Origin: Nitrospira sp.
GTDB lineage: Bacteria; Nitrospirota; Nitrospiria; Nitrospirales; Nitrospiraceae
Assembly (NCBI GenBank): GCA_024998625.1
Contig: JACOEL010000001.1
Span: 62,001 to 126,000, forward strand
Direction of reading: 5' to 3'
Length of the DNA: 64,000 bases
Positions 1 through 64,000 of the stretch are shown here, piece by piece. Position numbers and translations under genes: made by a program. The notes below the pieces were generated by a model, which saw only the letters and a program-made list of their open reading frames with translations, made no database searches and was not told the origin of the DNA. How positions within the stretch are numbered: position 1 is the stretch's first letter; every line of letters starts with the position of its first letter.

Positions 1-1922
1 ACGTTGTTTTCGTTGGTCAGTAGATCGCGGACAAACGATTGATCGATCTTCAGTCGGCTCAGGGGAAACCGTTGAAGATAACTGAGCGACGAATACCCGG
101 TGCCGAAGTCGTCGATGGAGAGACGGACACCCATGGCCCGGAGGCCTTCCAGCATGGTGACCGACGCCTCGACATCCCGCATGGCGATGGACTCGGTCAA
201 TTCCAGCTCCAGTTGCGATGGATTCAACCCGGAGTCCCGAAGCGCATCGGCCACTGTGGCGGGCAGCGTCCGTCCATGAAACAGGGAATTGGACACGTTG
301 GCCGACACGGTGATGGGCGGCAGGCCGGCCGCTTCCCAGGCCTTCACCTGGCGGCAGGCTTCGCGAAGCACCCATTCGTCCATGGGGCGGATGAGGCCCG
401 TGTCGATGGCTGCATTCAAGAAGACTCCCGGCGGAACCAGGCCGCGTTTGGGATGCTTCCAACGGACGAGCGCTTCCGCCCCCAGTATCTTGCGTGAATG
501 GATATTCAGTTTCGGCTGATAGAAGACGACAAACTCTTCCCGTTCCAAGGCGCGGCGGAGTTCGTTCTCCAGGTCGAGGCGTTCGGCCGCCGCGGCGTTC
601 AGGCCGGACGAATAGAACTGGCAGTTGTTCCGCCCCTGCTCTTTCGCGTGGTACATCGCGGTGTCGGCGTTCTTGAGCAAGGCTTCCACGGTGGCGCCGT
701 CCGAGGGAAAGATCGAAATGCCGATGCTCGCGGAAATAAAAATTTCATGTCCGTCGATGCTGAAGGGATGCGCCAGTGCCTCCAGTATCCGTCGGGCCAC
801 CCGGCCTGCGTCTTCCGGCGTCGGCAATGCCGTGAGCAGAATGGTGAATTCGTCGCCGCCGAGTCGCGCGAGGGCATGCATCGGTTCGTGGTCGGCATGC
901 CGGCCGACCGAGTCGCTCTGACGAACCGACTCGCTCAACCGTTCGGCCACATGTGTCAGCAAGCGGTCTCCCACCGTGTGCCCCAGGGTATCGTTGATGA
1001 TCTTGAACCGATCCAAGTCGATAAAGAGGGTGGCCAGATGCTGATGGTAGCGTTCGGCATAGGACAGGGCGTTGGAGAGGCGATCTTTGAACAACACTCG
1101 GTTGGCCAGGCCCGTCAGGCTGTCGTAGTACGCGAGTTGATGGATGGCCCGTTCAGCCTGTTTGCGTTCGGTGATGTCCTGAGCGGTTCCGATGACCGTC
1201 AGTTCGTCCGTCTCTTCTTCGCGCACGCCTTCAGCCTGGAGATGAATGATGAAGTCGGTCCCGTTCGGTAACACGACGCGGTGGTCGATATCGCAGGGCG
1301 TGTGCTGCGAGACCAATCGCTCCAGCGCACCGGTGACGACCGGTCGATCGTCCGGGTGAATCAGATTCAGGAAGGCCTCAAAGGTGCCTCCGAAATCCTG
1401 CGGACGCACGCCTAGCAGGCGGCATAATTCGTTGGACATGCTCAAACGATTGGTCTTGGGATTCCAGTCCCAGTTGCCGATCCGGGCGATGCGCTGCGCC
1501 AATTCCAGCCGCGATTCGCTGCGGATGAGCGCGTGCAGCACGTTGTTCGTTCTGAGCATGTACCGGACATGGTGGCAGAGAATCGTGGCGTTCACCGGCT
1601 TGGTGATGAAGTCCGTGGCCCCGTGCTGGTAGGCCCGAGCGATGGAGTTTGCGTCATCCAGTCCCGTGAGCACCAAAATCGGCACGCGTTTGCCCCGGGG
1701 AAGGGTGCGCAGCCGGGAACAGGTCAGATACCCGTCGATGTCCGGCATCATGATATCCAGGACGACCAGATCAGGCGCCAGTGCCTCGAATTTCACCAGC
1801 GCATCCTGCCCTCCGGTGGCTTCGGCCACGGTCATGCCGGCCGGTTCCAATGCGTTCCGAACAAAGAGCCGTGACAGCGGGTCGTCGTCGGCGATCAGGA
1901 TCTTGGGACGGGTTTGAGTCAT
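1..1922 (-). CDS. Response regulator with PAS, GGDEF and EAL domains (partial, C-terminus outside window)
   Basis: Reading the minus strand from the ATG at 1922 gives 640 residues, open to the window edge. A receiver domain comes first (acidic cluster DDD at 12-14, phospho-acceptor D56 in VLDIMMP), then a PAS domain at about 135-255, then a GGDEF domain with an intact GGDEF at 355-359, then an EAL domain with EAL at 483-485 and DDFGTGYSSL further on. Diguanylate cyclases make c-di-GMP and EAL phosphodiesterases break it; both signature motifs are intact, so either or both activities are possible. About the last 100 residues of the EAL domain are missing. It lies downstream of a PilZ gene and a membrane sensor gene on the same strand, which suggests one c-di-GMP signalling unit. 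Confidence 0.93.
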   Translation of the reverse strand, partial: MTQTRPKILIADDDPLSRLFVRNALEPAGMTVAEATGGQDALVKFEALAPDLVVLDIMMPDIDGYLTCSRLRTLPRGKRVPILVLTGLDDANSIARAYQHGATDFITKPVNATILCHHVRYMLRTNNVLHALIRSESRLELAQRIARIGNWDWNPKTNRLSMSNELCRLLGVRPQDFGGTFEAFLNLIHPDDRPVVTGALERLVSQHTPCDIDHRVVLPNGTDFIIHLQAEGVREEETDELTVIGTAQDITERKQAERAIHQLAYYDSLTGLANRVLFKDRLSNALSYAERYHQHLATLFIDLDRFKIINDTLGHTVGDRLLTHVAERLSESVRQSDSVGRHADHEPMHALARLGGDEFTILLTALPTPEDAGRVARRILEALAHPFSIDGHEIFISASIGISIFPSDGATVEALLKNADTAMYHAKEQGRNNCQFYSSGLNAAAAERLDLENELRRALEREEFVVFYQPKLNIHSRKILGAEALVRWKHPKRGLVPPGVFLNAAIDTGLIRPMDEWVLREACRQVKAWEAAGLPPITVSANVSNSLFHGRTLPATVADALRDSGLNPSQLELELTESIAMRDVEASVTMLEGLRAMGVRLSIDDFGTGYSSLSYLQRFPLSRLKIDQSFVRDLLTNENN

Positions 1923-2166
1923 CGTATGGTCTTCAGGAGAAGGTGGTTCTAACTTGGACGCATGGAGGTCGGCGTCGTACCTTCCCGGGGTGACAACGCC
2001 TCGGGTGTCTCTGACGGGCCTGCTGGTTTCGCTCTCGTGTGAGCGTATCAAACTTTTGAATAAGCGCTACATAATTAGCACTTGTTGAGCAGCGGGAAAG
2101 GCCCCCCCTGCCTGCGTGAAAGCCCGGGTGTGAAAGGCTCACGGTGGGAATATCCGTGCCGGTGAA

Positions 2167-2880
2167 TCAACCCCCGTCCGGTGTCTCGACGGGATTCCCG
2201 ACCGGGACGAAGCGCGGTTCCCCGGCTTCCATGAGGATGCCGGCCAGCAGCGCGCGAACCCGGCTCATGAGTCCTCGCATAGTCAGAGTCAAGAGGGTGA
2301 CCAGCACGAGGAGCAGCGGTCCGACGACCAGGGCCACGTCCCGCCCCAGATCATTCTCCGAACGAAGGACTGCGGCATCCGGCGGGGTTGCGACGACCAG
2401 TCTGATCCATCCTGCGATACGGTTGTCCAGGCGGAAGGGCTCGATCACAATCATGACCGGCCTCCCCTTGTCTACCCCGTGAGTGATGGAACTGTGCTGA
2501 CTGTTGCGCGCAGCCGGCCATGCGGCATCCTGCACCGGGGCGCCGATGGCGGCCGGATTACTGGCGGCTACGATCATGTTGTCCGTGGTGATGACGGCGG
2601 CATCGAGCAGATTGGCCTGTCGGGCATGTTGTTCCAGGGTCTGTTGCACGGTGGACAGACTCTCGCCGGGCAGCGACTCGCTGAACCAGGCCACGGTTCG
2701 CGCCATAGCGCATGCACTCTGCTCGGCCGCCATGATGGCCGCCGCATTGCGCTGCGCGACGAGCGAACGATCGTGCTGGGCCAGGAGCGCGTAGAGCGCG
2801 GCCGCGCAGCAGGCGGAGATGATCACACTGATGAACACCGCCGGAAGCCAGGTGCGGGGCAATCGAGACGCGTGGGCCAT
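2167..2880 (-). CDS. Two-helix membrane protein with periplasmic sensor-like region
   Basis: 237 residues. Hydrophobic segments at about 10-33 and 186-206 flank a 150-residue region that should lie in the periplasm, the layout of CHASE/Cache-type input modules. No output domain follows the second helix, only about 30 residues. A strong GGAGGAGG ribosome site precedes the ATG. It starts 20 bp after the PilZ gene and lies upstream of the GGDEF-EAL regulator, so it may present an external signal to that system. The ligand and any enzymatic role cannot be read from the sequence, and the family is not recognised with certainty. Confidence 0.7.
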   Translation of the reverse strand: MAHASRLPRTWLPAVFISVIISACCAAALYALLAQHDRSLVAQRNAAAIMAAEQSACAMARTVAWFSESLPGESLSTVQQTLEQHARQANLLDAAVITTDNMIVAASNPAAIGAPVQDAAWPAARNSQHSSITHGVDKGRPVMIVIEPFRLDNRIAGWIRLVVATPPDAAVLRSENDLGRDVALVVGPLLLVLVTLLTLTMRGLMSRVRALLAGILMEAGEPRFVPVGNPVETPDGG

Positions 2881-2900
2881 ACTGTATCCTCCTCCACGGG

Positions 2901-3266
2901 TCAGGGTCGTGATGTGCCGGGACTGTCCTGCCGGTCGTTGGCCCGTTCATAGGGTTGGCGCGTGAGTTCTTTGACCATGCCTTGGAGGCGAGTCCATTCG
3001 TTCGGTTGCAGGGAGATGAATTCGAGGCCGATGCGGCCGTCGCGGCACCAGCGTACCACGGCTTGCTGAACGGTCAGAGCGGCGGCATCACCAGAGGGCT
3101 GGATGCGAAGTTCAAGGGTGGTGCCGGGATGCACAGCCGTCGTACTCAGGATACCGCATCCGCGCAAGGACAGATCGACGACATTGCCGTCCCCGCCGAC
3201 GCGGTTGACCGAACTGAAGGAACTTCGAAAGTGAACTGGAAAACGAGGATGGTGGCGTTGGTCCAT
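2901..3266 (-). CDS. PilZ domain c-di-GMP-binding protein
   Basis: 121 residues, a stand-alone PilZ domain. The two c-di-GMP-binding motifs are visible: RHHPRF near residue 4-9 (RxxxR) and DLSLRGCG near residue 31-38 (D/NxSxxG). The beta-barrel core with VVRWCRDGRIGLEF fits the family. PilZ proteins change partner activity when c-di-GMP binds. Here it is the first gene of a run that ends in a GGDEF-EAL regulator, so it is a natural local receptor. The partner cannot be named. Confidence 0.9.
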   Translation of the reverse strand: MDQRHHPRFPVHFRSSFSSVNRVGGDGNVVDLSLRGCGILSTTAVHPGTTLELRIQPSGDAAALTVQQAVVRWCRDGRIGLEFISLQPNEWTRLQGMVKELTRQPYERANDRQDSPGTSRP

Positions 3267-3289
3267 GATCGGCTAGCGCTGGTCTAAGG

Positions 3290-4741
3290 CTAGCCCTTTA
3301 TATTGCCGATTGGTTTGAGTTCCGCCACTTTTTTTGTGATTCCCGCGTGGTCCACTGTCTCGACGACATCGGAAATGTTCTTGTACGCGAGCCCGGCTTC
3401 TTCAGCCAGACCGGACATGGACACGGCTTTGACCAGAATGCCGTGCTGTTTCATGTCGCGCAGGAGCTGCTCGCCGCGCACCGTGCGTTTCGCCTGCGCG
3501 CGAGACATGGTCCGGCCGGACCCGTGCATGGTCGAGCCGAACGTCTCCTGCATCGCCCGATCCGTGCCGACCAAAAGATATGAGCCGGTTTCCATGGAGC
3601 CGCCGCAGATGACCGGCTGGCCGATCCCTCGATAACAGGCCGGGAGTTCAGGGCTTCCGGGCCCGAACGCCCGCGTGGCGCCCTTCCGGTGCACGAGCCA
3701 CTCCCCGTCCCGGTAGCGTTCGACCTTGGCGATGTTATGCGCCACATCGTAGATCAGCTGCATCCCCAGGCGCCGGGCGCTTTCTCCGAACACCGCTTCG
3801 AAGGCCTCGCGAATCTGATGCGTGATGACCTGCCGGTTGGCGAACGCCGTGTTGGCCGCGCAATTCATCGCGCCGAAATAGTCCTGCCCCTCCGGCGAGC
3901 GAAACGGCGCGCAGGCGAGCTGCTGGTCTTTGACGAAGATGCCGTATCGGTGCATGGCTTTCTCGAACACCTTGAGGTAGTCGCTCGCCACCTGGTGGCC
4001 GAATCCGCGCGACCCGCAATGGACCATCACGACCACCTGATCGCGGCCGGTCAATCCCATGGCCGCGGCGGTCGCACGGTCGTAGATCCCGTTGTCGGAG
4101 AGCACCTGTATTTCCAGGTAGTGGTTGCCGGATCCCAGGGTGCCGAGTTGGTTGATGCCGCGTTCGATGGCGTAGTCCGTCACGTGGGTGGGGTCCGCGC
4201 CGTCCAGGCAGCCGCGCTCCTCGATGCGTTCGAGGTCCTCCTCCCAGCCATATCCTTTGGCGATGCACCAGCCGGCGCCCTGTCGCATGACGTCGCGAAA
4301 GTCACGCCGGGAGAGATTCACGAAGCCGCGCGATCCGACACCGGCCGGGACGCGCCGGAAGAGTTCCGTCATCAGCAGTTCCAGTTTCGGTTGTACCTCG
4401 GAAAGCGATAAGTCGGTACGGATCAGCCGCATCCCGCAGTTGATATCGTAGCCGACGCCGCCGGGTGAGATGATCCCGTCCTCGGGATTAAATGCCGCCA
4501 CGCCGCCGATGGGAAACCCATAGCCCCAATGTCCGTCGGGCATGCAGAGGGCATAACGATGGATACCGGGAAGACAGGCCACGTTGGTGACCTGATCGAA
4601 GACGCCCCGATCCATCGCACCGAGAATCGCCGCGCTGGCGTAGATGCGAGCTGGGACCAGCATGTCCGGTTTTTCAGAGGGCGGAATTTCCCAGAGGTAG
4701 TCGCTGATCTTGACGACCTGCATGTCGGTGTTCAGTTTCAT
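3290..4741 (-). CDS. rtcB: RNA-splicing ligase RtcB
   Basis: 483 residues from the ATG at 4741. The frame is open to 4945, but that extension overlaps the archease gene and has no RtcB-like residues. RtcB joins RNA ends carrying 2',3'-cyclic phosphate or 3'-phosphate to 5'-OH ends, using GTP and Mn2+. Visible motifs: GVGYDINCG (metal-binding Asp and Cys), GTLGSGNHYLE, HCGSRGFGHQV, GSMETGSYL and the guanylylation motif HGSGR, whose His is the covalent GMP site (HGAGR in many homologues). Archease, its turnover partner, is encoded 82 bp upstream on the same strand. The gap holds a short sequence resembling the end of the 130 bp repeat family seen elsewhere here. Confidence 0.96.
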   Translation of the reverse strand: MKLNTDMQVVKISDYLWEIPPSEKPDMLVPARIYASAAILGAMDRGVFDQVTNVACLPGIHRYALCMPDGHWGYGFPIGGVAAFNPEDGIISPGGVGYDINCGMRLIRTDLSLSEVQPKLELLMTELFRRVPAGVGSRGFVNLSRRDFRDVMRQGAGWCIAKGYGWEEDLERIEERGCLDGADPTHVTDYAIERGINQLGTLGSGNHYLEIQVLSDNGIYDRATAAAMGLTGRDQVVVMVHCGSRGFGHQVASDYLKVFEKAMHRYGIFVKDQQLACAPFRSPEGQDYFGAMNCAANTAFANRQVITHQIREAFEAVFGESARRLGMQLIYDVAHNIAKVERYRDGEWLVHRKGATRAFGPGSPELPACYRGIGQPVICGGSMETGSYLLVGTDRAMQETFGSTMHGSGRTMSRAQAKRTVRGEQLLRDMKQHGILVKAVSMSGLAEEAGLAYKNISDVVETVDHAGITKKVAELKPIGNIKG

Positions 4742-4823
4742 ACGTCGACCCGGATGCTGAAAAAGGCCTTCAATTTTGGCATTCTTGCATCGATTGAAGG
4801 TTGTGCGGGTATTGTGCGCCCGC

Positions 4824-5264
4824 TCACACGTCCAATACCACCCTGGCTTTCCAGCCGTTCTCCCCTTGAGTGACCGCATAGAGATGTTTTGTGACACCTT
4901 TGACGTCGGAGCGCAGGTCCTGTGTCGCAGGATCGACCGGTGCACCGGTCAGTTCGGCGTGGAGATGCCAGGCTCTTCGGGCATCGTTCTGGTTCAGCGA
5001 CACTGTCGCCCGATGGAAGACCACGCCCTGCGCGTCTTTCAAATATACGAGTCGTCCCAGCCATTCGAACAGGAGCGTTTCGATATCCTGTTCTTCCATG
5101 TCCACGGTATGCTGCCAAGGTTCGGCGATGGTGACCGGATCAGCCAGGCTTTCGATGAGGGCCCGTGTCGCGGCATCGAAGAGGGCCGGTAAGGACTCCC
5201 CCTCGGCGTCGAACGCCATATCGGCCAGCGCGATGTCGTCGAGAAATCGGAAGGAGCCCGGCAT
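4824..5264 (-). CDS. Archease (RtcB cofactor)
   Basis: 146 residues from the ATG at 5264; the frame stays open upstream, but that part overlaps sdhB. Archease speeds RtcB guanylylation and multiple turnover and binds a metal through conserved acidic residues. The N-terminal acidic strand (FLDDIALADMAFDAEG), the helix SLPALFDAA, the segment DVKGVTKHLYAV and the terminal VVLDV fit the family. The usual N-terminal HTAD is replaced by a less typical sequence. Its position directly upstream of rtcB, separated from sdhB by only 5 bp, supports the call. Confidence 0.88.
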   Translation of the reverse strand: MPGSFRFLDDIALADMAFDAEGESLPALFDAATRALIESLADPVTIAEPWQHTVDMEEQDIETLLFEWLGRLVYLKDAQGVVFHRATVSLNQNDARRAWHLHAELTGAPVDPATQDLRSDVKGVTKHLYAVTQGENGWKARVVLDV

Positions 5265-5269
5265 GGGCG

Positions 5270-6244
5270 TCAGACGCGCGGAGCCCGACGGCGCGCGGCG
5301 GCAAAGATGGCCCGGACCTGTTCGATGCCCGGAATGGTGTGGCCGAACGGCAACGGTACCTTTCCCTTGAGCCACATACGCAGGCCGAGCGGCATGACAT
5401 CGAGCACGCGTCGAAGATTGAATCCAAGGACTTTCAACGGCATCAACGCTTCATTCAAACGTCCCTCGTGACGGACCAGATCGACGAAGCCGGTGATGTG
5501 ACGGGCGCCTTCGGCCGAGGTCAATCCATGCCGGAGGGACGAGCGGCGCAATCGAATGATCGCCTCCATCGGCTGGACATCCTTCGGGCAGACTTGCACG
5601 CACATGTTGCAGCGGGTGCAGTCCCAGATGCCATGGGCCTCCTGGAGCGCGGTGAGTCTGGCCTGCTTGGCTCCGGCCGGTTCGCGCGGATCTGCGACGA
5701 ATCGCGCGGACTTGGCGAGCGCCGCCGGACCGAGAAATCCCCGTGAGACTTCATGCGAGGTGCAGGCGGCCACACAGGCCCCGCACATGATGCAGGCATC
5801 CACGTTGTGAAACTGGTACGACTCCGGCGGCAGCCGCAGTTGTCCGAATGACCCGTATCGTTTAGTGGGATGGGTTTCGGGCGTCAGCCAGGGTGTGACC
5901 GTCCGGATCTTCTCCCAGAACGGCGACATATCGACCACCAGGTCCTTGATGAGTGGGAGGTTGGGCAAAGGCGCAATCGAGATGCTGCCGTGGCGTTCGA
6001 GTTCTTTGCGAATGGAGGTCCGGCAGGCCAGCTTTTCCGTGCCGTTGATATGCATGGCGCAGGAGCCGCAAATGGCCGAGCGACAGGAATAGCGGAGCGC
6101 CAACCGGCCGTCGAGTTCGTTCTTAATGCGGATCAGGGCCTCGAGTACGGTCATGCCGCGTCCGATGTCGAGACGATAGTCTTCGCGGTGAGGCCGTTGA
6201 TCGGTTTCGGGATTAAAACGCTGGATGGTAAAGGTCAGGCGCAT
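5270..6244 (-). CDS. sdhB: Succinate dehydrogenase/fumarate reductase iron-sulfur subunit
   Basis: 324 residues, longer than the usual 230-260. Cys54, 59, 62 and 74 form the plant-type [2Fe-2S] site. Cys151, 154, 157, 161 and Cys209, 212, 215, 219 form two further cluster sites of the CxxCxxCxxxC type. The protein would pass electrons from a flavoprotein subunit to the quinone site of complex II. The C-terminal 100 residues past the last cluster are an extension. No flavoprotein or membrane-anchor gene lies in the window; the neighbours are archease/rtcB and an M24 peptidase. It may serve in a split complex II or a related CoB-CoM-type reductase. Confidence 0.88.
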   Translation of the reverse strand: MRLTFTIQRFNPETDQRPHREDYRLDIGRGMTVLEALIRIKNELDGRLALRYSCRSAICGSCAMHINGTEKLACRTSIRKELERHGSISIAPLPNLPLIKDLVVDMSPFWEKIRTVTPWLTPETHPTKRYGSFGQLRLPPESYQFHNVDACIMCGACVAACTSHEVSRGFLGPAALAKSARFVADPREPAGAKQARLTALQEAHGIWDCTRCNMCVQVCPKDVQPMEAIIRLRRSSLRHGLTSAEGARHITGFVDLVRHEGRLNEALMPLKVLGFNLRRVLDVMPLGLRMWLKGKVPLPFGHTIPGIEQVRAIFAAARRRAPRV

Positions 6245-6316
6245 AACATCGTGAGGCGTGAGACGTAAAACGGGAAAAGAAAGCCGCCCCTACGTTGAGG
6301 GAGCGCTTCCCATGGG

Positions 6317-7474
6317 TCAGCCGAGTTCGAAGACTTTCGGGTACTTCGTTAAATTCCGGCAGCCGTCTTTGGTGACCAGGACCATGTCTTCGATACGGAC
6401 GGCGCCGAGGCCGGGGTAATAGAGTCCCGGCTCGACCGTGACGACATGCCCTTCCTGCAGCAGCGAACCGGTCCGGCTGATGCGGGGCGCTTCGTGAATA
6501 TCCAAGCCGACGCCGTGGCCGGTGCCGTGAAAATACCCCTGCATGCGGCCGTTGACCAGGCCGGTCTTGTAGCCCGCCTTCTCGAACCGATCGCAGATGC
6601 CCTGATGGATGGCCGCGCCGTCGGCGCCGTCTCGAATCTTGGTAATGGCTTCTTCCTGTGCGTCTTTGACGGCGCGATACAGGCGCGTCAATTCCGGCGA
6701 GGGTGTGCCGCGGACGACCGTGCGGGACATGTCGGCGAAATAGCGTGAGCCGGCGGATCGCGGAAAGACATCGAAAATAATGCTGCGATGAGCCGGTAGC
6801 GGGCCGCTGCCCTCATCATGGGGATCGCAGGCCTGCTCCCCGCCCGCCACGATGGTATGTTGCGCGACGCAATCACATTCCATGAGGGCGACGTTGATCA
6901 ACTTTTTGACCCGTTCGGAGGTGAGAATTTCTCCGTCCAGCCAGAGCAGGTTGTCGCGAATCTCGGCGCGGCGCAGATGCTCGTGCGCGGCGGCCACGGC
7001 GGTTTCCGTCGCTCGCTGGGCGGCTTCGATGTGCCGGACCTCTTCCTCCGACTTCATCACCCGCTGTTCGTAGAACGGTTCGCGCTTGGTGCGCAGCCGA
7101 TAGCCCAGCTCCTGCAGGCGGTTCGCATGGAGAAAGGGAAACGCGGGAGGCACCAGGAGGTCTTTCAGACCGGCATCCTGCAAGACCAGATGAATCACAT
7201 CGATCGTGCCAGGATCTTTCACGCCCTGCGATTTGGCGCGCCGTTCCAATTCGGAATAGGACAACACGCGATCGACCGTCGCCTGGTTACGCGCCCGGTC
7301 CACCTCCAGGTCGCTCATGACCATGAGCCGTTCACCCTTCACTTCAAGGTAGATGAAGGGGTCCGGCGCGATGAAGCGGGTGGCGTAATAGAGATTGGAG
7401 TCGGTTTCGCTGGCGGCGATGAAGAGAGTCGCGCTCTGCTCGGGACGGCTGTTGTGTTCGGTCGAGTGGCTCAT
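6317..7474 (-). CDS. M24 family metallopeptidase (Xaa-Pro aminopeptidase-like)
   Basis: 385 residues. A creatinase-type N-terminal domain (about 1-160) is followed by the pita-bread catalytic fold. Metal ligands are visible: Asp in IIFDVFPRS and in YFADMSRT, His in GTGHGVGLDIHE, Glu in VEPGLYYP and Glu in VRIEDMVLV. Such enzymes remove N-terminal residues ahead of proline in the cytoplasm. Length and domain order fit PepP/PepQ-like proteins; the exact specificity (aminopeptidase or dipeptidase) cannot be fixed from sequence. It is followed by sdhB after 72 bp. Confidence 0.87.
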   Translation of the reverse strand: MSHSTEHNSRPEQSATLFIAASETDSNLYYATRFIAPDPFIYLEVKGERLMVMSDLEVDRARNQATVDRVLSYSELERRAKSQGVKDPGTIDVIHLVLQDAGLKDLLVPPAFPFLHANRLQELGYRLRTKREPFYEQRVMKSEEEVRHIEAAQRATETAVAAAHEHLRRAEIRDNLLWLDGEILTSERVKKLINVALMECDCVAQHTIVAGGEQACDPHDEGSGPLPAHRSIIFDVFPRSAGSRYFADMSRTVVRGTPSPELTRLYRAVKDAQEEAITKIRDGADGAAIHQGICDRFEKAGYKTGLVNGRMQGYFHGTGHGVGLDIHEAPRISRTGSLLQEGHVVTVEPGLYYPGLGAVRIEDMVLVTKDGCRNLTKYPKVFELG

Positions 7475-7525
7475 GAGATGGATGCGTTCACATCATTCGG
7501 ATGCTATCACGCGGTTCTGAGGTGG

Positions 7526-10500
7526 TCAAGGCGTGGCCGGTGCCGGAGTCGCGGGTGTCTCGACTGGAGGCGTGGTGGAAGGCGGCGTCTGGATTTCCAG
7601 CGATGCATCGAACATCGGATCCTTCTCCTCCTGCGGCGACAAAATATCAATCGGGAGCATCACCGTATTCTTCAGCAAGTCGAACGCGAGCTGCGCGACA
7701 CCGGTCAATCCCGTCGTAAAAGATTTCATCGGCAGGTAGGTCACGTCGGGATCGTCGATGGAGCCCTTCACTTGAAACAGCGCCGTCGCCAGGCCCTTGC
7801 GATCCCCGGCCACCAGCCGCCCGAAGAGTGGAATCGATTTCAGGAATTGCGAGTAGGACCCGAAAGGGCTCACCGCCCAAATCATGTCCAGCTGATCGGT
7901 GGGCATGTCGTAGTTGCCGACGGCGGAAATTTTCAACACGGGACTGTCCAGGACGATATTTTGCGTCTTCACCAGTCCGTTTTGAATCGTGAGAGTGGTG
8001 CTCGCCCGGTTGTACTGCAATCCTTCCTTTTCCAAATCCACCTTCCCTTGGAGGACCGCGGGCAGGTTCAGAATGGAGAGAATCTTCCAGATGGCGCGTT
8101 TCTCCGTCTTGAGGATGCGGCCATCCTGCAACACCAGTTCGACTTTGCCGTTGAGGGTCGGCAGGACCCCATGGGGATTCCGTCCATGCCCACGGATCAC
8201 ACCGGTCAGCTTCATCTCGCCGGTCACCGGCTGATCCTGCGCGCCGAGCAGCGGCAACAGAGATTCGGCCGGAATGCCCGTCATCCGGAGCGAGGTCTCG
8301 GTTTCGGCCGGTTGTTCCTTGGGCAGCCGGACGACCATGCGCCCCGCGACATGGCCGGTTCCCGATTGAGCCACGACACGGTCGAGATCCAGCATGCCGT
8401 CTTGAATGGTCAAGCGCCCGGACAAACCGCCCAATCGCAGATGTTTGTAGAGGCCCTTCTCAATCGTGGCGGTGGCGCTGACCTGGCTGGTCGAGGCCAG
8501 GGTCTCAAGAAATTCCCGGATCGGTGAGCGGTGGCCTTTGGGGATGAGCAGGTCGAGATCCATTTGGGCCGATTCGATCTTTACCGCAATGACCGGCTTC
8601 GTCGTCCAATTCTTCAGCGCTCCGGACAGACTGACATCGCTGTCCTTGATGCGGAACGAGAGTTGTTTGATATCGGCAATGTTCTTGGAGAATTTCAGCC
8701 GGAGGTACATATCCTCGACCTGGCCGTCGACACCCTTCACCGACATCAGGCCGTTGGTGAGCGCCAGCCACCCCCCCGTGCGCCAGTTTCTCCATTCGGC
8801 ATCCGTGCCCTTCACATCCATGGAGACTTCGAGATTGCCTGCCTCGAACCCGCTGCGGTAGATCCATTCGGGAAGGCTCGACAACGACACTGTACCGGAA
8901 GCGAGCGAGGCATCGATTGAAAACTGATCGCCCAGGGTGATGTGCCCCTTTACCGGCAACCGCAACGGCGGCACCACGAGTTCCATGCGGGAAATCACGA
9001 GGCCGACTCCCCGCGTGACATCGGCATCGAGCTCCAGGGAGGCCGGTGAGCCGAACGGTTTTTCCCCGACCATCGGCAGTACGAGTTTGGCGTCGTTCAG
9101 GCCGATCTCCCCGCGTAGATGAGGCGCACCGGAGGCACCGGATAACTGGACCTTCGCGTTGACCATGCCATAGAGGAGATCGTCGGGGAAGGTTCCGGCA
9201 GAGACCATCTGGCGAAGTTGAGCGGCGCTGCCCCTCGCGCGAATGACAAAATCCTGAAAGACGCTGGGCGTGCCGCCGCTGATCATGCCGTTGAATTGGA
9301 GTTGCGTTTCGCCCACGTTGGCGGTGACTTGATCGAACTGTGCCCCGCCGGTTTGCGAGAACAGGATGCGCCCCTGCATGGCCGTGAGCCGTTGCGGCAG
9401 GGAGGGATTCAGCAGGCTGACTTGTTCGGCCAGCACCTCCCCGCCCGCGAACGTGATGCCTTCCGGTTTGTCCAGCGGACCGACCAGGCGGAAGGTCGGA
9501 TGCGTTTGGCCTTCGATCTCACGCGATTGCGCGAGCAACGAGGTGAGTCGGTCCGCACGGATGGTCTTGGTTAAGAACTTCACCAGATCCGCCGCCGTCA
9601 TGTTGCCGCTGATGTCCAGCTCCATCCAGGGCCCTTCCTCCAGGAACGACACCACGGCTTTTCCGTCGGTCATTTGGAGCGTGCCGTAGCTCCCCGTCAC
9701 CTTTCCGACCCGGATGCGTCCCGGCTCGACGGAGATGGTGGCGGACAGATCCTGCGTCGGTACACGGTCGTTGCCGATCAGCGCCGTGCCCTTCTCAATC
9801 CGGAAGTCACCCGTGAGGGACAATTGCGGGCTGGGCGCGGTCGCGCCTGTTAGGGTGGCCGAGACGATTTCGACCGTCCCGCCCAGCTGGCGCTGCTCGA
9901 CGATGCCGGGCAACTGGGGATGAATCCATTGTGCCGGCATGCGGGCGAACAGCGTCTTGAGGTCGATGGTGGGCGAGGCAAAGGTGATGGAGAACGTGGG
10001 TTGGGAGGTCAGGAGTCCCGACAGGTTCGCCTTGCCGGTGACGGCCAGCTCATCGACATTGGCGGCGATCTCCGTGAGCACCACATCATACCCGGCCACG
10101 CCGGGCGCCACGCGGATGCGGCTCTGCAGATTGGCGCCGCCCTGCAGTTGAGCCGGTATGGGGCGCGGGCCGAAGAAGTCGGCCGCTTCACGCAGGCGCA
10201 GGTTGGTGGTCTCGATTTCGCCGTCGAACTGAAACGCGGGATGGACGGAATAGGGTTCTTCCGCCGCCAGCGACGAAGAGGATTCGCTCAAGCCGATGGT
10301 GCCGGTCAAGGAAAATGAGGAAGGGGCCGCTTCCGCCGGCAACGAAGCGGAGATGTGCAAGTCGCCCTGGGCCTTGCCCGGATAGACCTTCAACGCCATC
10401 TCGACCGCTTCCAGCTTCGTGGTGCGGACGCCGTCCGGACGGGCCTCGTCCGTGATCGTGATGTGTCCCTGCTGAATCGTCGCTTCACGGATTTGCAGGA

Positions 10501-10999
10501 GGCGGCTGAACATCTGATAGGCCGATTCGTCTTTGGCCGCGGAGGGGAGCCCGGCGAGCACATTCCAATGGCCGGAGCGATTGCGGATCAGCGTGACGGT
10601 CGGCTCGTCGAGAAAGATGCGTTTGGCCACGACCTGTCTCTTCAGCAGCGGCAAGAGGCGTAGGACGATGTCGATTTCTTTGGCCTGGAAGACGACGTGG
10701 GTCGGGTCGTCGTGACCGTACACGCCTACATTGGAGAGTTCGAGCCGGATGCTGGGCAGGACGACCAGCTTGATCCGATCGACCTCGATCTTACGCCGGA
10801 GACTGGTTTCGAGTTGCTGGAGGAAGAAATTCTTGATGACGTCGACGCCGAACAACTCGCGCGAATAGAGGAGAAGGAGCGCACCAACGACCACCAGGCC
10901 GAGCAACGAGAACACGACAACGCGCGGACGAACCCTCACTCCACCTCCACCAGGTAGGTCAAAATCTGAGTGTACTGGATGCATGAGAGGGAAATCCAT
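7526..10999 (-). CDS. AsmA-like envelope protein (1157 residues)
   Basis: A single N-terminal membrane helix (about 25-45) is followed by a long extracytoplasmic beta-rich region typical of AsmA/TamB-related proteins. It has the AsmA-like N-terminal segment (LRRKIEVDRIKL, LSNVGVYG) and a C-terminal AsmA_2-like part (GNYDMPTDQLDMIWAVSPFG). The last 20 residues are Pro/Thr/Ala-rich. Such proteins are thought to form hydrophobic grooves that move phospholipids between the membranes of Gram-negative cells. It is a single-gene unit, with 50 bp to the next gene. Its presence supports a cell with an outer membrane. Confidence 0.85.
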   Translation of the reverse strand: MDFPLMHPVHSDFDLPGGGGVRVRPRVVVFSLLGLVVVGALLLLYSRELFGVDVIKNFFLQQLETSLRRKIEVDRIKLVVLPSIRLELSNVGVYGHDDPTHVVFQAKEIDIVLRLLPLLKRQVVAKRIFLDEPTVTLIRNRSGHWNVLAGLPSAAKDESAYQMFSRLLQIREATIQQGHITITDEARPDGVRTTKLEAVEMALKVYPGKAQGDLHISASLPAEAAPSSFSLTGTIGLSESSSSLAAEEPYSVHPAFQFDGEIETTNLRLREAADFFGPRPIPAQLQGGANLQSRIRVAPGVAGYDVVLTEIAANVDELAVTGKANLSGLLTSQPTFSITFASPTIDLKTLFARMPAQWIHPQLPGIVEQRQLGGTVEIVSATLTGATAPSPQLSLTGDFRIEKGTALIGNDRVPTQDLSATISVEPGRIRVGKVTGSYGTLQMTDGKAVVSFLEEGPWMELDISGNMTAADLVKFLTKTIRADRLTSLLAQSREIEGQTHPTFRLVGPLDKPEGITFAGGEVLAEQVSLLNPSLPQRLTAMQGRILFSQTGGAQFDQVTANVGETQLQFNGMISGGTPSVFQDFVIRARGSAAQLRQMVSAGTFPDDLLYGMVNAKVQLSGASGAPHLRGEIGLNDAKLVLPMVGEKPFGSPASLELDADVTRGVGLVISRMELVVPPLRLPVKGHITLGDQFSIDASLASGTVSLSSLPEWIYRSGFEAGNLEVSMDVKGTDAEWRNWRTGGWLALTNGLMSVKGVDGQVEDMYLRLKFSKNIADIKQLSFRIKDSDVSLSGALKNWTTKPVIAVKIESAQMDLDLLIPKGHRSPIREFLETLASTSQVSATATIEKGLYKHLRLGGLSGRLTIQDGMLDLDRVVAQSGTGHVAGRMVVRLPKEQPAETETSLRMTGIPAESLLPLLGAQDQPVTGEMKLTGVIRGHGRNPHGVLPTLNGKVELVLQDGRILKTEKRAIWKILSILNLPAVLQGKVDLEKEGLQYNRASTTLTIQNGLVKTQNIVLDSPVLKISAVGNYDMPTDQLDMIWAVSPFGSYSQFLKSIPLFGRLVAGDRKGLATALFQVKGSIDDPDVTYLPMKSFTTGLTGVAQLAFDLLKNTVMLPIDILSPQEEKDPMFDASLEIQTPPSTTPPVETPATPAPATP

Positions 11000-11018
11000 A
11001 CGGCAGAGGCGCGAGGGG

Positions 11019-11075
11019 GCGTCAAACGTGAGATGTCAAACGTGAAATGGGAGACAGCAGGCGTGAAGCGTATCT
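11019..11075. repeat. GTGAAACG-type micro-repeat
   Basis: Imperfect copies of a 7-8 base unit (CAAACGTGA, CAAACGTGAAA, GCGTGAAGCG) lie in the divergent space between the AsmA-like gene and the MFS gene. The same units recur at 6243-6276, 29572-29612, 33925-34052 and 48482-48570, always between genes. Confidence 0.6.
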
Positions 11076-11096
11076 CGTTCGGGATCGCAAATAACT

Positions 11097-11126
11097 TTCG
11101 TCGGCTGGCGCGTGCCGGTCTATAAT
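11097..11126 (+). promoter_or_regulatory. Candidate sigma-70 promoter of the MFS gene
   Basis: A perfect -10 box TATAAT at 11121-11126 has a weak -35 (TTCGTC at 11097-11102) 18 bases upstream. It lies 39 bases ahead of the GTG start of the transporter. The -35 match is poor, so the start point is uncertain. Confidence 0.45.
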
Positions 11127-11165
11127 GCCTCGCTTTGGGGCGGGTGAGTAAAATCCGGGGGACGA

Positions 11166-12410
11166 GTGGAAGCAGGCAGAGCGACGATACAACCGCGATG
11201 GGGCATTCTCGGCCTCCTGTTCGCGATCAGCGCCGTGACCTACATGGATCGGGTCAACATCTCCGTGACGGCGCGACAGATGATGCCGGCGTACGGCCTC
11301 ACCGATCAGGACATGGGCTACATCTTCTCCGCCTTCGTGTTCGGCTACGCGCTCTGCCAGATTCCAGGTGGCTGGCTGGGCGATCGCTGGGGCGCCCGTA
11401 TCGTGCTGGCCGCTGCGCTGGTCTGGTGGTCGTTCTTCACGGGCTTGACGGCGGTGGCCGCAACGCTGCCGTTGGCCGCCATGGTCGGGACGGTCGGGGC
11501 GCTCATCGTCGTACGCTTCCTCCTCGGTGTTGGTGAGGCGGTCGCCCTGCCGAATTTCAATCGAGCTGTCGCCGATTGGATTCCCCCGGCGCAACGTGGA
11601 CTCGGTATCGGCATTGCCATCGGCGGTATCGGCATCGGTGCCGCGATCACCCCTCCCCTCGCCTCCTGGGTCATGGTGAATTATCACTGGCAGTCGGTCT
11701 TCTACCTCTCCGCCTTGATCGGTCTGCTGGTGGCCCTGTTGTGGGTGCTCTGCTCCCGAGAGCAGAAGGCGGCGGATGGCGCGGCGTCCGTACAACCGCG
11801 CGTGGTCGTCCCCTGGCGGCAATTCGCCGCTTCCTCATCCCTGCGCTGGCTGGTGTTGAGTTACGCCTGCCTGGGGTACGTCGCCTACATTTATATGTCC
11901 TGGTTTTATCTCTACCTGGTAAATGTGCGCGGGATCGATCTGTTGCGTGGCGGCTGGCTTGCGGCTGCACCCTTTGTGGCGATCCTCGTCTTCTGCCCGC
12001 TCGGAGGATGGACGACGGATCGCCTCGTCTCGCCTCTCGGTCTGACGAAGGCCCGTATGATCGTGGGCATGATCGGCATGGGGTTGGCCGGTGGACTGAT
12101 CGCCGTCGGCGCCTGGGCCGACTCACAGGCCGTGACCATCGCCTCTCTCTCGCTGGGAGCCGGCTGGTTGTATTTCACCGTCGGCGCCTACTGGAGCGTG
12201 ACGACCGATCTCTCAAAGACGCATGCGGGCACCCTGTCGGGCGTGATGAATATGGGCGCGAATGTGGGCGGCGTCATTTCTCCGAGCCTTACGCCCTGGC
12301 TCGCCGACCACTGGGGCTGGACTGCGTCGCTGTTGGTCGCTGCACTCATCGCCATCTGCGGCGGTGTCATGTGGATGAAGATCGATGCGAGCGAGGGGGT
12401 GGACAGGTAG
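11166..12410 (+). CDS. MFS transporter, anion:cation symporter type
   Basis: 414 residues with about twelve hydrophobic segments. The first loop has the signature TYMDRVNISV and the 2-3 loop has GGWLGDRWGAR, as in the ACS family (hexuronate, glucarate, phthalate, inorganic phosphate symporters). The substrate cannot be fixed. The start is GTG at 11166. It is one of the few plus-strand genes in the first 28 kb. Its last ~130 bases are repeated in decayed form at 13337-13498 and 14308-14471, which marks this 3' end as a rearrangement hot spot. Confidence 0.88.
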   Translation: MEAGRATIQPRWGILGLLFAISAVTYMDRVNISVTARQMMPAYGLTDQDMGYIFSAFVFGYALCQIPGGWLGDRWGARIVLAAALVWWSFFTGLTAVAATLPLAAMVGTVGALIVVRFLLGVGEAVALPNFNRAVADWIPPAQRGLGIGIAIGGIGIGAAITPPLASWVMVNYHWQSVFYLSALIGLLVALLWVLCSREQKAADGAASVQPRVVVPWRQFAASSSLRWLVLSYACLGYVAYIYMSWFYLYLVNVRGIDLLRGGWLAAAPFVAILVFCPLGGWTTDRLVSPLGLTKARMIVGMIGMGLAGGLIAVGAWADSQAVTIASLSLGAGWLYFTVGAYWSVTTDLSKTHAGTLSGVMNMGANVGGVISPSLTPWLADHWGWTASLLVAALIAICGGVMWMKIDASEGVDR

Positions 12411-12520
12411 CAGAACCAGTTGGTTTTGCTAAAGAGGCTTTAGTAGAACCTCAGATTACGGGGCTTTGCCGCGGGGGCATGCCTTAGTTTGCCGTGGTGG
12501 AATGAACCGATGTCACGCTG

Positions 12521-12889
12521 TCATGAAGGTTCAGGATGGGAAGGTGCGGGACGAACACGGATGCGGCCAGGCTCAATCGTAACAATGGCTCCGGCCTGTA
12601 GTTCGAGCCCGTACCGTGCGAGAACCATTAAGCAGAATCTTGCCTGCTGGACGGCAGGTAAGATCGCGAGTCGAATAACTCCTGCATGCGCCTGTCCGCG
12701 GACCACAGCGAGTTCACCAAAATCTTTGTCCAGCGTGATGAGAATTCGACCTTCGTGATGAGCCAAGGCCATGATCTCGTCATCGCCGGGATCCATTGGC
12801 CAGTCCCCGGCCCAGACGACATCGTGCCCTGCGGATTGTAGTGGGCCGACGGCCCCACCCCAAATGCAGGTATCGAGAAGAAGTTTCAC
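12521..12889 (-). CDS. DUF5615 PIN-like toxin candidate
   Basis: 122 residues. It starts MKLLLDTCIW, with acidic residues in a PIN-like arrangement (D6, DPGDDEIMALA, TLDKDFGEL), as in the DUF5615/Mut7-C-like family. Members are paired with DUF433 proteins and are thought to be RNase toxins. Its ATG overlaps the stop of the upstream DUF433 gene by four bases (ATGA), so the two are translationally coupled. RNase activity is inferred from the family. The pair sits between the true MFS 3' end and its first decayed copy. Confidence 0.82.
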   Translation of the reverse strand: MKLLLDTCIWGGAVGPLQSAGHDVVWAGDWPMDPGDDEIMALAHHEGRILITLDKDFGELAVVRGQAHAGVIRLAILPAVQQARFCLMVLARYGLELQAGAIVTIEPGRIRVRPAPSHPEPS

Positions 12890-13137
12890 GAAGCCGATTC
12901 GAGAGGCAGTGGCTCGATCCGCTCATGGCCCACAAGTCGATGGGCATAGGCAAGGCAGGCTTGGATATCTGCCGGCTCCAGCCACGGATAGCCATGAAGA
13001 ATGGTTTCTGGCGTGTCACCGGCGGCCAGCATCCCCAGCACGTGTTCGACGGCCAGCCGCCGACCTCGAACGATAGGCTTGCCGGAAAAAATCTTCGGAT
13101 TCACCGTGATACGTTTGAGGAGCAGTTGTTCATCCAT
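12886..13137 (-). CDS. DUF433 antitoxin candidate
   Basis: 83 residues of the DUF433 family: RITVNPKIFSGKPIVRGRRL at the start, then a helix-turn-helix-like stretch EHVLGMLAAGDTPETILHGY and WLEPADIQACLAYA. DUF433 proteins are predicted DNA-binding antitoxins, encoded ahead of DUF5615 PIN-like proteins, as here with an ATGA overlap. It probably represses its own promoter, but no clear operator was recognised. Confidence 0.85.
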   Translation of the reverse strand: MDEQLLLKRITVNPKIFSGKPIVRGRRLAVEHVLGMLAAGDTPETILHGYPWLEPADIQACLAYAHRLVGHERIEPLPLESAS

Positions 13138-13189
13138 GGCAGACCTCGTTTGTCCACATGATAGCGTACTTGGATAGAGAAGAAAACAG

Positions 13190-13327
13190 ATGGTCCGAGG
13201 TAAGTCCGGGCAAGTTGTGCTGGATCAAATCCGGACGGTGTACAAAAGTCGTTTGGTTGTAGGAACGATCACTGACGTGACACGCGCACAGGTCCTCACT
13301 CTGCTCGCCGAACTCTTTGCCCCGTAA
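13190..13327 (+). pseudogene. C-terminal fragment of a MazF/PemK-type toxin
   Basis: An open frame of 45 codons with an internal ATG and TAA at 13325. Its sequence QVVLDQIRTVYKSRL is the conserved C-terminal strand-helix of MazF/PemK toxins (LDQIRTVDKxRL in family members), followed by a short helix ending LLAELFAP. The first two thirds of a MazF are missing. The stop lies ten bases ahead of the first decayed MFS tail copy, so this fragment probably arrived or was cut during the same rearrangements. Confidence 0.65.
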
Positions 13328-13336
13328 CCCTTCGAC

Positions 13337-13498
13337 GGTCCCATTTCTCCCAGCCTCACGCCCTGGCTCGCCGACCACTGGGGTTGGACGGCTTCGCTAC
13401 TGATGGCCGCGCTCATCGCCTTCTGCGGCGGCGTGATGTGGATGAAGATCGATGCGAGCGAGGGGGTGAAGGAGTGGAGCCGTAGTGTGAATTCTTGA
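13337..13498 (+). pseudogene. Decayed second copy of the MFS transporter 3' end
   Basis: Translates in one frame to about 45 residues matching the last 43 residues of the MFS protein at 11166-12410 (PSLTPWLADHWGWTASLL), then a new tail ending at TGA 13496. By hand alignment about 87 percent of bases match over 132 positions. Most differences fall at third codon positions, so the copy derives from a related functional gene rather than from a recent local duplication. No 5' part of the gene is present. Confidence 0.85.
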
Positions 13499-13529
13499 CC
13501 GAGCGCAATTACATAGGCGTTCGGTGGGG

Positions 13530-14009
13530 TCATTGAGATTCCTGACGGACCCTCGCGGCCATCGATGCGACGCGTGCGACGTCAAGACTCATGACGATGT
13601 CAACTGAGTCCAACGTTTCGATCGGAAACCACTCCGCCTCCAACGCATCACCGGCCGCCTGCGGGACGCCTGAAATCCACTCGCATAATACGGCGATCAA
13701 CACATAGTGGGTGACCAACTGTCCACTCGCGTTCCGATGGAAGGCGTCGACCGCCGTGAACACGTGCAGCGGGCGCACGACGAGGCCGGTCTCTTCCGCC
13801 ACCTCCCGTGCAGCGGCAGCCTGGATCGGTTCACCCGGCTCGATCTTGCCACCGGGAAAGCCCCACTTCCCCGCGTCCGGCTGATTCGCGCGGCGGACAA
13901 GTAGAACCTCGCCGCCTCGCAGCACCACGCCGATCGCCGCCGCAACCGGCGTGACGGTCATGGCCGGCAGCGAGCCTTTCTGCGCCTTCGTCTTGCCATG
14001 GTGACTCAT
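13530..14009 (-). CDS. NUDIX hydrolase
   Basis: 159 residues from the ATG at 14009, which has GGAGGA upstream; the open frame reaches 14159, but that extension has no family resemblance. A complete NUDIX box is present: GGKIEPGE, seven residues, REVAEETGLV. The enzyme would split a nucleoside diphosphate linked to another group, using Mg2+. The short form with GWGFPGGK-like context resembles ADP-ribose pyrophosphatase or MutT-like housecleaning enzymes; the substrate cannot be told. It is bracketed by two decayed MFS 3' copies. Confidence 0.9.
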   Translation of the reverse strand: MSHHGKTKAQKGSLPAMTVTPVAAAIGVVLRGGEVLLVRRANQPDAGKWGFPGGKIEPGEPIQAAAAREVAEETGLVVRPLHVFTAVDAFHRNASGQLVTHYVLIAVLCEWISGVPQAAGDALEAEWFPIETLDSVDIVMSLDVARVASMAARVRQESQ

Positions 14010-14307
14010 GTGAGGATTCCTCCAATCCGACGTGTATGAGGCCTCGGAGTCTGGATGTCGAAACCGGGTCGCGTCCTTGTCGCATCCTTGCCGGGCACGC
14101 ATCTGCCTTACTCCGGTGGGAATCGAAGTTGGGCAGCCGCAAAGTACAAGCGGCAACAATCAGGCTAGGCAGTCTGCCTCACACTGTCAAGCAGGCCCAC
14201 AGGGGATGCCCACCCACCGGCGCCGGTCTTCGAAGCGGCAGCGATGGCGTGAGTGACGGAAAGACGCTGCGCGATTGACCGGACTCTCGAAGACCCAGGC
14301 GAATAGG

Positions 14308-14471
14308 TTGTCGGCGTGATGAATATGTCGCGAATCAAGGCGGGACCATCTCTCCGAGCCTCACCCTGGCTAGCCGATCTCTGAGGGATGGCGACCTCGT
14401 TGCTGGTGGCTGCGTTCATTCCCTTCGGAGGAGTGAGGTGGGTGAAGATCGATGTGAGGGTGAGGGGTTGA
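14308..14471 (+). pseudogene. Third, more decayed copy of the MFS transporter 3' end
   Basis: Bases 14308-14471 still align with the MFS 3' end (GGCGTGATGAATATG, TCTCCGAGCC, GTGAAGATCGATG). Frame-shifting deletions and stops mean it no longer codes. It begins further 5' in the gene than the copy at 13337 and ends at the start of the YgjP/hsdR block. The remainder of 14010-14515 holds nothing else recognisable. Confidence 0.75.
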
Positions 14472-14515
14472 GGAAGTGAGAGGGGAAATGGTGCGCCTCG
14501 GCACAACCAGAGGCC

Positions 14516-15253
14516 TCAATCGTGGAACGGGCTATGTTCTGCGACCCCCCAACTCTCGTGACGAACAGGCAGGCGATTGAGTGCCTCGCGGTAGAACTGC
14601 CATTTCGGCATAAAGCGGTTCATCAACGCGATAAACCGGCGAGTGTGCGTCGGCTCAAGGAGATGCGCCATCTCATGCACCACGATGTATTCAAGACATT
14701 CCGGCGGCTTCTTCGCCAACTCTGTATTCAGGCGAATATGCCGTGCCGTGGGATTGCAACTCCCCCACTTCGTCCGCATCCGTTGCACAAAGAAGCGATT
14801 GACCGTGACCTTCAGCAATGGTTGCCACTTGGCAAGCAAGGGGCACACCGCGTTCTTGAGTTGCTCGCGATACCATCCCTCAAGTAACTCCTGCTTCCTC
14901 TCTTCGCTTGTTCCGGGACGCATGCGCAGGAGAATGTGGCGATGCCGCAGTTCAATAGACGGGGCATCATCCCCTTCCCGAACGGTGAGCAAATAGCGCC
15001 GTCCCCAGAGGTAATGGCTCTCGCGGTTGAGGTACTCACGCGGGGTTTCACGTTCCTGATCGCGCAATTTCTTCTGCTGCCGCTTGATCCACTCGAGTTT
15101 GGAAATGGCGAAGACGCGGATTGTATCGAGGCTCATGCGCGCCGGCGCAGCAATTCGCACTCGACCGTTCGGGGGATAAACGCTGAGATGGACGTTCTTA
15201 ATGTCCTTCAGCACCACATCTACAGCGATATTGCCAAGCTGAACCTGCGCCAT
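14516..15253 (-). CDS. YgjP-like (DUF45/SprT-type) zinc metallopeptidase
   Basis: 245 residues. Zinc ligands H193 and H197 in HEMAH and H203 six residues on, plus the family signature TKWGSC at 162-166. The N-terminal 80 residues are the beta-strand domain of YgjP/WLM-like proteins. It starts two bases after the hsdR stop, so it is translated with the restriction subunit. YgjP-like proteins are often found beside type I restriction genes; the role there is not established. Proteolytic control of restriction is a possibility, as ClpXP does for EcoKI, but this is speculation. Confidence 0.87.
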   Translation of the reverse strand: MAQVQLGNIAVDVVLKDIKNVHLSVYPPNGRVRIAAPARMSLDTIRVFAISKLEWIKRQQKKLRDQERETPREYLNRESHYLWGRRYLLTVREGDDAPSIELRHRHILLRMRPGTSEERKQELLEGWYREQLKNAVCPLLAKWQPLLKVTVNRFFVQRMRTKWGSCNPTARHIRLNTELAKKPPECLEYIVVHEMAHLLEPTHTRRFIALMNRFMPKWQFYREALNRLPVRHESWGVAEHSPFHD

Positions 15254-15255
15254 CG

Positions 15256-18200
15256 TCAGTATTCTCTCTGCGCTTTGACGATGAGAAAGATGCGCTCGAC
15301 TTCAGCCTCATCACGCAACAGGTCATACAGCGCTCTCTTGATCACTTGCTCGCGTGTCTGAACTCCGCGCCAGCCATCGGGGCGAACTTTTCGAACCGCT
15401 TCATCGATCTTCAGCGCCAACTGCAATGTCGGATCATGGGCTGTCTTGTAGTCCGCCTGCGTTTCTGCCGCGCGATCAGCCTCCGAGGACGATCCTTGCG
15501 CCTGCTTGAGGTTGTTGTACAGAGCCCGCAAGGCAGGGCTCTTTTTAAGCGGCTCAGGCGTGTCCTCGGCTTGCCCGGCTTCCACCTGTCTGGCCAGTTC
15601 GGCGATGCGTTTCAGGTACTGCTCATACTCGATGGCCTTCGCCTTGCGAGCGGCGATGATCTCGTCCAGCAGTGCCGACATGGTTTCGTAATAGGCGGGA
15701 TCGTTCAGATGTTCCTTGATGATCTTGCGGCGGACGTTGTTCTCGATGGTCTCGGCAATCGCATCCTTGTTGCCCCTCAATCCGCCGAGCTGCGCGGCGA
15801 TGGCATTCCCGATCCCGGTTTTCACGATCAGGTCCAGCAACGGCATGTCATCGAAGGGCGAAATCTTTCTCGGCTCATCCGCCTCGATATAGGTATCGAG
15901 CAGGTGGCGCATATCGGCTTCATAGGCTTTGAGATCAAGGCTCTCTCCGCTGGCTTTACGAACAATCTCACGGATGTTGAGCGATTCTTCCACTTGTTTC
16001 TTAATGCGGCTGATGTCTGTCGCGTTGTAACCTGCTTGATCCAGCTCATCGGCGATATTGGCATAGGCGCGCACCAGTCCAACCGTGGCCTTGTAGAGGG
16101 CGACCCGCCGGGGCTCGCGTTCTTGAAGATCGGCCGGGATCTCCGTGTTCCCGCAGAAATAGTGGATGTGTTCCAGCTCTCCTTTCGGCGGTTCCACAGG
16201 CTCACACAAAAGGTCGAGCGTCTCCAGGGCATGGTCAAGCCGTTCCCTGCCTTTTTTCAGCCGGTCTTGCAGCAGCACCTCAGGGGTCACTCCCCCGGCA
16301 CTGTGATCCAGTTCTGAGCTGTAGACTTGCAGCGCGCCGGTGCCTTTTTCATTGACCAGCTTCTTGAACAGATCCTTGTAGTCCACGATGTAGCCGAAGT
16401 CCTTGTCTTCGCCGTCGAGCCGATTCGTCCGGCAGATGGCTTGGAACAGGCCGTGGTCCTGCATCGATTTGTCGATGTAGAGATAGGTACATGGCGGCGC
16501 ATCGAAGCCGGTGAGCAACTTGTCCACCACGACCAAGAGTTTCATGTTTGCCGGTTCCTTCGTGAAGAGGGCCTTGGCCCACTCCTCATAGGTTTCCGTT
16601 TTGGTCATGCCTGGCTTGGCGTCGATGTCCTTCAGTAGCTCAGTGTAGGTGTTGTAGATGAACTGCTTGTCGGTTTCCGTGTTCGCGCCGACTTCTTCCT
16701 TGGTCACATCCTTGGTCTGCGGATTATAGGACGTCACCACCGCACACCTGCCCTTGAAGGGTGTCTTTTGGAAAAGCCCGTAGTACTTGGTCGCCTCGTA
16801 GATACTCGACGCCACAAGAATGGCATTTCCCCGCTCGCTGGATAGGCGTGGCTTCACGCCGAAGTCGAAAACGATATCGCTCACCACACGATCCATGCGG
16901 GACTTGGAACTCAGCACCTGCTGCATCGTCCCCCACTGCTTCTTGAGCTCGTCTTTCTGCCAGTCGTTCAGGCCCTTGGTCTTGGCCTCAAACCAGGCGT
17001 CGATCTTCTCTTGTGAGCCCAGGTGCTGGTCGATATCCCGCGCTTCATAGACCAGATCGAGCACCACGCCGTCCTCAACACCCTCGCTGAATTTATAGGT
17101 GTGAATATACCGGCCGAATACTTCGAAACTCGTGACTCGATCCTGTGCAAGCAAGGGCGTCCCGGTGAATCCAATGAAAACGGCATTCGGCATAAGGGCC
17201 TTCATCACCCGGTGAAGCTTGCCGCTCTGCGTGCGATGGCACTCGTCCACAAACACGAACACTTCGCCCACCGTCTGGCTAGGCTGGGCCTCCAGTTCCT
17301 TGATGAAGGCGTCGAAGTCATCCACGTCTTTGCGGGCGAACTTATGAACCAGTGAGCAGAGCAGGCGTGGCGTCGCCTGACCGAGCTGACTCATCAAGTC
17401 GCGACCGCTACTTGTTCGCGTAATCGACTCCCCGGATTCGGTGAAAACCCGTTCGATCTGTTTGTCCAGTTCATCGCGGTCGGTGACAATGGCCACGCGG
17501 GCGTGGGGATTGTTTTCGAGAATCCACTTGGCGAGCAGCACCATGACGATGCTCTTGCCGCTGCCCTGTGTGTGCCAGATGATGCCGCCTTTTCGCTGGC
17601 GCACAGAATCCTGGGCCGCCTTGATGCCGAAGTACTGGTGCACCCGTGGCAGTTTCTTCCTCCCGCTGTCGAACAGCACAAAGTCGTGCATCAGCTCGAT
17701 CAGGCGTTCCTTTGCGCACATCTTGAGCAGATACTTGTCCAGCTTGAAGCGGGTATTCTCCTGCTCGTCTTCTTTCCACCTGAGGAAATACTTCTCTTGC
17801 GTGTCGATAGTGCCGTATCGCAGACCTTCGGAGTCGTTGCCGGCAAAGATGAATTGCACGGTGCTGAAGAACCAGGCGTTGAATTCCGGCAATTGGTTGG
17901 AGAGGCTTTGGCGGATACCCTCACCGATGGACACGCGGCTGTTTTTGAGTTCGATGACGCCGACCGCGATGCCATTCACATACAGCACGAGATCAGGCCG
18001 CCGTTCGTGGTTGCCCTTGAGGGTGACTTCCTCCGCAATCGCGAAGTCGTTCCTCCCCGGCTCATGCCAGTTCATGAGGTGAACGGTTTCCGTGACCTTG
18101 CCCGCTTCGATCTTGACCGGCACGCCGTAGCGGAGGAGCTTATAGACGGCCTGGTTGTTCCCGTAGAGATTGCGGCTATGATTGTCTGCTTCGGTTTTCA

Positions 18201-18396
18201 GCAGATACAGCGCCCGGCTGATCTGTGCTTGGGTATAGCCGGACTTGGTCAGATGGACGGTTAACGCCCCTTCTTCAATGTTGCTGTTCCCCTCACGGTC
18301 AGTCCAATCGCCAAGATACCGGTAGCCCAGCTCGTCGCGAAACAGTGCAATCAAGCGGTCTTGCGCGGCGCGTTCAGGCTGGCCGATGGGAGTCAT
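15256..18396 (-). CDS. hsdR: Type I restriction enzyme R subunit
   Basis: 1046 residues. The N-terminal nuclease domain has D135 and E149-x-K151 (RPDLVLYV, GVIELKN). The SF2 motor has Walker A TQGSGKS at 276-282, motif II DECH at 384-387 and motif III FTGTPL. A helical C-terminal region ends at the YgjP gene. With HsdM and HsdS it would translocate and cut unmodified DNA. The frame is intact, whereas hsdM is frameshifted. Two decayed copies of its 5' end lie upstream at 18660-18793 and 19093-19233. Confidence 0.95.
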   Translation of the reverse strand: MTPIGQPERAAQDRLIALFRDELGYRYLGDWTDREGNSNIEEGALTVHLTKSGYTQAQISRALYLLKTEADNHSRNLYGNNQAVYKLLRYGVPVKIEAGKVTETVHLMNWHEPGRNDFAIAEEVTLKGNHERRPDLVLYVNGIAVGVIELKNSRVSIGEGIRQSLSNQLPEFNAWFFSTVQFIFAGNDSEGLRYGTIDTQEKYFLRWKEDEQENTRFKLDKYLLKMCAKERLIELMHDFVLFDSGRKKLPRVHQYFGIKAAQDSVRQRKGGIIWHTQGSGKSIVMVLLAKWILENNPHARVAIVTDRDELDKQIERVFTESGESITRTSSGRDLMSQLGQATPRLLCSLVHKFARKDVDDFDAFIKELEAQPSQTVGEVFVFVDECHRTQSGKLHRVMKALMPNAVFIGFTGTPLLAQDRVTSFEVFGRYIHTYKFSEGVEDGVVLDLVYEARDIDQHLGSQEKIDAWFEAKTKGLNDWQKDELKKQWGTMQQVLSSKSRMDRVVSDIVFDFGVKPRLSSERGNAILVASSIYEATKYYGLFQKTPFKGRCAVVTSYNPQTKDVTKEEVGANTETDKQFIYNTYTELLKDIDAKPGMTKTETYEEWAKALFTKEPANMKLLVVVDKLLTGFDAPPCTYLYIDKSMQDHGLFQAICRTNRLDGEDKDFGYIVDYKDLFKKLVNEKGTGALQVYSSELDHSAGGVTPEVLLQDRLKKGRERLDHALETLDLLCEPVEPPKGELEHIHYFCGNTEIPADLQEREPRRVALYKATVGLVRAYANIADELDQAGYNATDISRIKKQVEESLNIREIVRKASGESLDLKAYEADMRHLLDTYIEADEPRKISPFDDMPLLDLIVKTGIGNAIAAQLGGLRGNKDAIAETIENNVRRKIIKEHLNDPAYYETMSALLDEIIAARKAKAIEYEQYLKRIAELARQVEAGQAEDTPEPLKKSPALRALYNNLKQAQGSSSEADRAAETQADYKTAHDPTLQLALKIDEAVRKVRPDGWRGVQTREQVIKRALYDLLRDEAEVERIFLIVKAQREY

Positions 18397-18400
18397 GCGT

Positions 18401-18552
18401 TTACCCGTTGATCTCGTCCTGAAACGTCGTCAGAGTGGTCATGATCTCGTCGAATTCCGGGATGGCTTAAAAAGCAATTGATGGATGTCGACCTCGCCAA
18501 ACTCAGCCATGAAATCAACTTTGGTGAATGCCCACCCCCTCACCACGGCCAT
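18401..18552 (-). pseudogene. Small decayed reading frame upstream of hsdR
   Basis: From the ATG at 18552 a frame reads MAVVRGWAFTKVDF and on to HQLLFK. After a T-rich run near 18470 the sense continues in another frame as AIPEFDEIMTTLTTFQDEI and stops at 18401, just before the hsdR ATG. This looks like a ~50-residue peptide gene, or the tail of a larger gene, with one frameshift. No family is recognised and the reality of the product is uncertain. Confidence 0.3.
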
Positions 18553-18606
18553 ACACCATGAAAAGTACATTTTTTCAATTACTTGCATGGCTATATCGAT
18601 AAATAT

Positions 18607-18638
18607 TTTTCACGAAAATGAGCATGTTTTCGTGAAAA
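18607..18638. promoter_or_regulatory. Perfect 12-bp inverted repeat, operator-like
   Basis: TTTTCACGAAAA (18607-18618) and TTTTCGTGAAAA (18627-18638) are exact reverse complements, separated by eight bases. The site lies in an AT-rich patch upstream of hsdR and has the symmetry of a binding site for a dimeric repressor. No run of T follows that would make it a terminator. It may be read by the winged-helix AlbA_2 protein encoded nearby, but this is inference. Confidence 0.5.
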
Positions 18639-18659
18639 CAGCATGGGACTGAACAATAG

Positions 18660-18793
18660 CCCCGCAGATTTCACACAACCCTCTTCACCCAACCGGTCTT
18701 GGTCGAACCACTCACCCAGGTAGCAATAGCCGGGTTTGTCGTAGAACAGGCCGAGGACACGGTTCTACGTGGCCCGTTCTGGTTGACCGACAG
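18660..18793 (-). pseudogene. Decayed copy of the hsdR 5' end
   Basis: The minus strand reads VGQPERAT, a stop, then NRVLGLFYDKPGYCYLGEW. This aligns with residues 4-31 of the intact HsdR (IGQPERAAQDRLIALFRDEL, GYRYLGDW), with a nonsense codon and several replacements. After about 40 codons the similarity ends. It is one of three hsdR 5' ends within 850 bp. Confidence 0.7.
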
Positions 18794-18922
18794 GGGATAT
18801 CAGCACGATCTTCCTCTAACCCATAGCGTGCGGCACAAAGACACGCCCCTCTTGCAATTCACACCATCGTCATCCATAATTTCCCCATGGGCTGGTCACT
18901 GCGTAGCGGGGGCCGGCCTCTT

Positions 18923-19042
18923 TTATTTGGGAAGCACTACGAGACCATAGCCCTCAATGCGCCCTGTCCGGCTGCACCGAAACTTCTCCTCAATCACGCG
19001 ATAGTCTTCTTTGATCGTTTTGCCGAGCATGGGCACTGTCAT
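18923..19042 (-). CDS. Small ORF of 39 residues coupled to an hsdS remnant
   Basis: ATG at 19042 overlaps the stop of the hsdS-tail remnant by ATGA; the frame ends TAA at 18923. The peptide begins MTVPMLGKTIKEDY and ends GYGLVVLPK. It is charged and without a membrane segment. It could be a genuine small protein or the preserved tail of a gene once downstream of hsdS. No family is recognised. Confidence 0.35.
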   Translation of the reverse strand: MTVPMLGKTIKEDYRVIEEKFRCSRTGRIEGYGLVVLPK

Positions 19043-19233
19043 ACCAGCCTGATCCTCCCTGTCAGCAGTTCCTGCATCATGCCCTATTTGAGCTAGCGGG
19101 CTTTGGCCAGCTTGGCTTCCAGCACGACGATCTCAGCGTCCATATCGGAGGAGTAGCGGTAGTTCAGCTCATCACGGAAGAGCGCGATGACCCGGTGCTG
19201 CGTGGCCCGTTCGGGTTGGCCGACACCGTTCAC
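19039..19233 (-). pseudogene. Fusion remnant: hsdR 5' end joined in frame to hsdS 3' end
   Basis: Starts GTG at 19233, overlapping the stop of the AlbA_2 gene (TAGTGA). It reads VNGVGQPERATQHRVIALFR and on to NYRY, which is the HsdR N-terminus. It then passes directly into SSDMDAEIVVLEAKLAKAR, the HsdS C-terminal helix, followed by two in-frame stops and GMMQELLTGRIRLV, which matches the end of the intact HsdS. An internal deletion has therefore joined the two genes. The remainder of the 18397-19232 gap is covered by the neighbouring entries. Confidence 0.75.
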
Positions 19234-20597
19234 TACACGACCTCCCAATGGCCGGTCTTACGAGCCCCGATTCGACGCAGCCGACCAGCCCTCTTGAGAC
19301 TGGCCACATTCTGTTCAATTTTTCGGGTGGAGATTCCTATGATTTTCGCAAGCCCAGACGCAGTCACGCGTGGCTTCTGGCTCAGAATCTCAAGGATTCG
19401 TTGTTGGTTGGCGGTCACATTTATACCGACCTTTATACCGACCCCTATACCGACCTTTTCACCGACCCTCTCCTGTGCGGCAGCCTGCAGGTGCGCAGGA
19501 TTCGCGTGAAACGTCAGCATCAGCCCCGCCATCCCGAAGTCATACGCCGGTGGTGCAATCCCGTGTTCCAAGCAGGCGCGGTTGATCTTCTCGATGCCGC
19601 GTCCCCAAGACTCGATATAACCTGCCCGGAAGAAGGCATTGGCGATCAATGGATTAAAGGGCCTGGACGGATGCTTGCCCAGCAGTTGTTCCAGCGTCCA
19701 GCGCTCCGGAAGATCGCCGGAGTTCCAGAGCACGAGCTTATCTTCATACACGCTGATCTGGATGGGCACGCCGCTGCTATAGTCCTTGTGGACCACGGCG
19801 TTCAGCAGGGCCTCGCGCAGAGCGGCATACGGATAGAGGAAGGTCTCATGCCGCTGCAAACCCTGGTAGCTGATATACGCCTTCAGATACTTCGTATGAA
19901 GGAGTTCCAGCGCGCGCTCCACCTGCTCGAACAGGCTGCCGTGCACCTCATCCTGATACCGGAGGTCGTCGTCCGTGACAAAAAAGCCGATCTTGATCCA
20001 CGCCCCGCTGACATACTGCTCCGGGCGGGGTGAAAACAGGAGACAGGCGGCCCGTTTCAAACCATACTTCTCCGTCAGTTCCAGATTCCCAAGAATCACC
20101 TCCCGTCTGTCGCGCAAGACAGCCCGGTCCATCCGACCGCTTTGCGACGCGCCGGCTTTGAATAGGCGCAAGGCTGCGGCACTGCACGATCGTGCGGTGA
20201 ACGAGGGTTCCGGCGTATCGTCCCAATGGCGTCCCCGCTTCGCGAGCAGAAACCGCTCAAGGGCGGCACCTTTCAGCTCCTGCGTGGTGCTGCCGCTACG
20301 GAAATAGTAGGTGCCTTTGTAGCTGATAGGGCTGGGGTACGGTTCCACCCGGATTTCCACCAGATCCTTCCCCGCTGCTTTGACGAGGCGAACATCCGCC
20401 ATGATGCCCAACACATCGCGAATCTTATTCGGCAGGTCTTCCATCAGCTTCGCGGCGTCGCTCACCCCGACAGCCTTCCCCTTGTTGTCCCGGCCGATTG
20501 CCAGCACACCGCCCTCGGCATTGGCGAAACCCGAGATCCACTTCAGGTATTCGTCCTGCCAGGACTCCTTCCACTCCATGCGCTGGTTTTCCTTCAT
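19233..20597 (-). CDS. AlbA_2 (Schlafen-type) domain protein with winged helix
   Basis: 454 residues from the ATG at 20597; a GTG at 20606 would add three. An AlbA_2 domain (MEWKESW, FANAEGGVLAIGRDN) is at about 5-120. An ATPase-like HATPase_c_4 region (REALLNAVVHKDY, ESWGRGIEKI) follows, and a C-terminal winged helix (LAKIIGISTRKIEQNVASLK) ends the protein. A linker made of VGEKVG/VGIKVG units precedes the winged helix; at DNA level this is a short tandem repeat near 19415-19475. Proteins of this type are annotated as transcriptional regulators and are common inside type I restriction operons. The role here may be control of hsd expression or accessory defence. Confidence 0.82.
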   Translation of the reverse strand: MKENQRMEWKESWQDEYLKWISGFANAEGGVLAIGRDNKGKAVGVSDAAKLMEDLPNKIRDVLGIMADVRLVKAAGKDLVEIRVEPYPSPISYKGTYYFRSGSTTQELKGAALERFLLAKRGRHWDDTPEPSFTARSCSAAALRLFKAGASQSGRMDRAVLRDRREVILGNLELTEKYGLKRAACLLFSPRPEQYVSGAWIKIGFFVTDDDLRYQDEVHGSLFEQVERALELLHTKYLKAYISYQGLQRHETFLYPYAALREALLNAVVHKDYSSGVPIQISVYEDKLVLWNSGDLPERWTLEQLLGKHPSRPFNPLIANAFFRAGYIESWGRGIEKINRACLEHGIAPPAYDFGMAGLMLTFHANPAHLQAAAQERVGEKVGIGVGIKVGINVTANQQRILEILSQKPRVTASGLAKIIGISTRKIEQNVASLKRAGRLRRIGARKTGHWEVV

Positions 20598-20607
20598 ACG
20601 AAGCACA

Positions 20608-20671
20608 TTAATGGAGAATTGATAGTGGAGAGTTGAAAATGCTCGTTATGATTCATTTTCAATTCTTAACT
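20608..20671. repeat. Hairpin repeat R3 of the hsd operon
   Basis: Left arm 20608-20641 (GAATTGATAGTGGAGAGTTG within it, ending AAAATG) and right arm 20654-20671 (CATTTTCAATTCTTAAC) are imperfect reverse complements. It closes the downstream side of the four-helix-bundle gene and contains that gene's stop codon. Confidence 0.7.
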
Positions 20672-21015
20672 GTCCTGGATGTTTTCACAATCGAGACCAG
20701 AAGTTTAACGAGTTCTTCGCTATCCATTCGGATGGACTCAAAACTCTGCTCGGCGATGTATTCGGACTGATGGAGCAACTCCAGCCAGTAAAGGGTTTCG
20801 TTGGCTTCCTTGAGGGCAATATTCATTTTGTGTGTGAAGTCGGCTTTACTTTCCGCATGTTCCGCCTCGCGCACCAACGCGCCAATGGCTGTGCCGCTGC
20901 GTAATACTTGTTTGGATAACACAAACTCCTTCTTCTCGCCTTGCAAGTATTTCGTCAACGTCACCACCCGGAGCGCGAAAGCGAACGATTTCGCTTTGAC
21001 GACATTCTCTTTCAT
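20659..21015 (-). CDS. Four-helix-bundle protein (S23/IVP family)
   Basis: 118 residues from the ATG at 21015. Family hallmarks are FALRVVTLTKYL, the central LSKQVLRSGTAIGALVREA, and ESKADFTHKMNIALKEANET followed by YWLELL. This is the family first found in intervening sequences of 23S rRNA and now seen as stand-alone genes of unknown function. The gene is bounded by two halves of the local hairpin repeat in inverted orientation, and its ATG is part of the upstream repeat. It interrupts the hsd operon between hsdS and the AlbA_2 gene, which suggests a mobile cassette. Confidence 0.88.
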   Translation of the reverse strand: MKENVVKAKSFAFALRVVTLTKYLQGEKKEFVLSKQVLRSGTAIGALVREAEHAESKADFTHKMNIALKEANETLYWLELLHQSEYIAEQSFESIRMDSEELVKLLVSIVKTSRTVKN

Positions 21016-21043
21016 TCTCAATTATCCACTCTCAATTTATTAA
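21013..21043. repeat. Hairpin repeat R4 (half copy)
   Basis: CATTCTCAATTATCCACTCTC, a single arm of the hsd-operon hairpin, ends at the start codon of the four-helix-bundle gene. With R3 it forms inverted repeats around that gene (about 80 percent matching over 25 bases). Confidence 0.65.
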
Positions 21044-22330
21044 CCGGATACGTCCGGTTAATAACTCCTGCATCATGCCCTGCTTGAGGAGGCGGGCTTT
21101 GGCGAGCTTGGCTTCCAGCGCGGCAATCTCCGCATCCATGTCGGAGAGAACGGTGGCGATGGCGATTTGTTCGTCGGGTGATGGTGCAGGCACTTCAAAA
21201 CTGCGAATGTCTTCAAGGGAGAGATTCGCTTGAGCTGCTTGGACGTTGATTGCAGTGATATGAGCCAGAATCTGAGGGCCAGCCAGATACTTCAAAAGAA
21301 AGTCGTGACGCAGGCACGACTGGGCTTTAATTCTTATGATCGCCAACGCTTGGTTTGTATTTGCCGAAAGCAGGTCCGTTTTGACAATTGCTGTGCGTCC
21401 CAAAGCACCAGCAATTGAGAACAAAATATCCTTCTCCCGAAGCTGAGATCGTTTCAATAGACGATGTGTATTGTCATCAATTGCTGCCAACATTTCCGAA
21501 ATGACAGAACCCTCTTCACTCAGAGACTCCACCTTTACGAAATTGATTCCTTGATCAGTGAAGTTGCGCCCCAGGGAGGTAGGTGTCGTCCCTTTTGTTA
21601 TGCGGTCGGTTTCATCACCTAATCGCTTCACCTCCCACTCCCCGCTGAACCCGGGCAGGCGCTTCTTGCCGGAGAGGAGTTCCTGCATGGCGCCTTGTTT
21701 GATCTGTCGCTTCTTGGCGAGGAGTTGCTCCAGGGATTCGATGAGGGCATCCGCATCGCTCAGCGCCTCGGCGATGGCGTGTTGTTCGAGTTCAGTTGGC
21801 CATGCGAGGCGCAACTTCTCGAACCGTGAGCCACCAAGGTGCGCGACCGACGTGGTCTGAAGTGCAATTCGAGCGAAAACTCCGGTATGTTGGCAGTGTC
21901 GGAAAAGGTAGGAGGCAAACTTCTCGGAAACGCCAGGGCGTGCTCTAAAACGCAAAAGCGCGTTCTGGATGGCGCATGGCTCAGGGTATTCGTTCTGATA
22001 CAAGGCGCACCGACCAACAAGATCAATACTCTGCCCCTCGTTGAGCAACACATCGCCACTTCGAATCTGGAACTGTGTGAACTGCTCCTCGGTCATTGGC
22101 ATCGTGAGCACGTCGCCAATGTCGATTCGGCCATCAAAGACGTTCTTCGTTCGGAGATACGGGCGTTGCAGTCCAGGCGCATTTACGGCCAATGCCTTGC
22201 CAGTCACGACCTCGCCTTTTTGCCGAACTGCACAAACCTCCCATTCATCCGGGATGATGCCCACCTCGGTCTGTTTGTAGCCAGCCGGAATTAGTTGAGA
22301 ATTGAAAGTTGAGAGTTGAGAATGGCTCAT
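21032..22330 (-). CDS. hsdS: Type I restriction enzyme specificity subunit
   Basis: 432 residues from the ATG at 22330, which overlaps the hsdM stop (ATGA). Two target-recognition domains are each followed by a conserved helix (ALIESLEQLLAKKRQIKQGA near the middle and AALEAKLAKARLLKQGMMQE near the end) ending in LLSGKKRL and LLTGRIRL. GYKQTEVGIIPDEWEV and FSGEWEVKRLGD mark the two TRD starts. HsdS sets the DNA sequence recognised by the complex. The first 14 residues (SHSQLSTFNSQL) are translated from the hairpin repeat R1 and are unlike normal HsdS N-termini. Confidence 0.92.
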   Translation of the reverse strand: MSHSQLSTFNSQLIPAGYKQTEVGIIPDEWEVCAVRQKGEVVTGKALAVNAPGLQRPYLRTKNVFDGRIDIGDVLTMPMTEEQFTQFQIRSGDVLLNEGQSIDLVGRCALYQNEYPEPCAIQNALLRFRARPGVSEKFASYLFRHCQHTGVFARIALQTTSVAHLGGSRFEKLRLAWPTELEQHAIAEALSDADALIESLEQLLAKKRQIKQGAMQELLSGKKRLPGFSGEWEVKRLGDETDRITKGTTPTSLGRNFTDQGINFVKVESLSEEGSVISEMLAAIDDNTHRLLKRSQLREKDILFSIAGALGRTAIVKTDLLSANTNQALAIIRIKAQSCLRHDFLLKYLAGPQILAHITAINVQAAQANLSLEDIRSFEVPAPSPDEQIAIATVLSDMDAEIAALEAKLAKARLLKQGMMQELLTGRIRLIN

Positions 22331-22358
22331 TTTCCACTCTCCACTTTCCACTCTCCAC
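22294..22358. repeat. Hairpin repeat R1 at the hsdM/hsdS junction
   Basis: Arms 22294-22324 and 22328-22358 (31 bases each, three-base loop) are about 84 percent complementary and built from GAGAGTTGA/GAAAGTTGA-like units. The repeat encodes the last residues of HsdM (SGEWKVESGK), the stop codon, and the first residues of HsdS, including its ATG. Confidence 0.8.
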
Positions 22359-24815
22359 TTGGCGCAAATCCCATTTGCGCTAGGTGGCGGTTCACCTTGG
22401 CTTCCAGATCGGCCACGCGATTGACCATCTGCGGCAGCGGGGTTTCGTACCGCTCAGCCAGTTCCTTCACCCGCTGCGTCAGTTGCTGGCTCACGCGGTC
22501 CATCTCGCCGTGAATATCTTGATCCAAAGCAGCGAGCCATTTGTCATCCACGACCAGCTGCTTAATCTCCGCTTCGGTGAGCGTCGGATACTTGGTGTAG
22601 GTCTTGGCATCGAGCGAGGCCTCTGCTTCCTTCAGGCGCTTCTTGAGATCGGCCTCGTCACCGTTCAGCTTCAGCCAGTCGTTCAGCGCGGCTGCTTCGC
22701 CATTGGATAATTGAGAGTTGAAAGTTGAAAATTGAGAATGATCCGTGTCCTTCTTTTTCATTTTCAATTCTCCACTTTCCACTTTCAACTCCTTCAGTCG
22801 CTGCGCGACTGAAGCCGCGTTCACCTTATCGAGTTCGGAGAAAGCCCCTTCGTCGCCGCTATGTTCTTCTTCCAATTCAGTGAGGCGGGCGCTGACAGCT
22901 TCCAGGTCAGCCGTAAGCTGATCGATGGCTTCCTGTTCTTTCGCAAAGTAGCGGGTGACGATGAGCGGCTTAGGCACGAGGTCGCAGGTCCAGCCCTTGT
23001 CCTTTTCCTTGCCCTTCTTGTCCTTCTCAATGATGCGGTAGGTCTCGGCCTTCCACCCGTCGGCGGCAATCAAGTAAGAGTCGTCCTGCATGGTCTCGGC
23101 CCAGTAGTCCATGAGGTGCTGATAGACATCGTATTTGTCGATGAGCGGCTGGCCGACGTAGTGGGCGAGCAGGTCTTCGGACAGTTTGCCGATGAGTTCC
23201 TTCGGGTGGCAGCCGGCCTTCAGTGCACGAAGCGACTTGGCGGTCTTGTGTTTCCACGTCGCAAAGTGGGCGTTCATCCTGCCGATGAAAGCGGCAAATT
23301 CTGGATGCTCGTAGATCGTGGACTTGATCGCCGACTTCTCCACGGACAGATCCAGATAACCGGGCCGGTTGGCCTTGAAGAGTGACCGCCGGAGCTTGGG
23401 GCACACATCCCAGTACTGCTGAAGCGCGTTCACATCCGCTTGCGGAATGCCGCCTTTGAGGTGGCCTTCGATGTCTTGCCGGTCTTCCGCCTGCTGGCTG
23501 TCGATGTAGCGGGGCAGGTTGAGGTTGAACTCGTTCTTTTCAATTTCGTCCACGCTCACCATGCGAGAGTACTTCGGTACGTCGAGGCGCTTGTTGAAGA
23601 CATCCACGATTTGGTGAATGTCCTGGGCGCGGAGGCGGTTCTTCGGACCGTCTTTCATAAATCCGGCGCTCGCGTCGATCATGAAGATACCCTTGCGGGT
23701 ACGGGCCTCCTGTTTGTCCACCACCACGATGCAGGCGGGAATGCCGGTGCCATAAAACAGATTGGCGGGCAGGCCGATGATGCCCTTGATGTAGCCCTTG
23801 CGGATCAGGTTGCGGCGGATGTCGGCCTCGACATTGCCCCGGAACAAGACACCGTGCGGCAGGATGCAGGCTCCCTTGCCGGTGCTCTTGAGCGAGCGGA
23901 CGATGTGCAGCAGGTAGGCGTAGTCGCCTTGCTTGTTGGGCGGCACGCCGAATGACTGGAACCGCTCGTAGGGATCGTTGAGGGGATCGAGTCCTGTACT
24001 CCACCGTTTGTCGCTGAACGGTGGATTGGCGACGACGTAGTCGAAGGTCTTGAGTGGCTGGCCATCCTTGAACTTGGGGTCAGCCAGCGTGTTGCCCTGC
24101 GCGATGAGCGCCGTGGGGTTGTTGTGGAGGATCATGTTCATCCGCGCGAGGCCCGCGGTGGTGCGTCTTTCTCCTGGCCGTAGAGGGTCACCGGCGTGCG
24201 CGCTTCGTCCGCGACTTTCAGCAATAAAGAGCCGGAACCACATGTCGGGTCATAGACCGTGGTATCCGAACTCGTCTTGGCCTCCCTGATGCCTAGAATC
24301 TGCGCGATGATGCGGCTGACTTCGGCCGGTGTATAAAACTGGCCCTTGCTCTTGCCGCTCTCCGTGGCGAAGTGCCGCATGAGGTATTCATAGGCATCGC
24401 CCAGGATGTCGTCGCCTTCGGCGCGGTTTTTGGAGAAGTCGAGTCGCTTGTCTTCAAAAATAGCGATCAGGTCGGTCAGTCGCTTGACCATCTCATCGCC
24501 GCTGCCAAGCTTATTGGCATCGTTGAAGTCCGGCATGTCGGACAGCTTGTTGGCGTTCGCCAGCGGCGCGATGATTTTCTTGTTGATCTGGTCGCCGATG
24601 TCCGGCTTGCCCTTGAGGGCCACCATGTCCTTGAAGCGCGCACCCTTCGGAATAGTGATCGGCGCGTACGGGACATCGGCATACTTGTCGCTGACGTATT
24701 TGATGAACAGGAGGACGAGGACATAGTCCTTGTACTGGCTGGCATCCATGCCGCCGCGCAGCACATCACAACTGGACCAGAGGGAGCTGTAGAGTTCAGA
24801 TTTCTTAATCGCCAT
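22327..24815 (-). pseudogene. hsdM: Type I restriction enzyme methyltransferase subunit, frameshifted
   Basis: The ATG at 24815 opens a frame with the HsdM N-terminal helices and AdoMet motif I DPTCGSGSLLL (189-199). It reaches YGQEKD (D217, near 24165) and then runs out of frame to a stop at 24138. The family sequence resumes one frame over as TTAGLARMNMILHNNP and continues through NPPFSDKRW (motif IV) to the end at 22327. One missing base near 24155-24165 explains this; it is not in a homopolymer. If real, the methyltransferase, and with it modification and restriction, is lost; if an assembly error, the protein is about 830 residues. A hairpin repeat (R2) is inserted in frame in the C-terminal region. 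Confidence 0.9.
22707..22790. repeat. Hairpin repeat R2 inside hsdM
   Basis: Arms 22707-22740 and 22759-22790 with an 18-base loop. It is translated in frame as ELKVESGELKMKKKDTDHSQ and on through FSTFNSQLS, an insert between two coiled-coil-like segments of the HsdM C-terminus. Both flanking segments remain in frame. Confidence 0.78.
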
Positions 24816-24980
24816 GCGTCGCTAAAACCTCATATGCCTAGGGCCCTAATTGCGCGGAAGAATACCCTGTTCGTGTCTTTTAATCACCCGCGTTTTTACC
24901 GGCAACAGCGCCTCGTCGGTGCCTAGGGGACTGGGGGCGTGAGGCGTCTCTCGCTGTGGTCTGGGAAGACATGAGTCGCC

Positions 24981-25343
24981 TCACCGCTTCTGTCCAGGGC
25001 CACCTAAGGGCACAAACGGTACGTTCGGGTTGAATTCATTGATGGGGTTCAGCGGATTCTCCGGTCGATACCGATTGATCGGGTTGAACGGATTGTTCGG
25101 ATTGAATTGGTTGATGGGATTGGCAGGGTTGTTGGGATCGTACTGGTTCACGGGGTTAAACGGATTGTCCGGACTGTAGGCATTGGCGGGGTTGAACGGG
25201 TTGGCGGGCTGATACTGGTTGATGGGATTGAAGATGTTGAAGTCACGCTGGTACTTCTGGTCGAACCCCGGCTCTGCCCAGGCTGTTGCAGCCGAAGTCC
25301 ACGTCAGGATCATCAGTATCGCCGAAAGCCTTGAAGATCGCAT
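24981..25343 (-). CDS. Secreted Asn-Pro-rich tandem repeat protein
   Basis: 120 residues. A signal peptide (hydrophobic 8-22, cleavage likely after AWA at 20-22) is followed by five to six copies of a 12-residue unit of the form NP-F/I-NP-x-N-x-Y/F-x-P-x, ending in a short GGPGQKR tail. Asn and Pro make up over half of the mature protein. The 36-base period is visible in the DNA, but copies differ at many positions, so the repeats are old. It should be an extended, exported protein. No family is recognised. A role in the envelope, binding or biomineral contact is only a guess. Confidence 0.75.
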   Translation of the reverse strand: MRSSRLSAILMILTWTSAATAWAEPGFDQKYQRDFNIFNPINQYQPANPFNPANAYSPDNPFNPVNQYDPNNPANPINQFNPNNPFNPINRYRPENPLNPINEFNPNVPFVPLGGPGQKR

Positions 25344-25615
25344 AGTCGCCTCCCCTTCTGTCGTTCACCAGCTACTGTAGCCGACGACCGTGACATCCGG
25401 GGTCACAGGAGAAAAAATAACCGTCGCTCGTTCTTCGTGAAGCGTATCCCGTGGGGCGAATCAAATCGGCTCGTCCGGATGGCCTTGTGCAACTCCCGCC
25501 GATCAGTCGCGGATGACTTTGGTTGGTTGGGTTGGGTTGAACATCATGAGATTGATGTCCAGAAGCGCAAAGCCGGATAGAAGATGGCGGAAACCATGAC
25601 CACAGTGGTCTGCGT

Positions 25616-25954
25616 TTATTCGTGAGCGTAACCGACGACGGCGCAAAGTCCCTGCAGCACACGTTGCACGGTTTGGGGAGAGAGGGTGCCGAACGTCTTG
25701 ACGATACTGCTCTCGGAAAGGGTAAAGACCTTGTCCAATCTGATCCAGGAGGGTTTGGGGAGTGCCCCTTCGAGCAAGTTGGCTGTCGCCACTTGCAGGG
25801 CGTGATGTTGTTGCTCGACAGTGGTGATCGCGAGCCCGATAAAATCAGCGTGGCGATCAGGTGGAGTCAAAACCATCACGGGACGTTTTTTCGTTGACTG
25901 CAGGTCCGAAAATGGGAAGGGAATCAAGACCAGATCGCCTGGCTTACACGCCAT
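25616..25954 (-). CDS. MazF/PemK-type toxin candidate
   Basis: 112 residues from the ATG at 25954, inside the end of the antitoxin gene. Starts KPGDLVLIPFPFSDLQSTKKRPVMVLT, the MazF beta-barrel beginning with the basic residues used for RNA binding, then SWIRLDKVFTLSESSIVKTFGTLS, the family's C-terminal strand and helix. Members cut RNA at short sequences. The 11-base overlap with the upstream small gene is typical of toxin-antitoxin pairs. It is not closely similar to the MazF fragment at 13190. Confidence 0.85.
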   Translation of the reverse strand: MACKPGDLVLIPFPFSDLQSTKKRPVMVLTPPDRHADFIGLAITTVEQQHHALQVATANLLEGALPKPSWIRLDKVFTLSESSIVKTFGTLSPQTVQRVLQGLCAVVGYAHE

Positions 25955-26144
25955 TCCAGACCTCGTCGTCCTGGTTGTCCCACACATGGCGCATGGCCGG
26001 CTCCTGTGCCTGTTTCAATTCTTCGGTGAGACGATCCCGGAGGCCATGCTTCATTTCAATGTATCCAATAAAATCCAGGACCTCTTGCGCGAGGGGGTCC
26101 GGTAGTTTTTGCGCTTCCTTGAAGATTTTCTCCGCCGTCGACAT
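25944..26144 (-). CDS. Antitoxin candidate, DUF2281-like
   Basis: 66 residues from the ATG at 26144, preceded by GGAGG. The helix KLPDPLAQEVLDFIGYIEM is typical of DUF2281-like antitoxins, and the acidic C-terminus (DNQDDEVWNGV) would contact the toxin. The gene ends eleven bases inside the MazF-like gene. An upstream in-frame ATG at 26177 is possible but lacks a ribosome site. Confidence 0.75.
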   Translation of the reverse strand: MSTAEKIFKEAQKLPDPLAQEVLDFIGYIEMKHGLRDRLTEELKQAQEPAMRHVWDNQDDEVWNGV

Positions 26145-26340
26145 CGATGCCTCCTTTTCCGGCCACCAGCGCCACATGTATCAGGTGCATTATGGTCTGA
26201 AGACCATTCGGACACAACTGTTAGGCATTCTCCTACACCCCTTTCTGGTCAGCGGCGCGGAGCACGGGCACGATATACATCAGGGATAACTCGCTCGTGA
26301 AACCTCACTCGTCCGGAGGGCCTTGAGCAACTCCCGCCGA

Positions 26341-27870
26341 TCAGGCGCGGGTGACCTCCGCCGGTTGAGGGACGCCGGACGAATCCAGTTGATAGGCGTA
26401 AGCCTCCTTCATCTGCACGTTGCCGCTGTCCGTATAGACGAACAGGCGTGTGCCGTCGGTGCGGGTTTTCACGAGGCCATAGGCGGTGCGGCTGAATCCG
26501 TAGAATGGCCCCCGTTTCTTGGCCTTCTTCTCGTCCTGTAAGCGGGACAGTCCTTCCTCCTCAAAGAACGCGACCAGCTCGGTGACGAAAATGAGCGGTT
26601 CGGGCACTCGCGACCATTTGCCCAGGGCTCCCATGAGCGTGGCTCGCGGATGGATGTATTCTTTGCGCGCGCTCTCGTCCCCGCTCGACACGACGCTCAC
26701 GATCGGCGAGACGGCTTGAATGAAGGCGCCGGAAAAGTCGGCCGACCCATGATGCGGCACCTTGAACACTTCCGATCGTATGTTGAGGTTGCCCCGGTTG
26801 TGTTCCCGCGCCAGCGTGCGGCTGGCTTCATCGTTGAGATCGCCTGAAAACAGAAAGCTGAACCCGCCGTAACTCAGACGCAACACGATCGAATGGCCGT
26901 TGATGGTGTGGGAGGCAGAGTGGCCGGTGAAGCCTTCGTCGCTGTCGCTCAGCGAGTCATGCCCGATCCTCGGTCCTTTGGGTGGCTCCCCGAGAAACTT
27001 TAGCGCCGGTTGTCCGCCCACGGTCGTGGTCATCGGCCCAAGGGTCTCCATGCGCAGATCGCCCCGATTGAAAAACTCAAAGGCCTGGTTGTCTCCGAAC
27101 TGGAGACGCCGGAAGCTCACTTCACTCCGGCTGTTGTAGGTGGCCAAGGTGTGTTTCCATTCTCGAAACGGCTCGTTCATGTCCGCATCGGCCACGTCGA
27201 GCAGATTGTCTTCCAGCCCCGTGAGATAGAGTTGTCCGTTGAGCGTTTTGGTCGGGCCCAGCAGTTTCGTGTCGGGCACGGCCTTGTTGTTCATCTTGCT
27301 CGGGCGTTTCACGATGCCGTTGTGATAGACGCGCTTCGGCTGCATGAAGAGGCGCTTGCGCTTCACCTTGTTCGTTTCCGACTTGAGAATCTCGGGAAGG
27401 CCGGCGAAATGGTCGGCGTCACCATGGGTAACGAGGATGCAATCGATGGGTTGCGGGTTCTCAGCCGTGGTCCCTCGAAATCGTCCGGCCAGGTATCGCG
27501 CGAACATCTGGTTGTCTCCCCCATCGACCAGAATGATCTTCCCGTCCGGCGATTCGATCACCGAGCCGTCGCCCTGCTGGACATCGACGAGATTGACCTT
27601 CAGGACCTGATTGTCTGCGAGGGGCCTGGTCAGATTGGCAATTTTGAGGCGGGACGCTTTCGTCGGTTCGATATAGCCGGTGATGGATTCGGGCAGGATG
27701 CTGCCGTCGGGCTTCTCGCGAAAGACGGTGATGGCCACTTCCAGATGCGTCGCGGCTACTTTTAACAGGGTGACTTCGTCGCCCCAGGCAATGGTTCGGA
27801 TGAGCTTCTTCCGTCCACGTTGTTCCCACACATCCGCCAGATCGACATTGAGCACCATTGTCTCAGGCAT
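26341..27870 (-). CDS. Stand-alone ComEC-like metallo-beta-lactamase-fold protein
   Basis: 509 residues without signal peptide or membrane helices. An N-terminal ~90-residue domain is followed by the MBL fold: VDGGDN, THGDADHFAGL (H149, D151, D153, H154), then FSGDLNDEASRTL and VPHHGSADFSGAFI, which match the MBL domain of the DNA-uptake protein ComEC/Rec2. Members of this soluble branch are predicted hydrolases of nucleic acids or phosphoesters; several occur near defence genes. The insert at about 165-330 is longer than in ComEC. It lies among toxin-antitoxin genes beside the restriction island. Confidence 0.83.
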   Translation of the reverse strand: MPETMVLNVDLADVWEQRGRKKLIRTIAWGDEVTLLKVAATHLEVAITVFREKPDGSILPESITGYIEPTKASRLKIANLTRPLADNQVLKVNLVDVQQGDGSVIESPDGKIILVDGGDNQMFARYLAGRFRGTTAENPQPIDCILVTHGDADHFAGLPEILKSETNKVKRKRLFMQPKRVYHNGIVKRPSKMNNKAVPDTKLLGPTKTLNGQLYLTGLEDNLLDVADADMNEPFREWKHTLATYNSRSEVSFRRLQFGDNQAFEFFNRGDLRMETLGPMTTTVGGQPALKFLGEPPKGPRIGHDSLSDSDEGFTGHSASHTINGHSIVLRLSYGGFSFLFSGDLNDEASRTLAREHNRGNLNIRSEVFKVPHHGSADFSGAFIQAVSPIVSVVSSGDESARKEYIHPRATLMGALGKWSRVPEPLIFVTELVAFFEEEGLSRLQDEKKAKKRGPFYGFSRTAYGLVKTRTDGTRLFVYTDSGNVQMKEAYAYQLDSSGVPQPAEVTRA

Positions 27871-28367
27871 AGGCCCTCCCTCGCACGCTGTTGATAAAGA
27901 CTGTCGGCGGCGTTCTCGGTCGCACGTCTCCCTGCGACGTATGGAGATAAAACGGGACTACCGGTGGAGTATATCCGTTCGCCAGGAGTATCTGTCACGG
28001 CGAACGGGTCAAACGAAGTTTGGTATGTACCTCCTCAGTCGCCGTGCTTCCTGTGGCCTTGCCGGACAGCCTTTCTGAACAGCCTGCAAACCATTTGTAG
28101 TGTCTCTCTAGTCTCACGCGGCAGCCTCGCTGGACGGCTTTGTTGAGCAGCCTGCGGGTGCAGGCGATTTCCCGACTGTGCTTCCATTGGGCGTAACCGT
28201 CCGCGAAGCCCGGTTACCGGTGGCCCGATGGTTTTGGCAGAGAATACGCCGTTCACCGTGAGAAATCACGCTCGTCAAAACGGAAGCCGTCGTTCGTGAT
28301 GCGTCGTCCCGTGCATGCCGGATCGGCCCTCTTGCCGTTCGAATCCCCGCCCTGTTACATTTGCGTC
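27871..28367. repeat. Intergenic region with partial copies of the 130-bp repeat
   Basis: Between divergent genes. 27884-27945 resembles the left part of the 130-bp repeat (TGTTGATAAAGACTG, GGCGGCGTTCTCG). 28045-28077 and 28118-28150 each resemble its right end (CTTGCCGGACAGCC, CTGAACAGCCTGC, CGCTGGACGGCTTTG). The rest, up to the cyclophilin ATG, shows no gene. Confidence 0.55.
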
Positions 28368-28889
28368 ATGACCATGCAATTTCAGAAAAAAGATCCGCGC
28401 GCCACGATCATCACCAAGTTCGGGGAGATCAGGATTAAGTTCTACCCGGACGATGCGCCACGCCATGTGGAAAACTTCATCAACCTGGCCAAGATGGGCT
28501 TCTACGACGACACTACGTTCCATCGCGTGGTGCCGGGGTTCATCATTCAGGGCGGCGATCCGCTGAGCAAGACATCCGATCGCCTCTCGCACGGCACGGG
28601 CGGGCCGGGGTACTTTCTGAACCCCGAGCCGAACGACCGGCCGCATAAACGCGGCGCCATTTCCATGGCGAAGATGCCGCGCGACGGCACCAGCACACGC
28701 GACTTCAACGACAACGGGTCGCAGTTTTTTATCTCGCTCCAGGATAACGGCGGATTGGACCGTCGTTATTCGATCTTCGGGGAAATCATCCGGGGAATCG
28801 AAATCATCGACATGATCGCGAAGCTGCCCTGCGACGAGCGCGACAATCCGCTCGAGCCGATTCGCATGAAGGTGACGGTGAAGGAGTAG
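28368..28889 (+). CDS. Peptidyl-prolyl cis-trans isomerase, cyclophilin type
   Basis: 173 residues from the ATG at 28368; the frame is open further upstream without family resemblance. Cyclophilin core: ENFINLAKMGFYDDTTFHRVVPGFIIQGGDP, with active-site Arg and Phe in FHRVVPGF, GSQFFISLQDN and YSIFGEIIRG. No signal peptide, so it acts in the cytoplasm as PpiB does. It speeds proline isomerisation during folding. Monocistronic on the plus strand. Confidence 0.94.
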   Translation: MTMQFQKKDPRATIITKFGEIRIKFYPDDAPRHVENFINLAKMGFYDDTTFHRVVPGFIIQGGDPLSKTSDRLSHGTGGPGYFLNPEPNDRPHKRGAISMAKMPRDGTSTRDFNDNGSQFFISLQDNGGLDRRYSIFGEIIRGIEIIDMIAKLPCDERDNPLEPIRMKVTVKE

Positions 28890-29054
28890 CGGGAGAGCGG
28901 ATGGCTGATGGCCCTACAGTGTGCCTACCATCACCGCTGAACGTCTCATCCGGCCTCCAGGGCCTCACGTTCCCCTCTATCGTCTTGTGTTCTCTCGAAT
29001 CTTTCTCCAATATGCCGGCTGCCTGATGCCTCATGTGATATGGAGTGCAGGCTG

Positions 29055-29441
29055 ATGTCCCCGTTGCGAGTGATCCTTCTCAATAGCCTTCTCCTGCCAG
29101 GCATAGCGCTGTCCGGGTGCGACACGGAACGTCACCGTCTGATGACCGCCCACTATCCCTCTTACCCCGATGGCATGCGCTGGGCCATCGATCGCGGGAA
29201 GATCCTGCGGGGCATGAACCAGGATCAGGTCTATCTCGCGCTCGGGTCGCCGGTGTGTAAAAAAGACGTGGAGGAGGAAGGCCGGATGGTCACGGTCTGG
29301 CTCTACCCGCCTATCGGCAGGGATGCCTGCATCACAAGCGCCTTTCGTGTGTACTTTGAACAGGGCTTGGTCACCACCTGGGACCGCTTCACCACCCCCA
29401 CCAGATATACCGATCCGGCCGGCGGCATGCCGGCCTACTAG
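29055..29441 (+). CDS. Lipoprotein with BamE/SmpA-like motif
   Basis: 128 residues from the ATG at 29055; an ATG at 29040 would add five. A hydrophobic leader ends in LSGC, a lipobox, so it should be lipid-anchored. The segment ILRGMNQDQVYLALGSPV is the GMxxxxVxxxLGxP motif of BamE/SmpA-fold proteins, and VTVWLYPP and VYFEQGLVTTW fit the strands of that fold. Such proteins attach to the outer membrane. The specific role is unknown. Confidence 0.75.
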   Translation: MSPLRVILLNSLLLPGIALSGCDTERHRLMTAHYPSYPDGMRWAIDRGKILRGMNQDQVYLALGSPVCKKDVEEEGRMVTVWLYPPIGRDACITSAFRVYFEQGLVTTWDRFTTPTRYTDPAGGMPAY

Positions 29442-29568
29442 CCTGTTGATAAAAGCCGCCAGCGGCGTCCCCGCATCATTCAGAGCCTCAACGTACCGCA
29501 GAGGGTATGCCTCAGCTCTTCATTCGCTGCGGTCTTGCTGAGCAGCCTTTCTGACCAGCCTGTAGTCG
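29442..29568. repeat. 130-bp repeat, forward copy
   Basis: Begins GCCTGTTGATAAAAGCCGCC and ends CTTTCTGACCAGCCTGTAG. The middle (CATTCAGAGCC, CAACGTACCGCAGAGG, CTCAGCTCTTCATTCGCTGC) is nearly the same as in 31981-32113. Ends are imperfect inverted repeats. Confidence 0.75.
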
Positions 29569-29571
29569 AGT

Positions 29572-29612
29572 GTGTCGTGAAACGTCACACGTGAAACGTA
29601 TCTCGTGGGGCT
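29572..29612. repeat. GTGAAACG-type micro-repeat
   Basis: Units GTGAAACGTCACACGTGAAACG, in line with the copies at 11019, 33925 and 48482, directly follow the 130-bp repeat. Confidence 0.55.
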
Positions 29613-29644
29613 GGAAAGCCAGTCCGCAGGCATGGCCTTCGCGC

Positions 29645-29673
29645 TTGACGAGTGCGGTGTATGACGATACGAT
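29645..29673 (+). promoter_or_regulatory. vapBC: Sigma-70 promoter of the vapBC pair
   Basis: TTGACG at 29645-29650, 17-base spacer, TACGAT at 29668-29673, 32 bases ahead of the antitoxin ATG. A palindromic GATCGATC follows at once and could serve as an operator for the AbrB-type antitoxin. Confidence 0.6.
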
Positions 29674-29705
29674 GATCGATCAATGATTGGTAAGGAGGCA
29701 TTGCG

Positions 29706-29915
29706 ATGTCCATGACCACCATTTCGCCGAAGTTTCAAATCGTGATCCCCAAAGACGTGCGGGAAAAGCTTCACCTGAGTCCTCAGCAGCGCCTGCAAGT
29801 TCTGGAAAAAGGCGGAGTAATTACCCTTGTTCCAGAAGTACCACTTAAGTCACTGAAGGGGGCGCTCAAGGGAATGTCCACAACAGGGATCCGAGAGAAG
29901 AAGGATCGGCTGTGA
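29706..29915 (+). CDS. vapB: AbrB/SpoVT-type antitoxin
   Basis: 69 residues. TTISPKFQIVIPKDVREKL is the swapped-hairpin AbrB DNA-binding fold, with RLQVLEKGGVITLVP completing it. The C-terminal tail (about 45-69) should bind the toxin. A clear AAGGAGG ribosome site precedes the ATG. The gene overlaps the PIN toxin start by four bases (GTGA). It would repress its own promoter just upstream. Confidence 0.88.
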   Translation: MSMTTISPKFQIVIPKDVREKLHLSPQQRLQVLEKGGVITLVPEVPLKSLKGALKGMSTTGIREKKDRL

Positions 29916-30283
29916 AGATTGTGTTGGATTCCAGCGGATGGATCGAATTCTTTACAGGCGGACCGTTGGCTGATCGCTACGCGGCATATCTCACTCCCCG
30001 ATACGACATCATCACGCCGACGATTGTATTGTATGAGGTGTATAAGAAGATTAAACGCGAGCGTGGTGAGGAGACAGCCATATTATTCTCTGGACAACTT
30101 CATGCCACTCGGGTGGTGCAACTCACTGAATCTATTGCCTATTTGGCTGCGGATATCAGCCTTCGGCACGGTTTGGCGATGGCTGATGCGATCATCTACG
30201 CGACGGCCCAAGACCAGGAGGCGGAGGTCATTACAGGTGATGCGGATCTGAAGGACCTACCTGGAGTGGTATACGTGAAGTAG
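29912..30283 (+). CDS. vapC: PIN domain toxin (VapC)
   Basis: 123 residues with GTG start. PIN active-site acids: D6 (VLDSSGW), E in VLYEVYKK, D in LAMADAIIYA and D in ITGDADLKDL. VapC toxins are Mg2+-dependent RNases that often cut tRNA or rRNA. It is coupled to the AbrB-type antitoxin. Intact, so probably functional. Confidence 0.9.
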   Translation: MKIVLDSSGWIEFFTGGPLADRYAAYLTPRYDIITPTIVLYEVYKKIKRERGEETAILFSGQLHATRVVQLTESIAYLAADISLRHGLAMADAIIYATAQDQEAEVITGDADLKDLPGVVYVK

Positions 30284-30289
30284 GCAAGC

Positions 30290-30688
30290 ACCATCAAAGG
30301 TCGCAGCCGAAGAAGCACCGGAGGCGTGACATTCTTACCCGCCCACCCTTCGCCTGCCGGGACAGGCTCTTTACCCATGGGGCTACATTGAGGAGGTTTT
30401 CGAGGGAAGAACGAAGGTAGGGGGATTTTTCAGCAGCCTGTTCGCAGAACGGTCAAAACGATGGTCCACCTAGGCCGCAGCTAGCGAAGGAGCGAGGCGT
30501 AGCCTTGCGCTACGTTGAGCGATCTGAGAGATGCGAGAACGACGGCTGACTATCATAAGCAGGTTGCTCAAACAGGCATCCAGCGAGGCCGCAGCCGAGG
30601 AAAGCACCGGAGGCGTAGCCATGGGCTACGTTGAGGATGGTTTCGAGGGGAGAACGAAGCTGGGGGCCTGTTTCAGCAACCTGCTCTA
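30290..30688. repeat. Three tandem reverse copies of the 130-bp repeat
   Basis: Copies lie at about 30290-30435 (with a ~50-base insert ending ACAGGCTCTTTACCC), 30425-30568 and 30565-30688. Each carries GGCCGCAGC, GGAGGCGTAGCC, GCTACGTTGAG, GAGAACGA and ends TTTCAGCA-C-CTGCTC-like. They fill the whole gap between vapC and the Memo-family gene, whose stop codon touches the last copy. No gene is seen here. Confidence 0.75.
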
Positions 30689-31963
30689 GAAGAAGGCCAT
30701 GCTGGCATACGTCACCGTCGAATTATACTGATCCGTGATGCCGCGATCGTACCGTAACACCTGCCCCGTCTCCGCTTGAATCAACCGCAGCAGCGAGTAG
30801 ATCGGCGAGAAGCCGGAAATGCGGCGCTGATCGTTTTCTTTTTGAATGAACTTCGCGAATTCTTCCGGGTCGCGGTTCTCGACGTGCTTGAGCATTTCGA
30901 GATCGATCTGCATGCAGCGGTGGAAGGAAAAATCCGTCGGCGGCGCCGCATCGCCGTACCGCATGCCGATGTGGGCCAGTTCCGCCCCCACGACCACACA
31001 GTAGTTCTTGCCGGTCGCCACAAGAGCGTCCTTCAAGGCCTGAAGAAACGTCTCGACCTGCTCCCGTATTTGCGGATCGCGCAGGCTGTCCGCCGAAAAC
31101 GATGTGAGGATCGGAACCATCGTAAACGGCCGGTCCTTGCCGAGACTCTCTTGCAGGAACGGCAGCTGAAATTCCAATGCATGTTCATTGTGATGTGCCA
31201 ATTCGTCGGTGAAGGCTGAAGGAATGTGCTCGCGCAGGCGATCGGTGACCGTGCGTTCGACCTTCACGAGCCCCAACGGTGTCTCGAAATCTTTGTCCGT
31301 CATCGCCACCGGATGTTCGAGCCCCGAGTAGGCGGTGCCGATGAGCACGTACAGGTCCGGCTGCTGGGCTTCCTGTAATTCTTTGTAGGCCCAGGCATAG
31401 ATCGGTCCGGCATGTTTCAGTTCATAGGTCGGCGCGACGAGCCCCTTGATGAGCTTACCCGCATGCTCCGATTTTTTGACTTCCGGTCCCTCTTTCGAAA
31501 TGAAGAACCCGTTGATCTGGGCGCGAAGCTTGGCGGCGTCGGCTTCGTAACTGCGGCCGGCAAACTGCGGCAATCGGGCTGGCGCTTGACGATAGGTGGT
31601 CAACGCCTGTTGCTTGGCCTGTTCGGTGCGTGTGCCTTCCAGGAAGAGTTTCGTGTCCAGATCGGCGAGTAGCTGCTCGACCTTATTCGGCATGAGGAAC
31701 TCGCCGAACCGCTTCAGGTAGAGCGCGCCGATATCCTGGACGCTGTGCTCCCCGTCGAGGTGCTGGACGATGAAAAAATAATTCAACGGCAGGACCAGTC
31801 GTTCCTTGCTCAACCCGGTCGGGTCCCAGAGGACGATGTACTGCTCCTCCCCTTCCTTGAGGGGCGAGAATTGGAGGTTACGCAACAGCGGATACTGCGC
31901 GGGATCTTTGGCGGCGATGGTCGGCGTTGATTCCATAATGAGCGGCATTGTAGCGGAGGCCAC
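30686..31963 (-). CDS. Memo-family protein with N-terminal PqqD-like domain (AmmeMemoRadiSam protein B type)
   Basis: 425 residues with GTG start; ATGs at 31948 and 31936 are alternatives. Residues about 60-110 (PLNYFFIVQHLDGEHSVQDI and on to LFLEG) look like a PqqD-like or winged-helix domain. The rest is Memo: LVAPTYELKHAGPIYAWAYK, LIGTAYSGLEHP, HHNEHALEFQLPFLQ, GAELAHIGMRYG. Memo proteins share a fold with extradiol dioxygenases and bind metal through His residues; bacterial members occur with a radical SAM protein and AMMECR1. Neither partner is in this window. The enzymatic role is not known. Confidence 0.83.
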   Translation of the reverse strand: MASATMPLIMESTPTIAAKDPAQYPLLRNLQFSPLKEGEEQYIVLWDPTGLSKERLVLPLNYFFIVQHLDGEHSVQDIGALYLKRFGEFLMPNKVEQLLADLDTKLFLEGTRTEQAKQQALTTYRQAPARLPQFAGRSYEADAAKLRAQINGFFISKEGPEVKKSEHAGKLIKGLVAPTYELKHAGPIYAWAYKELQEAQQPDLYVLIGTAYSGLEHPVAMTDKDFETPLGLVKVERTVTDRLREHIPSAFTDELAHHNEHALEFQLPFLQESLGKDRPFTMVPILTSFSADSLRDPQIREQVETFLQALKDALVATGKNYCVVVGAELAHIGMRYGDAAPPTDFSFHRCMQIDLEMLKHVENRDPEEFAKFIQKENDQRRISGFSPIYSLLRLIQAETGQVLRYDRGITDQYNSTVTYASMAFF

Positions 31964-31980
31964 TTCTCAGGCGCAACAGC

Positions 31981-32113
31981 CTTAGCAGGATGCGGAAAAA
32001 GGCCGCCAGCGGCGTTCTCCTGTCATTCAGAGCTTCAACGTACCGCAGAGGATACGCCTCAGCTCTGCATTCGCTGCGGCCTTGCTGGACGGCTTTTTTG
32101 CGCATCCTGCGTA
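31981..32113. repeat. 130-bp repeat with strong terminal inverted repeats
   Basis: Begins GCAGGATGCGGAAAAAGGCC and ends GGCTTTTTTGCGCATCCTGC, inverted repeats matching at 17 of 20 positions. The body matches 29442-29568. It lies between the Memo gene and the next operon and could act as a terminator in both directions. The rest of 31964-32299 holds no gene. Confidence 0.8.
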
Positions 32114-32276
32114 CGATTCTGACACCATTCTGCCAGTCGTGACGCACTGTGCGAGAATCGACTGTTCCGCAGCCTGTGAGCAGGCCGTTTTTCGTGAAGC
32201 GGCTCTCGGCACGAACGACGCATCCGGGCGCTCCCGCTCCACTCTTTCGAACGACAAGATACGGGCGACGAACGAC

Positions 32277-32300
32277 GGCACCGGGTGCCTGCCCGGTGCC
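32277..32300 (-). terminator. Hairpin at the end of the membrane-protein cluster
   Basis: GGCACCGGG (32277-32285) and CCCGGTGCC (32292-32300) pair perfectly around a six-base loop, directly at the stop codon of the last cluster gene. No T-run follows on the minus strand, so termination strength is uncertain. Confidence 0.4.
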
Positions 32301-33055
32301 TACTGTTTTGGTGGATGGGCGCTGCCGCGCCGGCTGAGGACAATCAGGGTGGCGACCGTCAAGAGGAAGAGCCAGAGCGTGGGGCGGCCATAGGAGGCGT
32401 CGGAGAATTCAATCAGGTCCGTGAGGCGGCCGATCAGCAGCGACATGCGGGCCATGACGGTATAGCCGAAGGCTGCGCCGAAGGAGATCATTAGGAAGAG
32501 AATGCCGGCGCGCGCAACCGCCTTGCCCGGTCCTGAATGTTCTACCGAGAAGAAGAAATAGAACAGGACCGAGACTACCCCGATCAGAATGATGATGCCG
32601 TTCACATGGCTCGCGGGGTTCAGGAGTGAATAGTCGAACGTGATGCCGCCGCCCGGGGCCACGGCCAGGAGCGGGCGAACCGTGTCTTCGATCTGCTTCA
32701 GGATAAACGACGAAATGGTGCGGGGAATGGCCAGCCCCGCGCCGATGCCCACGATAAAGGCAAAGGCATATCGGGAGAGCCAGGCGGCCTTGGGCACATA
32801 CCGCGTCAGCATGAGCATACCAATGGCCACCGGGATCAGCAGCGACCATTCGCCTTTGTCGAGGATCGGGTGCACGATGAGGGTCATGACCACCGTGTCG
32901 TACGTTTTGACGATCGTATACCCGAGCGAGACACCGACATACAGATGCTCCGCCAGCTTGAACAACGGGTTGTCTTCATACAGGAACGACAGGATGAAGA
33001 GGGTCAACCCTGTGGCGATCCAGGCGCCGAGTATGACGTCGAAGGAAAGATCCAT
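32300..33055 (-). CDS. Seven-helix membrane protein of the MutL-like cluster
   Basis: 251 residues with about seven hydrophobic segments (near 8-26, 38-60, 71-87, 95-115, 152-172, 183-207, 225-243). No catalytic motif is evident; GIGAGLAIPRT lies in a helix and YEDNP in the first loop. It is the last gene of a run of seven and begins four bases after the previous stop. An integral subunit of a membrane complex is the simplest view. No family is recognised. Confidence 0.7.
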   Translation of the reverse strand: MDLSFDVILGAWIATGLTLFILSFLYEDNPLFKLAEHLYVGVSLGYTIVKTYDTVVMTLIVHPILDKGEWSLLIPVAIGMLMLTRYVPKAAWLSRYAFAFIVGIGAGLAIPRTISSFILKQIEDTVRPLLAVAPGGGITFDYSLLNPASHVNGIIILIGVVSVLFYFFFSVEHSGPGKAVARAGILFLMISFGAAFGYTVMARMSLLIGRLTDLIEFSDASYGRPTLWLFLLTVATLIVLSRRGSAHPPKQ

Positions 33056-33059
33056 GCGG

Positions 33060-33923
33060 CTACGATCCTAACCCGTCGTGCCGACGCTGCTGCCGCCGCA
33101 ACGAGAAGTAAAAGATGTTACAGATGGCGACGAGCACGATGATGGCGAGGTGGGTGGCCGACTGCGCATCCATCCCGGCGACCGCTTTTCCCTTCTGACC
33201 GATCAGGGTTTCGTATTCCGCTGCTCCGCGCAGGCCGCCGATCAAGCCGTTGATCTGGCCGCTGCGTAGCAACGGATAGAGGCCGGGCGCGATGACGCCG
33301 GTACAGCCGCCGCCGAGTTCGAACTTATATTTGTCCTTACCGAAGACGTACCAGGCTTCGACTCCGGGATTGCCTGCGCCCAAACTCACCGCATAGGTCA
33401 CATCGCGCAGGTTCTGCACCCCGGCCAGCACCGGAAGGCCCTTGGTTGCTTTGCCGCCATAGTCCGCGGGGAAGGCGTTGTAGAGGTCCTGCCCCATATT
33501 CAGGATGACGGCGCTGCCGCCGGGGCTCCAGCCCAGGAAGACATAGTCCTTCCCGTTTTCCTTGCCCGCTTCCCTCGCGGTTTGCGACAGGATTTGGTCG
33601 GCCAACCCGGTGCCGGACACCCACAGCGTCATGGCGACCACGCGCAGATTCTTCTTGAAGGCATGGCGCAGGATCGCGATGGCCTGCGGATAGAGCTCGG
33701 GTTTGGACGCGGGATCGAAGTCCAGCGACAACAGGAAGACCGACCCCTCGGGTAAGCCTTCGATGTAGTCGTACACGCCCCGCACTTCCGAGGAAATCTT
33801 GATGGGGAGCCCCACGGGAAAGAGCAACGGCAGGAGCGTGCAGAGGCCGATCACCAGAAAGATGATTCGTCGGTCGATCCGCAACATGCGTTCAGCGAAG
33901 GTCACTTCATTCTCTCGTGGCAC
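33060..33923 (-). CDS. Membrane-anchored alpha/beta protein of the MutL-like cluster
   Basis: 287 residues. Hydrophobic helices at about 18-37 and 260-279 flank a ~220-residue domain with a Rossmann-like pattern: VFLLSLDFDPASKPELYPQA, LRVVAMTLWVSGTGLADQ, YVFLGWSPGGSAVI, GLIGGLRGAAEYE. The layout suggests a domain held between two anchors, probably outside the cytoplasm. A Gly-rich stretch (ELGGGCTGVIAPGLYPLLRS) is striking. Function and family are not recognised. Confidence 0.68.
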   Translation of the reverse strand: MPRENEVTFAERMLRIDRRIIFLVIGLCTLLPLLFPVGLPIKISSEVRGVYDYIEGLPEGSVFLLSLDFDPASKPELYPQAIAILRHAFKKNLRVVAMTLWVSGTGLADQILSQTAREAGKENGKDYVFLGWSPGGSAVILNMGQDLYNAFPADYGGKATKGLPVLAGVQNLRDVTYAVSLGAGNPGVEAWYVFGKDKYKFELGGGCTGVIAPGLYPLLRSGQINGLIGGLRGAAEYETLIGQKGKAVAGMDAQSATHLAIIVLVAICNIFYFSLRRQQRRHDGLGS

Positions 33924-33924
33924 G

Positions 33925-34052
33925 TAACATGTGAAGCGTGAAAGGGAACGCGGGCACTCCGTGCCCCGTGAAACGTCAAACGTAAAACGTCAGACGGTGG
34001 AGAGTCGAGACGCGGGCACTTACGTTTCACGTCTAACCTTTCACGTCTCACG
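33925..34052. repeat. Inverted pair of GTGAAACG-type micro-repeats
   Basis: Units GTGAAACGTCAAACG and TAAAACGTCAGACG (33968-33995) face TACGTTTCACGTCTAACC and TTTCACGTCTCACGCG (34021-34053), so the stretch can fold into a long imperfect hairpin. ACGCGGGCACT occurs twice inside. It separates two genes of one operon. Confidence 0.65.
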
Positions 34053-34054
34053 CG

Positions 34055-34705
34055 TTATTCCTTCCCTCCGCCCAGATACGAGCGTTCGACGCCGAAGATG
34101 ATCTTGAACGAGAGGGCCACCGCGCCCAGGCTGACGCCGATCAAAATGGCGCGCCGCACCGACGCGTTGAGCACATTCAGAATCCAGCTGGAGAGGTCCC
34201 CGCTGATCGGCAGCATGTATTCGCCGAGCGGCACCCGCCCCATCATCACGATGACGGCGGCCACCAATAATACCGCCGCCTCACGGCTGCGCGCCCGGAA
34301 CGACCGGTAGGCCGCTGAGGCGATGAAGAAGGCCAGGATCGCGAACATGGTGCCCTGTAGCGGCACGAGGGTGTAGGAGTAGACCCACCCAAACGAGGTC
34401 AGCGCCCCGTCGATACTTTCTTTGCCGCCGTTCCAGAGCCCCACGATGATGGTGCCCAGCATGCCGACATAGAGGACGAGGCTGTAGGCCCATCCGGCTT
34501 CCTTCCGCCGGATTTTGGACGCATGCACGTGGAAGAGGCTGGTAATACCCAGCACGAGCGCGAAGCCGCCGATGATCTGCAGCCACTTGGTGACCGTGGT
34601 CAGTAACTGCTCCGAGGCCGGATGCGGCACGTAGTACTGCGCGGCCATGACGAGGCCGGTGACCATCGTCATGAGCAACGGCAGTTGTCGGCGAAGGAAC
34701 ATCAT
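34055..34705 (-). CDS. Six- to seven-helix membrane protein of the MutL-like cluster
   Basis: 216 residues from the ATG at 34705, which overlaps the previous stop (ATGA). Hydrophobic segments are near 6-22, 35-55, 70-90, 110-128, 138-155 and 185-205. HVHASKIRRKEAGWAYSLVL and GLWNGGKESIDGALTSFGWV lie in loops. No known family is recognised. Its coupling to the gene upstream implies a joint complex. Confidence 0.7.
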   Translation of the reverse strand: MMFLRRQLPLLMTMVTGLVMAAQYYVPHPASEQLLTTVTKWLQIIGGFALVLGITSLFHVHASKIRRKEAGWAYSLVLYVGMLGTIIVGLWNGGKESIDGALTSFGWVYSYTLVPLQGTMFAILAFFIASAAYRSFRARSREAAVLLVAAVIVMMGRVPLGEYMLPISGDLSSWILNVLNASVRRAILIGVSLGAVALSFKIIFGVERSYLGGGKE

Positions 34706-35949
34706 TTCAGATCCTTGAAGAGGTCGAGGAGTGGTTGTGCCCAATTGCTGCCCGTGATGACGGCCAGCGTGGCCAGCAGGGTTCCGACACCGATCACGCC
34801 CAACACGAACGCCTTGCCCAGGTCCTGCCCGCGCAGGGTGCCGATCTGGATCGGCTCTTTCGACAGGTAGGCGCTGGCGGCATAGAGTTCTTCGCCGATC
34901 AGGGTGTAGTCGCAGGTAGTCACGAAGAACGGCAGCTGGTGGTCGGAGTCGGTCCCGGCGATTTGAATCGCGCCGGTGCTGGCGCCGGTTTCCGTCAGCA
35001 GCAGCGATTCGGCAAAGTAGGACCCCATGAAAAAGTTGGCTGCGGGTTTTCTGCGCAGCATGATGCCGTCCACCGCCGCGGTGTAACTGAACTGGTCGCT
35101 CGTAATGAAAAAGTTCGCGTCCTCCTTGAAGAGGTCCGGCTTTCCGGCCTCCATATAGGCTTGTTTGGTAATTTCCTGGCAGACGGCCATGGTGATCGGC
35201 TCCCGGTGCGGCACCAGCAGTTCGGTTTCATAGGCGGCGGCCTTCTTGGCCACGCGCCCCAGGATGACGGCGGCGGCGATGGTCGAAGGGTCGTTCATGT
35301 CGTGCGCCCCGGTCATGTAGAGGATCGGCTTGCCCAATTCCGTGGCCCGCCCGATGGCTTCATCGACGGCATCCAGTCCGGGAATACGCCGCAAAAAGAT
35401 CTCTTTCCGCTTGGCCAGGTTGATGGCGTAAAACACGATGCCGCCGAACATCAGGGCCAGCACCAGGTTGTTCACTTGATTCCAGTTCATCCAGTTCGGT
35501 TCAGGCGAGGCGACGATCGGTAGTGCGATCATCCGTTCCCGTCCATTCGCGGCGGCTACCGTGACGGCATAGGACTGGTTCGCCTTGAGCTCGATGCCTT
35601 TCCCGTTCTTGAGCAGGAAGAGATGGTCGCCGGGGTCGCCCGTTCTCGTCCACCAGGCGGTCTTACCCTCGCGGACATACCGGGTGTTGGCCGGAAATTC
35701 CGCGACGACTTTCCATGCGGACGGGTCTGAAGGCACGCTGCCCTCGTGCAGCAGGATTTGATACTTCCACGCGGCGCTGTCGCTTGCCGAGGGAGCCCAG
35801 AGGACCGTGAGGCTGCCTCCCCCATCGCTGGGTGTGTCGATGACCCGAAGCTGCTGTGGCGGGGTTTGCGCCGAGACAAGCGCTGGCAGGCACGCGAGCA
35901 TCGCGACGGCGAGGGACAGAATGCGAAGGCGAGGCTGTACGCGGCTCAT
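34702..35949 (-). CDS. Membrane protein with fibronectin-like ectodomain (DUF6754-like)
   Basis: 415 residues. Signal peptide (about 8-27, ending VSA); a fibronectin type III-like domain (35-150: SLTVLWAPSASDSAAWKYQI, NQSYAVTVAAANGRE); a membrane helix at about 165-183; a cytoplasmic domain with GRATELGKPILYMTGAHDMN, SDQFSYTAAVDGIMLR and FFVTTCDYTLIGEELYAASA; and a last helix at 385-405. The cytoplasmic part resembles what I recall as DUF6754; this is from memory. Start and stop overlap both neighbours, so it is a core member of the cluster. Confidence 0.7.
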   Translation of the reverse strand: MSRVQPRLRILSLAVAMLACLPALVSAQTPPQQLRVIDTPSDGGGSLTVLWAPSASDSAAWKYQILLHEGSVPSDPSAWKVVAEFPANTRYVREGKTAWWTRTGDPGDHLFLLKNGKGIELKANQSYAVTVAAANGRERMIALPIVASPEPNWMNWNQVNNLVLALMFGGIVFYAINLAKRKEIFLRRIPGLDAVDEAIGRATELGKPILYMTGAHDMNDPSTIAAAVILGRVAKKAAAYETELLVPHREPITMAVCQEITKQAYMEAGKPDLFKEDANFFITSDQFSYTAAVDGIMLRRKPAANFFMGSYFAESLLLTETGASTGAIQIAGTDSDHQLPFFVTTCDYTLIGEELYAASAYLSKEPIQIGTLRGQDLGKAFVLGVIGVGTLLATLAVITGSNWAQPLLDLFKDLK

Positions 35950-37073
35950 GCTCCCTCGATCACTTCGATGTTGGCGCGGGGCACCACGGTGGTCGTGCCG
36001 TCGGGAAACCGGACTTCGAGCACGCGGACTTCACTCTCCGTCGGGATCGCTCTGAGCTCCGATGGCAACCCGGACACCGCCCCGATCCTGCCGAACAAGG
36101 GATCGCGGATCACTCGCACGGGATCGCCGAGTTGAATCCCTTCGCGTTCGACCCGGTCCGGCCGGGCGGCTGCGGTGCGTGAGGCCTGCGGAATGATGAT
36201 CTCCGGACGAATCACGCCGGCGCGAATTTGCGTTGCGCCCGAAACGGAGGCCTTGTGCCCCGCGTGGGCGGACAGCAACACGAATGTCTTGGGCGCCATC
36301 GGGATCGTGCCGAATCCTTCTGTCAGGATCAACGTGAAGCCCACCTGTTCGGTGCCGGTAATGGCCACGCCGAGGTCATACCCGAGCAGCGCGCGCAGGT
36401 CTTTATCATGAATCCCGCCGACGACCAACCCGACGATGCCGATTTCTTTGGCCCGGGTCATGGTGGCGGCAGAGAGAAATGCGCCTCCGATCACGATCTT
36501 GCCTCTCATCGCCGGCGTCAACTGCTCAGGCGTCAGCGGCTGATCCGGCGCCGTGACACCCATCACCAATTCACCGTTGGTCTCTCCGCCGATGCCGAAA
36601 ATGCCCTGCACGAGACTGCAGGGGGTTTCGACCGTCACGCCCTGTTCGGGATGCACGTCGACGATCGAGCCGTCGATATAGCCGCGCAATTCGAGTACGC
36701 GCGGCGGTTCACGTAACAGGATCTGCCCGGTGATGGTGGAGACGGACTCCACCTTGCCGGTAATCGGAGAACGGATTTCCGTCTTAAACCATTTGATGAA
36801 GGGTTTATTCTCCGCCAGCACATCGTCTTTCTGGACGGCATCGTTTTCCTTTTTGATGAGATAGTCGTTGATTTCATCCGGCGCGATGCCCAGCTGGTTG
36901 GCCAGGTTGAGCGGGACGACCTTGCCCGGCAACTCGGCGCGGGCCACCGCCGTATCGGCGTGCACGGTGTTCCCCACATTGACCAGGACGGTTCCGGGCA
37001 ACGGCAGGATGCGCTTGCGGCGAACAGTGGTCCGTTCGGTGACGGTCAGTCCTGGTGTATAACTGTGTGCCAT
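35946..37073 (-). CDS. Soluble barrel-sandwich/KOW-like protein of the MutL-like cluster
   Basis: 375 residues without signal peptide or helices. The N-terminal part (LPLPGTVLVNVGNTVHADTA, then TEIRSPITGKVESVSTITGQ) has the spaced strands of a barrel-sandwich hybrid as in RnfC/NqrA or biotinyl domains, without a lipoyl/biotinyl lysine motif. The middle (GKIVIGGAFLSAATMTRAKE, VGLVVGGIHDKDLRALLGYD) is alpha/beta. The C-terminus (GDPVRVIRDPLFGRIGAVSG, then VVPRANIEVIEG) resembles a KOW/NusG-like barrel. It would sit at the cytoplasmic face of the complex. Function unknown. Confidence 0.68.
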   Translation of the reverse strand: MAHSYTPGLTVTERTTVRRKRILPLPGTVLVNVGNTVHADTAVARAELPGKVVPLNLANQLGIAPDEINDYLIKKENDAVQKDDVLAENKPFIKWFKTEIRSPITGKVESVSTITGQILLREPPRVLELRGYIDGSIVDVHPEQGVTVETPCSLVQGIFGIGGETNGELVMGVTAPDQPLTPEQLTPAMRGKIVIGGAFLSAATMTRAKEIGIVGLVVGGIHDKDLRALLGYDLGVAITGTEQVGFTLILTEGFGTIPMAPKTFVLLSAHAGHKASVSGATQIRAGVIRPEIIIPQASRTAAARPDRVEREGIQLGDPVRVIRDPLFGRIGAVSGLPSELRAIPTESEVRVLEVRFPDGTTTVVPRANIEVIEGA

Positions 37074-37075
37074 TG

Positions 37076-37197
37076 TCGGTTGCTGAAAACGCCCTGCAGC
37101 TTCGTTCTCAGTTGCTCGCTCCCCTCACCGTGCGACTTCCAGTACGGCTCGGGGCTCTCGCGCCTTGCGGCCTCGCGGCAGGGCGTTTTGAGCAACC
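37076..37197. repeat. 130-bp-type repeat with near-perfect inverted ends
   Basis: GGTTGCTGAAAACGCCCTGC near 37079 faces GCAGGGCGTTTTGAGCAACC near 37177, matching at 19 of 20 positions. It lies within the membrane cluster, between the MutL-like gene and the barrel-sandwich gene. The remaining 37198-37386 carries no gene that I can see. Confidence 0.75.
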
Positions 37198-37386
37198 TCT
37201 TCGTGATAAGAGCTGATGGCTATAGCCGATAGGAGCTAGCCTTCATACAAAAGCGAACTGTCAATGCTTTCTGTGAACAGTTGGCATCCAGCATGCGGTG
37301 CAAGGCCTCTCTACTCCTTGCCAGGTGCCATATGCTCCCCGCTCTTCACCATATGCGATGCGCCATTCGCTCCCAGCATTCGACTC

Positions 37387-39237
37387 TCAGCCCCCCGTCG
37401 GGTATAGCCCCACTGCCTGGTACCATCTGGTCAGCATGGCGACGCGGGCTGCTTGTTCACTCGGCAACTGCAATGGGCGACCACGGCCGTCAAGCATGAG
37501 GCCGACCACACCACCCTGCACCATTTTTGTGAACGATTGTCCCGGTCCGTTCCCGAGGTCGATCTGTTTGGTAGGGTGCATCGTCATGGTGGCCTGCTGC
37601 TCCCGCGCCAAGGCGAAGAGTTTGAGATCTCCGAACGCCAGCTGGCCCTTCTCGATTCGTCCATCGGGCAATGCGATTTCGTAGTCGGCGCAGCGCTCCC
37701 CGTCTTTCCCCTGCCCGATCGGGGCGATGCAGGTGCCGAGATAGACCATGCAATCACGGACAAAGACATCGGTGGCGGCCTGCTCGTTCACAGTGGAGAG
37801 CACGCCGAGGTGCGGCATCATGAAGATGCTGTCGACCGACAGCGTCGTGACGCCGAGCGGCTCGTAGGCATCGACCATCATCAGCATGGACTGGATGCGG
37901 CGTGGCGCATGCGACAGGATGCCGCCGCTACCGACGATCAAGTCTAGTTTCAACAGATCGATCAGGGTCTTGCCGGAAGTCCGTTGTTCGAACACATCGG
38001 AAATGGTGCGCTCCTGTTGGATGCCCTTGAGGCCTGTGGCGAGCGACTTGTGGTGGATCAGCGCCAGCCGGAGGGCCTCGCGCGCGATGGCATGTTCGAT
38101 CTGCAGTTCGTCGAGCGATTGTGGAATCGTCGTGGGCCGCACCATCTTATTTTTGATGCGGTTGCGCAGGGTCTGTTCGTCGATGGTAAACGGCACCCAG
38201 CGCAGGATGTTGTCGAGCCCCGCTTCCGCCAGCACATTCGAAATGCTGTAGGACATGCCGAGGTTGGCGCTGACCGTGCGGTTAAAGAGTCCGTTGAAGA
38301 CCGAAAACACGTCGGTGGTGGCGCCGCCGATATCGACCCCGATCAGGTTGATGCCTTCGCGTTTGGCGATGGTCTCCATGATGACGCCGACCGCCGCCGG
38401 GGTTGGCATGATGGGCGCGCCGGCCATCTCGATGAGTTTCTTATAGCCGGGAGCCTGCTGCATGACGTGTTCGAGAAACAGGTCGTGGATCTTATTGCGG
38501 GCCGGCGCCAGGTTTTCGCGCTCGAGCACCGGCCGGATATTGTCGGCAAAATCCAAGGCGGTCTTCTCGCCTAAAATGGTTTTGATTTGCGGCCGGGCGT
38601 CTGTATTGCCTGCGTATACGAGCGGCAGCCGGTAGGTGCTGCCGAAGCGCGGTCGCGGATCGGCGGCGGCAATGTACTCGGCCATTTCCACCACATGGGT
38701 CACGGCGCCGCCGTCGGTTCCGCCGGACATCAGGATCATGTCCGGGCGCATGGTTCGAATCCGCTCGATTTTTTCGTAGGGCAGCCGTCCATCGTTTGAG
38801 GCCAAGACGTCGATGACGATGGCGCCGGCGCCCAGGGCCGCGCGTTGAGCGCTCTCGCCGGTCATGTTCTGCACCACGCCGGTGACCATCATTTGCAATC
38901 CGCCGCCGGCGCTGCTGGTGGACACGTAAATATCCACGCCTCGCTTTGGGTCGCCCTGCGCCGCCCGGTTGGGAGTGATGATGCGGTCGCCGTCGAGGAT
39001 CGTGCGTCCGGAGAGTTCCTCGATTTCCGCGATGGCGTTGAGCACGCCGCGGGTCACGTCTTCGAACGGGGCTTCGACGGTCGTCGGCGCTTCACCACGG
39101 TAGGTCTGGCGATACTCCCCCCCGACCTTTTCAATCAGAATGGCTTTGGTGGTGGTGCTGCCGCAATCGGTCGCGACGATGACGTTCAGGGGATGAGTCA
39201 CTGCTGGTGCCGCTGGCGAGTGGGGCTGCTCGGTCAT
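37387..39237 (-). CDS. ASKHA ATPase of the GlmL/MutL (glutamate mutase L) family
   Basis: 616 residues from the ATG at 39237, overlapping the previous stop (ATGA); the upstream extension of the frame is not family-like. Phosphate motifs are VATDCGSTTTKAILIE near the start and GVDIGGATTDVFSVF in the middle, with adenosine-region Gly motifs (LIVGSGGILSHA). GlmL was described beside glutamate mutase and is thought to act as a reactivase or chaperone for the B12 enzyme. Here no mutase is present and the neighbours are membrane proteins, so the substrate must differ. Not related to the mismatch-repair MutL. Confidence 0.88.
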   Translation of the reverse strand: MTEQPHSPAAPAVTHPLNVIVATDCGSTTTKAILIEKVGGEYRQTYRGEAPTTVEAPFEDVTRGVLNAIAEIEELSGRTILDGDRIITPNRAAQGDPKRGVDIYVSTSSAGGGLQMMVTGVVQNMTGESAQRAALGAGAIVIDVLASNDGRLPYEKIERIRTMRPDMILMSGGTDGGAVTHVVEMAEYIAAADPRPRFGSTYRLPLVYAGNTDARPQIKTILGEKTALDFADNIRPVLERENLAPARNKIHDLFLEHVMQQAPGYKKLIEMAGAPIMPTPAAVGVIMETIAKREGINLIGVDIGGATTDVFSVFNGLFNRTVSANLGMSYSISNVLAEAGLDNILRWVPFTIDEQTLRNRIKNKMVRPTTIPQSLDELQIEHAIAREALRLALIHHKSLATGLKGIQQERTISDVFEQRTSGKTLIDLLKLDLIVGSGGILSHAPRRIQSMLMMVDAYEPLGVTTLSVDSIFMMPHLGVLSTVNEQAATDVFVRDCMVYLGTCIAPIGQGKDGERCADYEIALPDGRIEKGQLAFGDLKLFALAREQQATMTMHPTKQIDLGNGPGQSFTKMVQGGVVGLMLDGRGRPLQLPSEQAARVAMLTRWYQAVGLYPTGG

Positions 39238-39608
39238 CGAGCGGGCGCTCCTTTGGGAGCCGCGGCCGTGGCTTCGATGAGGGCGGTCAGTTGGTGAATG
39301 GAATCGCGCCGTTCGAGCAGGCGCGCGATCTGCGCGATCTCCGTGCCGGAGAGTACACATTCCACGACGGGAGCCAGGAAGTGGAGCGCCTGGCTGCCGA
39401 GAAAGTTCATGGGGCCCATCGATTCGAGAAACAACGTGGCTGGTGCGGCCATGCCGCGCGAGACGACGGCGGCGGCAACCCGTTCGAGCAGGGCCAGGTC
39501 TTCGATCGTGAAGGTTGCTTGTTCAGAACGCACGGCAAACGCGTGCCGGAGACCGGCTCGAAGATCCTGTGTGCGACGGGATAGGAAACCAGCGGAGAAG
39601 GCAGACAT
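39234..39608 (-). CDS. Small protein upstream of the MutL-like ATPase
   Basis: 124 residues, mainly helical and Ala/Arg-rich: AVRSEQATFTIEDLALLERV, LFLESMGPMNFLGSQALHFL and LSGTEIAQIARLLERRDSIH. No membrane segment, no known motif. It is the first gene of the cluster and overlaps the ATPase start, so it may be an adaptor or regulator of that ATPase. FLxPVVE(C/x)xLSGTEIAQIA is compact and may mark an undescribed family. Confidence 0.6.
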   Translation of the reverse strand: MSAFSAGFLSRRTQDLRAGLRHAFAVRSEQATFTIEDLALLERVAAAVVSRGMAAPATLFLESMGPMNFLGSQALHFLAPVVECVLSGTEIAQIARLLERRDSIHQLTALIEATAAAPKGAPAR

Positions 39609-39706
39609 AAGTGCTTGTGAGATCAGCTTAAACGGTTCGTTGCGGCATTATATGAAGGGCCAGCGGGAGAGTCAATCGAGCCCGTGGCGACGCGTGCGAC
39701 GAGGGG

Positions 39707-40153
39707 CTACTGGTTCTTGTTCTCTGCCGGGGGGTCGCCGGATGCCGGTGAGCAATTCATTCCGGCGAATGGATTCAGCGGGTTGACGCGCGGTGAGCAA
39801 CGTTGCGCTTCGGGTGCGGCCTTCTCTGGGGCATCCTTCAACCCGGATGGCGATAGCGCGGGATCGCCGGGACCTGGTTGGCGGGGAACCATCGGTGCGG
39901 CCGAGATGGACGGCGGAGTCGCATTCGACGGCAGCTCCATCTGTGGCGGTGCGGTCGGCTCGACCGGTGGGGTGAATCCTCCCGGGAGCGGGGGGGTGGC
40001 AGTGTCGATGGCGACGCAACCCGGCTTGCCCTTCGGCTGGTCGGTCAGGACCGTGCTGCCAGTGGCGCTTTGGCAACGATAGACCTTCGCGGCCGCTTGG
40101 CCAGGCAGGAGTAATGCGACCAGGGTGAGAAGGAGGACGTGAACCCAGCGCAT
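39707..40153 (-). CDS. Secreted DUF4124-like protein
   Basis: 148 residues from the ATG at 40153. Signal peptide (hydrophobic 4-22, ending AAA), then KVYRCQSATGSTVLTDQPKG, a DUF4124-like strand motif, and a long Pro-rich tail that ends PASGDPPAENKNQ. The frame is open upstream, but only this ATG gives a signal peptide. Periplasmic; function unknown. Confidence 0.75.
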   Translation of the reverse strand: MRWVHVLLLTLVALLLPGQAAAKVYRCQSATGSTVLTDQPKGKPGCVAIDTATPPLPGGFTPPVEPTAPPQMELPSNATPPSISAAPMVPRQPGPGDPALSPSGLKDAPEKAAPEAQRCSPRVNPLNPFAGMNCSPASGDPPAENKNQ

Positions 40154-40290
40154 CGTCAATTCTCCGGTGCCGGATGCTGTCTGGTGAAGGCTGACGGTCG
40201 AGTAAGCAGGCTGCTGAGCTGGATGGACTATAGGCGTGAGGCGGAGGAGAGTCAATGTGCCGGGGTGTGGTGCGGGGTTTGCGGCGGCCC

Positions 40291-40644
40291 TTAGCTCGGT
40301 GAGCGGCCGAGCCACTTCTTCAGCAGACCCAGGAGCCCGACCTGCGGGACTACCTGCCGGTCCGGATATTCCACCCACAGCTCCTGGGATCCGAGATAGA
40401 CGCCGTCGCGGTAGCTCTGCTGGCTGCGCAGTTGAGTGTACCCCTGTTGCTGGAGGGTCGTAATCAATTGCTGCAGGGCCTCGCCTGCGCTCGGCGCTTC
40501 CGGGGTGACGATGCGCGTCGTTTCATACCGCAATGTTGCCTGGTACCCCGAGGCTGTCCGCACGAATTCCACGGGACGATTGAACCCTCGTTCCCTGGCG
40601 TCGAAACCGGCGAGTTGGTGTTTCTCTCCAGCCGGGGTGGACAT
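40291..40644 (-). CDS. Hypothetical protein, 117 residues
   Basis: Cytoplasmic, no signal. A strand-rich start (GYQATLRYETTRIVTP) is followed by a helix (AGEALQQLITTLQQQGYTQL) and a strand pair with YLGSQELWVEYPDRQ. The C-terminal LLGLLKKWLGR is amphipathic. It starts 7 bp after the stop of the next upstream gene, so they are co-transcribed. No family recognised. Confidence 0.62.
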   Translation of the reverse strand: MSTPAGEKHQLAGFDARERGFNRPVEFVRTASGYQATLRYETTRIVTPEAPSAGEALQQLITTLQQQGYTQLRSQQSYRDGVYLGSQELWVEYPDRQVVPQVGLLGLLKKWLGRSPS

Positions 40645-40651
40645 CGAACGA

Positions 40652-41020
40652 CTAGAGCGCGCGATACACGGCCAACAGATCGCTCAAGGCGATGGTCTTG
40701 TTCTTGAGAATGACCCGCTCTGCTCCCAGCACATCCAGCGCGGCTACCTTTTCGGTTCCGCCCATCAGACACTTGCTGCCCAGCGCGAGGACCCGTTCAC
40801 ATTCTTTTTCCACCTTGCCCTTGACGACGGGATTCACTTTCAGGATCTCCATCATCTTGGCGCGGGTTTCGCCGAGGTGCTTCTGGAGTTCTGCTTCCGG
40901 GTATTCCTTGCGCGCGGCTTCGTCTTCGCAGCGGTCGATGTACTGTGTCAGAAAAACGTAGAGCCGCACGAAGGTTTCGGCGATCTCAATGTGTTTCGAG
41001 GTCAGCGTATTGTCTGCCAT
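40652..41020 (-). CDS. Hypothetical helical protein, 122 residues
   Basis: Start chosen at the ATG 41020, which has GGAGG upstream; an ATG at 41032 is in frame. All-helical, charged: HIEIAETFVRLYVFLTQYID, EAELQKHLGETRAKMMEILK, VEKECERVLALGSKCLMGGT. Two Cys residues are not in a known motif. No family is recognised. It lies between a Rieske ferredoxin and the 117-residue protein. Confidence 0.62.
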   Translation of the reverse strand: MADNTLTSKHIEIAETFVRLYVFLTQYIDRCEDEAARKEYPEAELQKHLGETRAKMMEILKVNPVVKGKVEKECERVLALGSKCLMGGTEKVAALDVLGAERVILKNKTIALSDLLAVYRAL

Positions 41021-41098
41021 CGGAGCCTCCATTCACTGTGGTGCCGGGAACATTCAGTTGCTGCCGTGACCTGATGACCGGCGCGGGCCGGCTCTGTG

Positions 41099-41404
41099 TC
41101 ACAGCCGGACTTTAATGTCGGTGCCCTCGACCATGACTTCGTACGCGGTCACTTTCGCCGAGGGGTTGTTCACGCAGGTGCCGGTTTTCACGTTGAACTG
41201 CCAGTTGTGCCAGGGACAGGACACCACATCCCCTTCCACATCGCCTTCGCCCAGCGGGCCGCCCCTGTGGACACAGGTATTGTCGATCGCATAAAAGGCA
41301 CCATCCACGTTGAACACCGCGATGGCCTTACCGTTGACTTCCGCCACCATGCCGGCTCCCGGCTTCACGTCGGCGGTTCCCGCGATTCTAATCAGCTCGC
41401 CCAT
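41099..41404 (-). CDS. Rieske-type [2Fe-2S] ferredoxin
   Basis: 101 residues, a single Rieske domain. Cluster ligands: CVHRGGPL (CxH) and CPWHNWQF (CxxH), 18 residues apart. The short, soluble form is like the ferredoxins of dioxygenase systems or NirD. The electron partner is not in view. It lies downstream of mrp, an iron-sulfur cluster carrier, which may be relevant for its maturation. Confidence 0.93.
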   Translation of the reverse strand: MGELIRIAGTADVKPGAGMVAEVNGKAIAVFNVDGAFYAIDNTCVHRGGPLGEGDVEGDVVSCPWHNWQFNVKTGTCVNNPSAKVTAYEVMVEGTDIKVRL

Positions 41405-41448
41405 ACATCCTCCCTGAGAACATCCATCTTCCTTGATCCGGTGTCCGG

Positions 41449-42336
41449 TTAATTCCCCGTCGCCGGTCGTTTGATTTTATCCAGCAGACTGGCGATCCGG
41501 CTCTTCGCCGCCCCTGCCTCGCCGGTCTGCAATGCTGCCGCAAGTTTCGCCGCGATCTCGCGAAACGCCTGGGCTTGCGGTGAATCCGGCTTGGCAACCA
41601 CGATCGGGTTCCCGGTATCGCCGCCGGCGCGAATAGCCGGATCGATGGGCACCCGTCCGAGGAAGGGTATGCCCAGTTTCTCCGCGGCCCGTTCTCCGCC
41701 GCCGTGGGAGAAGATCTCCGTGCGTTCGCCGCAATGACCGCAGAGGAAAAAGCTCATGTTCTCGACGATGCCAAGCAGAGGCACGTTCACCTTCTGGAAC
41801 ATCATCATGCCTTTGCGTACATCGTGCAGCGCCACTTCCTGTGGGGTCGTGACCGTGACGGCGCCCGACAGGGACACCAGCTGCGTCAGCGTCAGTTGCG
41901 CGTCGCCAGTTCCCGGCGGTAGGTCGATCAGCAGATAATCCAGGTCGCCCCAGAGGACATCCCGGAAGAGCTGTTGAATGGCGGTGTGCACCATCGGACC
42001 ACGCCACACGACGGCGGTATCCTCCGGCACAAAAAATCCCATGGAAATCAGTTTGACGCCATGGCTTTCCGCCGGGGCGATCTTGCCGTCTTTCTGTTCG
42101 GGCGTTTTCTCCACCCCCATCATCATCGGGATGTTGGGGCCGTAGATATCGGCATCCAGTAATCCGACCTTGGCCCCGGTGAGGGCGAGGGCGACGGCCA
42201 GATTGACCGACACGGTGGATTTCCCGACGCCGCCCTTGCCGCTGCTGATGGCGACGACGTGTTTCACGCCGGGAATGATATTGGGCTTGGCGGCCGCCTC
42301 GTCTTGATGCGGTGCGCCACCTTGTTGTTCTGCCAT
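41449..42336 (-). CDS. mrp: Iron-sulfur cluster carrier protein Mrp/ApbC
   Basis: 295 residues from the ATG at 42336 (GGAGG seven bases upstream). Deviant Walker [12 protein letters not shown], then [29 protein letters not shown] and the CxxC pair in FFLCGHCGE that holds a bridging [4Fe-4S] cluster in the dimer. The N-terminal DUF59 domain of longer Mrp proteins is absent. Acts in the cytoplasm to deliver clusters to apoproteins. Confidence 0.94.
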
Positions 42337-42581
42337 AGATCTGCCTCCTCCCACCTCGCGGGTCCGGATGGAATTCGCGGGCTTCATCGCATATTAAGCT
42401 ATCGCCTCGCGGAAAAGAAATGGGCCAGTAGACGCAGGGCGCAGTTGGGTAGAAGAGGGCGGGATGAAAGGGAGGAACGAAACGTTTCGAGCATGTCAGT
42501 GATCGGTGTTCACGGTTGAATTGAGCAGGTAACATCGAGAATCGGATATGCCTGAACGACGTGAGGGACGTTTCACGCCTG

Positions 42582-43415
42582 CTAAGTGCGTTCGCGGTGC
42601 AGGTTATACGTCAGCCCCAAGAGGGACAGAGAATAGATCAACCACTTCGACGGATCGAAATTGTACCACTTCGATCCGTTTCGATAGTCGTGCGAGTAGG
42701 TGTGGTGATAGTTGTGGTAGCCCTCGCCGAAACTGATGAACGAGATCAACCAACTATCGCGGCTGCTGTCCTGTGTGCCGTGCGGTTGGGTACCGACCAT
42801 ATGGCAGAGCGAGTTGATGGTAAATGTTGAGTTCAGGACCAGCACGGTTCGCAGCACGCCGGCGAGCAGGAAACAGCCCATTCCGCTGGTGAAGCCGCCG
42901 TTCAGGTATCCCAGCGCAAAGGGCAGGAGTAAACCGGAGGCCACGATCACCCAGTAATACCGGTGCTGCCACATGATTATCGGGTCGGTGCGTAGTTTCG
43001 TGGCGAACCGGTCCTCACGGTACGGGGTATCAAAAAACAACCAGCCTACGTGGCTGTGCCAGAATCCTTTCGACGCATTGTAGGGATCGGCCTCTTCGTC
43101 CGTATGGGCATGGTGGCGGATGTGATCGGCGCACCAGAGAAGGGCCGAGTTTTGCACGGCCCAGCCCCCCATCACCAGCAGGCAGGCCTTGACCCAAGGA
43201 TGGCTCTCGAAGCTGCGATGGGTGATCATGCGGTGATAGCCCACCGTGATCCCCATGCCGGTCACGATATAGAGGACGGCCAGCAGGACCCAGTCGAGCA
43301 GGGTGTAGTCATAAAAATAGGCGAAGAGCGGGACGCCGACGAAGGTCAGCAGCGTGATTGCAATGAACAGGGCCACGGTGCCCCAGCAGACGGATTGTGT
43401 GGTCGAGCCGGCCAT
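42582..43415 (-). CDS. Acyl-CoA/fatty acid delta-9 desaturase
   Basis: 277 residues. Three His boxes: HRMITHRSF, HIRHHAHTDEE and HNYHHTYSHD bind a di-iron centre. About four membrane helices in the usual order. It introduces a double bond in acyl chains using O2 and an electron donor, so it implies an aerobic or microaerobic life. Monocistronic, divergent from putA. Confidence 0.92.
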   Translation of the reverse strand: MAGSTTQSVCWGTVALFIAITLLTFVGVPLFAYFYDYTLLDWVLLAVLYIVTGMGITVGYHRMITHRSFESHPWVKACLLVMGGWAVQNSALLWCADHIRHHAHTDEEADPYNASKGFWHSHVGWLFFDTPYREDRFATKLRTDPIIMWQHRYYWVIVASGLLLPFALGYLNGGFTSGMGCFLLAGVLRTVLVLNSTFTINSLCHMVGTQPHGTQDSSRDSWLISFISFGEGYHNYHHTYSHDYRNGSKWYNFDPSKWLIYSLSLLGLTYNLHRERT

Positions 43416-43798
43416 CGTACTCCTTCGGAACCTGTGCGCAACTCATCGCCACAGTGCACCGCCATGCAAATGGTGTAGGTCAAGGCAAACGGCGCATGCT
43501 ACCGGAGCGGCAGGCGGATTTTCAAGCACAGAAGTGTCGCGAGATGACACAACGGCCGATAAACCGGTGGGCCTGAGGAAATCACTCCCGGGAGGATACG
43601 CGCATGCGGGTTCCGCAAGCGGCGTCAATTCGACTCTGCATACGTGCTGTGGACAAGGCCGTTCTCAGCTGTTACTGGCAAGGATTGCGACATCCATTCT
43701 GCTCGAGATCGACAGCGGCTTAATTGCGCTCAAATATTCAAGTCGCGCGCTGCGGTGTATACTGCAGAGAGCCTCTCATTTTGGTTCAGGAGGAACCG
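43416..43798. other. Intergenic region between the desaturase gene and putA
   Basis: 383 bp between divergent genes. On the plus strand TATACT at 43757-43762 could be the -10 box for putA, with a poor -35. On the minus strand no clear promoter was found for the desaturase gene. No gene, repeat or RNA structure was recognised. Confidence 0.35.
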
Positions 43799-46780
43799 AT
43801 GCCTCTCGACCCTGCCCTGCTCGAACCCCGTATCCGCGCGATTGGTGAAGACTTGGCCCGGCGTTCCGGCGGGCGGGCGCCCGGCCTGTTCGATTCGCGC
43901 TGGTGGTCGCAGGCGGCCATCAACCTGGCGATGAAAGATCCCGCGTTCAAGGCGCAACTGTTCCGGTTTATCGATGTCCTGCCCTCGTTGCACGACGATG
44001 CACGGGTCGTGCAGTTGGCTGAGGAATACTTCGGCGAGATGAGCGCACACCTCTTCGGTGCTCAATGGGGACTTAAGGCGCTTGCCTCCACGAAGCTCGG
44101 CGCCTCGCTGAGCGGAAAAGCCATCCGGCATCAGGTGGAGCAGATGGCCACCAGCTTCATTGCCGGTGCGTCCATTGAGCAGGCTGTTTCGACGCTCCGT
44201 ACGGTATGGGAGGACGGGCGGGCTTTTTCGGTGGATCTACTGGGTGAAGCCAGCGTCAGTGAGCGGGAGGCGGATGCCTATCGTGATCGTTGCCACGCGG
44301 CTTTGCGGGCCCTCGGTGAGGCCTGTCCCGGATGGTCCTCTGCGCCGTTACTAGAACGGGATCACCTTGGTCTCCTGCCCCGCGTGCAATTGTCGATCAA
44401 GATCTCGGCCCTCTATTCGCAGCTCGATCCCATCGATCCCGAATCCAGCTATCGCGCAGTCGCTGCCCGCCTCCGGCCGCTCTTGAATCTTGCCGGCACC
44501 CTCCTCGCCTCGGTCATTTTCGATATGGAACAGGCGGACACGAAGGAATTAATTCTCTCCATCTTCATGCGCTTGTTTATGGAAGAACCCTACCGGACCT
44601 TTCCTCATGCGGGGATTGCGCTGCAGGCCTATCGCACCGATACGTATGATGATGTCCAGCGGCTGTTGGCTTGGAGCAGGGAGCGGCTGGTACCCGTCAC
44701 GATCAGGCTGGTGAAGGGCGCTTATTGGGACTCCGACGCGATTCGTTATCGGCAACGTGGCTGGCCGATGCCGCTGTTCGAGCACAAGGCCCAGACGGAT
44801 GTGAACTATGAGCGGCTCGTCCGATTGCTGCTGGAGCAAAGCGAGGTGATCCGGCCGGCGTTCGGCACGCACAACCTGCGAAGCCTGGCCGTGGTTGAAG
44901 CGGTGGCCGAGGCGCTCAAGTTGCCGCCGAATGCCTGGGAATATCAGATGATCTACGGCATGGCGGAGCCGTTTCAGCATGCGATGAGTGATCGTGGCCG
45001 GCGTCTCCGGCTCTATGCCCCGGTCGGAGAACTCCTTCCCGGTATGGCCTATCTGGTGCGGCGGTTGTTGGAGAACACGTCGAACGAATCGTTCCTGCGG
45101 AAGGAATATGTGGAGTCCCAGCCTCTGTCTCAGTTGCTGTCTCCGCCCGATGCGACCCTCCCCTCACCTGTTTCCTCAATGACAGCGGAGACGGGGGTTT
45201 CCGTTCCAGTCGGTCGCGCTCACTTTGCGAACGAACCGGCGGCGGATTTTTCACGAGCCGAAGTCCGGGTCGCCATGGCCGAGGCCATCGATCACGTGCG
45301 CAAACAATTGGGGCAGCGGCTTGAGGTCTCGACGCTGAATACGCATCTCCCGACGGGAGCGGATGTACGCTCATTCAATCCCAGCCAACCGGAACAAATG
45401 GTTGGCATTGTGCAGAGTTATCAGCCTGCCGACGTGGCTAGTCTTCTGAAGGTCGCCGAGTCTCATGCAGAGGAATGGAAAGGTCGGACTGTTGCGGAAC
45501 GCGTCGCCGTGATGCGGAAGGCCGCTTCCTTGATGCGCGAGCAGCGTTGGGAGTTGGCGGCCTGGGAAGTGTTCGAGGAAGGCAAGCCCTGGCGCGAGGC
45601 CGATGCCGATGTGGCCGAGGCCATCGATTTTCTGGAGTACTATGCCGGAGAAATGGCGCAGCTTGAGCTGCCGTCCCGCTTGGGACGGTATCCCGGTGAA
45701 CTGAACGAGTTGCTCTGGAGTCCGCGCGGGATCACCGTTGTGATTGCGCCCTGGAATTTTCCGCTCGCCATCCCTACCGGTATGGTCGCGGCGGCTCTGG
45801 TCTCCGGTAATCCGGTCTTGTTCAAACCGTCCGAGCGCGCGTCGATCATGGGCTACCGGCTTGCCGGAATCATGCGACAGGCCGGGGTGCCGGCGGGCAT
45901 CCTGCAGTATGTGCCGGGCGGCCCCGACGTGGGGCGTGAACTAGTCATGCACGCATCCGTCGTGACAATTGCGTTTACTGGATCGAAGGAGGTGGGATTG
46001 GGCATGGTGCAGGCCGCTGCGGTTCAACAACCGGGACAGCGGTTCGTCAAGCGCGTCATCGCGGAGATGGGTGGCAAAAATGCCATCATCGTCGATGACA
46101 CAGCCGACCTCGATGAAGCCGTGACCGGCGTGGTGCAGTCGGTTACCGGTTATGCAGGGCAGAAATGTTCCGCCTGTTCGCGTGTGATCCTCTTGGATTC
46201 GATTCACGATGTGTTCCTCCAACGGCTGGCGGATGCGGTGATGAGTCTGCGCATCGGCGCGGCTGAGGAGCCGGCGACTCAGCTCGGCCCGGTGATCGAC
46301 GGACGGGCGCAGAAACGGATTCGGGACTATCTGGAGATCGGGCGACGCGAAGGCCGGGTGGTGGTCGATCGGTCGATGGAAGGGCCTGGTTATGCCGTGG
46401 GACCGGTAGTTATCGCAGGAATCGAGCCGACGCACCGGCTGGCGCAGGAGGAAATTTTCGGCCCCGTGCTGGCCGTGATGCGGGCGTCATCGTTCGGACA
46501 GGCGCTCCAACTCGCCAACGGCACCGCCTACGCATTGACCGGGGGACTCTACTCGCGAAGTCCCCGGCATATCGAGCTGGCGCGTCAGGCGTTCGACGTC
46601 GGCAACCTCTACATCAACCGTTCGATTACCGGGGCCCTAGTGGGTCGGCAACCGTTCGGCGGCCACCGGCTATCGGGTATAGGGACGAAGGCCGGGGGCG
46701 AGGAGTACCTGAAACAATTCATGGTCGCGCGTGTCGTCAGCGAACAAACGCTCCGGCGCGGATTCGCTCCGGCCCTGTAG
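43799..46780 (+). CDS. putA: Bifunctional proline dehydrogenase / L-glutamate gamma-semialdehyde dehydrogenase
   Basis: 993 residues from the ATG at 43799 with AGGAGG upstream. Residues to about 470 form the FAD-binding PRODH barrel (RLVKGAYWDSD, AFGTHNLRS, YQMIYGMAEPFQ). A P5C dehydrogenase follows: VIAPWNFPLAIP, FTGSKEVG, EMGGKNAIIVDD with the general-base Glu, GQKCSACSRVI with the catalytic Cys, and EEIFGPVLAV. No DNA-binding ribbon-helix-helix is present, so this is the non-regulatory form. It oxidises proline to glutamate and feeds electrons to quinone. Confidence 0.96.
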   Translation: MPLDPALLEPRIRAIGEDLARRSGGRAPGLFDSRWWSQAAINLAMKDPAFKAQLFRFIDVLPSLHDDARVVQLAEEYFGEMSAHLFGAQWGLKALASTKLGASLSGKAIRHQVEQMATSFIAGASIEQAVSTLRTVWEDGRAFSVDLLGEASVSEREADAYRDRCHAALRALGEACPGWSSAPLLERDHLGLLPRVQLSIKISALYSQLDPIDPESSYRAVAARLRPLLNLAGTLLASVIFDMEQADTKELILSIFMRLFMEEPYRTFPHAGIALQAYRTDTYDDVQRLLAWSRERLVPVTIRLVKGAYWDSDAIRYRQRGWPMPLFEHKAQTDVNYERLVRLLLEQSEVIRPAFGTHNLRSLAVVEAVAEALKLPPNAWEYQMIYGMAEPFQHAMSDRGRRLRLYAPVGELLPGMAYLVRRLLENTSNESFLRKEYVESQPLSQLLSPPDATLPSPVSSMTAETGVSVPVGRAHFANEPAADFSRAEVRVAMAEAIDHVRKQLGQRLEVSTLNTHLPTGADVRSFNPSQPEQMVGIVQSYQPADVASLLKVAESHAEEWKGRTVAERVAVMRKAASLMREQRWELAAWEVFEEGKPWREADADVAEAIDFLEYYAGEMAQLELPSRLGRYPGELNELLWSPRGITVVIAPWNFPLAIPTGMVAAALVSGNPVLFKPSERASIMGYRLAGIMRQAGVPAGILQYVPGGPDVGRELVMHASVVTIAFTGSKEVGLGMVQAAAVQQPGQRFVKRVIAEMGGKNAIIVDDTADLDEAVTGVVQSVTGYAGQKCSACSRVILLDSIHDVFLQRLADAVMSLRIGAAEEPATQLGPVIDGRAQKRIRDYLEIGRREGRVVVDRSMEGPGYAVGPVVIAGIEPTHRLAQEEIFGPVLAVMRASSFGQALQLANGTAYALTGGLYSRSPRHIELARQAFDVGNLYINRSITGALVGRQPFGGHRLSGIGTKAGGEEYLKQFMVARVVSEQTLRRGFAPAL

Positions 46781-47575
46781 GGCCGGCGCGGACTTTACGC
46801 TGACCTCTTCCAGTTCTTCCGTGATGTCGGTGATGTTGCCCCGGTCTTCTTTGAGCGCGGCCAATTCCTGCCGTTCGATATACTTGACCAGCCCCACGCC
46901 CTTGGCGAACCAGGCCGTCATCACATCAGTGCCGACCGCCGTCCGGTCGGCGGAGGAGAGATGAATCTTGAGGGTCATCCGCGCTTCCACGCGCACGGCG
47001 TCGGGGTACGTGCCGGCGGGCACCGTGATCGATTCCTGTCCGATCACCGTCGAGACTCCTTCGACATCCACATGTTCGTTGGTGCCGTCCCCATCGATGT
47101 CGCTTCCGAAATCGATGTCCGTGCGATTGAACTGTTGAAAGGATTGGGCCACTTTCATCGGGAACCGGATGATCTGATACGGCACGAGCTGCTTTTCCAA
47201 CGGCGTGCCCGGCTCGGACCCGTAGTACACCACGCCCGCTGCATCGCGGCGGTAAAAGCTGTCGGATGCGCCATGGTTGCCCGGGTTGGTGTCATGAAAC
47301 ACATTGACGACGACGCCGCCCTTCAGGGTGCGGGTTCCGGTCACCGACGACACGTTGAAGAAGTATTTGTTCTCGATCGTTTGAAGGGGCCCTTCCGAGA
47401 TCTGCCCGCGGTACTGCCAGCGTGTGCCGACGGTGTCGGGGAAATAGTCGGCAGACTGGGCGATGGTCTGTCCTGCCTCCGTGGCCTGAGCCTGACCATG
47501 ACCCAACAGGATGCCCACGAACCCGCACATGCTCACTGCGACCACGGTCGAGCGCACCAAATTCTGAACGATCAC
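46670..47575 (-). CDS. Secreted protein of unknown function overlapping the putA 3' end
   Basis: 301 residues. Signal peptide at about 8-31 (ends AQA). The mature part is strand-rich: FPDTVGTRWQYRGQI, NKYFFNVSSVTGTRTL, FPMKVAQSF and VPAGTYPDAVRVEARM, then WFAKGVGLVKYIERQE. This pattern is shared by periplasmic proteins that carry a conserved WFAxGVGxVK motif. The last ~37 residues are encoded antisense to putA; they are low in order and probably a read-through of a lost stop codon. Convergent with putA. Confidence 0.72.
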   Translation of the reverse strand: MIVQNLVRSTVVAVSMCGFVGILLGHGQAQATEAGQTIAQSADYFPDTVGTRWQYRGQISEGPLQTIENKYFFNVSSVTGTRTLKGGVVVNVFHDTNPGNHGASDSFYRRDAAGVVYYGSEPGTPLEKQLVPYQIIRFPMKVAQSFQQFNRTDIDFGSDIDGDGTNEHVDVEGVSTVIGQESITVPAGTYPDAVRVEARMTLKIHLSSADRTAVGTDVMTAWFAKGVGLVKYIERQELAALKEDRGNITDITEELEEVSVKSAPALQGRSESAPERLFADDTRDHELFQVLLAPGLRPYTR

Positions 47576-47681
47576 GGCTGCCCTCCAGTCAAAAAAATCA
47601 CGGTACCATACCCGATTCGCCGCAGCAAGCCGGCAGGTCCCGCCTTGCCTTCTCCTGTGCCTCCTCGCATAATCGCTCGCC

Positions 47682-48440
47682 GTGATGTCCGCATTACCTC
47701 CCCCAACTCAAGACGTTCGTGAAGGCCGGACGGTTCTGGTAACCGGTGGGTCCGGTGGAATCGGTCGTGCGCTCTGCTTGGCCTTCGCCCATGCCGGGTA
47801 TTGGGTGGGGGTGCATTATTTTCGCCGGCGGCCGGCAGCCGAGGAAACTCTCGCGCTGCTTTCGCAGGCCGGTGGCCAGGGTGCCCTCTACCAGGCGGAT
47901 GTACGTTCGAGCCATGAGATCCAGACGATGTTGGAGGCGATCCGGGTTCAACGGGGCCGGATCGAGATCCTGCTCTGTAATGCCGGCATGGCGTCGAAGC
48001 ATCTGGTGGTGACTTGTCCGGAAGAAGCATGGCAAGAGATCATCGACACGAATCTGACGGGTACCTATCGCTGCATGACTGCCGCGGTGAACGACATGAT
48101 GACGCAGGGCGGTGGATCCGTCATGGTGATCGGGTCCTTTGCCGGATTGCAGGGAACGAACGGCCAAGCTGCCTACGCAGCGTCGAAGGCGGGGCTCGTC
48201 GGGCTGGTGAAGACCGCGGCGCGGGAATGGGGACCGCACAATATTCGCGTGAATCTGGTCTGTCCCGGCTGGCAGCAAACGCGCATGGCCGGTGACTCGT
48301 TTCCACGCGGTGAACGGCTTGACGACCATGTGCTGGGACGTCTCTCGAACCTGGTTGATGTGAGCAGGACGATTTGCCAACTCGCGCAACTCTCCGACAT
48401 GTCGGGGCAAGTGTGGAACCTGGACAGTCGCATTCTCTAA
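47682..48440 (+). CDS. Short-chain dehydrogenase/reductase (FabG-like)
   Basis: 252 residues; GTG at 47682 or ATG at 47685. Rossmann motif TGGSGGIGRA, CNAGM, Ser in VIGSFAGLQG and the active site YAASKAG, then NLVCPGWQQTRM. Most like 3-oxoacyl-ACP reductases. It lies directly upstream of bioD and could serve fatty acid or pimeloyl chain reduction, but other ketone or alcohol substrates cannot be excluded. Confidence 0.88.
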   Translation: MMSALPPPTQDVREGRTVLVTGGSGGIGRALCLAFAHAGYWVGVHYFRRRPAAEETLALLSQAGGQGALYQADVRSSHEIQTMLEAIRVQRGRIEILLCNAGMASKHLVVTCPEEAWQEIIDTNLTGTYRCMTAAVNDMMTQGGGSVMVIGSFAGLQGTNGQAAYAASKAGLVGLVKTAAREWGPHNIRVNLVCPGWQQTRMAGDSFPRGERLDDHVLGRLSNLVDVSRTICQLAQLSDMSGQVWNLDSRIL

Positions 48441-48570
48441 CAGGATGCTGAACACGGACGCCGGCTTCGTTCTCGCTGGTCGTGGAGCGTGAATGGTGAA
48501 ACGTGAAATGTAGGACTGGAGAAGGCGTCACTTCTGGGAGCTTGTGACGTTTGACGTTTCACGTCTGACG
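48438..48570. repeat. Fragment of the 130-bp repeat followed by GTGAAACG-type inverted units
   Basis: AACAGGATGCTGAACACGGACGCCGGCTTCGTTCTCGC-like start (48438-48478) is the left end of the larger repeat. It is followed by GTGAATGGTGAAACGTGAAA (48490-48509) and, inverted, TGACGTTTGACGTTTCACG (48545-48563). It separates the SDR and bioD genes. Confidence 0.6.
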
Positions 48571-48592
48571 AATGTCATTCGATGGGAAAAGA

Positions 48593-49363
48593 ATGGGAAT
48601 AACCAAAGGGGTGTTTGTCACCGGGACGGACACCGGCGTGGGCAAGACGCTGGTCTCCTCCGCGCTGGTCCGGAGGCTGGTCCAGATGGGCTGTCCTGTC
48701 GGGGTGATGAAGCCGGTCGAAACCGGGGTGCTTCCCGAGCAACTGGGTGAGAGCGACGCGGGGCGACTCATGGCTGCAGCGGGAACGCGCGATGGGATCG
48801 ATGAGGTGTCTCCCTATCGGTTCCTCGCGCCGCTCGCCCCCCTTGCCGCCGCATCCGCCCAAGAACGCGTGATCGAGATGCAGGAGATCATGGGACGCTA
48901 CCAACGGCTTGCGGCCCGATACTCTTCTGTTGTGGTTGAAGGCGCCGGTGGTCTGCTCGTGCCGATGGGGAAGGATTGGGATATGCGTGACTTGATCGGC
49001 CGGATCGGGCTACCCGTCGTACTTGTGGGGCGGGCCGGGCTCGGCGGGATCAATCATGCGCTGCTGACCCTGGACGGCCTTCGGCAACGTCACTGTGCGG
49101 TGATGGCTGTCCTGTTGAACGAGACTGCGTTGTGCACCACCCCCGCGCAGCAGGAGCAGTGTGAGTCTACGGTTGCACTGTTGCGGGAGCGAGCCGGTGT
49201 TCCGGTGTTGGGGCCGCTGCCCTATCAGCCGCAACTTGGCTCTGATTGGTCTGGCGCCGTCGAGATGCTGGCGCAGAGCAGCCCGATCAGGGAGCTTGCA
49301 GATCTGGTGTGGGCCACTGCTGTTGGAATGTCCGGATCGCCGCGTCGAGGTCCGCAGCCTTGA
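48593..49363 (+). CDS. bioD: Dethiobiotin synthetase
   Basis: 256 residues from the ATG at 48593; an ATG at 48572 is in frame. P-loop GTDTGVGKT, substrate lysine in GVMKPVETG, and VEGAGGLLVPM. It closes the ureido ring of dethiobiotin from DAPA, CO2 and ATP. Biotin is needed by the AccB/AccC carboxylase encoded a little downstream. No other bio gene is in the window. The 3' end overlaps thiE by 77 bases in antisense. Confidence 0.93.
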   Translation: MGITKGVFVTGTDTGVGKTLVSSALVRRLVQMGCPVGVMKPVETGVLPEQLGESDAGRLMAAAGTRDGIDEVSPYRFLAPLAPLAAASAQERVIEMQEIMGRYQRLAARYSSVVVEGAGGLLVPMGKDWDMRDLIGRIGLPVVLVGRAGLGGINHALLTLDGLRQRHCAVMAVLLNETALCTTPAQQEQCESTVALLRERAGVPVLGPLPYQPQLGSDWSGAVEMLAQSSPIRELADLVWATAVGMSGSPRRGPQP

Positions 49364-49919
49364 GGATCGCAGAGATCACTGCCACGCCATCTGCCCCTGC
49401 CGCCATAATCTCAGCAACCGACTCAGCCGTAATGCCGCCGATCGCAAACATCGGCAGCCTGGTCAACGCGCGTGCCGCGCGTAATCCTTCCAGACCGACC
49501 ACCGGGTCGTGATCGGTCTTAGTGGAGGTGCCGAAAATCGGGCCGAATCCCAGATAGTCGGGCTGTGCGGCGACGGCCTCGCTCACCTGAGCGGCATTGT
49601 GCGTCGAGAGTCCGATGATTTTTTCAGGTCCCAGCAATTGTCTGGCGTAGACAATGGGAAGGTCGTCCTGGCCCAGGTGCACCCCGTCTGCGTTCACGGC
49701 CATCGCCAGATCGCAACGATCGTTGACGATCAAGAGGGCACCGGCGTCGGTTGCGGCCTGACGCAATGCGAGCGCTTTCGCGTAGGCATCTTTCATCGTG
49801 GCCTGCTTATCCCGGTATTGAAAGAGTCGGACACCGTGCGCGGCGGCTTCGTGCAGGAGATCGGGTAGCGGGCGATCCGGCCTGACCGTGGGGTCGAGGA
49901 CGAGATAGAGCCCTTTCAG
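49287..49919 (-). CDS. thiE: Thiamine-phosphate synthase, start codon unclear
   Basis: Conserved ThiE sequence runs from GLYLVLDPTVRP (codons at 49913 down) through VRLFQYRDKQA, LLIVNDRCDLA, GVHLGQDDLP, FGPIFGTSTKTDHDPVVG and FAIGGIT to the stop at 49287. The only ATG (49796) would cut off the first strand and helix. Between it and the upstream stop at 49964 there is no ATG, GTG or TTG in frame; CTG at 49919 is the nearest possible start. A 130-bp repeat begins exactly at that upstream stop, so the original start may have been displaced. ThiE joins HMP-PP and thiazole phosphate to make thiamine phosphate. Confidence 0.88.
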   Translation of the reverse strand: MKGLYLVLDPTVRPDRPLPDLLHEAAAHGVRLFQYRDKQATMKDAYAKALALRQAATDAGALLIVNDRCDLAMAVNADGVHLGQDDLPIVYARQLLGPEKIIGLSTHNAAQVSEAVAAQPDYLGFGPIFGTSTKTDHDPVVGLEGLRAARALTRLPMFAIGGITAESVAEIMAAGADGVAVISAILKAADLDAAIRTFQQQWPTPDLQAP

Positions 49920-49963
49920 GAGTGAGTGTCGGGTGGCCTGAGACGTGGCGGGCTCCCTGGTTT

Positions 49964-50095
49964 AGCAGGCGGTTGAAAAAGTCCGCCAGCGGCGTGCTCG
50001 CATCGCTCCATGGCTCACCGTACGACAGGGGTACGATTCGCCACGTCGCTTGCTGTGGCCTTGCTGGACGGCCATTTTGAACGGCCTGCTGGTGA
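49964..50095. repeat. 130-bp repeat abutting thiE
   Basis: Begins AGCAGGCGGTTGAAAAAGTC and ends ACGGCCATTTTGAACGGCCTGCTG, imperfect inverted ends. The body has CCGCCAGCGGCG and GCTGTGGCCTTGCTGGAC as in 31981-32113. It touches the 5' end of the thiE frame. Confidence 0.75.
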
Positions 50096-50165
50096 TGTGT
50101 GCGGAATACATGATCTCAGCTGGTTCGGGAAATCATAGGGCTGACAGCTGCTTCTCAGCAACCTG

Positions 50166-51515
50166 TTACGAGGACTGGCCGGCAAGAAAGCGGTCGAGGA
50201 ATGTCGTAGAGACATGCCCCTTCTGGAAGTCGGGATCGTTAAAAATTCTCCGATGGAGCGGGATCGTCGTCTTGATGCCTTCGATGACAAATTCATCGAG
50301 TGCGCGGCGCATGCGGGCCATCGCCTCCTGGCGATCACGTCCGTGCGTAATCAATTTGGCGATCAGGCTGTCGTAGTACGGGACCACCACGGCGTTCGGT
50401 TCCATCGCGGAATCGACGCGCACGCCGAAGCCACCAGGGGCGGAATATTTGGTGATCTGGCCTGGACAGGGCGTGAACTTTTCCGGATCCTCGGCATTGA
50501 TGCGGCACTCGAAGCTGTGACCGTTCAGCTTGATATCCGGCTGCTTGAACGAGAGGGGCATGCCTGAGGCGATCCGTATCTGTTCTTTCACGAGATCGAT
50601 CCCGGTTACCATTTCCGTGATGGGGTGCTCGACCTGGATGCGGGTATTCACTTCCATGAAGAAGAAATTGCGGTCCTTATCCAGCAGAAACTCCACCGTG
50701 CCGACGTTGCAATACCGAATGGCTTTCACGGCCTGGACGGCCACCCGGCCGATTTCGCGCCGTAATCCTTCATCGATGGCCGGCGACGGGGTTTCTTCCA
50801 CCAACTTTTGGTGACGTCGTTGAATGGAGCAATCACGCTCGCCGAGGTGGACCACATGGCCCCGATTGTCGGCCACGATTTGTACTTCGATGTGCCGTGG
50901 TTCGAGGAAATAGCGCTCGAGGTAGACGCCGTCGTGACCGAACGTGGATTTCGCTTCGGCTTGCGCCGCTTGGAACGCCCGCGCGAGCTCCTCCGGTTTG
51001 TTTACCACGCGCATGCCCCGCCCTCCGCCTCCGGCGGAGGCCTTGATGATCACGGGGAAGCCGATGGTCTTCGCGGCCTCTTGCGCATCCTGTTCGCTTC
51101 GGAGTTCGCCGGGGCTGCCGGGAGTGACCGGGAGCCCCTTCTTGGCGACCACTTCCCGTGCTTTGGATTTGTCGCCCATCAAAGCGATGTTTTCGGAGGT
51201 CGGGCCGATGAACTTGACGCCGATCGATTCGCAGACTTCCGCGAAGTGCGCGTTCTCTGAAAGAAATCCATAACCGGGATGAATGGCATCGGCCCCGGTG
51301 ACTTCGGCTGCGCTCAGCACGTTGGGGATATTGCGATAACTGAGGGCAGCTTCCGGCGGGCCGACACAGACGTGTTCATCGGCGGCCCGGACATGCAAGC
51401 TTGCGGCATCGGCTTCGGAGTGGATCGCAACGGTTTTAACGCCGAGCTCCTTGCAGGCGCGGATCACCCGAAGGGCGATTTCTCCACGATTGGCAACCAA
51501 CACTTTCTTAAACAC
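50166..51515 (-). CDS. accC: Biotin carboxylase subunit of acetyl-CoA carboxylase
   Basis: 449 residues, standard length. [20 protein letters not shown] at the start, ATP-grasp loop [14 protein letters not shown], and [18 protein letters not shown] with the catalytic Glu/Arg. It carboxylates the biotin on AccB using ATP and bicarbonate, the first step of fatty acid synthesis. Encoded 179 bp after accB on the same strand. Confidence 0.97.
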
Positions 51516-51694
51516 AGGATACTCCGGCGCGGGTCACTCTCTGTGTCCGCCTGGTTCTAACGGTTTGCTCTGCCACGGGTGAGACCTGATCCGGTTCGGT
51601 TGCATGATCCGACACGTGCCGTCTAGCGTCGGACCCGCATGCTGAGGAACGTATCCCCGGATCGTCTCGCCATGAACCCGCATGATCTCGTCGG

Positions 51695-52270
51695 TCAGGG
51701 CGTGGCGTTGGGGTCTATCAAGAAGAGAGGTTGTCCATACTCGACAGGCTTGGTGCTCTCCGCCAGTATTTTCGTGATCCGTCCGTCGGCTTCGGACTCG
51801 ATTTCGTTCATGAGCTTCATGGCTTCGACGATACAAAGCACTTGGCCCTTTTTCACGTAGTCTCCCTCCTCTACATACGGGTCTGCATCTGGTGAGGGAG
51901 AGCGATAGAAGGTGCCGACGATGGGAGACGTAATTGTGACCTGGCCATCCGTTTCTGAAGGGGGACGGGTCTGCGCCGCCGGCGCCGTCCCGGCTGAGGT
52001 CGACTGGTTCGTGACGGTCTCCACCGTCTGGGCCGTCGTGGCCCTCACAACCGGCTCGTGCCGGATGCGAATGCGGACTCCACTACGCTCGATTTCCAAC
52101 TCGGTCAGGTGGTTGCGCTTGAGCAGGTCGGCCAACTGCTGAATCTGCGCGGCCTGGTCCGGAGAGAGCAGTGTCTCAGTGGCCGTTGATCGAGGTGCAA
52201 AGGCGCTCGGTAGGACGATCGGCTTCCCGGCCCCACGGCCTTTTCCTGTCTTTTTACCTGATGAACTCAA
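51695..52270 (-). CDS. accB: Biotin carboxyl carrier protein
   Basis: 191 residues, overlapping the efp stop by ATGA. N-terminal basic leader and helix ([20 protein letters not shown]), a Thr/Ala/Pro-rich linker, and the biotinyl domain with [10 protein letters not shown], whose Lys takes biotin, and [20 protein letters not shown] before it. Works with AccC. Confidence 0.95.
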
Positions 52271-52827
52271 CGCACGCGCTCCACAAATTCACGGGTTCGC
52301 GTATCGATGCGGATCGTTTCCCCGATTTCCAGATAGAGCGGCACCTTGATCGTGGCCCCGGTCTCGACGATCACCGGCTTATTGCCGCCCGAGGCCGTAT
52401 CGCCGCGCACGCCCGGTTCACCATCGACCACTTTGAGCTCGATGAAGTTCGGCAGCAGCACCGTAATCGGCCGGTGCTCGTAGACCAGGATCTTGACGAT
52501 CATGTTTTCCTTGAGCAGATCGGCGTTACTTCCCAACTGGCTCTTCTCATAGGTCGACTGCTCATAGGTCTCCGTATCCATGAACGTGTAGGAATCGTTC
52601 GTGGCATACAGGAATTGCATGTCGCACTCTTCGATTTGGGGCGTTTCGAATTTTTCTCCGGAACGAAAGGTCCGATCGAGGACGTTGCCGGAAAGATAAC
52701 TCTTCAGCTTCGTCCGGACGAATGCCCCGCCCTTGCCGGGTTTGACGTGCTGGAACTCCACGATATAAAAGGGTTGGCCTTCTACCATTAACGGGCTGCC
52801 GTTCCGAAACTCTGCCGTCGAAATCAC
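52267..52827 (-). CDS. efp: Elongation factor P
   Basis: 186 residues from the GTG at 52827, with AAGGAG upstream; the frame is open much further up inside aroQ. Domain I holds the tip [12 protein letters not shown], with a Lys at the position modified in E. coli (beta-lysylation) or by other means elsewhere. Domains II and III ([32 protein letters not shown]) follow. It relieves ribosome stalling at polyproline, which matters in a genome with Pro-rich proteins such as those at 24981 and 39707. Confidence 0.95.
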
Positions 52828-52852
52828 AACAACTCTCCTTGGTACAACAGGT

Positions 52853-53350
52853 TCAACGGCGCGAAGCCGTGGGTTTATTCTTCGAGCTCGCCCGAGGGTG
52901 TGTTGCCTTGCCGCTGGTCTCGAGGTGCGCGGCCAATGCGTCCAGCGCCAGGAGATAGCCGGAGGGACCGAATCCGGAAATCTGTCCCAGGGCCACACCG
53001 GCGATGAAGGAATGATGGCGAAACTCCTCCCGCTGATGGATGTTCGACAAATGCACCTCAACCGTCGGCAGGGCGACGGCGGCGATTGCGTCGCGAATCG
53101 CAATGCTGGTATGGGTATACGCGGCCGGATTGATGATGATGCCGTCGAAATGACCCCTGGCATTCTGAATCCAGGTGACCAGTTCCCCTTCTACATTCGT
53201 CTGTTTGGTCTGCACCGCAATCCCTCGCTCGCCTGCTCGACGGACAATCGACTTGTCGATGTCGGGCAAGGACGCCTGTCCGTAGACGGATGGCTCTCGC
53301 GTCCCCAGGAGATTGAGATTGGGACCATGAAGTACTAGCAGCCGCAGCAT
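52853..53350 (-). CDS. aroQ: 3-dehydroquinate dehydratase, type II
   Basis: 165 residues. [14 protein letters not shown] with the catalytic Tyr, [33 protein letters not shown] with the catalytic His, and GFGPSGY. It makes 3-dehydroshikimate in the shikimate pathway. The C-terminal ~20 residues are a basic tail. First gene of a run with efp (25 bp gap) and accB, as in many bacteria. Confidence 0.96.
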
Positions 53351-53490
53351 GTGTCTGTCGCGCGCCCTCGTGATCAGTAGGCTGCAATGGATAGAGATGC
53401 CAGCAGCGGCGGCATTCTAACAGGGTGTCAGGAGTGGGTCAAACGTTGTTCCAGGGAGCGGGACGCGCGCTGGGTCGGTTGGGGATGCAA

Positions 53491-54168
53491 TCAATGAACG
53501 CGTTGGGCTTGAATGGTTCGCAGCCAGGCGTCCAGACGCGCGATCGTGGCTGCATGTTTCACGGCAGGCAGATCCGGGTTCGGCCGGCCCAGTGTTTCAG
53601 TGACCGGTTCAGGTTCTATGGATGATGTGGATACTCGTGGCTCGGGAGCGGGGGTGGCGGAAGCCGCAGCTTCTGCTGTATCGGATCTCGGTTCCGTGAC
53701 GATTCGTTTCTTGTCGCGTTTGCCGGCCGGAGGATTGTCAGGGGCTCCGGTAATGCTGCGTGTGATCGAGGCCGCCTCTTCATCGAACGGATTGGCGTTC
53801 AGGATAGCCGTGCAGGACAGCAGCGCTAAGTCAGCGTTCCCTTCGGCGAGGTACAGCTTGGCGAGAATCCGGTGCGCGCGAAGATTGTCCGGGCGCTGTT
53901 TGACGACCTCCTTAAGAATAGCCTTCGCTTTCACCGGCTGTCCCAACTGATCGTATACTCGACCCAATGTCGCCATGGCGGTGACAAAACCAGGATAGGC
54001 CGTGAGGCCGTCTTCGAGTACCCCCGCTGCTTCCTGCCACATACCGACCTTGATGTATTCGTCTGCGAGGGGGAGGAAATCTTTTGAGCGGGGGTCTTTG
54101 GCGACGGCGGTGGCTAGGCGGTCGATTTCGGCGGCGGTCGATGGATCGATACGCGATGAAGAAGCCAC
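53491..54168 (-). CDS. TPR-repeat protein
   Basis: 225 residues. About three tetratricopeptide units at 20-125 (WQEAAGVLEDGLTAYPGFVT, LGRVYDQLGQPVKAKAILKE, LAKLYLAEGNADLALLSCTA), then a low-complexity Ala/Pro/Glu segment and a short conserved end (VKHAATIARLDAWLRTIQ). Cytoplasmic, since no signal is visible. The gene starts 3 bases after coaBC. A protein-protein adaptor of unknown role. Confidence 0.8.
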   Translation of the reverse strand: MASSSRIDPSTAAEIDRLATAVAKDPRSKDFLPLADEYIKVGMWQEAAGVLEDGLTAYPGFVTAMATLGRVYDQLGQPVKAKAILKEVVKQRPDNLRAHRILAKLYLAEGNADLALLSCTAILNANPFDEEAASITRSITGAPDNPPAGKRDKKRIVTEPRSDTAEAAASATPAPEPRVSTSSIEPEPVTETLGRPNPDLPAVKHAATIARLDAWLRTIQAQRVH

Positions 54169-54171
54169 GCC

Positions 54172-55431
54172 CTACTCCTTGCGATGTGTTTGTGCTCGCG
54201 ATGCTGTCTTCGGCGACCGGCGGCCGGTCGGTATGGTCAGGACCCGGTCCAAAATGCGGTCTGCGACGTCCCGCTTGGGTAACAGGGGGAGTTCCTCCGC
54301 GTTGCCGTCACGATCCAGGATGAACACGCGATTCTGGTCCGACCCGAAGCCCGATCCCGCTGCTGTCACGTCATTGGCAACTAGGAGGTCGACGTCCTTA
54401 GCTTGCAGCTTTTCCCGCGCATGGGCAAGCAGATCCTCAGTTTCTGCCGCGAACCCCACGAGCACCTGTGTCGTCCGGCGCTCGCCCAATTCCTTGAGAA
54501 TATCGTCGGTCGGCGACAACTCCAGATTGGTGACGGGACCCCGGCGCTTTTTGAGCTTCTGCGCAGCCGGTTGTGTGGGGCGAAAGTCCGCCACGGCGGC
54601 AGCCATGATGGCGGTATCGCTCCAGGAAAACCGACTGATGACAGCCTTGCGCATTTCCTCGGCCGTCGTCACCGGACACAACTCGACGCCGGTCGGCGGG
54701 GTCAGGGCGGTGGGGCCTGAGATCAGCAGGACTTCCGCGCCGCGTGCCTGCGCGGCTTCAGCGAGCGCATATCCCATCTTTCCGGAGGACCGGTTGGAGA
54801 TGAACCGCACAGGGTCGATGGCTTCCTGCGTAGGCCCGGCGGAAACGAGCAGACGGCGACCGGACCAATCCCGACGCGGGTGGAGTGCGACCCGGAGTGC
54901 CGAAAGGATTCGTGCTTCATCGGCCAGCCGTCCCTGTCCGGAACGGCCTGAGGCCAGCGGGCCCTCTTCCGGTTCGACGATGATCGCCCCGCGTTGTCGC
55001 AGCGTGGCCACATGTTCCACGACGGTCGGGTGTTGCCACATGCCCCCGTCCATGGCCGGCGCGAAAATCACGGGACATTGTGTGGTCAGGAGCATGGTCG
55101 AGAGGAGGTCGTCTGCAAGCCCGAGCGCGGCTTTGGCCAGGCAATTGGCTGTGGCGGGGACAATCAGGATAGCCTGCGCCTGATCCGGCAAGGAGAGGTG
55201 CAGCATTTCCTGGTGGGCCTCAAAGAGGTCGGTTGCCACGTGAGAACCGGACAACACCTCGAAGGTCAGCGGAGTCACAAACCGGCAGGCTCCGGCCGTC
55301 ATGACGACGTTCACCGCCGCGCCCTCGCGACGGAGCCTGCGCACGAGCCCAACTGCCTTATAAGCGGCAATACTCCCCGTGACGGCCAGTATAAGGCGGA
55401 CACCGGTGAGTGAGGGGCCGGTGGTCTGCAC
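54172..55431 (-). CDS. coaBC: Bifunctional phosphopantothenoylcysteine decarboxylase/phosphopantothenate-cysteine ligase
   Basis: 419 residues. The CoaC half binds FMN (AVTGSIAAYKAVGLVRRL, VPATANCLAKAALGLADDLL, APAMDGGMW). The CoaB half has VSAGPTQEAIDPVRFISNRS and GKMGYALAEAA. It performs two steps of coenzyme A synthesis. The catalytic Cys seen in E. coli (ACGD) is replaced by Ser in EGPLASGRSGQGRL. Sandwiched between rpoZ and the TPR gene in a tight operon. Confidence 0.93.
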   Translation of the reverse strand: MQTTGPSLTGVRLILAVTGSIAAYKAVGLVRRLRREGAAVNVVMTAGACRFVTPLTFEVLSGSHVATDLFEAHQEMLHLSLPDQAQAILIVPATANCLAKAALGLADDLLSTMLLTTQCPVIFAPAMDGGMWQHPTVVEHVATLRQRGAIIVEPEEGPLASGRSGQGRLADEARILSALRVALHPRRDWSGRRLLVSAGPTQEAIDPVRFISNRSSGKMGYALAEAAQARGAEVLLISGPTALTPPTGVELCPVTTAEEMRKAVISRFSWSDTAIMAAAVADFRPTQPAAQKLKKRRGPVTNLELSPTDDILKELGERRTTQVLVGFAAETEDLLAHAREKLQAKDVDLLVANDVTAAGSGFGSDQNRVFILDRDGNAEELPLLPKRDVADRILDRVLTIPTGRRSPKTASRAQTHRKE

Positions 55432-55440
55432 GAAGCGGGA

Positions 55441-55803
55441 CTACTCCTCGCCCTCCGGAGCAGGGGCGGGCTTGACGGTGTCGTCGACGTAGACGCTCAG
55501 CTCTTTCTTGATTTCCTTGGCGTCCTCTCCGGTCATCATGGCCAGGCGTTCCGTCTCACCTTCTTTGACGCGTTTGGATTCTTTAATGGCCTCGCGGGCT
55601 TCCTGTCCGATCAGAAACTTGACCTTGTGTCGAAGGACTTCGTCGAGGGCGATGCTCGTTTCTTTCGTGTACTTCGATGCCGCCGCCATGCGCGCGCCCT
55701 GCACGAGTTGTTTCGCCCGCTGCGCGGCGACGATCACCAACCGATGGCGTGAATCGAACTCGCCAGTGGCGTATTCCGGTAACAAACTTAACATTTCACC
55801 CAT
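55441..55803 (-). CDS. rpoZ: RNA polymerase omega subunit
   Basis: 120 residues: DSRHRLVIVAAQRAKQLVQG and KETSIALDEVLRHKVKF match the omega helices. The acidic C-terminal tail is longer than usual. It helps assemble the beta' subunit. Overlaps the gmk end by eight bases, and gmk-rpoZ linkage is common. Confidence 0.9.
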   Translation of the reverse strand: MGEMLSLLPEYATGEFDSRHRLVIVAAQRAKQLVQGARMAAASKYTKETSIALDEVLRHKVKFLIGQEAREAIKESKRVKEGETERLAMMTGEDAKEIKKELSVYVDDTVKPAPAPEGEE

Positions 55804-56512
55804 GATGCAAATGCTCCTTTGATGCGGGGGCGGAGGAGGAATTCCCCTGCTTGCCCTCTTTGTCGAGAATGAATTTTTCTTCCAACCAGGTCATGTTCAG
55901 GCGTTTGGTTTTGATACGTTCCGCCAAGAAAATGCTTTCAAGCTCTTTTAAGGATTGCTTCAAATCGTCGTTCCGGACGATGTAGTAGTACTCCCGGTAG
56001 CTCCAGACCTCTTCTTTGGCTTTCTGCAGGCGGCGTTGAATTTCGTCCGGCGAGTCCCCCGCTCTGTTCTGAAGTCTCGTCCGCAGGGTGTCGAACGACG
56101 GCGGAAGAATAAATATATACACGCCGTCTTCAAACTTTTTCTTCACGGATCGCGCGCCCTGTACGTCGATTTCGAGCAGCACGTCGATGCCCTGTTCCAT
56201 TTTCTCGGTCAGCATCTTGCGCGGCGTGCCGTACAAATTGCCGTAGACATGCGCCCATTCGACGAATTCATTCCGATCGATCATCTGGCGGAAGGCCGGC
56301 TCATCGAGAAAATAGTAATCTTGTCCATCCACCTCGCCCGGGCGCGGTTTGCGCGTGGTGTACGAGATGGAATGCCACAATCCTGGGACATTGGCCGTGA
56401 TCTGTTTGCATAACGTCGTCTTCCCGCTCCCTGACGGAGCCGAAATGATAAACAAAATGCCCCGCCGTACTTGGGGCGGTTTATCGTTGGATGAAGCGGG
56501 CGCAGTGCTCAT
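55796..56512 (-). CDS. gmk: Guanylate kinase
   Basis: 238 residues. P-loop SAPSGSGKTTLCKQI, GMP-binding SYTTRKPRPGEVDGQDYYFL, EWAHVYGNLYGTP and EIDVQGARSVKK. It phosphorylates GMP to GDP. About 25 extra residues at the C-terminus relative to E. coli. Lies between yicC and rpoZ. Confidence 0.96.
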   Translation of the reverse strand: MSTAPASSNDKPPQVRRGILFIISAPSGSGKTTLCKQITANVPGLWHSISYTTRKPRPGEVDGQDYYFLDEPAFRQMIDRNEFVEWAHVYGNLYGTPRKMLTEKMEQGIDVLLEIDVQGARSVKKKFEDGVYIFILPPSFDTLRTRLQNRAGDSPDEIQRRLQKAKEEVWSYREYYYIVRNDDLKQSLKELESIFLAERIKTKRLNMTWLEEKFILDKEGKQGNSSSAPASKEHLHHG

Positions 56513-56542
56513 AGGGTGTTCGATGCCGGCGCAGGGTCGACA

Positions 56543-57421
56543 CTACTCGACATTCTGAACTTGTTCGCGCAATTTTTCCAGTTCGGCTTTCATTCGGACC
56601 ACCAACGCGGCGATGTCGGCATCATTGGCCTTTGATCCGATGGTGTTCACTTCCCGCCCCATTTCCTGGAGCAGGAACTCTAAGGTCTTCCCCACCGACT
56701 CCTTACTGTGGAGTTGCTGGTCGAACTGTAGCATATGTGACTCAAGTCTGACCAATTCTTCTGAGATGTCCGAACGGTCGGCAAACACCGCCAATTCCTG
56801 TTGGAGCCGGGCGGGATCCGGCAATTCGGCCTGCAACAGGGACTCAATCCGGCCTTTCATGCGCTCAAATGCATGCTTGGCCAGTACCGGGGCCTTTTCT
56901 GCCACGGTGGACTTGGCCCCCCGGATCGCATCCAGATGGAGAGCTAGGTCTTTGGCGAGCGCCTCCCCTTCTCGTCGGCGCATCTTCTCAAGGTCTGTCA
57001 ACGCACCATCCACCACCCGCAGCACGGTTTTCGTTAGTTTCCCGGCATCGACCGGCTCATCGGAAATGGACAGGATGTCCCGGAATCCTGCCAGCGTGGA
57101 GACATCCACCGCTCCGCCCAGCCCCAGCGTTTTCTGCAGCTTCTTGAGGGCCGCATGATACTGCTTGGCTAATGCCTGATCGATCTGCACGGTCTTGAGG
57201 CTGCCGCCGGCAGAATGGACCGAAACCGACACGTCGACTCGTCCGCGGAGGCAGCGCTGCTGGACGGTTTTTCGAACCTGCTCCTCCAGTTGCGCCAATG
57301 AGCGGGGCAGTCTGACTGCCACTTCGAGAAAGCGGTGATTGACCGAACGGATCTCCACGGTGACACCGGCTTTCTGTGCCGTGCCGTCCTTTTTCCCATA
57401 TCCCGTCATGCTTCGAATCAT
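56543..57421 (-). CDS. yicC: YicC family endoribonuclease
   Basis: 292 residues from the ATG at 57421, which overlaps the nth stop (ATGA). MIRSMTGYGKK at the start, EIRSVNHRFLEVAVRLPRSL, and the C-terminal LLQEMGREVNTIGSKANDAD are typical. YicC proteins act in RNA decay. A longer frame reaches 57541 but overlaps nth. Confidence 0.93.
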   Translation of the reverse strand: MIRSMTGYGKKDGTAQKAGVTVEIRSVNHRFLEVAVRLPRSLAQLEEQVRKTVQQRCLRGRVDVSVSVHSAGGSLKTVQIDQALAKQYHAALKKLQKTLGLGGAVDVSTLAGFRDILSISDEPVDAGKLTKTVLRVVDGALTDLEKMRRREGEALAKDLALHLDAIRGAKSTVAEKAPVLAKHAFERMKGRIESLLQAELPDPARLQQELAVFADRSDISEELVRLESHMLQFDQQLHSKESVGKTLEFLLQEMGREVNTIGSKANDADIAALVVRMKAELEKLREQVQNVE

Positions 57422-58089
57422 CGTGCAGTTTTCCCCTTCCAACGGCAATCGGCATAGATCGGACAGTGCCGACATTTCGGTGCGCGCGCGAGGCAGATAT
57501 ATCGGCCATGCAGAAGGAGCCGTTGCGATCCTTCCGTCCACTGGTCTGCTGGCAGCAGGCGTTGTAGGTCCATTTCAATCTGTTCGGGATCCGTATGGCG
57601 GGTCAGGTCGAGCCGCCCGGCCACTCGTTTGACATGTGTATCGACCACGATGGCCGGCTTCTCGAATGCGTTGCCCAGGAGGACATTCGCGGTCTTTCGC
57701 CCTACTCCCGGTAGTGTGGTGAGTGCGTCCATCGTATCGGGAATCTCTCCGTGGAACCGCTCAACCACGGTCTTCGCACATTGGATGAGGTTCCTGGCTT
57801 TCGTTTTGAAGAAGCCGGTCGGCCGGATGAGGGCTTCCAATTCCGCGGGGTCGGCCGAAGCGTACTCGTGAGGTTGCTGATAGCGACGGAAGAGATTCGG
57901 AGTGACCTGATTCACGCGCTGATCGGTGCATTGCGCCGACAGGATCGTGGCAACCAGCAACTCCCATGGCGTGCGATGGTCGAGTTCGACTTTCACGGCC
58001 GGTGATGTCGCGCGTAATGCGGTCAACATCCGTGCGAGGCGGCGTTTGGCCGTCACGCCGGCCGGTCGATCTGTTGTGGCGACTTTCAT
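57418..58089 (-). CDS. nth: Endonuclease III (DNA glycosylase/AP lyase)
   Basis: 223 residues. Helix-hairpin-helix LPGVGRKTANVLLGNAF, catalytic Asp in VDTHVKR (with a Lys upstream in the HhH region), and the C-x6-C-x2-C-x5-C [4Fe-4S] motif in YICLARAPKCRHCPIYADC. Removes oxidised pyrimidines from DNA. Next gene yicC overlaps its stop. Confidence 0.95.
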   Translation of the reverse strand: MKVATTDRPAGVTAKRRLARMLTALRATSPAVKVELDHRTPWELLVATILSAQCTDQRVNQVTPNLFRRYQQPHEYASADPAELEALIRPTGFFKTKARNLIQCAKTVVERFHGEIPDTMDALTTLPGVGRKTANVLLGNAFEKPAIVVDTHVKRVAGRLDLTRHTDPEQIEMDLQRLLPADQWTEGSQRLLLHGRYICLARAPKCRHCPIYADCRWKGKTAR

Positions 58090-58122
58090 AATGCGGTGTA
58101 GTGGCGGCCAATTGTGCAGAGG

Positions 58123-59817
58123 TCAGGAGTGAGATGCAAGCGCCAGGTCCTGGGGCGGCTGGTCGGGATCTTCCTCCTGTTCCGGGAGTGTCGGGACGGC
58201 GGGCAGGAGGGTTTCGAGGTGCGCGATCAAGGGGCGCAGCGTCTCCCGGTTCGGCGCCGAGATTCCGATCGCGTGATACCGCTCGCAGAGGACAGCGGCC
58301 TCGTGCGCCGAGAGGCGGTCACACTTGTTCAAGACCATCACGCGGGGAATTGTGTCGAGGTTGAGCGAGTGCAGGACGGTTTCGACGGCGGTGATCTGTT
58401 GATCGACGTTAGGGGCCGACGCATCGACCACATGCAGGAGTATGTCGGCATCCCGCAATTCGTCCAGCGTTGTGCGAAAGGCTCCCACCAGATCTTTGGG
58501 GAGATCCCGGATGAACCCCACCGTGTCGGTCACGATGACTTCGCGGTCATGGGGAAAACGAAGCCGGCGGCTGGTCGTATCGAGGGTTTCAAAGAGACGA
58601 TCCTGGGCCGGGATCTGACTGTGGGTCAGGGTGTTGAGCAGCGTCGATTTACCCGCATTGGTGTAGCCGACGATGGAGAGTATCGGAAGCCCCTGGCGCA
58701 CACGTCGGGATCGGCGTTGATCTTGATGGCGGGCCACGTCGTCGATTTCCCGCTCCAGGTGCGCGATGCGATCGCGGATGCGGCGGCGATCGGTTTCCAG
58801 CTTGGTTTCACCGGGACCGCGTGAACCGATTCCGCCTCCGAGTCGCGACAACGAGGTGCCATGCCCGGACAGTCGCGGCAGAAGATACCGAAGCTGAGCC
58901 AACTCCACTTGAACCTTGCCTTCACGGGTATGGGCGCGACGGGCGAAGATATCCAGAATGAGTTGCGTGCGATCGATCACTTTGAGATCCGTCACTTCAG
59001 AAATGGCGCGGGCTTGCGCCGGCGCGAGATCCTGGTCGAAGATCACAAGGTCGGCGCCCTTCTGAAGCGCCCGCATCACAACCTCTTTCAGTTTGCCCTT
59101 CCCGAGCAAGTATCGCTCGTACCCTTCGTGGGTGCGTTGGGCGATTCGATCCAGCACGCGGACCCCGGCGGATTCGGCCAGTTCATTCAGCTCTTCCAAA
59201 TGCTCTTCCTGCTCGGCGTGGCTCTTGGGAGCCGCGCTGACCAGAATGGCGGATTCGCTCCCGCCGGCGACCTCGTGCTTGGTGTCCGCTCGCTGCAAAT
59301 CGCTTTCGAGCCCATGCAGGAAGGCATCCAGTTGAAGGTCCAGATCATGGAACGGAACCGGCTTCAGGAGTCGGCAGACTTCTCCCTGCTGATTGGGTGG
59401 AAGAAGATGCGCCAGATGCAGCAGGCTGGGTTCGCCTGTTTCGTCTACCCCCAGGACCCCGATCAGGTCCAATCTTAGGAGCGCCAGGTGGGTCAAATCG
59501 TCCTGACTCAACGGGTCATCGTGGAGATGTGTGCGTATCAACCGGAGACCGCGGAGGGCATGCGATCCGACTCTGAACTTCGCCAGCGACTCGAAGGTAG
59601 GCGCGCACCCGGCTCCCACGAGTACCTGTTCGACGACACCGCGGCGAGTGATCAACAGACCGATAGAACGGCGAATCTCCCGTGTCAACTGGCTGGTCGT
59701 GCGTGCGAGCTCGGCAGTGATAACGAGTGAGGAGGGCACACGTCGTCGATATAATCGCTCCAATGCCGCGAGGTGACTGGCTTTGAGACCGGTGACGTGC
59801 CCGTGAATTGTAGGGAT
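58123..59817 (-). CDS. hflX: Ribosome-associated GTPase HflX, non-ATG start
   Basis: Conserved HflX sequence begins IPTIHGHVTGLKASH at 59817. The N-terminal domain contains LLGKGKLKEV and the Gly-rich GGGIGSRGPGETKLETDRR; the G domain has GYTNAGKST, DTVGFIRDLP and NKCD. No ATG, GTG or TTG stands at the homologous start: ATC at 59817 has AAGGAG seven bases upstream, the next in-frame options are TTG and GTG about 20 codons later, and upstream ATGs would overlap tsaD. HflX splits stalled ribosomes after stress. About 564 residues, with an N-terminal region longer than in E. coli. Confidence 0.92.
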   Translation of the reverse strand: MPTIHGHVTGLKASHLAALERLYRRRVPSSLVITAELARTTSQLTREIRRSIGLLITRRGVVEQVLVGAGCAPTFESLAKFRVGSHALRGLRLIRTHLHDDPLSQDDLTHLALLRLDLIGVLGVDETGEPSLLHLAHLLPPNQQGEVCRLLKPVPFHDLDLQLDAFLHGLESDLQRADTKHEVAGGSESAILVSAAPKSHAEQEEHLEELNELAESAGVRVLDRIAQRTHEGYERYLLGKGKLKEVVMRALQKGADLVIFDQDLAPAQARAISEVTDLKVIDRTQLILDIFARRAHTREGKVQVELAQLRYLLPRLSGHGTSLSRLGGGIGSRGPGETKLETDRRRIRDRIAHLEREIDDVARHQDQRRSRRVRQGLPILSIVGYTNAGKSTLLNTLTHSQIPAQDRLFETLDTTSRRLRFPHDREVIVTDTVGFIRDLPKDLVGAFRTTLDELRDADILLHVVDASAPNVDQQITAVETVLHSLNLDTIPRVMVLNKCDRLSAHEAAVLCERYHAIGISAPNRETLRPLIAHLETLLPAVPTLPEQEEDPDQPPQDLALASHS

Positions 59818-59842
59818 AGTGATGCTCCTTGGTACTCGAACG

Positions 59843-60901
59843 TTACGATCTGCGACGCATCGTTCCGCCGCCCGATGATGCCGGCAGCGCATAATTCGGC
59901 ATCGCCTCGCACTCGAAGGATGCCAGCCTGCCCTGCTCCAGAGCCCGCTGTCCTGCCGCCGCAATCATGGCCGCATTGTCTGTGCAGTATGAGAGGACCG
60001 GCAGCCCCAATTCAATCCCCTCCTTGCCCGCCCGTTCCGTCAATCGTGCCCGCAGCCGTGAATTGGCCGAGACGCCGCCGACGACGGCGAGGGCTGAGAC
60101 GCCTGCCTGTCGTACGGCCGCGAATGTCTGGCGGACCAATACGTCCACGATCGCTTCCTGGTACCCGGCTGCCAGGTCGGCCTGTTGTCGGGCGATGGCT
60201 TGCTGATCCATACTCTGGAGATGGTAGAGCAAGGCCGTCTTGAGACCGCTGAAACTGAAATCCAGTTGTCCGGTTCGCACGCGCGATCGGGGAAATCGCA
60301 CTGCCGTTGGACTGCCTTTTCGGGCTGCGGCGTCGATGAGCGGGCCACCCGGGTATCCCAGCCCGAGCATTTGTGCGCCCTTGTCGAATGCTTCACCTGC
60401 AGCATCGTCGATCGTTCGTCCCATCAACTGGAAGCCGCCATGTTCCCTTGCGTGGAAGAGATGCGTGTGCCCGCCCGAGGCGATCAATACCACGCAGGTT
60501 CTCGGAAATGACGGGCGGTCGATCCAGGCTGAGGCGATGTGGCCTTCGAGGTGACTTACGCCGACCAGTGGAATGCCAAGCGCGTAGGCTAAGGACTTGG
60601 CGTAACTAATGCCCACCAGCAGGGCGCCGGCCAGGCCGGGACCCTGGGTGACGGCGATGGCGCCGAGATCCGGCCAGGTGAGACCTGCTGCGTCCAGAGC
60701 CTGACGTGTGACGTGATCCACATTTTGAATATGAGCGCGCGAGGCCAATTCCGGCACCACGCCCCCAAACCGCTCATGGACGGTTTGCTGGGAAGAAATC
60801 ACGTTGGCCAGAACATGGCCTTCACCGTCGAGCACCGCTGCGGCAGTCTCGTCGCAGGATGTTTCGATGCCGAGCATCGTCATGGATGCAGAAGGTTTCA
60901 T
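59843..60901 (-). CDS. tsaD: tRNA N6-adenosine threonylcarbamoyltransferase
   Basis: 352 residues. GIETSCDETAAAVLD, VPELASRAHIQNVD, VGVSHLEGHIASAW with the metal-binding His pair, VLIASGGHTHLF and VVGGVSANSRLR. It forms the t6A base at position 37 of ANN-decoding tRNAs with TsaB and TsaE, which are not in this window. An ATG at 60883 is an alternative start. First gene of the run toward hflX. Confidence 0.95.
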   Translation of the reverse strand: MKPSASMTMLGIETSCDETAAAVLDGEGHVLANVISSQQTVHERFGGVVPELASRAHIQNVDHVTRQALDAAGLTWPDLGAIAVTQGPGLAGALLVGISYAKSLAYALGIPLVGVSHLEGHIASAWIDRPSFPRTCVVLIASGGHTHLFHAREHGGFQLMGRTIDDAAGEAFDKGAQMLGLGYPGGPLIDAAARKGSPTAVRFPRSRVRTGQLDFSFSGLKTALLYHLQSMDQQAIARQQADLAAGYQEAIVDVLVRQTFAAVRQAGVSALAVVGGVSANSRLRARLTERAGKEGIELGLPVLSYCTDNAAMIAAAGQRALEQGRLASFECEAMPNYALPASSGGGTMRRRS

Positions 60902-61054
60902 AGGGAAAACGGCCGACAGGGTGACGGCACGTGAACATGGTTATGTAAGCGTGCGCGATCCCAAGGGGCGGGGTCAGGCGCAGTGGGCGCGCACTGTGAG
61001 GAGTGCTGCTCGTAAGGAAATCTGGTCAACAACTAATCCTGCCGCAAAACGCGA

Positions 61055-61089
61055 CAACCCCCGGATCCAGTTGCGGACCGCGGGGGTTG
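61055..61089 (-). terminator. Hairpin terminator after clpC
   Basis: CAACCCCCG (61055-61063) and CGGGGGTTG (61081-61089) pair fully around a 17-base loop, 60 bases after the clpC stop. On the minus strand a short GTTTTG follows, so it may be a moderate intrinsic terminator. Confidence 0.6.
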
Positions 61090-61149
61090 CCGGGTGGTCT
61101 CTAGGATCTCAACGACGAGTCGATCCTCTCGTAACGGTCTTCGCTCGAG

Positions 61150-63579
61150 CTAGACGCCTGCCATCGCTTCTTGTTCGATAAAGGCCGGCGCGCCGTCGCG
61201 CAGCACGACTTTGATCTTCCTGTTTTCCTTGAAGCGACCCTTGATGAGTTCTTCAGACAGGGGATCGCCGATCGCCCGTTGGATGATGCGGCGCATCGGG
61301 CGTGCACCATAGAGCGGCTCGTATCCTTCCTTGATGAGCCACTGCTTCACCTCGTCGTCCACCTCGATGCTGACGCTCTTGTCGATCAGGCGGAGATTCA
61401 GTTCGTGCAGCAGGATATCCAGGATGTGGATCAAGTGCTCCTTCTCCAGGGAATGGAAGATCACGATTTCGTCGATCCGGTTCAAGAACTCCGGACTGAA
61501 CGAACGCTTGAGTTCTCCCATTACATCTTCTTTTCGGCGCAAGGCCTGTCCGCCCTTTTCATCGTTCTGGAATCCGAGCGACACCCCTTTTTGGATCATC
61601 TTCGTGCCGATGTTCGAGGTCATGATCACGACCGTGTTCTTGAAATCGACTTTTCGGCCCAGGCTGTCCGTGAGCACACCGTCGTCGAGCACCTGCAGCA
61701 GGACGTTAAACACATCCGGATGCGCTTTCTCGATTTCGTCGAACAGCACGACCGAATAGGGACGACGTCGAACCTTTTCAGTGAGCTGTCCGCCCTCCTC
61801 GTAGCCGACGTATCCCGGAGGGGCTCCGAAGAGGCGTGAACTCGTGAACTTTTCCTGATATTCGGACATATCGATCCGGATGAGCGCGTCTTCGCTGTTG
61901 AAGAGAAACTCCGCCAGCGTCCTTGCCAATTCCGTCTTTCCGACACCGGTCGGGCCGAGAAAAATGAAGGATCCGATGGGTTTCTTCGCTTCCTTGAGCC
62001 CCGCTCTGGATCGACGAATGGCACGCGCCACCGCCGAAATAGCCTCGTTCTGTCCGATGACCCGCTTGTGAAGAAATTCTTCCATGCGGAGCAGTTTATT
62101 GGATTCTTCTTCCTCCAACTTGAAGAGCGGAATGCCGGTCATCTTCGACACGACATACGCGACTTCTTCCTTGCCGATGGTCGGCTTGTGTTTCTCCTGG
62201 TTCTTTTTCCATTCCCGCTTGGATTCATCCAGGAGCTTTCGCAGACGCTCTTCTTCTTCGCGATGGCGGACGGCTTCCTCGAAGTTTTGCATCGAGATCG
62301 CCAGCTCTTTATCGCGAGAAATTTTCTTCAGCTCCTGCTCCAGCGCTTTGAGTTCGGTCGGCAATGCGTAGGTTTGCAATTTCGCTCGCGAGCCGGTTTC
62401 GTCGATCAGATCGATCGCCTTGTCCGGCAGGAACCGGTCGGTAATATAGCGATCCGCCAACTTGACGGCTTCCACGATGGCGTCTTCCGTAATTTCCACC
62501 CCGTGGTGTTCCTCGTACCGGTCCCGCAAGCCCTGGATGATCCGTACCGTTTCATCCGTGCTGGGCGGCTGTACGTGAATGGGTTGGAAGCGGCGTTTGA
62601 GCGCGCCGTCTTTCTCGATGTGTTTACGGTATTCGTCGAGCGTCGTGGCGCCGATGCATTGAATCTCGCCGCGGGACAACGCCGGCTTGAGCATGTTGGA
62701 GGCATCGATGGATCCTTCTGCCGCCCCTGCCCCAACCAACGTGTGCAATTCGTCGATGAAGATAATGATGTTCCCGGCCTGCACGATCTCCTTCATCACG
62801 ACCTTGAGGCGTTCTTCAAACTGGCCGCGGTATTTCGTGCCTGCCACCAGCGAGCCCAGGTCGAGCGCGATGACGCGACGGGACAGCAAATTGTCCGGGA
62901 CTTCCGACGCGATGATACGCTGTGCAAGTCCTTCGACGATGGCTGTCTTTCCGACTCCCGATTCGCCGATGAGTACCGGATTGTTTTTCGACCGTCGGCT
63001 GAGAATCTGCAGGACACGCTCGATTTCGTCCGCGCGACCGATGACGGGATCCAATTGCCCCTCTTGGGCCAGCTGGGTCAGGTCGCGTCCGAATTCATCA
63101 AGTGCCGGCGTATTGCTCTTGCGGTCTCGCTCACGCGGCGCAGACTTACGCAGGAAAGTAACGGTAAGTTGCCGGGCGGTCAGGAGGTTGGCGCCAAGAC
63201 TCCGGAGAATCTTCCCGCCGATGCCTTCTTCCTCTCGAAGGAGGCCGAGCAACAGATGTTCACTGCCGATGTGGTTATGACCGAGCAGCCGGGCTTCTTC
63301 AACCCCGTACTCGATGACTTTCTTGACCCGCGGGCTGAAAGGAATTTCCCCGAAGGTCATCGTTGTGCCCCCGCCCGGGAGATTCCGCTCGATTTCGAGT
63401 CGAATTTGCTCGGTGGAGAGCCCCATTTTCTTGAGGATCATCAGCGCAATCCCATCCGTCTCGCGAAGGATGGCCAACACCAGGTGCTCGGTGCCCAGGT
63501 AATCGTTCTGATGGCGCTCGGCTTCTTCACGTGCCAGGATGATGATCTTGCGACCCTTGTCCGTGAACCGTTCGAACAT
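61150..63579 (-). CDS. clpC: ATP-dependent Clp protease ATP-binding subunit ClpC
   Basis: 809 residues. Double Clp_N repeat (about 4-145), AAA-1 with GESGVGKT and [18 protein letters not shown], a UVR-type coiled segment ([20 protein letters not shown]), then AAA-2 with [11 protein letters not shown] and the Clp C-terminal domain. Unfolds proteins for ClpP. The UVR/M-domain and length mark ClpC rather than ClpA or ClpB. Monocistronic with its own promoter. Confidence 0.96.
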
Positions 63580-63668
63580 CCCGCCTCCTTATGGTGATGG
63601 GGTCTGTAAGAGAAGCCTTAGCTGAGTGATTCAATGCAGGTCAAAGGCTCGAAAATATTGATGATGTG

Positions 63669-63697
63669 ATTCTAACTAGCGCAATATGGGGTGTCAA
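63669..63697 (-). promoter_or_regulatory. clpC: Sigma-70 promoter of clpC
   Basis: On the minus strand TTGACA (63697-63692), a 17-base spacer and TAGAAT (63674-63669), about 90 bases upstream of the clpC ATG, which has AAGGAGG. No heat-shock (sigma-32 or CIRCE) sequence was seen. Confidence 0.7.
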
Positions 63698-63786
63698 GGT
63701 ATTGAGCGAAACGCGGGCGCCGCGCTGCGACTGCTGAAACAGCGGCGCGCGCAACGGAGGAAATCTCCTTCTCGCTGCGCGCTCGT

Positions 63787-63816
63787 TTGACAGTAAAAGA
63801 ATCATCCCGATACAAT
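63787..63816 (+). promoter_or_regulatory. nadK: Sigma-70 promoter of nadK
   Basis: TTGACA at 63787-63792, 18-base spacer, TACAAT at 63811-63816, some 50 bases ahead of the nadK ATG. It faces away from the clpC promoter; the 90 bases between them are GC-rich with short inverted repeats. Confidence 0.68.
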
Positions 63817-63866
63817 CCCGCACCTTTCAACCGGCTCCTCATTCTCCTCGCGACGCGGTCTCATGT

Positions 63867-64000
63867 ATGAAAAGTAAGAGCATCGGCATCCTGACAAAAC
63901 CAAAATTTCCGGAAGTGAAAAGCACCGTGCAAGCCGTGGTCACGTGGCTTCGTTCCCGGAACATCGACGTCCTCCTGGATACGACCGCAACGACCTTGCT
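63867..64000 (+). CDS. nadK: NAD kinase, N-terminal part (cut by window end)
   Basis: The ATG at 63867 opens 44 codons to the window edge: SIGILTKPKFPEVKSTVQAV and WLRSRNIDVLLD, the first strand-helix-strand of NAD kinases (GIxxKP start, then a helix and xWLxxR). The catalytic GGDG motif would lie beyond the window. No good ribosome site is visible. Phosphorylates NAD to NADP. Confidence 0.75.
   Translation, partial: MKSKSIGILTKPKFPEVKSTVQAVVTWLRSRNIDVLLDTTATTL

Follow-up and report, generated by a model that had tools for sequence, protein, structure and literature searches.

The hsd operon of this Nitrospirota genome, contained in a window of 64 kb (the whole stretch of DNA analysed), carries short repeats that supply start codons, stop codons, protein ends and a protein segment read in frame, and it raises the question of whether such repeats are adapted to coding sequence or are the tolerated outcome of insertion. 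The genes concerned (hsdM, hsdS, a four-helix-bundle or 4HB gene and a Schlafen/AlbA-type gene) all lie on the minus strand.

Heptamer foldbacks in the hsd operon

22327 to 24815, minus strand: hsdM, in two frames (24815-24138 and 24243-22327)
22792 to 22814: palindrome CTTCAGTCG/CGACTGAAG in hsdM, immediately outside the in-frame foldback
22702 to 22791, minus strand: in-frame foldback inside hsdM (arms 22759-22791 and 22702-22741, loop 22742-22758)
22293 to 22361, minus strand: hsdM/hsdS junction foldback (arms 22328-22361 and 22293-22324, 3-nt loop)
21032 to 22330, minus strand: hsdS, from the ATG in the foldback; a GTG at 22351 is a possible extension
21037 to 21064: perfect palindrome TTATTAACCGGA/TCCGGTTAATAA at the hsdS end, adjoining the solitary arm
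21013 to 21037, minus strand: solitary heptamer arm, ending in the GAGAATG that holds the 4HB start codon
20659 to 21015, minus strand: 4HB gene (PF05635 23S_rRNA_IVP, TIGR02436), 118 codons from ATG
20612 to 20675, minus strand: foldback at the 4HB 3' end (arms 20654-20675 and 20612-20641, loop 20642-20653)

The building block of these repeats is a heptamer, TTGARAR or TGGARAR, which replaces the unit given in the initial annotation; since three heptamers make 21 nt, or seven codons, an array encodes a seven-residue peptide repeat. A three-unit pattern (TTGARARTTGARARTTGARA, up to 3 mismatches) found 13 matches in the window against 0.04 expected from shuffles, all of them confined to 20.6-22.8 kb, so that the repeats reported there are indeed present far above chance. 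Arrays are short and imperfect, of about 3-5 units each; forward TTG units carry a TGA in every frame, which TGG units do not. Spread over 2.2 kb are three foldbacks and one solitary arm rather than the four hairpins first described, the copy at 21013 being a single arm whose inverted partner (20612-20641) lies across the 4HB gene; the numbering of the copies in that description was also out of step with its own coordinate list. The 4HB gene, whose product matches PF05635 with an E value of 1.5e-26 and TIGR02436 with one of 7.6e-30, thus sits between inverted arrays of the heptamer. Its ATG is supplied by the solitary arm, as had been claimed, and to the description of the copy at 20608 we add that this third foldback carries the 4HB stop codon, a TGA inside its first arm.

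In mRNA the repeats would fold into hairpins, the predicted folding energies being -27.8 kcal/mol for the junction foldback (z -4.5 against shuffles), -28.3 kcal/mol for the HsdM foldback (z -4.3) and -14.1 kcal/mol for that at the 4HB 3' end (z -3.3). At the junction, the first arm encodes the HsdM C-terminus (...SGEWKVESGK*), the loop-side ATGA is the HsdM stop overlapping the HsdS ATG, and HsdS residues within MSHSQLSTFNSQLI come from the second arm; direct reading therefore bears out that one copy comprises the end of HsdM, its stop, and the ATG and first 14 residues of HsdS. Given the ATGA overlap that the foldback supplies, translation of HsdS is probably coupled to that of HsdM. The copy reported in frame inside HsdM is likewise present and translates as LKVESGELKMKKKDTDHSQFSTFNSQLSN, with the correction that the gene harboring it is broken by a frameshift at 24138-24243, upstream of the insert; relatives such as locus L041 have one open frame here, and the split is either a real frameshift or a sequencing error.

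Filled and empty sites in hsd relatives

Hairpin arrays are missing from nearly all of 80 related loci from many phyla, found by a search with the HsdM C-terminus. They occur in two Nitrospira loci (L041 and L042) and in a genome of the same order (G189, locus L014), and weakly in L063 and L073; the 4HB gene with its arms, arranged as in the window, is found in L042 and L169. Since the repeat-free relatives encode the same positions with unrelated DNA, we conclude that the repeats were inserted, as the initial annotation had supposed. That annotation had also named this very observation as one that would count against it; the observation is borne out, yet it points to insertion and is no refutation.

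Repeat-free HsdM proteins have a short turn at the site of the in-frame foldback, as in RLKEIKGDKDAKDEAAVL. The corresponding segment measures 150 nt in these proteins, 156 nt in L041, L042 and L073, which have one arm, and 213 nt in the window and L014, which have the full foldback (+63 nt). Every HsdM variant found keeps the frame, in agreement with the earlier statement that reading frames stay usable, and in a small and partly related sample (the window, L014, L041 and L042) the stop-prone unit reads TGG or is changed in some other way. In an AlphaFold2 model (mean pLDDT 62.9) the insert lies between two helices, in a loop predicted with low confidence. HsdM may therefore tolerate the insert because it falls in a loop between helices, because its length is a multiple of three and because TGG units stand where TTG would yield TGA. 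A second in-frame HsdM heptamer arm was seen at matching positions in L014 (872-905, NYSQLSIIPSQL; Nitrospirota) and L160 (about 1503-1525, NYSQLSILQAQL; KSB1).

In an HsdM tree built with the insert left out, the window groups with L041-L044 (support 100/99) and L014 with L073 (97/99). Each of these two groups contains both the full-foldback and the single-arm state, from which it follows that the same spot in HsdM changed state more than once, either through recurrent gain and loss or through exchange. The junction foldback is missing from L043, L044 and L169 and present in the window, L014 and L041. In L041 it has one unit fewer, with the result that HsdM runs into the second arm and ends in STLNF, and the foldback folds weakly (z -1.9).

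These variants bear on two further explanations. Changes in heptamer number could act as an on/off switch for HsdM or HsdS, like the simple sequence repeats of other type I systems, and a unit length that is no multiple of three, the presence of arrays in both hsdM and hsdS and the one-unit difference in L041 speak for such phase variation. The near-perfect arrays and frame-switching lengths typical of phase-variable repeats are, however, not those of short, imperfect arrays whose HsdM variants are all in frame, and we consider phase variation highly improbable here and fast, reversible switching by heptamer number unlikely. The foldbacks might instead be kept as regulatory hairpins, for translation control through HsdM/HsdS coupling or for cutting by RNase III, as in rRNA intervening sequences (IVSs). 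Shuffled sequences fold much less well than the junction foldbacks of the window and L014, HsdS begins where the stem meets its loop, with the ATGA overlap, and heptamers just 5' of start codons in Beggiatoaceae were proposed to be translational sites (excerpt of PMC4679880). Yet most relatives have the same operon without foldbacks, the in-frame HsdM copy has no such use and the foldback of L041 is weak. Regulation is thus an improbable primary explanation, and would be compatible, as a secondary effect, with the element proposed below.

The initial annotation had named an absence of further copies in the genome as a second refuting observation, and for this repeat type a genome-wide search did find none: the TTGARAR type is restricted to the hsd locus, with no other occurrence in 4.42 Mb, and its genome-wide spread was accordingly rejected. 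Exact three-unit TTGARAR arrays were also absent from the other genomes of the same genus and family that were sampled, and most likely this repeat type came with the hsd operon. What the genome does contain is a dispersed heptamer family of another kind, CGTNARA, which gave 82 matches against 0 to a reversed control pattern and has arrays or hairpins in the window at 6250-6277, 33959-34053 and 48481-48574. By crude ORF calls, 30 of the 35 CGTNARA places examined are intergenic and the remaining five count as lying in ORFs, three or more of these at an ORF end; 12 of the 35 are plus/minus pairs forming hairpins. With 30 of 35 places of this resident family intergenic, the proposed adaptation of the repeat to coding sequence is unsupported, and the in-frame cases are probably tolerated survivors.

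Inverted arrays at four-helix-bundle genes

The initial annotation overlooked an association of such arrays with 4HB genes that holds across phyla. The association looked absent at first, TTGARAR arrays being found in 0 of 30 PF05635 loci; a sequence-free lag-7 test revealed arrays at the same 30 loci, the first search having missed them because the unit differs between loci. Our survey covered 144 4HB genes or loci from three bacterial phyla, of which 117 distinct loci entered the comparison between genes. Period-7 arrays lie directly upstream of the PF05635 gene in 33% of the 30 top-scoring loci, in 59% of the 29 loci nearest to the 4HB gene of the window, in 24% of 29 loci from the phylum of a Chlorobiaceae genome and in 26% of 27 Planctomycetota loci, against 1.4-2.2% in control windows taken from these loci; at this position almost no arrays have a period other than 7 or 8.

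By the same score, inverted arms of 7- or 8-nt units flank 58 of the 117 4HB loci and 8 of 657 other genes (Fisher p = 2e-45), a comparison in which loci are phylogenetically non-independent and the period was picked after looking. Arms or arrays together are present at 83 of the 117 distinct loci, roughly one third being without any detected. The best period among 92 loci with arms is 7 in 60 and 8 in 22, and the purine-rich strand upstream is the coding strand in 51 of 58 loci. The repeat unit varies from locus to locus, even inside one genome (G434), while the two sides of a locus agree; when upstream flanks are compared with reverse-complemented downstream flanks, those of one locus match each other far better than those of different loci. 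The two other PF05635 genes in the genome of the window are without arrays.

Two broader patterns were considered and set aside. Arrays are not widely clustered around 4HB genes, 20-kb neighborhoods being just modestly above controls, and the effect lies at the gene edges. The order seen in the window and in G433 (forward array, 4HB gene, forward array, loop, inverted array) is not general either: direct and inverted 3' copies occur together in 12 of 144 loci, and an origin of foldbacks by deletion between direct repeats is thus not supported as a general route. Runs of three or four 4HB genes, many about 1.6 kb apart, were noted in G359:C14, G343:C11 and G331:C6, all from one phylum.

In genome G433 a 4HB gene occurs twice, at unrelated places; the copies share 88% identity over about 450 nt, and the homology stops at the repeat arrays. 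One of them lies between what we take, by eye from the sequence, to be a murA-like and an ffh-like gene. Two copies in G014 (L333 and L334) are 95% identical over 532 nt and are weaker evidence for an element because homologous, repeat-rich sequence continues beyond them. Neither a target duplication nor a conserved terminus nor a mobility enzyme was found.

A putative intervening-sequence-like element

The closest anatomy among known systems is that of the 23S rRNA IVS of Coxiella burnetii, which has a 28-bp terminal stem, is cut by RNase III and carries, immediately 5' of the S23p ATG, heptameric repeats whose number differs from strain to strain (PMC4990558). In both systems a PF05635 ORF lies inside a terminal inverted-repeat stem, and horizontal acquisition is thought for the Coxiella IVS as it is for the hsd element. 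The hsd locus shares with IVSs the terminal inverted-repeat stem, in the form of arms around the 4HB gene and three foldbacks, and, with the larger IVSs, an S23p/IVP ORF preceded by 5' heptamers, here the arm that provides the PF05635 ATG. It differs in lying in a protein-coding operon, with extra ORF-less foldbacks of which one is read in frame; the window gave no match in an Rfam search, and because the location is not 23S rRNA we describe the element as IVS-like and not as an IVS. In the open-licence literature on PF05635 or S23 proteins with heptamers or inverted repeats, the Coxiella IVS was the only direct precedent.

Other heptamer systems resemble the hsd repeats in part. The TAACTGA heptamers of Beggiatoaceae, Cyanobacteria and Bacteroidetes lie, like those described here, immediately 5' of start codons, where they overlap upstream stops; their forward units stop all frames, and their reverse units are open and found in ORFs (excerpt of PMC4679880). 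They consist, however, of one single unit in almost exclusively direct orientation, with one indirect repeat reported, whereas the hsd arrays are inverted and built on TTGARAR/TGGARAR; the excerpt makes no mention of a four-helix-bundle gene or PF05635. Tandem 7- or 8-nt units in Geobacter metallireducens, mostly in opposite-strand pairs at variable distance, were read as binding sites of a global regulator and, in the part of that report consulted, are not linked to PF05635 (PMC2700814). Miniature inverted-repeat transposable elements (MITEs) are defined by inverted repeats of one family, a target-site duplication and a related transposase; at the hsd locus the repeats are inverted, the unit is one that differs between loci, no target duplication was found, and there was no transposase among the proteins scanned. 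PF05635 proteins resemble, in sequence and structure, Avd, which is needed for retrohoming of diversity-generating retroelements (PMC10053308). By analogy, a role of the 4HB protein in RNA or cDNA handling is no more than a reasonable guess. No reverse transcriptase was present among the scanned proteins of the hsd locus.

Our preferred interpretation, to which we assign a probability of about 0.6, is that of an IVS-like 4HB hairpin element residing outside rRNA, with ORF-less copies in the same operon. The 4HB gene and its arms would represent the complete element and the gene-less foldbacks incomplete copies or remnants, which would have arrived together with a horizontally moved hsd operon or have multiplied inside it. 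Subsequent slippage and template switching at the foldbacks may change the number of units while keeping the two arms alike, a step supported by the palindromes adjoining the arrays: that at the hsdS end is imperfect in the repeat-free relatives read, and that in hsdM was not found in them. Counting against the element are the two array-free PF05635 genes of this genome, the third or so of surveyed loci with no arrays detected, the arrays located far from 4HB genes, and the negative outcome for a target duplication, a conserved terminus or a mobility enzyme.

The same processes could, on the other hand, account for the repeats with no element at all, arrays and foldbacks arising in place where quasi-palindromes near gene edges give rise to replication slippage and template switching, and the presence of 4HB genes in such places being mere chance. 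A unit that varies by locus, even within one genome, is unlike ordinary transposon ends and counts in favor of this alternative, as do the one-unit difference between L041 and the window, the perfect host palindromes beside the arrays, the occurrence, in each of two separate clades, of both a single arm and a full foldback at one HsdM site, and the existence of heptamer arrays far from any 4HB gene. It is difficult to reconcile with the strong specificity for PF05635 genes, with the joint presence of 4HB gene and arrays at unrelated sites of G433 and with four sites in 2.2 kb that share a repeat type missing elsewhere in the genome, and we hold it to be a possible but somewhat unlikely account.

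The coding coincidences of the hsd operon probably reflect insertions that were tolerated because they fell at the edges of genes and in a loop of a protein, and the general tie between inverted heptamer arrays and 4HB genes is the more interesting fact. IVP genes are common in environmental bacteria and scattered heptamer arrays have repeatedly been reported without a cause; connecting the two provides both with a testable explanation, suggests that a general element includes rRNA IVSs as one of its forms, and illustrates a route from hairpin to start codons, protein ends and in-frame segments. That the unit is particular to each locus and yet agrees between its two sides is out of the ordinary, and suggests an unrecognized copying or repair process. 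A more far-reaching version, which we regard as doubtful, would make PF05635 proteins part of a very widespread class of selfish hairpin elements, in which every insertion creates a new short repeat unit and each copy thereby has inverted 7- or 8-nt arrays of its own. The rRNA IVSs would be the special case of insertion into rRNA, and in-frame hairpins like that of HsdM would be ORF-less copies turned protein.

Several minor observations concern arrays and 4HB genes in other settings. TTGARAR arrays were seen at a trpC/trpF-like junction, overlapping the upstream stop (L015, 1015-1043), and at the start of an MgtE-like gene (L013, 1499-1520); no 4HB gene was detected in these two loci of 2.5-3 kb. 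In L063 (Eisenbacteria, 1201-2824) HsdS and the 4HB protein are fused in one frame through the repeat-like peptide SGELRM. A second 4HB gene of the L042 genome (L152, about 1490-1990) has TGGACAA/TGGAGAA heptamers on both sides and adjoins a RhuM-like-looking gene. Finally, the L333 and L334 copies of G014 adjoin repeated sequence of CRISPR-like appearance. A published CRISPR screen includes the 23S rRNA IVP domain among associated domains (PMC10910872), and short arrays such as these might partly explain that entry.
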